Origin: Candidatus Aminicenantota bacterium
GTDB lineage: Bacteria > Acidobacteriota > Aminicenantia > Aminicenantales > Aminicenantaceae
DNA: 37,863 bases
Reading direction: 5' to 3'
NCBI GenBank assembly: GCA_030614685.1
Contig: JAUWTO010000007.1
Location: 1-37,863 of the forward strand
The notes under the pieces are model-generated. The model saw only the letters and a list, made by a program, of their open reading frames with translations. It made no database searches and had not been told where the DNA came from. Below, one piece after another: positions 1 through 37,863 of this stretch (position 1 is the first letter of the stretch; every line of letters starts with the position of its first letter). Position numbers and translations under genes: made by a program.

Positions 1-280
1 ACTGCCATCCTTCCAGGTATCCCTTGCTCATGCCCTTGGGATCCTTCCAGCAGCCGCTGAGCTCTCCCTCTTCACACATGAGAAAGAGGCGGAAGGGTTT
101 CGTCACCCCCTCCCCTATTTCCTGCGCCCGGATTATCTCGGCGCTCTTGAGCCGTTCCTCGATCTCAGGACGGAGTGCGAGTTCTTCCTGCGTGAACTGA
201 GCCAAAGCAGCATCGTTCAGAGCAATTAGAATCATCGGGATGAGAATGAAGGTCAAGCCTGAACGCCGTATCTGTCCCAT
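1..280 (-). CDS. Secreted hypothetical protein, 3' end cut by window edge; paralog of the 1888..2706 protein
   Basis: Reverse strand from ATG at 280 reads MGQIRRSGLTFILIPMILIALNDAALAQFTQEELALRPEIEERLKSAEIIRAQEIGEGVTKPFRLFLMCEEGELSGCWKDPKGMSKGYLEGWQ, with a signal peptide and similarity to ELAELEAYLRSAEIVHVEEGADLGTTDPWNVRL in the 1888..2706 ORF. Confidence 0.65.
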   Translation of the reverse strand, partial: MGQIRRSGLTFILIPMILIALNDAALAQFTQEELALRPEIEERLKSAEIIRAQEIGEGVTKPFRLFLMCEEGELSGCWKDPKGMSKGYLEGWQ

Positions 281-328
281 TACCCCAACCGTTTCTGTTT
301 CATATATTATGTTTTGAATCCGGAAAAT

Positions 329-1765
329 TCAATTTTTTGTTGAATCGGGCTCTCTTTTCGCGGTAAGCCTCTTGTGTTCTTTGGCAATCAGGATCCCGAA
401 TCCGATAAACAGGACACAGAGCACCACATTGAAGGCCGCAAATCCTGCGGTCTTGAACGCCAGATAATTGAGGCCGAGAAACACAAGCAGCGCGGACAGC
501 ACGTCTCCCCCACGGTGAAAGAACGTGTCGATTGCAGCCTTGGCCTTGTATTTTTCTTCTCTCGAAAGAATCAGGAAAAGTGCATGTCGAGTGGTATTCA
601 TCAGGGAATAGTCCGTGCCGTTTTCCATGACCTTAACCCAGAACACCATCATGAGCGAGGCCCCGATGGCAATGGCCATGTATCCTCCCAGCGCGATGAA
701 GGGCAGGACAAAGATGGCTCCTCGAATGCCGATCCAACGGAAGATCCGTGAAACCAGGAATAGCTGGATGATCATGGCCAGGAGATTGAAGTATTTCATC
801 CAGTTGGCCGTGAATTTTCCGATGTATTGTTCCACAGTGAGGCCGTCCAGTTTTCCCATTTCCATGAGCCCATGGGCGGACTCCTCGATATAGTTTCCCA
901 GGATGAATTCTCCGTTCGTGTTGATGAAATTGAGCAGGAGAACAAAAATGGCGATGTACAGCAGATACCTTTTTTTAAAAACCAGCTGGAAGCCTCCCCC
1001 TTTTTCCAGAGGTTTTTCCTTGTCTTCCGGTTCTTCCTCTGGTGCTCCCACCACGCTGGTCTGGGGAGTTTTCACTTTTCCGATCTCTCTGAGGTGGATC
1101 ACCCAGGTCAAGCCGATGCACAGCAGGAGAACGCCTCCGGCCACCAGCATCATTTGATAAACTCCGATGGGCTCGACCAGCCACCCCGCGATAGTGGCTC
1201 CGGAGAATCCACCGAAGGTGGCCCCGAATGCGATCAGCGGAAACAGCCTTTTTCCGGCCTCAAGCGAATACAGGTCGTTGGCAAATCCCCAGAACTGGGC
1301 CACCACCATCACGTTGAAGATCGCCATCCATATAAAGAATATGACCCCCATGGTGGCGGAGGTAATATTCAACAAAGAGAGGAAATAGAAGATGACCAGG
1401 TTGGATATGAAGAACAGGGTTACCCCGGTGATCAATTTTTGGCGCGGGAACCGGGATGCTGTGGCGCTGAAGGCCTTGACAACGAAGATCAACAGAAATG
1501 CGCTGGCAGCATTTAGATAAGCCTTGATGTCGGCGCCCTGCCCACTCAGGATCAAGGCTTCCCGTACGGGTTTGATGATGTAATACGCCGCCAGCAGCAG
1601 ATAGATGTTTAGCGTGAGCAGGATGGCGGTCGTGGCCTCTCCCGGGTATATCACCGTGAAGAGCCGCAGGAATCTGTGAAGGATGCCGGGCGTATCAGTG
1701 CCTTGGGTCATGTTCCCCTCCCATGATCTCAATCCCATCATTTTAAATCCCCGGTTGAATGTCAA
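329..1765 (-). CDS. Npt/Tlc-like ATP:ADP (NTP) carrier / MFS-type membrane protein
   Basis: 478 aa polytopic protein with N-terminal YYIIKPVREALILS typical of the nucleotide carrier family; many hydrophobic segments. Confidence 0.75.
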   Translation of the reverse strand: MTFNRGFKMMGLRSWEGNMTQGTDTPGILHRFLRLFTVIYPGEATTAILLTLNIYLLLAAYYIIKPVREALILSGQGADIKAYLNAASAFLLIFVVKAFSATASRFPRQKLITGVTLFFISNLVIFYFLSLLNITSATMGVIFFIWMAIFNVMVVAQFWGFANDLYSLEAGKRLFPLIAFGATFGGFSGATIAGWLVEPIGVYQMMLVAGGVLLLCIGLTWVIHLREIGKVKTPQTSVVGAPEEEPEDKEKPLEKGGGFQLVFKKRYLLYIAIFVLLLNFINTNGEFILGNYIEESAHGLMEMGKLDGLTVEQYIGKFTANWMKYFNLLAMIIQLFLVSRIFRWIGIRGAIFVLPFIALGGYMAIAIGASLMMVFWVKVMENGTDYSLMNTTRHALFLILSREEKYKAKAAIDTFFHRGGDVLSALLVFLGLNYLAFKTAGFAAFNVVLCVLFIGFGILIAKEHKRLTAKREPDSTKN

Positions 1766-1887
1766 ACGATATTTCCACCAATTCTGTGAATAAGTGTGTT
1801 GAAAAACCGTGGGTTTCGGTTTTAATGGATTGATTTTTCAGGAATTATGAGAGTTTGCCCAAAATCTGGGCACCTGTGAAGGGGAAT

Positions 1888-2706
1888 TTATTTGAAGGGC
1901 GTGAGCTGGGCGAGCAGCAGGTCCCTGCGCACCAGCAAGGCCTCGATCTCTTCCTCGTTCAGGTAAGCCGCTAACTTTTCACGGACCTCTGATTCGTCAA
2001 GCTGTTTTAAGGCCCGAAGGAGGATGTCTGAGCACTGCTCTACCTCTCGCACCTCGCCCAGGAGTTCATGCCTTTCCTCGAAAGCTTTGGAAAAATCCAC
2101 CCGGCATACTCTGCCGTCATCATTGTGATAGAAGATATCCTCATTGATATCATCCATCCCTGTCTGCCAGTATGTGAGATTGTCGAAAACCAGGATATCC
2201 AGCATATTGCGGTGAAACTGCTCTGTGTCCGGAACGCTTTTTAGACGGTTCAAGGGGGTACACCCCTCCAGGAAGATCTGGAGCGCGCCCGGTGTTCCCT
2301 TTACAGTCCTTTCTATAGTCGGAGGCACGATCGGCATATTCAACAGCTTGCTCAATTCGTAGGCCGCGATCTCATATTTATAGCAGTCCACCATAAAATT
2401 TGGGCGGCAGCGCGGCGCATGTTTGAACATGGCCCTTTTCTTGGTCTTGCCGTCATCCAGCCGCACATTCCAGGGATCCGTGGTCCCGAGGTCCGCCCCT
2501 TCTTCAACGTGAACAATCTCGGCACTTCGCAGATAAGCTTCAAGCTCGGCCAGCTCAGAATCCTGTTGTGCCGTAACCTCAGGAGCCTGACAGAAATACA
2601 AAACACCAATAAATACCGGGATGCATAAGAAGATCAAGCAGTATCTATTTTTTTTCATCATCCCCCCACCAGGGAATAAATACGCTCCCCTGTTCACTTT
2701 TTTCAA
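1888..2706 (-). CDS. Secreted hypothetical protein, possibly kinase-like (HipA/Fam20/PI3-PI4K-like fold)
   Basis: Likely true start is one of the internal Mets (MMKKNRYCLIFLCIPVFIGVLYFC signal sequence, about 2658-2661). Motifs: AMFKH, YKYEIAAYELSKLL, NMLDILVFDNLTYWQTGMDDINEDIFYHNDDGRVCRVDFSKAF resembling an atypical-kinase catalytic/metal-binding region. Confidence 0.5.
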   Translation of the reverse strand: MKKVNRGAYLFPGGGMMKKNRYCLIFLCIPVFIGVLYFCQAPEVTAQQDSELAELEAYLRSAEIVHVEEGADLGTTDPWNVRLDDGKTKKRAMFKHAPRCRPNFMVDCYKYEIAAYELSKLLNMPIVPPTIERTVKGTPGALQIFLEGCTPLNRLKSVPDTEQFHRNMLDILVFDNLTYWQTGMDDINEDIFYHNDDGRVCRVDFSKAFEERHELLGEVREVEQCSDILLRALKQLDESEVREKLAAYLNEEEIEALLVRRDLLLAQLTPFK

Positions 2707-3784
2707 TGATCAATGCAAAGAGCAGATCGTTGTAGAAATCAGAAATTCCGACATCTATCGCCCAGACTCTATCCCCAAAACGGCCAAGCTCCTGCGTTTC
2801 AATATATTCGACATCACGGACCGTATGTCCGATGATCATGTGTTTGGCTTTGTAGGTCGCGAGTACTCTGGTCAATGTAGCGGAATTCCCATTCTCCGGT
2901 TCCCGAGCCCAGCCTCGATACCAGTGTGGGGCTTGAGGATTCGTGACATACGGAGGTGATGATGACAACATCAGGTCTTTTCTTTCTCCTGCTGCCCACT
3001 CGGCAACAGCCCTGAATTCCCTGCGAGCTTCGTTGTTGATCGTTTCCAGGTCTCTCTCCAGGTAATAGTCCTCTACTGGCATGCCTCCATGGACAAACAG
3101 GTTCTCATTGATCTTGATCACCATATTTTTCGTGAGGAGCCATCTGCCATATTCTCTATAGAAGTTTTTGGTATATTCGTCTCTCGTTTTATTATCGCCT
3201 GGCTGTTTCCCTTGTGCCCCGCCTATTTCTTTTTTCCAAAATTGTTCTAGCTTTTCCTCAAGTTTTCCATTAGAGCCATCTGTGGAGCGATATTTTTTTC
3301 GTATATCCAGTTCTTTTTTTTTTATATACGCTGGGGGAAGAAAAGAGAGCAGCTGTCCAGGGGTCAGATATCTCGCCTGATCAAAAACAATGCCAGTGAT
3401 GTTCGCCTCTTCGTGGTTCCCGATCAACACATGCACCATACCGCCGGCAGTTTCGGCCTGCTTCTCCAGCTTCATCAGGAGATCAAACGCCTCTTTGGCT
3501 TCGTCTCCCCTGTCCAGAATATCGCCCAGCTGAACGAGATGTGTTTTTCCTCCGATCCAGTCAAGATTTTCATCGACCAGATCGGTCCCTATCAGGATTT
3601 TCTCAAAGTTGTCGTAATCTCCATGGATATCGGCCACGGCTACGATTTTCTCGACTCCGGACCATTTGCAGGGGATCTTTCCCGCGTGGAGTGGTGCCAG
3701 GACGAGCAGCAGGGACAGAAGGATCAAGACGAGTCTTTTGGGGTGGGTGTGCAGAGTTTTTTTCAAGCGTACCCAGAACGACAT
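2645..3784 (-). CDS. Secreted calcineurin-like phosphoesterase (PPP / Shewanella-like phosphatase type)
   Basis: VADIHGDYDNF, LGDILDRGDEA, LIGNHEEAN, FVHGGM and IIGHTV motifs; N-terminal signal-like hydrophobic segment. Confidence 0.85.
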   Translation of the reverse strand: MSFWVRLKKTLHTHPKRLVLILLSLLLVLAPLHAGKIPCKWSGVEKIVAVADIHGDYDNFEKILIGTDLVDENLDWIGGKTHLVQLGDILDRGDEAKEAFDLLMKLEKQAETAGGMVHVLIGNHEEANITGIVFDQARYLTPGQLLSFLPPAYIKKKELDIRKKYRSTDGSNGKLEEKLEQFWKKEIGGAQGKQPGDNKTRDEYTKNFYREYGRWLLTKNMVIKINENLFVHGGMPVEDYYLERDLETINNEARREFRAVAEWAAGERKDLMLSSSPPYVTNPQAPHWYRGWAREPENGNSATLTRVLATYKAKHMIIGHTVRDVEYIETQELGRFGDRVWAIDVGISDFYNDLLFALIIEKSEQGSVFIPWWGDDEKK

Positions 3785-3807
3785 ATGATTCCGCCTCTCT
3801 CGTTTAT

Positions 3808-3838
3808 ATTATAGCATAAAAAAGACTTAGTCTTTCAA
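3808..3838 (-). promoter_or_regulatory. Putative promoter of the phosphatase gene with an embedded 15-bp palindrome
   Basis: Minus strand TTGAAA (3838-3833), 19-nt spacer, TGC-TATAAT (TATAAT at 3813-3808). Palindrome AAAGACT-T-AGTCTTT at 3821-3835. Confidence 0.5.
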
Positions 3839-3899
3839 ACACATAATCATGGTCTTCTGTTTTATGCCCGACAAAATTGATTGACTTTAAATTCTGCTT

Positions 3900-4262
3900 T
3901 TGATAAAAGCTATAGCAGAAATGGAAATCAACCTCAGAGAAAATAACAACATTACCATCATCGATATCACAGGTGAGATCCGGCGCTCAGATGTAATGGA
4001 TGTGACCCTGCATCAGTCAGTAAAAGACCAGCTGGATGATGGAATGCGTAACATCCTCCTGAACCTGAAAAACGTTGAATTCATCGACAGTTTTGGTGTG
4101 GGCGAGATCCTGGCCAGCTATATCTCGACCCAGAACCTGGGCGGGCACCTGAAGCTCAGCAACATTTCGAAAAAGCTCTATGTCGTGTTCCAGATCACCA
4201 TGCTCACCAAAGTACTCGAGATCTTTGATTCCGAAAACTCTGCCCTGGACAGCTTCACCTGA
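3900..4262 (+). CDS. STAS-domain anti-anti-sigma factor-like protein (SpoIIAA/RsbV type)
   Basis: 120 aa; ILLNLKNVEFIDSFGVGEILASY is the STAS phosphoacceptor-serine region. Listed start is TTG; ATG at 3921 is an alternative. Confidence 0.85.
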   Translation: MIKAIAEMEINLRENNNITIIDITGEIRRSDVMDVTLHQSVKDQLDDGMRNILLNLKNVEFIDSFGVGEILASYISTQNLGGHLKLSNISKKLYVVFQITMLTKVLEIFDSENSALDSFT

Positions 4263-4298
4263 GCCTGATTTCCATTTTTCTGGGCAAAAGGGTTATGT

Positions 4299-4556
4299 AT
4301 GGAGAGTAGCCGTCTCTACCGCCTGCTGTCTCGCATCGTAGACATAAGGCAGGCTGAAGAAACCATTGCCCTCCTCCTTTTTGCGTATTTCTTCCTGATC
4401 ACAGCCCCTCATACCATCATCAAGGCTGTCCGTTATGCCGAGATCCTGGATAAATTCGAGGGGATCCAGGGGCTCCCCCTGGGTTACCTGCTGGCAGCCC
4501 TGGTTACGGGTCAGGATGTGGTTTTGCTTGAATTTAGTCCAATGTACAGATTATAA
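4299..4556 (+). pseudogene. N-terminal remnant of a nucleotide-carrier/MFS gene
   Basis: 85 aa; EETIALLLFAYFFLITAPHTIIKAVRYAEIL aligns with GEATTAILLTLNIYLLLAAYYIIKPVREALIL of the intact 329..1765 gene, then stops after a short unrelated tail. Confidence 0.6.
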
Positions 4557-4557
4557 T
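4528..4557 (+). promoter_or_regulatory. Putative sigma70-like promoter upstream of the PP2C gene
   Basis: TTGAAT (4528-4533), 18-nt spacer, TATAAT (4552-4557); start codon at 4574. Confidence 0.4.
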
Positions 4558-4573
4558 CCAAATACGGAGAACC

Positions 4574-6250
4574 ATGTCTAAAATATATGTGTACCCCAAA
4601 AAAGGTGACGATTTCCACATCAAACTGGGAGATTCCCAGGTAAGCTTGGGACGCTCGGCCGACAACGACATCCCCCTGCCGGATCCGTTCTGCTCCAGCA
4701 ACCATGCCATCATCGTCCCCAAGGGCGAGAGATACTTCATTAAAGACAACAACAGCAAGAACGGCGTGTTTCTCAACGGCAAGAAGATCGAGAAGGATCT
4801 GGAGCTTAAGAAAGGAGACGAGATCCTTCTGGGGTCCACCCGGATCGTATACGACCTGAAGATCGACACCAAAGTAGAAGTCACGGACGAGCCGTCGTCA
4901 TCCGCCAACATAAACACCATCATGCATCTGAAAGACGTGCTTCGCAAACCGGATATCAGCACGACCATCCGCGCCGACGCCAAGTCCCTGGATATAGAGG
5001 CGATCAAGACCGAACACAAGGAAGCCTCTGTCATCAGCGAAGTTACCAAGGCCTTGATCCTGCACAAGCCGTTGGACGAATTGGTGGAGCACATCATGGA
5101 CCTCATATGTGAGCGCATCCCGATGGACCGCGGCATCCTGATGCTGAGGGATGAGACCCCGGCCCAGCTCGATCCCAAGGTCGTTCGGATCAACAACAAA
5201 CAGCTGATGAATCAGAAGATTCAGGTCAGCCAGAGCATCATCAACACCGCCGTGGATCGCCACTCCTCGATCCTCATTTCCGACGTCCAGTCTGACACCC
5301 GGTTCAAGGCCCAGGACAGCATCCTCAAGCTCAATATCCAGTCCGCCATGTGTGTGCCTCTCTGGAACAACAAGGAGATCATCGGGATCATCTACTCCGA
5401 CCGTATTGCCACGCCGGAGCAGTTTTCCAATAACGACCTTCGCCTGCTCACACTCCTGTCGAATGTGGCGGCTGTGAAGATCGAAAACGCCGTCCTGTTC
5501 CAGCAAGCCCTTGAGCAAGAGAAGTCCAAAAAGGAACTGTCCCTGGCCGAAGATATCCAGAGGGGCCTCCTACCCCAAACAAATCCTGAGGTCGAGGGAT
5601 TTGAGATTGTCGGTATCAACATCCCCTGCCTCCAGATCGGGGGCGATTACTATGACTTCCTCGAGATCGATGAGGAGCGGATGGGGATCGTGATCGCGGA
5701 TGTCTCGGGGAAGGGAGTGGGGGCCTCACTCCTCATGGCCTCCCTCAGAGCAGCCCTGCAGACCGAGGTCCATACCGGATACAACCTCGACGAGATGGCC
5801 GCCCGCCTGAATAACCTGATCCACCGGAGCACCGCGCCCAACCTGTTCATCAGTTTTTTCTACTGCGAGCTCAACACCAAGACCGGAGACTTGCGCTACC
5901 TCAACTCCGGACACAATCCGCCCCTCATCCTGGACAAAAAGAAGAAAATCACACACCTGGAAAGTTGTGGGCTCTGCCTGGGCATGTTTCCGGCCCAAGA
6001 CTATGTGTCAAGTGTCATCAAGCTGAATCCAGGTGACACAGCCCTCCTCTATACCGACGGACTGACCGAGAGCCGGAACAAAGAGAATCAGGAATTAACC
6101 GATGAAGGACTGGGCAAATTACTCAAAAAACACCAGAAGCTGCCGGCCGAAAAACTCATGCAGACGATCTTCGAGGAGCTCGATGCCTTTACGGATGGGG
6201 CCGAGCCCATGGATGATATGACCCTGGTCATCATCAAACGGATCGGGTAA
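4574..6250 (+). CDS. FHA-GAF-PP2C (SpoIIE/RsbU-type) serine phosphatase
   Basis: FHA: SLGRSADNDIPLPDPFCSSNHAII...NSKNGVFLNG. GAF central region. PP2C: GGDYYDFLEID, IADVSGKGVGASLLMA, GHNPPLIL, LLYTDGLTES. Confidence 0.93.
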   Translation: MSKIYVYPKKGDDFHIKLGDSQVSLGRSADNDIPLPDPFCSSNHAIIVPKGERYFIKDNNSKNGVFLNGKKIEKDLELKKGDEILLGSTRIVYDLKIDTKVEVTDEPSSSANINTIMHLKDVLRKPDISTTIRADAKSLDIEAIKTEHKEASVISEVTKALILHKPLDELVEHIMDLICERIPMDRGILMLRDETPAQLDPKVVRINNKQLMNQKIQVSQSIINTAVDRHSSILISDVQSDTRFKAQDSILKLNIQSAMCVPLWNNKEIIGIIYSDRIATPEQFSNNDLRLLTLLSNVAAVKIENAVLFQQALEQEKSKKELSLAEDIQRGLLPQTNPEVEGFEIVGINIPCLQIGGDYYDFLEIDEERMGIVIADVSGKGVGASLLMASLRAALQTEVHTGYNLDEMAARLNNLIHRSTAPNLFISFFYCELNTKTGDLRYLNSGHNPPLILDKKKKITHLESCGLCLGMFPAQDYVSSVIKLNPGDTALLYTDGLTESRNKENQELTDEGLGKLLKKHQKLPAEKLMQTIFEELDAFTDGAEPMDDMTLVIIKRIG

Positions 6251-6291
6251 TCAGCCTGTATGTTTCCCCCTAAATTTGCTATTATTCAAAA

Positions 6292-7668
6292 ATGCCCCCG
6301 TGTATCTCTAAAGGGGTAACTACAAAGATGAGATACAGAACTTGGCCCTGGATCGTGCTCTCGGTCTGCGTGCTCTTCCACGGCATTTCACGAGGCGGAC
6401 AGCTCGACCGGCAGTCTCCTTTTCCTTTTTCAACCTTCGAGTTGAAGAACGGATTGACCGTGCTCCTTGCTCAAGACGGCACTCTCCCTGTGGTCACCAT
6501 CGCTGTGGCTTACAAGGTGGGCTCCATGCACGAAGACCTGGACAAGGCGGGCCTGGCCTACTTCCTGGAAAATCTCATGTTCGAAGGCTCTCGAAACGTC
6601 AGCCGCATGCAGCATGTCCGATTTATCCAGAGGATCGGAGGCCGTTTGAACGCCGTCACAGAAAGAGACCGAACCATCTTCTATCAGACGGTCCCCTCCC
6701 ACCACCTCACCTCTATACTCTGGCTCGAATCAGACCGGATGATGTCTCTTTCCATAGATCAGGCCAACGTCGATTTCTGGAAGAGCAACCTGAAAAGCGG
6801 GCTGAAGATGCGCAGCGGCCAGGATCCGTACCAGAACGGTTCGCGTGTCTTCGATGCATTGCTGTATCCGGATTACGCGATAAACCATCCCTCACTTGGT
6901 ACGCGGGCAGACCTCGATTCCATCACAGTGGCGGATGTGCGGGACTTTTATCAGACATACTATCGGCCCAACAATGCCGTACTGTGTATCGTCGGGGACA
7001 TAGAACTGAATCGGACCGGCGAGCTGGTCCGGAAATACTTCCAGGGACTGCCACGCGGCCCCGATATCCCGCCTGCTCCGACAGCCCGGGACTCGGACAT
7101 CAAGATCGCTGGCATCACTAAGACCGTAGAAAATCTCTCTACCTCTGCTCCGGGATTTTTCCTAGGGTACCGCATCCCAAAGGCCCGTTCCGATGATTTC
7201 TACGCCTTAACCCTCATTGAATACATCCTGATGAGAGGAAACAGCTCACGCTTGCACCGGCGCCTGATCAAACGAGAGGAGCGCCTGGCCTCGCAGCTGT
7301 CGGGAGGGATCGATATCCGACATGATCAAGCTGCGTTCCTTTTCATCGTGTTCAGCAGCAATGAACTCAAGAAAGAACGGTGTCAAAAGGAGATCTTCTC
7401 AGAGATCAACAAGCTCAAGTCCTCGCTGGTTTCCGAGAAAGAACTGCTCAAGGCAAAGAATGTCTTCAAGCGTGATTATGTCAACCGATATGCCACCTCA
7501 GTCGACAAAACGCTCTTTCTCACAAACGCGTTCCTTTCGGGGATCCCCTGGGTCGAGCTCCCATCCGAACTGGATCAGTATCTGTCTGTGACCGCGCCAC
7601 GGATCATGTTCACCATGGGACAATATTTCGCGCAGGACAGAATCCTGGTCAATATCAAAACACGATGA
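6292..7668 (+). CDS. Secreted M16 (insulinase/pitrilysin) family protein lacking HXXEH
   Basis: M16 architecture (FELKNGLTVLLAQDGTLPVVTIAVAYKVGSMHED, YYRPNNAVLCIVGDI), but the zinc motif region is YFLEN. Likely real start ATG 6328 (MRYRTWPWIVLSVCVLFHGISRG). Confidence 0.88.
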   Translation: MPPCISKGVTTKMRYRTWPWIVLSVCVLFHGISRGGQLDRQSPFPFSTFELKNGLTVLLAQDGTLPVVTIAVAYKVGSMHEDLDKAGLAYFLENLMFEGSRNVSRMQHVRFIQRIGGRLNAVTERDRTIFYQTVPSHHLTSILWLESDRMMSLSIDQANVDFWKSNLKSGLKMRSGQDPYQNGSRVFDALLYPDYAINHPSLGTRADLDSITVADVRDFYQTYYRPNNAVLCIVGDIELNRTGELVRKYFQGLPRGPDIPPAPTARDSDIKIAGITKTVENLSTSAPGFFLGYRIPKARSDDFYALTLIEYILMRGNSSRLHRRLIKREERLASQLSGGIDIRHDQAAFLFIVFSSNELKKERCQKEIFSEINKLKSSLVSEKELLKAKNVFKRDYVNRYATSVDKTLFLTNAFLSGIPWVELPSELDQYLSVTAPRIMFTMGQYFAQDRILVNIKTR

Positions 7669-9116
7669 AAACACTGCTGTGCCTGCTCAGTTTCCTCTTC
7701 CTGCTGCCCCCATCCCCTTCCTCGGCTCAGGAACGATTCAGGCGCCAGCAGCCCTATCCAGATCCACTCCCGGCCCTCTCGCTCCCAGATATCGTCAACT
7801 ACACCCTGTCGAACAAACTCAGGCTTTTTGTGGTCCGCAAGGAAGGCCTCCCAGTCATCAATCTTCATCTCACCATCTTGACAGGCGAAGGCGCGTCTCC
7901 GGATTCCAGGCCCGGCCTGGCTACCTTCACGGCCAACATGGTCAGCCGGGGTTCCCAAAATTTCTCGGCCTCCAATGTGGAAGAGACCATCGACAGCATC
8001 GGGGGTCACTTCACCACTCGGACCAATCCAGACTACACGGAGTTTTCTCTTACCTGTCTGGAAGAGAACCTGGACCAAGCCCTGGCACTCCTGAGTGACA
8101 TGATAGTACGGCCAAGTTTTATACGGCGGGAAATCGAGGAACTGCAGCGGACCCCCTTTTACGACCTGACCCGACGGCGTGTGGACCCGGAATTCTCTGG
8201 GCAAAAGCTGCTTTATCAGCTTTTATTCCGGGATCATGCCTACCAAAAGATCGTCTACAACGACAGCATGATACAGACGTACTCCTTGAGTGATATCCAC
8301 ACGTACTATGATAATTTTTACAGGCCCAACAATGCGATCTTGGTCATCACCGGCAACCTCAGCCTGGACCGGGCCGCGCTCAATGTCAGCCATAACTTCA
8401 ACACCTGGGAAGAGAGAACTGTAGCCAAGCCACACCTGTCAGCTCCCGAAATTGACAGCACACCCCCGATCTGCTTCCTGGCCAGCCCTCGCCTCAAAGA
8501 CGTCACTATCATCATGGGAGCCCTCCTCCCGCCCAAGACCAGCCAGGACTATTTTTCCATGCAAGTCCTGAATCAGGTGCTGGGAGGGACCTATATCAGC
8601 CGACTGTTCATGAACCTGAGGGAGTCAAAAAGCTATGCGTACAGGGCCTACAGCCACATGCAATTCTACCAGGCCTGCGGCGTGTTCTATGTACAAGCCC
8701 AGGTCAGGCCTGAAGTCATCAAGGCGTCGGTGGAGGAGATTCAGAGAGAGATCCACGTCATTTCCACTCAGAGGATCCCTAATGAGGAGATTGAAACTGC
8801 AAAGTCCTATCTCCTGGGCCAGTTTCCCCTGCAGATCCAGACCCATGCGGATCTGTCCTCCCGAATCGCGAACATCCAGACCCTGGGACTCGGAAGCGAT
8901 CATTGGGATAAATATTACGAACGGATTATGCTCATCGACTCCCGATCCGTCTATGAGGCGGCCCGCCGGAACTCCCTCCAAACTCCCATTATCATCATCG
9001 TTGGTGACGGATCCGTGCTGGAATCGATCGGTTTTGAAAAAGTCGATGTATACAACACCAATGGAGAATTGACCCAAAGCGTAACACCAAAGCGTAACAA
9101 AGGAGATCGACAATGA
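7665..9116 (+). CDS. Secreted M16 family protein, second subunit, lacking HXXEH
   Basis: Signal peptide; YTLSNKLRLFVVRKEGLPVINLHLTILTGEG, FYRPNNAILVITGNL, LRESKSYAYRAYS; zinc motif position reads TFTAN. Start overlaps previous stop by 4 bp. Confidence 0.88.
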   Translation: MKTLLCLLSFLFLLPPSPSSAQERFRRQQPYPDPLPALSLPDIVNYTLSNKLRLFVVRKEGLPVINLHLTILTGEGASPDSRPGLATFTANMVSRGSQNFSASNVEETIDSIGGHFTTRTNPDYTEFSLTCLEENLDQALALLSDMIVRPSFIRREIEELQRTPFYDLTRRRVDPEFSGQKLLYQLLFRDHAYQKIVYNDSMIQTYSLSDIHTYYDNFYRPNNAILVITGNLSLDRAALNVSHNFNTWEERTVAKPHLSAPEIDSTPPICFLASPRLKDVTIIMGALLPPKTSQDYFSMQVLNQVLGGTYISRLFMNLRESKSYAYRAYSHMQFYQACGVFYVQAQVRPEVIKASVEEIQREIHVISTQRIPNEEIETAKSYLLGQFPLQIQTHADLSSRIANIQTLGLGSDHWDKYYERIMLIDSRSVYEAARRNSLQTPIIIIVGDGSVLESIGFEKVDVYNTNGELTQSVTPKRNKGDRQ

Positions 9117-10795
9117 AGCTTGTGGAATGCGTCCCCAATTTCAGCGAGGGAAGGGACCTGGAAAAGATCAAAGCGATAACCAAGGAAATCGAAGCCACGG
9201 AAGGGATACAGCTTCTGGATGTTGACCCCGGAGATTCTACGAACCGCACGGTAGTCACCTTTATCGGAACCCCAGAGGGTGCCCTGGAAGCCGCCTTCAA
9301 GGCGATCCGGAAGGCCTCTGAGGTGATCGATATGAGCAAGCACACCGGAGCCCACAGCAGGATGGGCGCAACGGACGTCTGTCCGTTCGTCCCGGTGAGC
9401 GGTGTCAGCATGGAAGATTGCGTCGAACTGGCCAAAAAACTGGCTCTGCGCGTGTCAGAGGAGCTGAAGATACCGGTCTACCTCTACGAGGCGGCTGCAC
9501 AGAAGCCCGAGAGACGCAACCTGGCGACAGTCCGATCAGGTGAATACGAGGGTCTGGAAGAAAAGCTCAAGGATCCGGAATGGATGCCCGATTACGGGGA
9601 GGCGGTGTTCAATAGCAAGAGCGGGGCGACGGCCATCGGAGCTCGGGAGTTTCTGATCGCCTACAACATCAACCTCAACACCCGCGACCGCAAGTCCGTG
9701 CAGCACATCGCCCTCAATATCCGTGAACGCGGCCGTTCCAAGCGTGATGAAGATGGCAAGATCGTCCGGGATAAAAACGGCAAGGCCATCAATGTCCCGG
9801 GAAAATTCAAAGAGGTCAAGGCTGTCGGCTGGTATGTGGAAGATTATCAGATCGCCCAGATCTCCATCAACTTCACCAACTACCATCTCTCGCCGCCCCA
9901 CCTGGTCTTCGACGAGGTGGTCAAAGAGGCGGAACAGATCGGGTGCCGGGTGACGGGAAGCGAACTGGTGGGGCTGATCCCTAAGGAAGCCGTGCTCCTG
10001 GCAGGCCGTCATTACCTGAGGAAGCAGGGCAAAAGCGCAGGAGTCCCGGAAGAGGAACTGATCCGCATCGCGACCCTTTCCCTCGGACTGAACGACGTCT
10101 CCGAATTCGATCCCATGAAAAAAATCATAGAGTATCAGTTCAGAGAGGTGGAAGATTCCCTCGTCGACCTGAGCTTGAGGGGATTCAGCAATGAGCTTTC
10201 CATGGATTCCCCTGCTCCCGGCGGAGGAAGCACGGCCGCCCTGTGCGGTACCCTCTCCGCTTCCCTTTCTGCTATGGTCTCCAACCTGACCGTAGGTAAG
10301 AAGGGATACGAAGCTGTCCAGGATACGGTCAAGGAGTTGGCGGAACAGGGGCAGGCCCTCAAAGATGAACTGCTCCGTTCCATTGACCTGGATACGCTGG
10401 CCTTCAACCGGGTGATGGAGTGCTTCCGCATGCCTAAAAAGACCGATGAACAAAAACAGGAACGGGCGGACGCCATTGAAAACGCGACCCAGGAAGCGAC
10501 CCGGATCCCCTTCGGGGTCTTGCAGAATTGCCTGGCGGCCCTCAAGCTAGCCAAGGAGGTCGCGCTCAATGGAAACAAAAACTCCCTCAGCGATGCCGGA
10601 GTAGCAGCCCTCACCGCCCAGGCCGGGGCGGAGGGGGCATACTACAATGTTCTCATCAACCTGCCGGATATCCAGGACCAGCCATTCGTGAGAGAGATGG
10701 AAACTGCGGCCACAGCCCTCAAGAACGAGGCAATAAACCTGGGAGATGAGATCCGGGCTATCCTGGAAAAAGAACTGCGGAAAAACCTGACATGA
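9113..10795 (+). CDS. ftcD: Bifunctional glutamate formiminotransferase / formimidoyltetrahydrofolate cyclodeaminase
   Basis: N-terminal MKLVECVPNFSEGRD...GAHSRMGATDVCPFVPV; C-terminal cyclodeaminase SMDSPAPGGGSTAALCGTLSASL. Confidence 0.95.
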   Translation: MKLVECVPNFSEGRDLEKIKAITKEIEATEGIQLLDVDPGDSTNRTVVTFIGTPEGALEAAFKAIRKASEVIDMSKHTGAHSRMGATDVCPFVPVSGVSMEDCVELAKKLALRVSEELKIPVYLYEAAAQKPERRNLATVRSGEYEGLEEKLKDPEWMPDYGEAVFNSKSGATAIGAREFLIAYNINLNTRDRKSVQHIALNIRERGRSKRDEDGKIVRDKNGKAINVPGKFKEVKAVGWYVEDYQIAQISINFTNYHLSPPHLVFDEVVKEAEQIGCRVTGSELVGLIPKEAVLLAGRHYLRKQGKSAGVPEEELIRIATLSLGLNDVSEFDPMKKIIEYQFREVEDSLVDLSLRGFSNELSMDSPAPGGGSTAALCGTLSASLSAMVSNLTVGKKGYEAVQDTVKELAEQGQALKDELLRSIDLDTLAFNRVMECFRMPKKTDEQKQERADAIENATQEATRIPFGVLQNCLAALKLAKEVALNGNKNSLSDAGVAALTAQAGAEGAYYNVLINLPDIQDQPFVREMETAATALKNEAINLGDEIRAILEKELRKNLT

Positions 10796-10905
10796 TGGAA
10801 AAGGCGATCAGCGATCACACGCTAAGGCTGATCAAAGGGAACCCTGCAGAGGTCTTCGCAGAGACCCTGGATCGCCTGACGACATCCAACAGGCTGCAGG
10901 ACTAA
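10792..10905 (+). CDS. Putative 37-aa microprotein coupled to ftcD
   Basis: ATG ATG GAA AAG ... CAG GAC TAA = MMEKAISDHTLRLIKGNPAEVFAETLDRLTTSNRLQD; start overlaps the ftcD stop (ATGA). Not in the supplied ORF track because of its length. Confidence 0.4.
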   Translation: MMEKAISDHTLRLIKGNPAEVFAETLDRLTTSNRLQD

Positions 10906-10998
10906 TTATTACTTGAACCGGGCAACATTTTATGTCAATATTCTTAGTTACATCAATTCATATATTTACATCATAATCATTGATATGGGAGGTATGGC

Positions 10999-12453
10999 AT
11001 GGCATCAAGACTGACCGAGCTCAATCCGACGGCACTGTGGAAACACTTTGAAGAATTTCTGAAGATCCCTCATGGTTCCGGGAACGAAAAAGCCCTGGGC
11101 GACTACATCATCTCAGTAGCAGAGAAAAACAACCTGGAATGGAAGCGCGACGATGTGGGCAATGTCGTGGTTTCGAAAAAAGCTTCACCGGGGATGGAGG
11201 ACGCCCCCGGCGTCATCCTCCAAGGCCACCTCGACATGGTGTGTGAGAAAAATTCGGACGTGGATTTCGATTTCGAACAGGATCCGATCCAGGCCGAGAT
11301 CGTTGAAGACTGGGTCCAGGCTCAGGGGACGACCCTGGGCGCCGATAACGGCATTGGGAACGCTGCAGGTCTGGCCATCATGGAGGACGATACACTGATC
11401 CATCCGCCCCTGGAATTCCTGTTCACCGTCGAAGAGGAGACCGGGTTGACGGGGGCCACATATATCAAGCCTGACTTCCTGAAAGGGACACGGCTCCTCA
11501 ACCTGGACAGCGAAGATGAAGGCGAATTCACCATCGGGTGTGCTGGTGGCGCAGATTCCTTGATCACCGTTCCTCTGGAAAAGGACGCTGCCGGTGCGGG
11601 CGAAACCTACACCGTGAAGATCTTCGGCCTGCAGGGGGGACACTCGGGAGTGGATATAAACCTGGGCCGGGGCAACGCCATCAAGCTCCTGGCTCGAGTG
11701 CTTTGGGAAGTGGGGGGGAAAGTATCTTTCAAGCTGGCCGGCCTCGAAGGCGGGAACCTGCGCAACGCGATCCCCAGGGAGGCCCTGGCCACGATCCAGC
11801 TGGAAAGCGGGCAGTACGACGATTTTGCCGCCGCAGCCAACACGGCCTTTGCCGGCATTAAGGATGAACTAAAAGTCGTGGATCCTGACGCGAAGATCAG
11901 CATCGATAAGATGGATACCGATGCGCAATCGGTTCTCACAGCCGCTTCCCAAAAAATACTGATCGAGTTTCTGTTTGTCCTTCCCCATGGCGTCATCGCC
12001 ATGCACCCGGAGATGGAGAGGCTGGTTGAGACATCGACCAACCTGGCCGTGATCCACACCCATGAGGACAAGGCAGAGATCATCTGCAGCACCCGCAGCT
12101 CCATCGCTACAGCCCTGGAAGGGACGCGGGGCGTTCTGGCCGCCTTGTGCGGCTTGGCCGGCGCTGATATCATGCTCGAGGAAGGCTATCCGGGCTGGAA
12201 GCCCAATCTGCAGTCTCCCCTTCTCCAGAAGCTCAAGGACGTCTATCTCGCTCAGTTCGGCAAGGAAGCCCACATCGCGGCCATCCATGCCGGGCTGGAG
12301 TGCGGTATCATCGGCGAAAAATACGCGGGGATGGACATGATCTCGTTCGGGCCAACCATCAAATTTCCCCATTCGCCCAGTGAAAAAGTCAACATCCCCT
12401 CGGTGGAGACGTTCTGGGCCTTTCTCATCCGCCTGCTGTTGGAACTCAAGTAG
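10999..12453 (+). CDS. pepD: Aminoacyl-histidine dipeptidase (PepD, M20 family)
   Basis: 484 aa; IPHGSGNEKALGDYI, VILQGHLDMVCEKN, LGADNGIGNAAGLAIMED, FTVEEETGLTGA; GGREEP-upstream SD (GGGAGGT). Confidence 0.93.
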   Translation: MASRLTELNPTALWKHFEEFLKIPHGSGNEKALGDYIISVAEKNNLEWKRDDVGNVVVSKKASPGMEDAPGVILQGHLDMVCEKNSDVDFDFEQDPIQAEIVEDWVQAQGTTLGADNGIGNAAGLAIMEDDTLIHPPLEFLFTVEEETGLTGATYIKPDFLKGTRLLNLDSEDEGEFTIGCAGGADSLITVPLEKDAAGAGETYTVKIFGLQGGHSGVDINLGRGNAIKLLARVLWEVGGKVSFKLAGLEGGNLRNAIPREALATIQLESGQYDDFAAAANTAFAGIKDELKVVDPDAKISIDKMDTDAQSVLTAASQKILIEFLFVLPHGVIAMHPEMERLVETSTNLAVIHTHEDKAEIICSTRSSIATALEGTRGVLAALCGLAGADIMLEEGYPGWKPNLQSPLLQKLKDVYLAQFGKEAHIAAIHAGLECGIIGEKYAGMDMISFGPTIKFPHSPSEKVNIPSVETFWAFLIRLLLELK

Positions 12454-12461
12454 CCCTCCAG

Positions 12462-12600
12462 TTGCGGCAGGGGCTTTTGGGACCGCCTTATAACGGCCTT
12501 GATTCGGGCCAGGAGCTCCCGGATGCCGAGGGTTTTGGTGATGTAGTCATCTCCCCCCAGTTCCTGGGTCAGAGTCAGACTGCGTGCCCCGTCCCAACCC
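12462..12600 (-). pseudogene. Remnant of a response-regulator receiver domain
   Basis: Reverse strand reads DGARSLTLTQELGGDDYITKTLGIRELLARIKAVIRRSQKPLPQLEG, matching the receiver-domain C-terminal signature (GADDYITKPF.IRELLARIKAVLRR). No start or N-terminal part present. Confidence 0.7.
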
Positions 12601-12604
12601 TTAT

Positions 12605-13219
12605 TCAGGCATGGGGTGGAGGCTCATCATCCAAAGGGATCCGGTTCAGACGGTCCCGCAGTCCTCTGGCATCGCCGACATACTTGTCCAGTTCCCGCCA
12701 AAAGTTTTTTCCGTGGTTTTTAATCCGCGTATGTATCAGTTCATGAAGGATCACATAGTCACGCAGCATATCCGGGAGTGAGGCCAGTTTGAGGTTGAGA
12801 TTGAGGTTGTTTTTTCCGGAACAGCTTCCCCAGCGTGTTCTCTGGCGCCTGATAAAGATCCGGTTGTAGGTGAATCCATAGAGCCCGGCCAGCTCCTCCA
12901 CCCTGTCCCGGAGCATGGCCCGGGATTCTGACTCAGGGGAGGTTCTCTCCTGCAGCCTGTCAGGAGAGCTGGCCGCCTCCTGACGCATCCGCTCCAGGTG
13001 TTTTTGGATCCAGGCACGTTTATTGAGCACGAAGGCCTCTGCCTGCCTCATTGACACACCTGGCGGCACTGCCACTCGGATCCTGCCCGGAGGCCTCACG
13101 GATATGCTCACGCGCCGAGCACGGGGACTGGGCGCGAAACAGACGCTCCCCACTCCTGCGATGGCTTTGATCCGGGATGTACTCATCCCAGGTAGAAGGA
13201 ACAGAGTACAGGGCAGCAA
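12605..13219 (-). CDS. YgjP/DUF45-type (M48-like, SprT-like) metallopeptidase
   Basis: VILHELIHTRIKNHGKNFWREL (HELIH plus downstream H); TRWGSCSGKNNLNLNLKLASLP. Likely start at internal MSTSRIKAIAG (about 13186). Confidence 0.85.
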   Translation of the reverse strand: MLPCTLFLLPGMSTSRIKAIAGVGSVCFAPSPRARRVSISVRPPGRIRVAVPPGVSMRQAEAFVLNKRAWIQKHLERMRQEAASSPDRLQERTSPESESRAMLRDRVEELAGLYGFTYNRIFIRRQRTRWGSCSGKNNLNLNLKLASLPDMLRDYVILHELIHTRIKNHGKNFWRELDKYVGDARGLRDRLNRIPLDDEPPPHA

Positions 13220-13234
13220 TAATGGCCGGCCGTC

Positions 13235-14275
13235 TCAGGACTTTTCACGGGCAGTCTTTTGAAAGGCGGAAACGCCGAGGGTTTTGTATCGGGCTGAGGA
13301 AATGAGCTTGGTCCGGGCCTTGCCGGGCAGTTCCTCGGCCCCCACCTCCCCGAACAAAGAGCGCTCGAACGCAGCATGGTCGACCTCACGGAACTCCATG
13401 ACCCGGTGAGGCGGGAGGAGCTCCTGCTTCTGCAGGACGTTCAACATGTGAACTGTTTTAATGCCGAAGTAGCGTTTAAGGAAGATCACGTCCTCGAAAT
13501 GCAGGCTGCGGGCATGCAGTTCCTTGCTGACGAAGTGCTTCAGCTTCCGCGGCGGGACGAGAAAATCATATGCGAACTGCTGGGCGAATTTCTCCCTTGG
13601 GTGGTAGAGAGGCAGGTATTCGTCTATAAAGACATCCGGATTATCCAGGATGGGCCCGGCAAAACGGTCTTTCAGGTAATGGGCATATTCATGAGCCGCC
13701 GCTATATGCTGTTCGCCAAGAGGCCGGCTCGCATCGATGAGGGCGAACCCTGCCTGTTCGGCATCGAAAAAAACAAAAATGCCGGCGATCTTGGCAGTCT
13801 CGGGTATTACCTGACGCAGAATCCTGAGCCCGTTGAGCTCGAGCAGTGAAAAGATATCCCGGATGGGTTCATCCCCCAGGCCGAGCCGCTTCCGCTCCTC
13901 CAGCGCCAGGCGCTCGGCCGAGGCATTCTGGAAGAAGGGAGCCGGTTCCGCGCGACGTTGAGTCAGATCTTCGATGCGAAGGTAATCTTCACAATAACGC
14001 TGGAAGCGCCGGATCACGTTCAAAGCTTCCTTGCCAAGCTTTTTTTCCTGGCGCAGAGACTGAAAATTATCCTCCGGTTCCTGGAGAAAATAACCGATGT
14101 CCTTGTTCAGGAATCCGGACAATCTCCTGAGCGAATCCAGGCTGGGAGCCCTTTTCCCGATCTCAAGAAGCGAGATAAACTCGCTTGAGAGCCCCACGGC
14201 CTTGGACAATTCCTCCTGGGTAAGTCCCAGGTTTTCCCTCGCCCGACGTAACTTTGCACCTAATTTTCCCGACAT
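13235..14275 (-). CDS. XRE-family HTH regulator fused to ImmA/IrrE-type metallopeptidase
   Basis: N-terminal HTH (LRRARENLGLTQEELSKAVGLSSEFISLLEIGKRAPSLDSLRRLS); C-terminal HIAAAHEYAHYLKDRF (HExxH). Confidence 0.9.
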   Translation of the reverse strand: MSGKLGAKLRRARENLGLTQEELSKAVGLSSEFISLLEIGKRAPSLDSLRRLSGFLNKDIGYFLQEPEDNFQSLRQEKKLGKEALNVIRRFQRYCEDYLRIEDLTQRRAEPAPFFQNASAERLALEERKRLGLGDEPIRDIFSLLELNGLRILRQVIPETAKIAGIFVFFDAEQAGFALIDASRPLGEQHIAAAHEYAHYLKDRFAGPILDNPDVFIDEYLPLYHPREKFAQQFAYDFLVPPRKLKHFVSKELHARSLHFEDVIFLKRYFGIKTVHMLNVLQKQELLPPHRVMEFREVDHAAFERSLFGEVGAEELPGKARTKLISSARYKTLGVSAFQKTAREKS

Positions 14276-14300
14276 GACATCCCCTTGTAGGATAAGGCTT

Positions 14301-14360
14301 TTATAACTGCTGGTTATCCAAAAGTCAAGAAAGCCGTTTTTTTATAACTCTCAGTTATAA
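14301..14360. promoter_or_regulatory. Two related palindromic operator candidates between divergent genes
   Basis: TTATAACTCTCAGTTATAA (14342-14360; perfect 8-bp arms) and imperfect TTATAACTGCTGGTTATCC (14301-14319). Confidence 0.65.
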
Positions 14361-14372
14361 CACTCATCCTGA

Positions 14373-14402
14373 TTGACTTACGTAAAATCTCTCGGATATA
14401 AT
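14373..14402 (+). promoter_or_regulatory. Sigma70-like promoter for the PAS-GGDEF gene
   Basis: TTGACT (14373-14378), 18-nt spacer, TATAAT (14397-14402); start codon at 14423. Confidence 0.65.
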
Positions 14403-14422
14403 AATCCCAATTCAAGTAAAAA

Positions 14423-15376
14423 GTGGATGAAATGACGGACAACAAGATCGCGATCCTTGCTGAAAAATCGGAAGACAGGTTCTATGACCGACTCCTCAAC
14501 AACTTGCAGGAAGCTGTCAACATACTGGATCCGAGCCTGAATGTGATTTTTTGGAACACGTCTTCCGAACAGATGACCGGACATTCGTCCGCAGAAGTCC
14601 TGGGGAAGGCCTGCCTCAAGAATGTGCTCATCGAGCAGGGAGATGCCAACATCCTCCCCTGCAGTATAAGCTGCCCGGTTGCCCAGGTCCTGGAAAACGG
14701 GGGTGTCCGAAGCTTCGATGCTTACCTGCAGCACAAGGAAGGGCACCGGTTTCCGGTGCACATGCGTATCATCCCCATCAAAAGCCAGGATGGGGAGATC
14801 ATCGCTGCTGTCGAGACCTTCCGCGAGCTGTCCCCCAAGGTGACCCTCCCTCAATCCAAGGAAGGGCTGCAGCGCATGGGCCTGCTGGATCCCCTCACTT
14901 CCATGGGGAACAGGCGCTATCTCGAGCTGCATCTCAACTCACGCCTGGAAGAGATGAAACAGCTCGGGTTCTCGTTCGGAGTGCTTTTTATCGATATAGA
15001 CGGCATGGAAGACATCAACGAGGCCTACGGGAGCGTCGTTGGGGACAAGGTCCTCAAGATGATCTCGCAGACGCTGTCCAGCAGCACCCGCTTCTTCGAA
15101 GTCGTGGGCCGATGGGACAGAGAGCAGTTTCTGGTGGTCCTCTTGAATATCGACCTGGAGAAACTGGACCTGGTCGCCAACAAGCTGCGATTGCTGGCGG
15201 AACAGTCCAATCTGCGCGAGGCCGATCTTTTCATCAAGACCACGGTTTCTATCGGCGCAACCCTTGCAAAATCCCGGGACACCGCAGCCAGTCTGGTCGA
15301 AAGGGCTGAGAAACTGGCCGAGCACAGCAAATGGTTGGGCAGGAATCGGGTTTCTGTGAAGCTCGATAAGGATTGA
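14423..15376 (+). CDS. PAS domain + degenerate GGDEF domain protein
   Basis: PAS: LLNNLQEAVNILDPSLNVIFWNTSSEQMTGHSSAEVLGK. GGDEF-type: DPLTSMGNRRYLE, GVLFIDIDGMEDINEAYGSVVGDKVLK, but the signature is GRWDREQF instead of RYGGDEF. Confidence 0.88.
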   Translation: MDEMTDNKIAILAEKSEDRFYDRLLNNLQEAVNILDPSLNVIFWNTSSEQMTGHSSAEVLGKACLKNVLIEQGDANILPCSISCPVAQVLENGGVRSFDAYLQHKEGHRFPVHMRIIPIKSQDGEIIAAVETFRELSPKVTLPQSKEGLQRMGLLDPLTSMGNRRYLELHLNSRLEEMKQLGFSFGVLFIDIDGMEDINEAYGSVVGDKVLKMISQTLSSSTRFFEVVGRWDREQFLVVLLNIDLEKLDLVANKLRLLAEQSNLREADLFIKTTVSIGATLAKSRDTAASLVERAEKLAEHSKWLGRNRVSVKLDKD

Positions 15377-15436
15377 GAAAATCTCCGGCCTGGAAGGAGG
15401 TCGTTCTGAAGATTTTCTTGGCGAATTAGGGACTGA

Positions 15437-17398
15437 ATGTCAGCGGAACTCAATCCTGATCCACCGTCTGATATCCAGAGGGATCTGGTCCTCAAGGATT
15501 TTCTGAGGGCCCTTAAGGTCAGTTTCAAGAATGCTTCCATTTATAACCTGGAACATCCCGCGTTCATCAGTTCTGTCGATAACCTGAAAAAACTCATTGA
15601 AAGCATTTTTGAGTTCCGCAGTCCCCTCTCGATCAGTTTTACACCCCAGTCCTTGTTCCTGGACGACCGATTCTGGGAAGGCGATAAAATCTACCAGGAA
15701 TTGGGCCGCCTCTTCCATTTCCGTAAGATCAAGACCATGGAGATTCGACCGGGCATCACCTATGACGAGCTGATCAATTTTGCCTCCAAGGTAACGCTGC
15801 CCCTCAAAGATTTTTTCAGAGAAGGCGGAGCTTCAGAAGTCATCAAGCAAGGGAACATCAGGCATCTCACGGTGGAGGAACTTGACTATCATCTGCTGCT
15901 CAAAGGCGAAGGTGAGGAGATCGCCGATGTCTGGTCCTATCTCATGGAGGAAGGACTGGCAGAACAGGATCCACAGAAACTTACCCAGGTCACGGAGAGC
16001 TTTGAACATGTCATCGGAAAATTCAATACCGAAGAGCTGATCAAGAACGAGGAACTTCACCGGACGTTCGCCAACTACTTCACATACCTCAAGGACTCGA
16101 GCGAAGAGCAGTACCGAAAATGCTCCACGAGCCTGGTCAAGGCCGTGGTCACGAATCGGAAGATAACCACAGATGCCAAGTTTGAAAAACTCAAGCTGCT
16201 CATATCCGACCTCCGGGAGGAAGACCTGGCCAGCACGTTGTGGGAAGAGATCATCAGCGACAACACGTTCGATTCCTTGAGTTTCAGCATCTTCTCCAAG
16301 CTGATCGAAAAAGAACGGCACCTGGAAATATCCACCTCCCTGAGGGACCTGTTCCAATCGGACGACCCGGTGAATCGGCAGCCTGAAGTGGAATCCAAGA
16401 TCAAGGCCCTGCTCTCCGGCACTTCGAGCAAATTCATCTCAGAGATATATCAGCAGACGCTCAGCAATCTACTCCATCAGATTGATTTCGACAAAAAATT
16501 GACGTTTGACCATGCCCAGCTGCGGCGGAACTGCCGGTACGTCTTCCTGAACATCATGGAAAAAGAGACGAGCACCGGAATGCTCCTCACCAGCCTCGCG
16601 CACATCCAACAGGAATGGAACGAGATCGTTCAAGATGAGGATTTTGCCTATCTGCGAGGGCTTCTGGATGTGCTCCGACAAAAGGAACAGAGCCTGGAAG
16701 CGGAGGATGCTTACAAGAAGCTGGTCCATGCGATCCAGGAGTTTTGCGAGCAGGCTCTCCTGGAGGAAAAGGTTGATCCCGAGCTGGAACACATGATCCT
16801 CAGCTTCGAGAAGAGCTCGTTCGATGTCAACACCTACCTGGAGCGCATCTTCACCGATGAGAAAATGTCCGCCCTGATCTTAAAGGCCTATTTCAAGTAT
16901 TTCACGGAATATCTTTTCTACTTCGATCTCAATTTCAAGCAGAAGGCCCCGAATCCGGCCTTCCTTGAGAAGACGATCGAAGCCCTCAAGACCATAGACA
17001 CACCGATGTCCCTGGTCACGCTCAAGTCTATATACACGATCGGGAACCAAGCATTGAAGCTCCAGGTGCTGCAGGCCATGCATTTCCTCATTGAATTCGA
17101 TGGAAAATTCGTGTCCTCTGTCCTCAGGTCCAAGGATTTGGCCCTAAAGGGAGAAGCCTTGGCCCTGCTCATGCGGTATGAGAAAACTCGTATTCAGGCC
17201 CTGAGCAAGGTGTTCAACATTCAGTCTCCATACGGGATCAAAAACGGGCTGTTGATCAGGCATATCGGCATCGTCGACAGGAAAAACCTCACTCAGGCCC
17301 GGGAATACCTGGACGGCCTCACGAAACGAAGGGGTTTCTGGAACAGGCGCTTAAGGGGGGAAGCGGCCCGGGTATTGGAGAAGTGGGATGCTCGATAA
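15437..17398 (+). CDS. Uncharacterised 653-aa alpha-helical (HEAT-like?) protein
   Basis: Long helical ORF; N-terminal domain resembles that of the downstream HD-GYP protein; no catalytic motif recognised. Confidence 0.75.
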   Translation: MSAELNPDPPSDIQRDLVLKDFLRALKVSFKNASIYNLEHPAFISSVDNLKKLIESIFEFRSPLSISFTPQSLFLDDRFWEGDKIYQELGRLFHFRKIKTMEIRPGITYDELINFASKVTLPLKDFFREGGASEVIKQGNIRHLTVEELDYHLLLKGEGEEIADVWSYLMEEGLAEQDPQKLTQVTESFEHVIGKFNTEELIKNEELHRTFANYFTYLKDSSEEQYRKCSTSLVKAVVTNRKITTDAKFEKLKLLISDLREEDLASTLWEEIISDNTFDSLSFSIFSKLIEKERHLEISTSLRDLFQSDDPVNRQPEVESKIKALLSGTSSKFISEIYQQTLSNLLHQIDFDKKLTFDHAQLRRNCRYVFLNIMEKETSTGMLLTSLAHIQQEWNEIVQDEDFAYLRGLLDVLRQKEQSLEAEDAYKKLVHAIQEFCEQALLEEKVDPELEHMILSFEKSSFDVNTYLERIFTDEKMSALILKAYFKYFTEYLFYFDLNFKQKAPNPAFLEKTIEALKTIDTPMSLVTLKSIYTIGNQALKLQVLQAMHFLIEFDGKFVSSVLRSKDLALKGEALALLMRYEKTRIQALSKVFNIQSPYGIKNGLLIRHIGIVDRKNLTQAREYLDGLTKRRGFWNRRLRGEAARVLEKWDAR

Positions 17399-18713
17399 GA
17401 TCAAGACCTCACTTTTCTATTTCATGAACGCGATCCAGGCCGGCAAGCTGTATACGGAGGAGCATCCCAAGTTCCAGGAATTCTCCACCCGATTTTTTAC
17501 CAGCCTGGATGAGATCCTCACATCCCGCAAGGAGCTGATCATCGGGATCGTGGATCACGAGCTGGCCTGGGAAGACCAGATATTCTTCGACCTGAGTCGC
17601 GGATTGCGGGGACTGATCAATTTCCTGGAGGAGAGCGGCATTCAGCGCATTGTGTTCCAACGGGGATTGCGGGATGAGGAGCTCCGAAGCTTCATCGCAT
17701 TCCTGGCGCGGACCAAACGGCTGAAAGAGATTGACCATGACGAATACTTCTCTCTGCATGGGATCCAGAACATCCGGGCCGGACGGCTCAAGTCTCTGGT
17801 TGAGGTCAAAGGCCAGGCCGAAGAGATGGTCAAGCAGTATGAGGGCTCTCTCGAGTCAGTCGCCAGCTCCATGAACCAGGTCCTCAACGAAGAGGAGATC
17901 GATTACCTGGACCTGAGATTCAACATCCTGAATGTCATGGAAAACTTCATGGGACGACACCAGGAGCTTCTCAACCTGGTCACCGTCAAAAATCGCGACC
18001 TGACCACGTTCGTTCACCTCCTAAATGTTTCGCTCCTCTCGATGTTCGTGGCATCGAAACTGGGATTCGGAAAGGACGACGTGCTGGATATCGGGATCGC
18101 AGCCCTCTATCATGACATCGGCAAGCTGTCCATCTCTCTCAAGATTCTGCAAAAAAAGGGCAAACTAGCCGATCAGGAATTCACCCACATGAAAGACCAC
18201 ACGCTGCTGGGCACCAAGATTCTATACCAATACAAGGAAACTCTGGGCATCATGCCCATCGTCACCGCCTTCGAACATCACCTGAGATACGATCTCAAAG
18301 GCTATCCCAAAGTCGCCTACCCCCAGAAACCCCACATAGCCTCCCTGATCATCTCGATGTGCGACGTCTATGATGCGCTGGCTCAGAAGCGAACCTATAA
18401 AAAGGACTACCCCCCAGATAAAATCTATGAGCTGATGATCAAGGAAAAGGGCAAGCTCTTCGATCCGCAGCTCTTGGAAAGGTTTTTCCAGTTCATTGGA
18501 GTCTGGCCGGTGGGGACCCTGGTCACACTTTCCGACCGCAGCGTAGCCGTCGTCAGAGAGACCAATGAACAGGCGATCTTTAGCCCCCTCGTCGAGGTCC
18601 TTTCCCCCAAGAAGAAACAGGGGCGCGTTAACCTGAAAGAAAGCGAGGACCTGAAAATCTCCAAAGCCCTGAATCCTCTCGGTTCCGGGAATAAATATCT
18701 GAAGATGATCTAG
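17388..18713 (+). CDS. HD-GYP domain protein (candidate cyclic-di-GMP phosphodiesterase) with novel N-terminal domain
   Basis: GIAALYHDIGKLSISLKIL, TAFEHHLRYDLKGYPK, ISMCDVYDALAQKRTYKK, FDPQLLERFFQFIGVWPVGTLV. Overlaps upstream ORF by 11 bp. Confidence 0.92.
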   Translation: MLDKIKTSLFYFMNAIQAGKLYTEEHPKFQEFSTRFFTSLDEILTSRKELIIGIVDHELAWEDQIFFDLSRGLRGLINFLEESGIQRIVFQRGLRDEELRSFIAFLARTKRLKEIDHDEYFSLHGIQNIRAGRLKSLVEVKGQAEEMVKQYEGSLESVASSMNQVLNEEEIDYLDLRFNILNVMENFMGRHQELLNLVTVKNRDLTTFVHLLNVSLLSMFVASKLGFGKDDVLDIGIAALYHDIGKLSISLKILQKKGKLADQEFTHMKDHTLLGTKILYQYKETLGIMPIVTAFEHHLRYDLKGYPKVAYPQKPHIASLIISMCDVYDALAQKRTYKKDYPPDKIYELMIKEKGKLFDPQLLERFFQFIGVWPVGTLVTLSDRSVAVVRETNEQAIFSPLVEVLSPKKKQGRVNLKESEDLKISKALNPLGSGNKYLKMI

Positions 18714-18715
18714 TC

Positions 18716-18793
18716 ATGAGACATCTTCTCATCGTATGCCTTTTAAGTGTTTCCCTCCTCAGTCTGAACTGTGCTTCTGAAGCACACTCCTGA
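18716..18793 (+). pseudogene. Truncated lipoprotein signal-peptide ORF (25 aa)
   Basis: MRHLLIVCLLSVSLLSLNCASEAHS* : lipobox-like LSLNC and immediate stop. Confidence 0.4.
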
Positions 18794-18939
18794 AGTGGCG
18801 ATGAGGCGTTGACCCTGGTCCGGTCTCCGGGCTGGTGAGAAAGCTTCCCGCGCCCGATCTACGCCTCCCCGGGATGGTCATTCCTTTTCCCGGCCCGGAT
18901 GTGATACACTAGGACGAACATCCCAGTAGAGAGTACAGA

Positions 18940-19899
18940 ATGACACGAATCGACCTGGTCACCGGAGGGGCCGGATTCATCGGCTCCAACCTCGTTCACC
19001 GCCTAGTTCAGGAAGGCCGGAGCGTCCGCGTCCTGGATAACTTTTCCACGGGCCGACAGGAAAACCTGGCCTCGATCCTCTCTGATATCGAGCTGATCGA
19101 GGGCGACATCCGCGAGCCGTCCACCCTGCAGAGATGCACGCAGGGCGTGGACACGGTGTTCCACCTGGCCGCCATCCCTTCTGTCCCCCGCTCCATTGAG
19201 GATCCCCGGCAGAGCAACGATAACAATATTTCGGGGACGCTGAATGTTCTCATCGCTGCACGAGACAATCGTATCCGGCGGCTGATCTTTGCCAGCTCCT
19301 CATCCGTGTACGGCGACACGCCGTTGCTGCCCAAGCATGAGAACATGACCCCAGCCCTGCTTTCCCCCTATGCCCTGAACAAACTGGCAGGGGAACACTA
19401 CTGCAGGCTCTTTTCCGCACTCTACGGACTGGAATCCGTCTCGCTGCGGTATTTTAATGTCTTCGGCCCCAGGCAGAATCCGGAGTCCGAGTATGCCGCG
19501 GTCATCCCCAAGTTCATCTCCGCAGCCCTCCAGGAGGTCCCTCCGGTCATCTACGGAGACGGGGAGCAGACCCGGGACTTCACCTTCATCGAGAACGTGG
19601 TAAACGCCAATCTTCTGGCCGCAAGGGCTGCACGCTGCTCAGGCGAGGTGCTGAACATTGCCACCGGGGAACGCATAAGCCTCAATCAGCTGGCGTCACA
19701 CCTGGCGAACATCACCGGGAATCGGATTTCTCCTCAGTACGCGAAAGCCAGGATCGGCGATGTGCGCCACTCTCTGGCAGATATCACCCTGGCACGATCG
19801 TTTCTGGGTTATGATCCATCCGTCGACCTGAAGACCGGTCTTCAGAAGACCCTTGAGTGGTTTCAGGACACAGGGGAGAAGCAGGCCGCACAGCTTTAG
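18940..19899 (+). CDS. NAD-dependent epimerase/dehydratase (UDP-glucose 4-epimerase-like, extended SDR)
   Basis: VTGGAGFIGSNLVHRLVQEG, FASSSSVYGD, SPYALNKLAGEHY, RYFNVFGPRQ. Confidence 0.93.
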   Translation: MTRIDLVTGGAGFIGSNLVHRLVQEGRSVRVLDNFSTGRQENLASILSDIELIEGDIREPSTLQRCTQGVDTVFHLAAIPSVPRSIEDPRQSNDNNISGTLNVLIAARDNRIRRLIFASSSSVYGDTPLLPKHENMTPALLSPYALNKLAGEHYCRLFSALYGLESVSLRYFNVFGPRQNPESEYAAVIPKFISAALQEVPPVIYGDGEQTRDFTFIENVVNANLLAARAARCSGEVLNIATGERISLNQLASHLANITGNRISPQYAKARIGDVRHSLADITLARSFLGYDPSVDLKTGLQKTLEWFQDTGEKQAAQL

Positions 19900-19911
19900 G
19901 TAGAACCCGCA

Positions 19912-20616
19912 TTATTCGAGGATCGAAAGGAGCTCCACTTCAAACACCAGGGTGGCGTTCGGGCTGATCTGTGTCCCCCGACCGACTGCCCCATATCCGA
20001 GCTCCGGAGGCAGCCAGAGCTTCCATTTGGAACCCACACTCATCAGCTGCAGGGCCTCGGTCCAGCCCGAGATAACCCTGTTGACAGCAAAGATGGTCGG
20101 ATTCCCGCCCGTGTAGGAGTTGTCGAATTCTGTCCCATCCAGGAAGCTGCCGATGTAGTGAACCGACACACGATCAGTTGGCTTGGGTTTTGGTCCGTTC
20201 CCCTCCCGCATGATCAGGTACTGTAAGCCGCTGGGCAGGGTGACGACGCCTTCATGGGTCTTGTTTTCCACTAAGAACACCTCTCCTTCCGCCCTGTTCA
20301 CCTCTCCCTGCGCAGCCCGTTCATCTGCAAACCGCTCCTGCAGCTGTACTTGGAAGGCTGCCATGGCCTGCTGCCTCTCGGTCTGGTCGAGCAAGGGTTG
20401 ATTCTCCATGAGCACATCTTCTATGCCCTGGTAGAGAGCATCCAGATTGAATCGGGCTTCCTGCTGCTGCAGGTTCCTGCCGACCTCGTATCCGACGGAA
20501 TAGCTGTAAAGGTCCTGCACGGTCTCGAGATCTGCTTTTTGCAGGGTTTTCCTGCCGCAACCACTCAATACCAGCATCCCGGTTATCACGATTATGAGTT
20601 TCTTTTTACTGTTCAC
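19912..20616 (-). CDS. FKBP-type peptidyl-prolyl cis-trans isomerase lipoprotein (FkpA/Mip-like)
   Basis: Lipobox LVLSGC; C-terminal DRVSVHYIGSFLDGTEFDNSY...WTEALQLMSVGSKWKLWLPPELGYG. Confidence 0.93.
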   Translation of the reverse strand: MNSKKKLIIVITGMLVLSGCGRKTLQKADLETVQDLYSYSVGYEVGRNLQQQEARFNLDALYQGIEDVLMENQPLLDQTERQQAMAAFQVQLQERFADERAAQGEVNRAEGEVFLVENKTHEGVVTLPSGLQYLIMREGNGPKPKPTDRVSVHYIGSFLDGTEFDNSYTGGNPTIFAVNRVISGWTEALQLMSVGSKWKLWLPPELGYGAVGRGTQISPNATLVFEVELLSILE

Positions 20617-20810
20617 TGGCCTCTCTCCCCGTACATGGATTATCTAAGGCATTATGCCATAATTTCCCATGGAACAACAAGACATCAAGTGACAGAGCCG
20701 CCATTACAAGACCTGTAAGTCTATCCTCTGAATCTGATTTGTCAAGACGCAAAGCCCTTGTCATTTTCCCCCTGTTGGAATAGGATAGACAAAAATTACA
20801 GGAGTGCCCG

Positions 20811-21281
20811 ATGAAGAGAAGAGAAGCTCTTGTGGCTCTCGGCTGTGTATCCTTGGCCGGCGCCGGTCTTTTTCCGGCATGCCAAGAAAGGAGTCCCTCC
20901 GTGAAAAAAGAGATCAAGACTGAAAACGCTCCCCTGGCCCTCGGCCCCTATTCCCAGGCCATTGAAGCCAATGGTATGGTGTTCGCCTCCGGTCAGATCG
21001 CCATAGATCCGGCCAAAGGAGAGCTGGATGCCACTCTCAACGTGGAGTTGCAGGCCCGGCAGGTTCTCACCAACCTCAAGGCAGTCCTGGAGGCTGCCGG
21101 AAGCTCCATGGCAAAGGTGGTGAAATGCACGGTTTTCCTGCAGGACATGAATGATTATGCCGCTGTTAACGCGGTGTACGGCGAGTTCTTTCCAGCCCCC
21201 TACCCTGCCCGGGCCGCCGTCGAAGTGTCGCGCCTGCCCAAAGACGCCAGGGTCGAGATCGAGGCCATTGCGATCAAGTAA
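20811..21281 (+). CDS. RidA/YjgF-family protein with N-terminal export (lipoprotein-like) signal
   Basis: MKRREALVALGCVSLAGAGLFPACQ signal/lipobox-like leader, then ENAPLALGPYSQAIEANGMVFASGQIAIDP...YPARAAVEVSRLPKDARVEIEAIAIK. Confidence 0.9.
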   Translation: MKRREALVALGCVSLAGAGLFPACQERSPSVKKEIKTENAPLALGPYSQAIEANGMVFASGQIAIDPAKGELDATLNVELQARQVLTNLKAVLEAAGSSMAKVVKCTVFLQDMNDYAAVNAVYGEFFPAPYPARAAVEVSRLPKDARVEIEAIAIK

Positions 21282-21355
21282 AGCCTCCAGACAAACTCCA
21301 TCAAACCCTGGCAGAGCCCTTGCTCTGAGGCAGGATCCAGCATCGCATTCATTTC

Positions 21356-21574
21356 ATGCCAATCTATGAATTCAAGTGCCAGCGATGTGAGACTCGATTC
21401 GAAGCCCTCGTTTCGCTCGGAAGTGAACAGGGCATCACCTGCGAGGATTGCGGCAGCTCTGATATCCATAAGTGTATCTCAAGCTTCGGAATTGGAGGAG
21501 GAGGCAGCCGGATCAAAGCAGACTCGGCCGATTGTGCTTCCTGTACGTCGGGTTCCTGTGCCACCTGCCGCTGA
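21356..21574 (+). CDS. FmdB-family zinc-ribbon protein
   Basis: MPIYEFKCQRCETRFEALVSLGSEQGITCEDCGSSDI with paired CxxC motifs; Cys/Gly-rich tail. Confidence 0.88.
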   Translation: MPIYEFKCQRCETRFEALVSLGSEQGITCEDCGSSDIHKCISSFGIGGGGSRIKADSADCASCTSGSCATCR

Positions 21575-21610
21575 AAGCCACGGCTGCGGTTTCCGGTTTC
21601 TGTATTAGAA

Positions 21611-22906
21611 TCAATAGAAGAAGCGGCCCTTTCCTGTGTGTTCGACCCGGATGCTTTCCTCTTGGAGAAGTGTTTGAGAATACACGGAATTCAGCATCTT
21701 GCCCTGTTTTTCCCAGACGAAATTCTCTCTGACGTTGCGCAGTGCCGCCCGCCCCATCCTACGCCTCATGTCCGAGGAGTCAGCAAGCGCGTCCAGGGCT
21801 TCTTTCAGGTCTCCGATGATCTGCCGGGGATCCTCCCACCGGATCTGGATTCCCCATCCTTCCTCGACAAAAATATGCGCTCCGCTCCCCTGGAAGGTCA
21901 CGACCGGCACTCCTGCCGCCATAGCATCCACACAGAGTGAGGCGGTGTGTGCGTCAAAATCAGGAGCGATGAACACGTCGGCCTGGGCCAGCTTTTCCTG
22001 AAGATCGCTGCGTGGTATCCAGTCCCACAGCTCTATGCGGGAACCGAGGGACAGCTCTCGCATGAGCCGCCCGATACGCTCGTCCTGCCATCCCCGGCCG
22101 ACAACGGCCAGTTCGGCGTTTCTGTGCTCCCGCGAGAATTCAAAAAAAGCCTGGAGGAGCATGAGGTATCCGTCCGCAAAACGGAAGTCTCCCGCGGCCA
22201 GCACCGAAAATTCACCACGTGATTCAGAAAGAGAGGCGGCTTTGACCATCCGGCTCTTGGAAATCCCCCCGATCGGAAACAAGAAGAATTTATCTCGGGC
22301 CCCAGAGGGGAAGTTGCTCACGACCTCTGGAGCGCTGTCACTGAGGAGCACCACTCCGTCCTTCGGGTACCGGCGATGCCGCACTCCGGTAGTCTGCAGG
22401 ATCCGGCTTATACCCCCTCCCAGACGATCGGGAAGGGAGCGCCGTGCTCCCGCGCCGTTCCGAGGCGGCTTGATCTCAGAGGTCACCGGGCCCCACAGGC
22501 TCGGGATCGGTAGAGCTGAGCTCAACAGGGGCGGTATGGAGGGGAAACCGGGCGACAGGTGATGCACAGCATCAAACGCCTTCTCTTTATGAAGGACCCG
22601 GGCCGTCTGGAAGGCGCGTCTTTCCCATAGATAAAAAGGGACATCATCAGCGCCCTTATGTCCCTGGAACCTGCTCAGCCAATTCTGAGGCGGATCCACA
22701 AAATGGAAGTTGACCTGAGGGAGTGCCCCCTGGCTCAAGGACTCCAGGATGTCCTCATGATTACCGCTCTGTGTGAGTACAGATACATTGCAGAATCGGC
22801 TCAGCTGATCCACCAGGTTCCAACTGTCGGTCCCCCACGACCGGAAGGAACCCCTGGATTCGACAGGGCTGATATCATAAGCAGTGACAAGTACACGCAG
22901 CGGCAT
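21611..22906 (-). CDS. GT4-type glycosyltransferase
   Basis: C-terminal GT-B signature region: VFIAPDFDAHTASLCVDAMAAGVPVVTFQGSGAHIFVEEGWGIQI; ELAVVGRGWQDERIGRLM. Confidence 0.8.
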   Translation of the reverse strand: MPLRVLVTAYDISPVESRGSFRSWGTDSWNLVDQLSRFCNVSVLTQSGNHEDILESLSQGALPQVNFHFVDPPQNWLSRFQGHKGADDVPFYLWERRAFQTARVLHKEKAFDAVHHLSPGFPSIPPLLSSALPIPSLWGPVTSEIKPPRNGAGARRSLPDRLGGGISRILQTTGVRHRRYPKDGVVLLSDSAPEVVSNFPSGARDKFFLFPIGGISKSRMVKAASLSESRGEFSVLAAGDFRFADGYLMLLQAFFEFSREHRNAELAVVGRGWQDERIGRLMRELSLGSRIELWDWIPRSDLQEKLAQADVFIAPDFDAHTASLCVDAMAAGVPVVTFQGSGAHIFVEEGWGIQIRWEDPRQIIGDLKEALDALADSSDMRRRMGRAALRNVRENFVWEKQGKMLNSVYSQTLLQEESIRVEHTGKGRFFY

Positions 22907-23050
22907 CCAAGACTCCTCGATCCATTATTATTCTATTATATACTCTCGTTCCTCGTTGGGGAAGGCAATCGCCTCTGGGGGGGATTTGGACGGTGATATC
23001 GCCATCACCGGGGTCACCTTTATGGGGGGCCCGCTCCTCCCGGACATGCC

Positions 23051-25075
23051 TTGACAATCACTCTCCGAAGTCATATACAGGAAGCGGCAATGGTTGCAGA
23101 CTGGCGTATCGGGATCGACACAGGCGGCACTTTCACGGACTTCGTCTTCTATCACGGAGGACGGATCTCCATCCATAAAGTCCCCTCCACTCCGGATAAT
23201 CCGGCAGAAGCCATCCTGTCCGGTCTGCGCGAACAGATCGGGCTGGAGGCCCAGCCATTTATCGTCCACGGGACCACGGTCGCCACCAATGCGCTCCTGG
23301 AGCGGAAGGGAGGCCGGATCGCGCTGATCACGACTGCTGGATTCGAGGATGTGATATTCATTGCGCGCCAGACACGCCGAGATCTCTACCGGCTGACCGG
23401 AGAAACCCGGAACCCTCTCTTGCCGCGCTCTCTCTGTTTCGGGATACACGAACGGGTTGCCCCAGGAGGCAAGAAAGAGGTCCGTGTATCCGCAGCTGAG
23501 CTCAAGGACCTGATCCAGCGTCTAAAGCAGCGCAGGGTCGAGGCGGTAGCCGTCTGTCTCATTCATTCCTACGCGGATCCCTCCAACGAAGACCACGTGG
23601 CTCTGGCTCTGCAGGAAGCCGGCTTTCCGATCTCTGTTTCCAGCCGCATCCTCCCGGAATACCGGGAATATGAACGAACCACGGTGACGGCGGTCAATGC
23701 CTACCTCATTCCCGTGATCAGCCGCTATTTGGGCCAACTTGAGGGGGACTTGAACCGGGCCGATCTCCGTATCATGCAGTCCAATGAGGGCTACATCTCT
23801 CCGGCTGTGGCCAAGACCGAACCTATCCGGACAGCGCTCTCTGGCCCGGCAGGCGGCGTGGTCGCAGCCTTTCACGTGGCCAAGGCCGCCGGATATCCCA
23901 GCGTCATCACATTTGACATGGGAGGGACCTCTTCAGATGTCTCGCTGGTACCTGGCCGCATCCAGCGTTCGAATCACAGTACCATTGGCGAATTCCCCAT
24001 ACGGCTCCCTATGATCGACATCAATACGGTCGGAGCGGGAGGTGGTTCCATTGCCTATGTGGACAGAGGCGGGGCTCTGCGGGTGGGGCCACAGAGCGCA
24101 GGGGCCCGGCCCGGCCCGGCCTGTTATGGCTCGGGGACCCAGGCGACTGTCACTGATGCCAATCTGGTGCTGGGACGCCTGACTCCTGAATATTTCCTGG
24201 GTGGCAGCATGACGCTGGTTCCCGAGCGCAGCCATACAGCAGTGGAACGCCTTGCCAAGCAGATCGGAAAATCGGTCAAAGACACCGCAGCTGGGGTCAT
24301 CGCTGTGGCCAATGCCAACATGGAAAAAGCTATCCGGGTTATCTCCATCGAACGGGGCATAGATCCCCGGCGCTTCGCCCTGGTGTCTTTCGGGGGCGCG
24401 GGCGGGATGCATGCTGCGGAGATCGCATCAGACCTGAACATCGAGACCATCCTCATCCCCAAAAATGCCGGGGTACTCTCCGCATTCGGGCTGCTGTTGG
24501 CAGACTCCATAAAAGATCATTCCCTTTCAATGCTGCAGCTCGCCCACAGGGCCTCCAGGTCTGAACTCGAGAAGAGGTTCGGCCGTCTGGAATGCACAGG
24601 CCGTAAAAAAATGAGGGCCGAAGGATTTGCCGACCCGCAGATTGCGGTGCACAGGGCTATCGACCTCCGTTATCTGGGTCAATCTCACGAAATATCGCTT
24701 CCCTATCGCGGATTTGACTCATTTGTCACGGATTTCCATAAGGCGCACAAGAGACTCTATGCCTACCACCATCCCCAACAGCCTGTGGAGATCGTGAACC
24801 TTCGAGTTAAAACCGTTGGGAAAAGCCGGAGGATCAGACTCCTGCGCCATCCCCTGGCCGGTAAGGATTCGACAGCCGCCTTCCTGCGCACACAAAACCT
24901 GGTATTCGCGCAAAAAAATCATCAGGCTGCGGTTTTCGATCGGGCACTCCTGAGGCCCGGCAATGAGATCCCGGGCCCGGCTCTGGTGGTGGACCGCGAG
25001 TCGACGACGATGCTCCCACCCGGCTTGGATCTTAAGGTGGACCACTACCTCAATCTGATCATAAAGAGGAACTGA
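23051..25075 (+). CDS. hyuA: Hydantoinase A / 5-oxoprolinase-type subunit (HyuA)
   Basis: RIGIDTGGTFTDFVFY, HGTTVATNALLERKG, GPAGGVVAA, FDMGGTSSDVSLV. Real start more likely ATG 23090 with SD AGGAAG. Confidence 0.92.
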   Translation: MTITLRSHIQEAAMVADWRIGIDTGGTFTDFVFYHGGRISIHKVPSTPDNPAEAILSGLREQIGLEAQPFIVHGTTVATNALLERKGGRIALITTAGFEDVIFIARQTRRDLYRLTGETRNPLLPRSLCFGIHERVAPGGKKEVRVSAAELKDLIQRLKQRRVEAVAVCLIHSYADPSNEDHVALALQEAGFPISVSSRILPEYREYERTTVTAVNAYLIPVISRYLGQLEGDLNRADLRIMQSNEGYISPAVAKTEPIRTALSGPAGGVVAAFHVAKAAGYPSVITFDMGGTSSDVSLVPGRIQRSNHSTIGEFPIRLPMIDINTVGAGGGSIAYVDRGGALRVGPQSAGARPGPACYGSGTQATVTDANLVLGRLTPEYFLGGSMTLVPERSHTAVERLAKQIGKSVKDTAAGVIAVANANMEKAIRVISIERGIDPRRFALVSFGGAGGMHAAEIASDLNIETILIPKNAGVLSAFGLLLADSIKDHSLSMLQLAHRASRSELEKRFGRLECTGRKKMRAEGFADPQIAVHRAIDLRYLGQSHEISLPYRGFDSFVTDFHKAHKRLYAYHHPQQPVEIVNLRVKTVGKSRRIRLLRHPLAGKDSTAAFLRTQNLVFAQKNHQAAVFDRALLRPGNEIPGPALVVDRESTTMLPPGLDLKVDHYLNLIIKRN

Positions 25076-25080
25076 CAGGC

Positions 25081-26646
25081 ATGGCAGGACACGATTCCAT
25101 CGAATTGGAGCTCTTCAAGAACCTATTCGTGTCCATCTCAGAGGAGATGGGGGCCGTGCTGGAACGCACTGCGCTTTCCCCCAACATAAAAGAGAGGCGC
25201 GATTTTTCCTGTGCGTTGTTCAACCACCGGGGCGAGACCTTTGCTCAGGGGTCACACATCCCGGTCCATCTGGGCGCCATGCCCCTCTCGGTCCAGGCTG
25301 CACTGAAGGCTTTATCCTTTGAACCGGGTGATATGGCCCTGCTCAACCACCCCTATCAGGGCGGGACCCACCTGCCGGATGTGACCTGCATATCTCCTAT
25401 CTTTGTGGACAAAACCCTCCGCTTTCTCGCCGCTAACCGGGCCCATCATTCCGACATCGGAGGGATGATGCCGGGGTCCATGCCTCTAGCCTCAGAAATA
25501 TTTCAGGAAGGCATCATCATCCCCCCTCTGAAGATCCGTCGGCGGGGCAGGCTGAACCATGAGTTCCTGGAGCTGCTGTTGTCCAATGTACGCACACCAG
25601 ACGAGCGACGGGGAGACCTCATGGCCCAGATGGCAGCCAATCATAAGGGAGTGGTCCGTCTGGAAGAGGTCATCCGGACGCATGGCCTGCGCAAGATCCA
25701 GCGCTACTCCCGACTCATTCAGGACTACACAGAACGCATCCTGCGCGAGACCCTGCGTTCCGTACCGGACGGCACCTACGCATACTCCGATTTTTTGGAT
25801 GACGACGGCCTCTCCACCGCTTCGATCCGGATCGGTGTCGAGATCACCATCCGGGGCGATGAAGCTACGGTCGATTTTCGGTCCTCCGATCCTCAGACAA
25901 GGGGCGGTGTCAACGCCAATTCGGCGGTCACGCTCTCTGCGGTCCTTTATGTGTTCCGCTGCCTGGTGGAGGAGGACATCCCTTTCAACACCGGCCTCAT
26001 GCGGCCCATCCGTCTCGTACTTCCGGAAAAATCCGTGGTCAACTCGGCCTTCCCCGCGGCCACTGCTGCCGGCAATGTCGAAACTTCCCAGCGGCTGGTG
26101 GATGTGCTGCTGGGTGCACTGGCCCAGGCTGTCCCGGACCGGATCCCTGCTGCCAGCTCCGGGACCATGAACAATGTCACGTTCGGAGGACAGGACCCCG
26201 TCCGGAAAATAGGCTTTGCCTATTACGAAACGATCGGCGGCGGCATGGGTGCCGGGAGCGGCCACGCCGGCCTGGATGGAGTCCACACGCACATGACGAA
26301 TTCACTCAACACACCCCTGGAAGCGCTGGAAAACACGCTGCCGATACGCATACGCCGCTACGGAGTCCGCCGCGGTTCAGGCGGAAAGGGAAAACACCGC
26401 GGTGGGAATGGGATCGTGCGTGAGTTCGAGTTTTCCGTCCCGACTCAGGTTTCCATCATGTCTGAGAGGCGCCGCCATGCGCCCTATGGACTGCAGGGTG
26501 GGCAGGCGGGTAAGAGGGGCCGAAACATCCTGATCTCAAGGGGACGAAAAACGATTCTGCCCTCCAAGGTCAATCTGGAGGCGGGACCGGGCGATGTGCT
26601 CCGCATCGAGACACCCGGGGGTGGTGGACATGGCAAGAAAGGCTAA
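25081..26646 (+). CDS. hyuB: Hydantoinase B / 5-oxoprolinase-type subunit (HyuB)
   Basis: ERTALSPNIKERRDFSCALFNHRGETFAQGSHIPVHLGAMP; GGIG-type C-terminus GVRRGSGGKGKHRGGNGIVREFEF. Confidence 0.93.
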   Translation: MAGHDSIELELFKNLFVSISEEMGAVLERTALSPNIKERRDFSCALFNHRGETFAQGSHIPVHLGAMPLSVQAALKALSFEPGDMALLNHPYQGGTHLPDVTCISPIFVDKTLRFLAANRAHHSDIGGMMPGSMPLASEIFQEGIIIPPLKIRRRGRLNHEFLELLLSNVRTPDERRGDLMAQMAANHKGVVRLEEVIRTHGLRKIQRYSRLIQDYTERILRETLRSVPDGTYAYSDFLDDDGLSTASIRIGVEITIRGDEATVDFRSSDPQTRGGVNANSAVTLSAVLYVFRCLVEEDIPFNTGLMRPIRLVLPEKSVVNSAFPAATAAGNVETSQRLVDVLLGALAQAVPDRIPAASSGTMNNVTFGGQDPVRKIGFAYYETIGGGMGAGSGHAGLDGVHTHMTNSLNTPLEALENTLPIRIRRYGVRRGSGGKGKHRGGNGIVREFEFSVPTQVSIMSERRRHAPYGLQGGQAGKRGRNILISRGRKTILPSKVNLEAGPGDVLRIETPGGGGHGKKG

Positions 26647-27844
26647 GAGGTTTTCCTTTGGCCCGGGATTCCTGGTCACGGCCGCGTTTATCGGGCCGGG
26701 GACCGTGACCACCTGTACACTGGCCGGATCCCGTTTTGGATATGCGCTCCTCTACGCCCTGGTTTTTGCCACTGTGACCACCATCTTTCTTCAGGAAATG
26801 ACGGGGCGGCTCAGCCTGGGATCCGGGCAGGACCTGGGGCAGGCCCTGCGCAGCGTTCCCAAGCGTCTGGTGACCCGGCTCATCTACGCGGTGCTTACCC
26901 TAGCGGCTATCACCTTCGGATGCGCCGCCTACGAGGCCGGGAACATCACAGGAGGGGCCCTGGGACTGGAGATCCTTACTCCACTGCCCTACCGCCTCTG
27001 GGTAGTCCTGATCTCCCTGGCTGCTCTCCTGCTCCTCGGACTCAAGAGCTATAAGGTCATTGAGAAAACTCTGATCAGCCTGGTAATCCTTATGAGCCTG
27101 TCGTTCCTGGCCACGGTCATCCTCGTACGCCCCTCCCTCTCTGCCGCCCTCTCCGGCCTCGTACCCACACTGCCCCCGGGTTCATTGATACTCCTGCTGG
27201 CTCTGGTGGGCACAACGGTGGTCCCGTACAACCTCTTCCTCCACTCTGCCGCCGTTAAACAGAAATGGGATTCTCCGGCCCAACTCCCTGAAGTCAAGAA
27301 GGACCTCTTGGTCTCCATCGGATTGGGTGGGCTCATTTCGGCCGCGATCGTGGTCACGTCCGCCATGGCATTTTTCACCCAGGGAGAGACCGTGGAGACG
27401 GGGATTAACATGGCCCAACAGCTGAAGCCCCTGTTCGGATCTGCAGCCCAGGTCTTTTTCGGCATGGGTTTTTTTGCCGGTGGCTTGAGTTCGGCCGTCA
27501 CTGCGCCCTATGCCGCTGCCTTCGCCTCGTCCGGGATCCTGGGATGGGAGAGAGGCCAGGACTCAGTCCGATTCCGGATGATATGGGCTGGGATCATCCT
27601 TATCGGATGCGTGGTTTCGATGTTCGGTTTCAATCCTATTTCAGTGATCATCTTCGCTCAAGCCGCCAACGGGATCATTCTGCCTATGGCGGTAGTCTTC
27701 CTGCTTGTGGTTCTGAACAATCGGGAAAAGATGGGGAGCCTGGCAAACACCTGGAAACAGAACCTGATCGGCATTGCCATCGCTGTGGTCGTTTCCGCTC
27801 TGGGGTTCTGGAGCCTCCTGAGGCTGCTTCCTTTCTTTAAGTGA
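26594..27844 (+). CDS. Nramp-superfamily transporter, non-canonical metal motifs
   Basis: FLVTAAFIGPGTVTTCTLAGSRFGYALL (TM1), LVGTTVVPYNLFLHSAAVKQKW (TM6); probable start ATG 26630, 17-bp overlap with hyuB. Confidence 0.88.
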   Translation: MCSASRHPGVVDMARKAKRFSFGPGFLVTAAFIGPGTVTTCTLAGSRFGYALLYALVFATVTTIFLQEMTGRLSLGSGQDLGQALRSVPKRLVTRLIYAVLTLAAITFGCAAYEAGNITGGALGLEILTPLPYRLWVVLISLAALLLLGLKSYKVIEKTLISLVILMSLSFLATVILVRPSLSAALSGLVPTLPPGSLILLLALVGTTVVPYNLFLHSAAVKQKWDSPAQLPEVKKDLLVSIGLGGLISAAIVVTSAMAFFTQGETVETGINMAQQLKPLFGSAAQVFFGMGFFAGGLSSAVTAPYAAAFASSGILGWERGQDSVRFRMIWAGIILIGCVVSMFGFNPISVIIFAQAANGIILPMAVVFLLVVLNNREKMGSLANTWKQNLIGIAIAVVVSALGFWSLLRLLPFFK

Positions 27845-28257
27845 GGGCACCACGCAGGGGATGTCCGATGCTGGATGAAGGGCTTAATCTATTCTTTTTT
27901 GTGTTTCATTCCGGGCTGATCCTGTTCAATCTCCTGGGATGGGTCTGGAAAAAAACGCGCAGGGCCAACCTGGTTCTCCTGCTGCTGACCGTATTATCCT
28001 GGTTTGTCCTGGGGATATGGTACGGCTTTGGATACTGTCCCTGCACCGACTGGCACTGGCAGGTGCGCAGCAGGCTTGGCCATGTGGACATGTCCCCCTC
28101 ATATCTCGTATTCCTGATCCGGGCGGTCACAGGGATCGAGATAGAGAAATCCCTGGTGGATGTTTTCGCTGTGACTTTCCTCTTGAGCGCTGTGGCGGCT
28201 TCTTCCTATCTGAACATCCGGGACATCCGCAGCTCAAGAAAGAGGTTAACCTCTTGA
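27841..28257 (+). CDS. Small membrane protein, DUF2784-like
   Basis: About four TM segments; WYGFGYCPCTDWHWQVRSRLG motif. Probable start at MLDEGL (27868). Confidence 0.55.
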   Translation: MRAPRRGCPMLDEGLNLFFFVFHSGLILFNLLGWVWKKTRRANLVLLLLTVLSWFVLGIWYGFGYCPCTDWHWQVRSRLGHVDMSPSYLVFLIRAVTGIEIEKSLVDVFAVTFLLSAVAASSYLNIRDIRSSRKRLTS

Positions 28258-28277
28258 CCCGAGGGTACACCCTACGC

Positions 28278-29051
28278 TCATATCAAGGCCTGGGCCACGG
28301 CGGCCCGGGCATGCAGGGCCGTCGTATCAAACAGGGGAAGGTCGTAATCTGCCTGGTCGACGAGAAGCGGGATCTCGGTGCATCCCAGGATGATCCCTTC
28401 GGCCCCCCGTTCCTGGAGGCCTTCGATGATCCTCCTGAACACGTCTTGGGAAGATTTGCGGATCTCACCCAGACACAATTCGTTGTACAGGATGCCGTGG
28501 ATGGCCTTCCGTTCCTCCTCCTCCGGGACCAGGACGTCGATGCCGTGTTTATCGAGGAGTCGGCCTTTGTAGAAATCCTGCTCCATGGTGAATTGTGTGC
28601 CCAGCAGCCCGACCGTATTCTGCCCCCGGGTGAGAATATCCTCTGCAGTAACATCCACGATATGAAGCAGCGGGATGTCCACCGACTCTGCCACCGACTC
28701 TGCCATCAGATGCATGGTGTTGGTGCAAATGAGGAGGAGCTCCGCTCCTGCCCGCTCCACGCGCTGGGCGGCATCCACCAGGACATCGGTGGCAGCGGCC
28801 CAGTCGCCCTGATGCTGGAAGCGCTCGATCTCCTCGAAATCCACGGAATACAACACACACTTGGCGGAATGGAAGCCTCCCAGACGCTCCCTGACTGCCT
28901 CGTTCACGATCCTGTAATACTCGAGTGAGGATTCCCAGCTCATCCCGCCGATCATTCCTATGGTCTTCATGGAGGCCTCCATACGTTTCTCCCCCACTCT
29001 ACAAAAATAATGCGTCCGGTGCAAACACAGAAAAAGGGATAGACTCCTCAT
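28278..29051 (-). CDS. Aspartate/glutamate racemase family protein
   Basis: MKTIGMIGGMSWESSLEYYRIVNE; LLICTNTMHLMAE and IILGCTEIPLLVD (two catalytic Cys regions). Probable start at MKTIGM (about 28970). Confidence 0.93.
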   Translation of the reverse strand: MRSLSLFLCLHRTHYFCRVGEKRMEASMKTIGMIGGMSWESSLEYYRIVNEAVRERLGGFHSAKCVLYSVDFEEIERFQHQGDWAAATDVLVDAAQRVERAGAELLLICTNTMHLMAESVAESVDIPLLHIVDVTAEDILTRGQNTVGLLGTQFTMEQDFYKGRLLDKHGIDVLVPEEEERKAIHGILYNELCLGEIRKSSQDVFRRIIEGLQERGAEGIILGCTEIPLLVDQADYDLPLFDTTALHARAAVAQALI

Positions 29052-29083
29052 TTTCCCATTTATTTTGCACCTGTCCCTTTTTT
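29018..29083. repeat. REP/MITE-like interleaved inverted-repeat element
   Basis: GGTGCAAA (29018-29025) pairs with TTTGCACC (29064-29071); AAAAAGGGA (29031-29039) pairs with TCCCTTTTT (29074-29082). Confidence 0.5.
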
Positions 29084-29099
29084 AAATTATGATAGCGTC

Positions 29100-30506
29100 A
29101 TGCCAGAGCCCCCCAAAAAAAGCTTCGGCCTGGTCCGGCAGCTGGGTCTGTTCGACGCCATCATGGTGATGGTGGGGATCGTCATAGGCTCCGGAATCTT
29201 CGTGACGACCGGAATCATGGCCAAGACTCTTCCCTCTGCCGGATGGATCCTGCTGGCATGGGGCGTGGGCGGCCTGCTCACGATGGCAGGCGCTCTGACC
29301 TATGCGGAACTGGGGGCGGCACTTCCGGAGGCAGGGGGCCAGTATGTCTACCTCCGGGAGGCATACGGGCCCATGGCGGGCTTCCTGTTCGGCTGGATCC
29401 TGTTCCTGGTTTACATGACTGGCGGCATTGCCGGGCTCGCCCTGGCTTTCGCCGAGTATTTCGGCTATTTTTTCCCTGCCCTGTCCATCCAGAACACCCT
29501 GATCTCCACACATTTCCACGGGTTCGGGCTCGAACTTCCAATCACGCTCTCAGCGGGCCAGCTGATCGGTGTCGGGGTGATTGTCCTGCTTTCGGTGGTC
29601 AACTTTTTGGGGGTGGTCTTTGGAAAGACCGTGCAGAACCTGCTGACAGTCCTAAAGATCGGCATCCTTCTGGTCATCATCTCATTTGGCTTCACGCTCG
29701 GGAAGGGGCACGGTTTCGCTTTTCAGCTCCGGGGGGGCACCAGTCTGGAGGGGAGCTCGCTCCTTATGGGATTCGGTGTGGCTCTGGTGGCTGTCATCTG
29801 GGCATATGACGGATGGAACAACGTGAACTTCGTGGCCGGTGAGATCAAAAATCCCCGGCGCAACCTTCCTCTGGCCCTGATCTTAGGCACCCTGCTGGTC
29901 ACAGTACTCTATATATTGATCAACATCATCTATTTTTACGCCCTCCCCTTCGGAGAGACGGTGGGCGTAGTGCGGATCGCGGAAAAGGCGACCTCGGCCC
30001 TGTTCGGCACCTCGACCGGAGCCTTGATCTCGGCAGCCGTGATGGTTTCCGTCTTTGGCAGCCTGAACGGATCCATCCTCACCGGGCCGCGCGTCTACTA
30101 TGCCATGGCCCGGGACGGACTCTTCTTCCGCAAGGGGGAGCGTATTCATCCCCGGTTCCATACGCCCGGCTTCGCCATCGCTATTCAGGCCCTGTGGGCC
30201 TCGTTTCTTACTCTGATCGGAACCTTCGAACAGATATTCACCTTTGCCATGTTCATGGCTATTTTGTTCTGGATAGCAGCAGCCGCTGCCGTCTTTACGC
30301 TGCGCAAGACCCGGCCCGATCTGCCCCGGCCATACAAGACCTGGGGATATCCTGTGGTCCCCTTGGTGTTCATTCTAGCCTCTTCGGGCATCCTCCTCAA
30401 CACACTTATCGAGAGGCCTGTCGAAGCCCTGGCAGGTATCGGATTGACACTGGCCGGCATCCCGGTCTATTTTTTCTGGAGGAACAGAAATCGGAAACCG
30501 GAATAG
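29100..30506 (+). CDS. APC-superfamily amino acid permease
   Basis: LFDAIMVMVGIVIGSGIFVTTG, WGVGGLLTMAGALTYAELGAALPEAGGQYVYLREAYGP, YDGWNNVNFVAGEIKNPRRNLP. Confidence 0.95.
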   Translation: MPEPPKKSFGLVRQLGLFDAIMVMVGIVIGSGIFVTTGIMAKTLPSAGWILLAWGVGGLLTMAGALTYAELGAALPEAGGQYVYLREAYGPMAGFLFGWILFLVYMTGGIAGLALAFAEYFGYFFPALSIQNTLISTHFHGFGLELPITLSAGQLIGVGVIVLLSVVNFLGVVFGKTVQNLLTVLKIGILLVIISFGFTLGKGHGFAFQLRGGTSLEGSSLLMGFGVALVAVIWAYDGWNNVNFVAGEIKNPRRNLPLALILGTLLVTVLYILINIIYFYALPFGETVGVVRIAEKATSALFGTSTGALISAAVMVSVFGSLNGSILTGPRVYYAMARDGLFFRKGERIHPRFHTPGFAIAIQALWASFLTLIGTFEQIFTFAMFMAILFWIAAAAAVFTLRKTRPDLPRPYKTWGYPVVPLVFILASSGILLNTLIERPVEALAGIGLTLAGIPVYFFWRNRNRKPE

Positions 30507-30516
30507 GGGAAACAGC

Positions 30517-31494
30517 ATGCACCAAAGGACCGAACCGGATGTGAATACCATAGCAAAGGAAGCCCAGCTGGCCGAGATCCGTATTCGCCCGCACATCCGG
30601 AAGACTCCGCTGGAACACTCTCCCTTCCTCAGCCGAGAGATCGGGGGGCAGGTTTTTCTCAAGCTGGAAAATCTCCAGCTCACAGGCTCTTTCAAGCTGA
30701 GGGGGGCCATGAACAAGATCCTCTCCCTGAGTCAGGCACAGCGTGAGAGGAGCGTAGTGACCGCCTCCTCCGGGAATCACGGCCATGCTTTCGCCTACCT
30801 GACGGATCGATTCGGGTTCCCTGGTATCGTCTACCTCCCTGAAACCACGGATCCGGGCAAGGTCGAAATCCTCAAGGCGTACGGAGTGGATATCCGGATC
30901 CACGGGGATGACTGTGTGCGGGCCGAGGCCGCAGCCCGGGCCGCTTCCGCCGATCAGGGATTCGCCTATGTACCTCCCTACAATGATCTCCAGGTCATCG
31001 CCGGCCAGGCGACCGTGGGGACAGAACTCAGCATTCAGGCCAAGACCATGGATGCCATTCTGGTCCCCGTAGGTGGGGGGGGGCTGATCTCCGGCATTGC
31101 CGGCTATCTGAAGTCACAAAACATCCCCGCATCCATCTACGGCTGCCAACCCGAAAACTCCCGTGTGATGTATGAATCCATAAAGGCCGGGCGAATCCTC
31201 GATCTCGAGTCTCTTCCGACACTCTCCGACGGCACTGCCGGGGGGATTGAGGCGGATTCCCTGACCTTTCCCGTGTGCCGTGACCACGTGGATGGTTTCT
31301 TCCTCCTGAACGAGGAGGAGATCCGAGCTGCCCTGAAGTTTGTGATCGCGAAGCATCATATCCTGATCGAAGGGGCAGCGGCCCTGCCGGTGGCGGCCCT
31401 GCTCAAGGAGCGGGAGCATTTCAAGGGGCAGACAGTGGTGCTGGTACTGAGCGGCGCCACCCTCAGCCTCGCCACACTGAAAAAGATCCTTTAG
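30517..31494 (+). CDS. PLP-dependent serine/threonine dehydratase family
   Basis: LKLENLQLTGSFKLRGAMNKI (PLP lysine), TASSGNHGHAFAY, VPVGGGGLISGIAGYLK. Confidence 0.92.
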   Translation: MHQRTEPDVNTIAKEAQLAEIRIRPHIRKTPLEHSPFLSREIGGQVFLKLENLQLTGSFKLRGAMNKILSLSQAQRERSVVTASSGNHGHAFAYLTDRFGFPGIVYLPETTDPGKVEILKAYGVDIRIHGDDCVRAEAAARAASADQGFAYVPPYNDLQVIAGQATVGTELSIQAKTMDAILVPVGGGGLISGIAGYLKSQNIPASIYGCQPENSRVMYESIKAGRILDLESLPTLSDGTAGGIEADSLTFPVCRDHVDGFFLLNEEEIRAALKFVIAKHHILIEGAAALPVAALLKEREHFKGQTVVLVLSGATLSLATLKKIL

Positions 31495-31507
31495 GAGGAT
31501 TCCTCTG

Positions 31508-31639
31508 ATGACACGAATCATGAACCTCACTGATATCAGAAGAATCTTGACCGGCATGGATCCGATCCCTGCACAGGAAGAAGGATTTGCCGCCTATTTC
31601 CGAGGCAGATGGAGCGCGATCAGGAATAGAAGGACCTGA
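31508..31639 (+). pseudogene. 43-aa ORF, possible N-terminal gene remnant
   Basis: Good SD (AGGAGG) before ATG 31508; MTRIMNLTDIRRILTGMDPIPAQEEGFAAYFRGRWSAIRNRRT*, ending inside the 3' end of the convergent aminotransferase gene. Confidence 0.35.
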
Positions 31640-32789
31640 ACCCCTCCACGATCTGATCCTGCTGCGCTTCGGTCAGCTCGGGATAGACCGGGAGGGCCAG
31701 GACCTCCTGGCAGGCTATCTCTGTCTGGGGAAAATCCCCTTTTTTGTATCCCAGATAGGAAAAACACTCCTGGAGATGGAGCCCCAGCGGATAGTAGATG
31801 GCCGTGGGGATGCCACTGTCTCTCAGATGGAGCTGCAGTCTATCCCTGTCCTGCACGCTCAGCACATACTGATGGTAGGTGTGGTAATGTGCGATACTGC
31901 GGTCCCGGTACAGTTCTGCAGGGAGCCGAACGGCCCCTGATTCCAGCAGGCCGCTGTCCTGGAACCGCGAACGGTAGCCGTCGGCGACCCGCTGCCTCCC
32001 GCGGTGCCAGTCATCCAGGTGTTTCAGCTTGATGCGCAGGATGGCTGCCTGGAGGGCATCGAGGCGGAAGTTACCGCCCAGGGTCTGGTAGATATATTTG
32101 TTCTGCGAACCGTGAACCCGCAGCACGCGCAGCTTCTCCGCCAGTTGGGTGTCGTCGGTCAGTACCATGCCGCCGTCTCCGAAAGCACCCAGGTTCTTAG
32201 AGGGAAAGAAGGACAGGGTCCCCATGTCCCCCAGCGTACCGGCCCTTTTGATCCCTTGAGCGCCCGTGTATTCTGAGCCCACGGCCTGGGCAGCATCCTC
32301 CACCACATATAGATCGTGAAGCTCGGCCAGAGCATTGATGGCGTCCATGTCAGCCAACTGCCCGTAGAGATGCACGGGTATGATCGCCTTGATGCGCGCA
32401 TTGTTCTTACTCGTAAGCTTCCGGTTCAACAGCTCCTCCAGCTTCATGGGATCCAGGTTGAATCCATTGGGCTCGATATCACAGAAAATCGGCACTGCGC
32501 GCAGCCTTGCCACAGCGCCGGCCGTGGCAAAGAACGTAAAGGGCGTAGTGATCACGTGATCGCCCTCCCCGATTCCCAGGGCCATGAGAGATATGATCAA
32601 AGCGTCGGATCCAGAGGATACACCCACTCCATGCCTAGCCCCGGAATAGGCGGCGACCTCCTCTTCCAGCTTTTGTACTTCCTCCCCCAGTATAAAACGC
32701 TGAGACGCGACCACTTCCGCTATTTTCCCATCGATCTCATCCTTGATGTTTCGGTACTGTGCTTTCAGGTCTAGAAACGGAATCGGCAT
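31620..32789 (-). CDS. DegT/DnrJ/EryC1/StrS-family PLP aminotransferase
   Basis: MPIPFLDLKAQYRNIKDEID, GVSSGSDALIISLMALGIGEGDHVITTPFTFFATAGA, LSFFPSKNLGAFGDGGMV. Confidence 0.94.
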   Translation of the reverse strand: MPIPFLDLKAQYRNIKDEIDGKIAEVVASQRFILGEEVQKLEEEVAAYSGARHGVGVSSGSDALIISLMALGIGEGDHVITTPFTFFATAGAVARLRAVPIFCDIEPNGFNLDPMKLEELLNRKLTSKNNARIKAIIPVHLYGQLADMDAINALAELHDLYVVEDAAQAVGSEYTGAQGIKRAGTLGDMGTLSFFPSKNLGAFGDGGMVLTDDTQLAEKLRVLRVHGSQNKYIYQTLGGNFRLDALQAAILRIKLKHLDDWHRGRQRVADGYRSRFQDSGLLESGAVRLPAELYRDRSIAHYHTYHQYVLSVQDRDRLQLHLRDSGIPTAIYYPLGLHLQECFSYLGYKKGDFPQTEIACQEVLALPVYPELTEAQQDQIVEGFRSFYS

Positions 32790-32821
32790 GTTGTTCTCTC
32801 CTCCTCTTGGGATCTATACGA

Positions 32822-33301
32822 TCACAAGACCTTTTTCAGCTTTTTTTTCTCTACGATCAGCTGCCCCTGATAGGCCACATAGTTGAGCAGGATGAGCACC
32901 CGTTCGTTCTGCGTCATCTCCCGCTTAAAAACTCCCTTGAGCCCCTTGAGCGGTCCCTCCATGATCTGAATTTCATCTCCCACAGAGGGTTCTTCTCCAT
33001 ACTTGTCGAACTCGATGAGGCCGTTGACTTCGCGGGCCTTTATCGCTTCGATCACCTCTTCGTAAATGGCGGTGGGGCTTTCCGGACTGCCCACCACTTT
33101 TTTGACACCGCGCGTATACTTGACAAGGCGGTAGTCCTCAGGAAATTCAAAACGGATGAACGCATACCCGGTAAAAAAGGGATTGATCCGATCGTCCTGC
33201 CTGATCTTGGGGTTGTACACTTCGAATCCCGCCTCCATGAACAGCCGTTCCACCTGGGACTCTTTTTTAGGCTTCGTGTTCAGAACATACCAGTTTTTCA
33301 T
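32822..33301 (-). CDS. NusG paralog (RfaH/LoaP/UpxY-type antiterminator)
   Basis: MKNWYVLNTKPKKESQVERLFMEAGFEVYNPKIR; FTGYAFIRFEF; KOW-like GDEIQIMEGPLKGLKGVF. Confidence 0.88.
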   Translation of the reverse strand: MKNWYVLNTKPKKESQVERLFMEAGFEVYNPKIRQDDRINPFFTGYAFIRFEFPEDYRLVKYTRGVKKVVGSPESPTAIYEEVIEAIKAREVNGLIEFDKYGEEPSVGDEIQIMEGPLKGLKGVFKREMTQNERVLILLNYVAYQGQLIVEKKKLKKVL

Positions 33302-33307
33302 GCCTCA

Positions 33308-34132
33308 TTATCCCGATCGATCAAATTTTGCGTACACATCTGGACGCCGGTCCGCAAGGAAAAAGCGCCTGGCCGTGCTCTCCGCTGCCCGGTCCAGCTC
33401 CAGCTCCGCATACAGGATGTGATCCTCTCCCTGGGGTGCCTGAGCCAGCAGCCGCCCATCCGGGTCCACCACGAACGATTCACCTGAAAAATGCAGGTGT
33501 TCTTCCTTCCCCACCCGGTTCACGAGAGCTGTATAGTAGCCATTCTGGAAGGCGGCCACCCGCAGCTCGGCCTCGAAGATGCCATCCGTCCACTCGCCTG
33601 CGGCGCCAGCCTGGGGGACCACCACGATCTCGGCATCAAGGAGAGCCAGGTTGCGCATGTACTCCGGGAAATGCCGGTCGTAACAGATGGCGACACCGAC
33701 CTTTCCCACCTTGGTCTGGAACACGAACTCGGCTTTGTCGCCGGGTGTGTAATAGCCCTTTTCGTAGAACCCGAGCCCCTCCATGATATGGACCATGCGG
33801 GTGACACCCAAGAGTGTCCCGTCTGCATCGATAACGGGGGACGCATCATAGGTCCTGTCACCGTCCCGCTCAAAGAGATTCAGGACCACGACCGTCCCAT
33901 ACTGACGGGCAAGCTGACTGAATTTTTGGGTGGTAGGCCCCGGGATGGGCTCGGCCCAGCGTATCGAATCCGATGTGGCTTCTGTCTGCGGAAGAAAGGG
34001 CAGGAACCCCAATTCAGCAAAGGCGATGAGCTCGGCCCCGGCCTGTGCCGCCTCATGAAACGCTTGGATCCCACGCCTCAGGTTGTCTTCCCGGTCCTGT
34101 TTGGCATGCTGCTGGATGAGGGCGATTTTCAT
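33308..34132 (-). CDS. Carbon-nitrogen hydrolase (N-carbamoylputrescine amidase-like)
   Basis: IAFAELGF, FYEKGYYTPGD, VGVAICYDRHFPEYMRNLALLDAEIVVVPQA (Glu-Lys-Cys triad). Confidence 0.92.
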   Translation of the reverse strand: MKIALIQQHAKQDREDNLRRGIQAFHEAAQAGAELIAFAELGFLPFLPQTEATSDSIRWAEPIPGPTTQKFSQLARQYGTVVVLNLFERDGDRTYDASPVIDADGTLLGVTRMVHIMEGLGFYEKGYYTPGDKAEFVFQTKVGKVGVAICYDRHFPEYMRNLALLDAEIVVVPQAGAAGEWTDGIFEAELRVAAFQNGYYTALVNRVGKEEHLHFSGESFVVDPDGRLLAQAPQGEDHILYAELELDRAAESTARRFFLADRRPDVYAKFDRSG

Positions 34133-34149
34133 GTTCCGGCTCCACAGAC

Positions 34150-34941
34150 CTATGAGACCTTGTACGAAGCAAAGATCTCGTAAGCCTCTTCAGGGGAAGC
34201 ATTCTCGTGGACCACCGCCCGGACTCCCTTGATCATGCCCACCGGATGATCGTTCTGCCAAATATTTCGGCCCATATCCACGCCTACGGCCCCCATCTGT
34301 ATGGCATCATGGGCCATCTTGAAGGCGTCCAGCTCGGTCTCGAGCTTGGGGCCGCCCGCGATCACCACCGGCACCGGGCAGGATTCCACAACCTTCTCAA
34401 ATTCGTCGCAGTAGTATGTCTTTACCAAGGAAGCTCCGAACTCCGCCGCGATCCGGCAGGACAGGGCCAGAAAGCGAGAGTCCCGTTTTTCCAGCTCCTT
34501 GCCCACTGCGGTCACGGCCAGCACCGGAATACTGTATTCCTGGGCCATGTCCACGAGGATAGCCAGGTTCTCCAGCGTCTGGGCCTCGTAATCCGATCCG
34601 ACGAAGATGGAAAGGGCCACGGCGGACACATTCAGCCGGACCGCGTCTTCCATGGACGTCATAATGGTCTCGTTGGAAAGGTCTTCCCCGATGATACTGC
34701 TCCCACCGGATACCCGGAGCACGATCGGAACCGAGCTCTTGGCCGGGATGGAAGAGCGCAGAATCCCGCGCGTGAGCATCAAAGCGTCCGCGTACCCCAT
34801 GAGCGGCTCCACAGTGGCATACACTTTTTCCAAGCGGTGGGTCGGGCCCAGGAAGTATCCATGATCTACTGCCAGCATGACTGTACGGCCTGTGTCGGGT
34901 TTGATGATCCGGGACAATCGGTTTTGAATTCCCCAATCCAT
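34150..34941 (-). CDS. LsrF/DhnA-type class I aldolase family protein
   Basis: VMLAVDHGYFLGPTHRLE, ALMLTRGILRS, GASLVKTYYCDEFEKVVESCPVPVVIAGGPK, GAVGVDMGRNIWQNDHPVGMIKGVRAVVHENASPEEAYE. Confidence 0.88.
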   Translation of the reverse strand: MDWGIQNRLSRIIKPDTGRTVMLAVDHGYFLGPTHRLEKVYATVEPLMGYADALMLTRGILRSSIPAKSSVPIVLRVSGGSSIIGEDLSNETIMTSMEDAVRLNVSAVALSIFVGSDYEAQTLENLAILVDMAQEYSIPVLAVTAVGKELEKRDSRFLALSCRIAAEFGASLVKTYYCDEFEKVVESCPVPVVIAGGPKLETELDAFKMAHDAIQMGAVGVDMGRNIWQNDHPVGMIKGVRAVVHENASPEEAYEIFASYKVS

Positions 34942-34970
34942 GTTTTCCTCCTAACAATTACAAAATGTAT

Positions 34971-35999
34971 CTATTCCTGTGGTTTGATGATGACCTTGAG
35001 TGACTCTCCGGCCGCGGCCACCAGGCGGAATCCTTCCCCGGTTTGAGCCAGAGGCAGGCGGTGTGTGATCATGCCGGCGACGTTGAGGGCAGGAGACTGC
35101 AGCAGCCGCAGCGCCTCCCAGGAATCCCGGGGAGCGGCGCCGTAGCTGGTAGTCAGGGTTATATCGTTCCGGAAAAGCAGCGAATTGATGGAGACCGGAA
35201 CTCTGACCTCCCCTGCGGGGATGGCGAAAAACATGACAGTGCCTCCCCGATCCACCAAGTCCAGGGCGTCATACTGGGCCTGTTCCGCTGCTGTGCACAC
35301 GATCACCTGGTCGGCCAGCCGGCCGGAGTTGAGCCCGCGCAGGTTTTCTACCACCTCGTCATCGGGCGCAACCGCGCTGTCGGCTCCGAACTTCAGGGCC
35401 GCATCACGGCGGAAGGGTACGGGATCGACGGCCAGGATACTCCCGGCCCCGGCATGGCGAGCCAGGTGGATATAGAGCAGGCCCGAGATGCCGCTCCCGA
35501 GCACAGCCAGGCACTGCCCGGATTCGATGTTCAGGCACCGCTGAGCGCGAATGATGCATCCCAGGGGTTCGTGAAACGTGGCCGCCTCGAAGGACAGGAG
35601 ATCAGGGATCTTGAAAGTTCCGCGGTCTACATTGATGGCTGGCAGACGGATAAACTCCGCAAAACCACCGGGATCAAAATTGGTGGAGCGCAGTGTGTTG
35701 CAGGCGGTGTGGTGTCCTGTGAGGCAGTAGTGGCAGGTATTGCAGGGCACATGATGGGCCGCCACGATCCTGTCACCGGGAAGAAAGGCTTTCACGCCCT
35801 CTCCCACCTCTTCAACTATGCCGGCCACTTCATGGCCCAGGACCAGGGGAGCCTTCTTGATGCGGTACCATTCCAGCACGTCGCTCCCACACAGGCCGCT
35901 GGCTTCGGTGCGCATGAGGATCTCCCCCGGACCGATTTTGGGTCGCGCACACTCTTCCAGACGCACATCCCGGTTATTGTAATAAACAGCAGCTCGCAT
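34971..35999 (-). CDS. Zinc-dependent medium-chain alcohol/polyol dehydrogenase
   Basis: EASGLCGSDVLEWY, LGHEVAGIVEEVGEGVKAFLPGDRIVAAHHVPCNTCHYCLTGHHTAC, AVLGSGISGLLYIHLARHAG. Confidence 0.93.
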   Translation of the reverse strand: MRAAVYYNNRDVRLEECARPKIGPGEILMRTEASGLCGSDVLEWYRIKKAPLVLGHEVAGIVEEVGEGVKAFLPGDRIVAAHHVPCNTCHYCLTGHHTACNTLRSTNFDPGGFAEFIRLPAINVDRGTFKIPDLLSFEAATFHEPLGCIIRAQRCLNIESGQCLAVLGSGISGLLYIHLARHAGAGSILAVDPVPFRRDAALKFGADSAVAPDDEVVENLRGLNSGRLADQVIVCTAAEQAQYDALDLVDRGGTVMFFAIPAGEVRVPVSINSLLFRNDITLTTSYGAAPRDSWEALRLLQSPALNVAGMITHRLPLAQTGEGFRLVAAAGESLKVIIKPQE

Positions 36000-36024
36000 G
36001 TGATCCTTCTTTGTTGTCTCGGGT

Positions 36025-36054
36025 ATTATGTGCGAACTTGCCTGTAAAAATCAA
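36025..36054 (-). promoter_or_regulatory. Putative promoter of the dehydrogenase operon overlapped by an inverted repeat
   Basis: Minus strand TTGATT (36054-36049), 18-nt spacer, CATAAT (36030-36025); CGAACTTG/CAAGTTTG arms at 36033-36040 and 36052-36059. Confidence 0.4.
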
Positions 36055-36100
36055 GTTTGTTAGCATCCATTCCCTCTGCATCCTCTTCAACCCACAGAAG

Positions 36101-36117
36101 TGTAAACTATGTTTACA
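36101..36117. promoter_or_regulatory. 17-bp perfect palindrome, operator candidate
   Basis: TGTAAAC-TAT-GTTTACA in the intergenic region upstream of the divergent dehydrogenase operon. Confidence 0.5.
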
Positions 36118-36239
36118 TCCTGAAAACCGTTAATAAATTTCTTCCCGAGAAACCGGGAACATCACTTTGGCATACATTTTGCTATACTATACGGTGTGTC
36201 ATCGATAATCGTTTCCCAATCAGCACAAAGGATTGACTT

Positions 36240-36811
36240 ATGAAAAAGGCTCTCTGGCTCCTTGTGATTCTGGCTGGCTGGATTTCGCTGAAGTCTTGAA
36301 ATACGAATTCGGTCAGAAGTACGTGTTCATCTTCTACCAAAAAGAGTTCATTCCGATGATCGATCCCACCATCCTGCAGGATTACATGACCCGCTACAAT
36401 GACCGCCCGGACATCATGCAGACCTTAACCAGCCTCTACGATTTCTATAACAAGGATGTTCCCTTCAACATCGACATCGTAAAGCAGGCGTATGCGGACG
36501 CCTCCATCTCCATCCACTTCCTTTACCTTACCCGGCCGGCGCACCGCACAGAGCGTATCATGATGCGCGGGATCTCAGACTCCACGTTCAACGCGTTCCT
36601 GGAGATGGCCAAGGCAACCGGAGGGTTTGTGGAAACCTCGGGGAATCCTGATTATCTGTTCCGGGAAGCATTGTACGCCTCAGAAAACTACTACCTGCTC
36701 TACTACATCCCCAAAAACTACAGATCCGATGGCCAGTTCCGCAGTATCGAAGTCCGAGTCCCTTCCAAGAATTTCCGCGTGATCCACCGGCTGGGGTATT
36801 TTGCCGAATAG
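36240..36811 (+). pseudogene. Decayed VWFA-related secreted protein: orphan signal peptide plus frameshifted C-terminal part
   Basis: MKKALWLLVILAGWISLKS* (36240-36299) is a signal peptide followed by stop; the overlapping ORF 36233..36811 carries a C-terminus like acidobacterial VWFA-domain proteins (ASENYYLLYYIPKNYRSDGQFRSIEVRVPSKNFRVIHRLGYFAE). Confidence 0.6.
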
Positions 36812-36817
36812 ACCGAG

Positions 36818-37863
36818 CTATTTCAGCTGTTTCAATCTTCTGGCCGCCTGCGTATCCTCTGGATTGAGCTCCAGTGCTCTCTCCAGATTCTTGATCGCCA
36901 GCTCGCGTTTTCCCTGCAGCATGTAGCAGTAGCCCAGGTTGCTGTAGGCATACCAGTACTCCGGATGGATGCCGATGCATCTATCAAAGATCTCGATCGC
37001 CTCCGGGATCTTCTGTTTCTCGATCAGGTTGTACCCGAACAGGTTGTAGACCCGTGCCGGGATGGGGATGCGATAGCCGAACCATTCGGATAATTCCTCA
37101 AAATGTTTTTCCAGCGATTCCAGTTCCCTATCGATGAGTTCCTGAGATAAACGCCAATCGGAGTAGAGGCACTCCAGCCCGGCATAGATGCTCCTGTGGG
37201 TCACGGAAGCGTGATCCTCCTCCTCCATGGAAGTGTATTCCCATCTGAAGTCGATGGGAGCGCTCTCGGCAAGAGTGTCACAAAAGGCCTCGAGCCGGGG
37301 AATGTAGCGGGGTTCATTGCCGACAGATATGTACAGGTACCTTTTCAGGGATTCCCGTTCGACCAGGAACGCCTCCAGCATGCTCTGTATGGGGCCGTTC
37401 CCATACCCGATGGCGGGACTGACGGCGATGTAGGCCTGAAAAAGATCCGGGGCCTGCAGCAGGGAATACACCGCGAACAACCCTCCCAGGGAATGGCCGG
37501 TCAGGACCCGGAAGGGTTGGGTGCGGTACTGGGCGTCCACCAGGGGGATCACTTCCCTGCGCAGAAACTCCAGGAAACGATCCGCACCGCCGCTGGTCGG
37601 TCTTCGCTCTATTTTAAAAGGAGTGAAATCCCGGGTCCTGTCTGTGTTGGCCAGGGCGACCACGATCATGGGAGGGATCACCTTCTGCTTCGCCAGGAAC
37701 TGGACAACACCCGTCACATGGTGGAAATGGGCATCCCCATCCAGCAGGTACAGAACGGGATATCTGTCCGAAGACAAGTCATAGTCTTCCGGGAGATAAA
37801 ACAGGAGGGCTCGCTCTTCCTTAAGTATAGCAGACTGAAACTTGAAGGCCTTCCCGATGATGA
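36818..37863 (-). CDS. Esterase-family alpha/beta hydrolase with C-terminal TPR, 5' end outside window
   Basis: VLYLLDGDAHFHHVTGVVQFLA, LTGHSLGGLFAVYSL; TPR-like AYSNLGYCYMLQGKRELAIKNLERALELNPED. The reading frame stays open to the window edge (IIGKAFKFQSAILKEERALLFYLPEDYDLSSDRYPVL). Confidence 0.88.
   Translation of the reverse strand, partial: IIGKAFKFQSAILKEERALLFYLPEDYDLSSDRYPVLYLLDGDAHFHHVTGVVQFLAKQKVIPPMIVVALANTDRTRDFTPFKIERRPTSGGADRFLEFLRREVIPLVDAQYRTQPFRVLTGHSLGGLFAVYSLLQAPDLFQAYIAVSPAIGYGNGPIQSMLEAFLVERESLKRYLYISVGNEPRYIPRLEAFCDTLAESAPIDFRWEYTSMEEEDHASVTHRSIYAGLECLYSDWRLSQELIDRELESLEKHFEELSEWFGYRIPIPARVYNLFGYNLIEKQKIPEAIEIFDRCIGIHPEYWYAYSNLGYCYMLQGKRELAIKNLERALELNPEDTQAARRLKQLK

Follow-up and report, generated by a model that had tools for sequence, protein, structure and literature searches.

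The FAM20 kinases, Golgi enzymes of the secretory pathway that phosphorylate proteins secreted by animals, are among the closest described counterparts of the locus reported here. A recent network of kinase-like proteins regards them as restricted to eukaryotes or metazoans (PMC9758233). Within this group, FAM20A is a pseudokinase that binds ATP and activates FAM20C (PMC7948968, PMC5413348). In a full-text search of the open-licence literature, neither the Fam20 structure/evolution paper nor the review was found to discuss homologs of FAM20 in bacteria. In the CotH module of Bacillus, an atypical kinase likewise phosphorylates proteins of a bacterial surface structure; CotH acts in spore-coat assembly, and the abstract of that report names neither a phosphatase nor a nucleotide transporter dedicated to it (PMC7821199). 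A PPP phosphatase of Shewanella, the described relative of the phosphatase considered below, was characterised as Tyr-specific (PMC535813). The ATP/ADP-type transporters (NTTs) of parasites and plastids take up ATP; for free-living bacteria, Major et al. 2017 (PMC5381601) described the roles of NTTs as unknown.

We analysed a window of 37,863 nucleotides in which a gene for a kinase-fold protein (K1, of a family that we call K) overlaps a phosphatase gene (P) beside an NTT gene (Table 1). The window corresponds to contig 221 in a metagenome-assembled genome of 2.9 Mb that contains five K matches and one P match, and almost every named relative of this genome belongs to Candidatus Aminicenantes (phylum Acidobacteriota). 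The original prediction had described K1 and P as co-directional, overlapping ORFs, and both were found on the same strand where it had placed them. It had passed over the transporter that adjoins K1 (T in Table 1), which is the most informative neighbour. The likely start of K1 is ATG 2661 rather than TTG 2706; this ATG follows a G-rich stretch, and the sequence on the minus strand is GGTGGGGGG-ATG-ATG-AAA. Measured from ATG 2661 the overlap with P, whose stop codon lies at 2645-2647, is 17 nt. Window positions 1-789 have a counterpart of 86% DNA identity on contig C84 of the same assembly (L036:1-789), where K2 and K3 genes follow in full; this contig probably stems from a related strain binned together with the genome, or else represents a second copy. 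We propose, with a probability of roughly 0.6, that the locus encodes a reversible extracytoplasmic phosphorylation system to which nucleotide is supplied through the NTT, with K1 as a probable pseudokinase regulator. The pair had not been recognised as a described bacterial system, and our full-text search of the open-licence literature likewise found no description of it or of a kinase-NTT system.

Table 1. Features of the locus in the window.
Feature	Position	Strand	Description
K1	1888..2661	-	FAM20-like kinase-fold protein, predicted exported; ORF extendable to TTG 2706
K1 residue codons	Lys95 2422-2424; Glu112 2371-2373; Asp190 2137-2139; Asp204 2095-2097	-	
P	2645..3784	-	Shewanella-like PPP phosphatase (Shelph type), predicted exported; PF00149 2.8e-12
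T	329..1765	-	short single-domain NTT, TLC ATP/ADP-type transporter, 478 codons; PF03219 2.5e-14
K2-type paralog	2..280	-	N-terminal fragment ending at contig edge; signal peptide, AQFTQEE mature start, GCWKDPKG nucleotide Lys
S	3900..4262	+	STAS-domain (anti-anti-sigma type) gene, divergent from P; PF01740 9e-14
NTT-HEAT remnant	4299..4556	+	transporter remnant, 85 aa; position holds intact ~820 aa gene in relatives
E	4574..6250	+	FHA-GAF-SpoIIE (PP2C-type) phosphatase, flanking partner-switching module; syntenic in 14 loci

The kinase-like fold suspected for K1 was borne out by structure prediction combined with Foldseek and profile searches, in which FAM20 kinases came out on top. The AlphaFold2 model of K1 showed a kinase fold (mean pLDDT 91.2, pTM 0.86), and ranks 1-8 of a Foldseek search against the PDB were all FAM20 kinases, with a best E of 2.7e-7. 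For the K2 model (pLDDT 92.7) the Golgi casein kinase came first at 2.8e-9, followed by PI4K/PI3K. Query-normalised TM-scores of K1 and K2 against FAM20 kinases were 0.54-0.59. Profile searches matched FAM20A at 1e-8 (alignment A1) and 1.7e-6 (alignment A2), and FAM20B (xylosylkinase) was also among the matches. Pfam returned no match for K1, and in a Pfam/NCBIfam scan of K no family reached its cut-off except PF00454 (PI3_PI4_kinase), for which one K2 scored 27.2 bits against a gathering value of 27.1 and the remaining K fell below. Since the best K2 reached 19.4 bits, and K from outside Aminicenantales 18.8 bits, against the Pfam Fam20C gathering threshold of 26.8, we describe K as FAM20-like without assigning it to FAM20. 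Two other assignments were tried and rejected. K2 is detectably similar to the SCO1664 family (TIGR03843; 2.6e-13) at 50 bits, but K scores of 30-50 bits against the NCBIfam cut-off of 172 do not make it a member, and the best score for a HipA-like kinase (PF20613) was 22.3 against a gathering value of 27. K resembles FAM20A, FAM20B, FAM20C and the Golgi casein kinase in fold, nucleotide Lys, DFG-like Asp, predicted export and the need for nucleotide outside the cytoplasm that export would bring. It differs from FAM20 in being bacterial, in its structural-alignment identity of ~15%, in a PI3K-like D-R-[TH]-x-x-N loop and in adjoining, or being fused to, a phosphatase.

P had been credited with all PPP metal motifs, and ADIHGD, GDILDRG, GNHE, HGG and the late His were indeed all present. 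An alignment of 24 orthologs (A3) showed D52, H54, D88, D91-R92, N123-H124-E125, H232-G233-G234 and H320 to be invariant; the window copy has ADxHG instead of GDxHG. P also has the insert that separates GNHE from HGG. In profile searches it matched the Shewanella PPP tyrosine phosphatase (1v73/2z72/2zbm) at ~1e-53 (7e-54), as against 8.5e-5 for the Rhizobiales-like phosphatase. As judged from these motifs and matches, P fits the Shelph group of phosphatases (the group of PMC535813). With Shelph/SLP (PDB 1v73, 2z72) it shares the PPP motifs, the GNHE-HGG insert and an (I/L/V)D(S/T)G-type motif, which reads IDVG in the window, and it differs in overlapping or being fused to a kinase-fold protein and in its linkage to an NTT. 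P was also considered as ApaH or PrpE and rejected, since the scores were far under cut-off and the Shewanella phosphatase was far better. The substrate could instead be an envelope sugar, glycan or lipid, in which case K would be FAM20B-like or PI4K-like, P a matching phosphomonoesterase and the NTT the supplier of nucleotide. This would suit the additional matches of K2 to PI4KII/PI3K folds, its borderline PF00454 score (27.2 vs 27.1 bits) and the presence of FAM20B among the profile matches. We consider it unlikely, although worth serious attention, as the Tyr specificity of the Shewanella relative (PMC535813) points to a protein substrate and the Golgi casein kinases, as top fold matches, argue against a sugar or lipid.

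Returning to the proposed phosphorylation system, we compared the active-site Lys, catalytic loop and metal Asp across the K family. The Lys in AMFKH is retained as K1 Lys95 (86% Lys and 13% Arg among K1 orthologs), and the postulated DFG-like metal Asp is Asp204 in VDFSKAF, found in 100% of K1 orthologs, where the family motif is VDFSEAF with the Asp invariant. However, the 'catalytic Asp' assigned within MDDINEDIFY is not the canonical catalytic residue, and the N-x-D-R-x-x-x-N loop is absent in Aminicenantales K1 orthologs; D190, which aligns with the metal-binding loop Asn, is present in 80% of them. In K2/K3 the WK, the helix-C Glu, N-x-D-R-[TH]-x-x-N and IDHSRSF are nearly invariant, so that D-R-[TH] is present there and D-R is absent from K1. 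A canonical active kinase was therefore rejected for Aminicenantales K1, the D-R loop being missing in essentially all orthologs. The P-adjacent or P-fused K of other Acidobacteriota families mostly carry the full motif (NxDRNxxN ... IDHSRAF), and the loss of D-R in K1 thus looks derived. In the tree, K1 (including the Aminicenantales fusions) was exactly monophyletic and K2/K3 likewise, with support of 1.0; odd ORFs at L047 and L050 arose from overlapping or frameshifted reading, and L047 was given a new label from its motif and its place in the tree. Since K1 has lost the D-R loop, which is retained in K2/K3 and in the P-linked K of other families, Aminicenantales K1 is probably a pseudokinase or a non-canonical enzyme, like FAM20A beside FAM20C. 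The parallel, a pseudokinase paralog next to active paralogs, would be one of functional analogy, as the residues missing from K1 differ from those of FAM20A (Gln258). By their motifs, the tandem paralogs K2/K3 are probably the actual writers, of which the window holds only the fragment at its edge.

Near-relative pairs gave dN/dS values of ~0.2-0.3 for K1, 0.28 for P, 0.34 for the NTT, 0.16 for K2 and 0.43 for one fusion pair, and the low value for K1 indicates that it is constrained despite its lost catalytic loop. The pairing of K1 and P is not due to chance: both genes and their order are conserved across genomes and evolve under purifying constraint. The writer/eraser pair outside the cytoplasm that had been postulated stands in its kinase-like fold, conserved nucleotide residues and linkage to P, whereas the window K1 lacks a canonical catalytic loop. 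Three outcomes named as refuting it (a non-kinase fold, lost nucleotide residues and no conserved linkage to P) were checked, and none appeared. Some kinase-fold pseudokinases, such as SelO, AMPylate proteins. K1 might similarly be an enzyme of another chemistry, AMPylation or the like, that is undone by P, which would suit the combination of a lost catalytic D-R with a retained nucleotide Lys and retained Asp at both metal-site positions. We regard this as distinctly unlikely: a SelO relationship of K1 was not detected, P is a phosphomonoesterase-type enzyme, and the P-linked K outside Aminicenantales has an ordinary kinase motif.

For the phosphorylation system that we favour, the compartment is central. 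Signal peptides, a covarying Cys pair and the P-K fusions place K and P outside the cytoplasm. The export signals originally noted were found in both K1 and P as a hydrophobic Sec-type segment at the N-terminus. Judged by a hydrophobicity heuristic, not SignalP, such a segment is present in 26/32 K1, 46/57 K2/3, 25/31 P and 4/4 fusions, compared with 62/321 control ORFs. A typical A-QFTPEE mature start is common to K2 proteins. Among 36 K1, the pair Cys182/Cys219 was complete in 29, missing altogether in 6 (including the window copy) and discordant in 1, as expected of a disulfide in an oxidising compartment. The fusions imply that K and P share one compartment. Bacterial periplasms are usually taken to be without ATP, so that exported kinases would face a supply problem.

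The NTT offers a candidate source of this nucleotide. The window NTT scored 53.4 bits for PF03219 against a gathering value of 21 and matched the ADP,ATP carrier 9j3n at 1.4e-13, and also 9j3j; NTTs of this type are only distantly similar to characterised NTTs. Long forms scored 63 bits for PF03219 and carry HEAT_2, and NTT-HEAT-type ORFs also occur on contigs C197 and C19 of the window genome. Outside Aminicenantales the NTTs are long forms with HEAT, often with cNMP domains, the same fusions as those of free-living bacteria in Major et al. 2017 (PMC5381601). The described NTTs mediate uptake in parasites and plastids, whereas the cluster NTT is coupled to predicted exported kinases and a phosphatase. 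Across 396 Acidobacteriota genomes we detected K in 79, NTT in 150 (E<=1e-10) and P in 85 (E<=1e-15). NTT was found in 79/79 K genomes and in 71/317 without K (Fisher p 2e-41, ignoring phylogeny), so that no K gene occurred without an NTT, and many K and NTT genes adjoin. The 71 genomes with NTT but without K indicate that NTTs have other roles too. One Aminicenantales genome without K or P contains a short cluster-type NTT (G271:C12:394311-395693; E 2e-206), possibly an intermediate of loss. The same three partners could also serve nucleotide salvage, with the NTT importing, P hydrolysing periplasmic nucleotides and the kinase-fold proteins binding or sensing extracellular ATP. ATP uptake by the characterised parasite and plastid NTTs (PMC5381601) and a weak ApaH resemblance of P are compatible with salvage, but we find it rather remote: K2/K3 keep a full catalytic site, P is far closer to protein phosphatases than to ApaH, a P-kinase fusion would make little sense for it, and a locus contains several kinases in tandem.

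Phosphorylation by linked partners is further suggested by their gene order. In 41 fetched Aminicenantales loci the recurrent order was P-K1-NTT(short)-K2-K3, with STAS, NTT-HEAT (1-2 copies) and SpoIIE on the opposite side. All 36 P genes in these loci had K directly downstream, mostly overlapping, or fused, and the linkage first seen in the window is thus conserved. A short NTT lay <=1.5 kb from K and co-directional in 26/41. P and K1 formed a single ORF of 614-633 aa in 4 of the 41, and further fusions were present in the separately fetched L075-L152; outside Aminicenantales, P-K fusions (L201-L206 and L226) occupy several branches separate from the Aminicenantales fusions. When the best-scoring K of each of 21 outside families was considered, 10/21 were within 10 kb of P and/or NTT and 11/21 were not near either, and another linked K copy was present in several more families (e.g. 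f36, f37, f39, f42). The K/P co-occurrence check across the 396 genomes detected P in 65/79 K genomes compared with 20/317 without K (Fisher p 2e-42, ignoring phylogeny); P was undetected in 14/79 K genomes, some of them incomplete. Among 60 related genomes 45 had K, and the other 15 were without K, P or short NTT (Fisher p 3e-10 and 9e-9, phylogeny ignored). Losses were scattered, with genera g30, g23, g7 and g5 each containing one species with K, P and NTT and another with none. That K, P and NTT are merely neighbours through an inherited stable gene order is barely credible, for although the co-occurrence statistics ignore phylogeny and many outside families have unlinked K genes, fusions arose on several branches, joint presence and absence recur inside single genera, and at least 10 families show K linked to P/NTT under differing gene arrangements. 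K-P-K is present in an Acidobacteriota genome that is complete in a single contig of 7.48 Mb and may belong to a cultured species (L209; G181:C1:6858000-6876000). Two K2-type genes were found in a metagenome-assembled genome labelled Chloroflexi (RBG_13_53_26; L133), perhaps through transfer or mis-binning.

Gene content and order, fusions, co-occurrence, export signals, predicted fold and motif retention or loss are the observations at hand, and reversible extracytoplasmic phosphorylation with NTT supply is the most economical reading in which all three partners have a part. From them we infer catalytic activity, a phospho-substrate, the substrate and direction of the NTT and a regulatory role for K1, as follows. 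The Sec-exported FAM20-like K2/K3, and elsewhere also the P-linked or P-fused K, would phosphorylate envelope or secreted proteins or glycans, with the nucleotide acting as the phosphate donor. The NTT encoded between K2/K3 and P would move ATP out, probably in exchange for ADP, and the exported Shewanella-like P would take the phosphate off again. Aminicenantales K1, with its nucleotide and metal residues kept, probably recruits or regulates P and/or K2/K3 as FAM20A does FAM20C. The system would then work like luminal FAM20 phosphorylation, of which no description as a bacterial system is known to us. More tentatively, and at slightly under even odds, Acidobacteriota may possess a self-contained extracytoplasmic system of an ATP-exporting or ATP/ADP-exchanging NTT, FAM20-like kinases, a phosphatase and a tuning pseudokinase, and powering it may be an ancestral role of NTTs in the free-living bacteria of the phylum. 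The K/NTT pairing brings FAM20-like kinases into a bacterial phylum and provides a concrete hypothesis for the question that Major et al. 2017 (PMC5381601) left on NTT function in free-living bacteria. If true, the system would be a bacterial counterpart of Golgi-lumen phosphorylation, and the natural kinase-phosphatase fusions make writer, eraser and substrate directly testable.

Regulatory genes flank the cluster. The STAS gene was syntenic in 25/41 loci, and an RsbW/SpoIIAB-like HATPase_c_2 gene was present in 24 loci, mostly directly convergent to the last K (e.g. L043:5572-6009, L041:4814-5314). STAS, HATPase and SpoIIE make up a full partner-switching set around the cluster, linked to it by synteny only, that may control its expression or the NTT. 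A gene for an SdiA-regulated/phytase-like lipoprotein adjoins K in the NTT-K2 interval (L043:8659-9522 and 11 other loci) and is a candidate substrate or phospho-handling partner. In one family (L047, L052, L061, L062, L069), phosphate-transport permease and PhoU-like genes, identified from sequence without a Pfam scan, lie ~1.6-6 kb from the K cluster.
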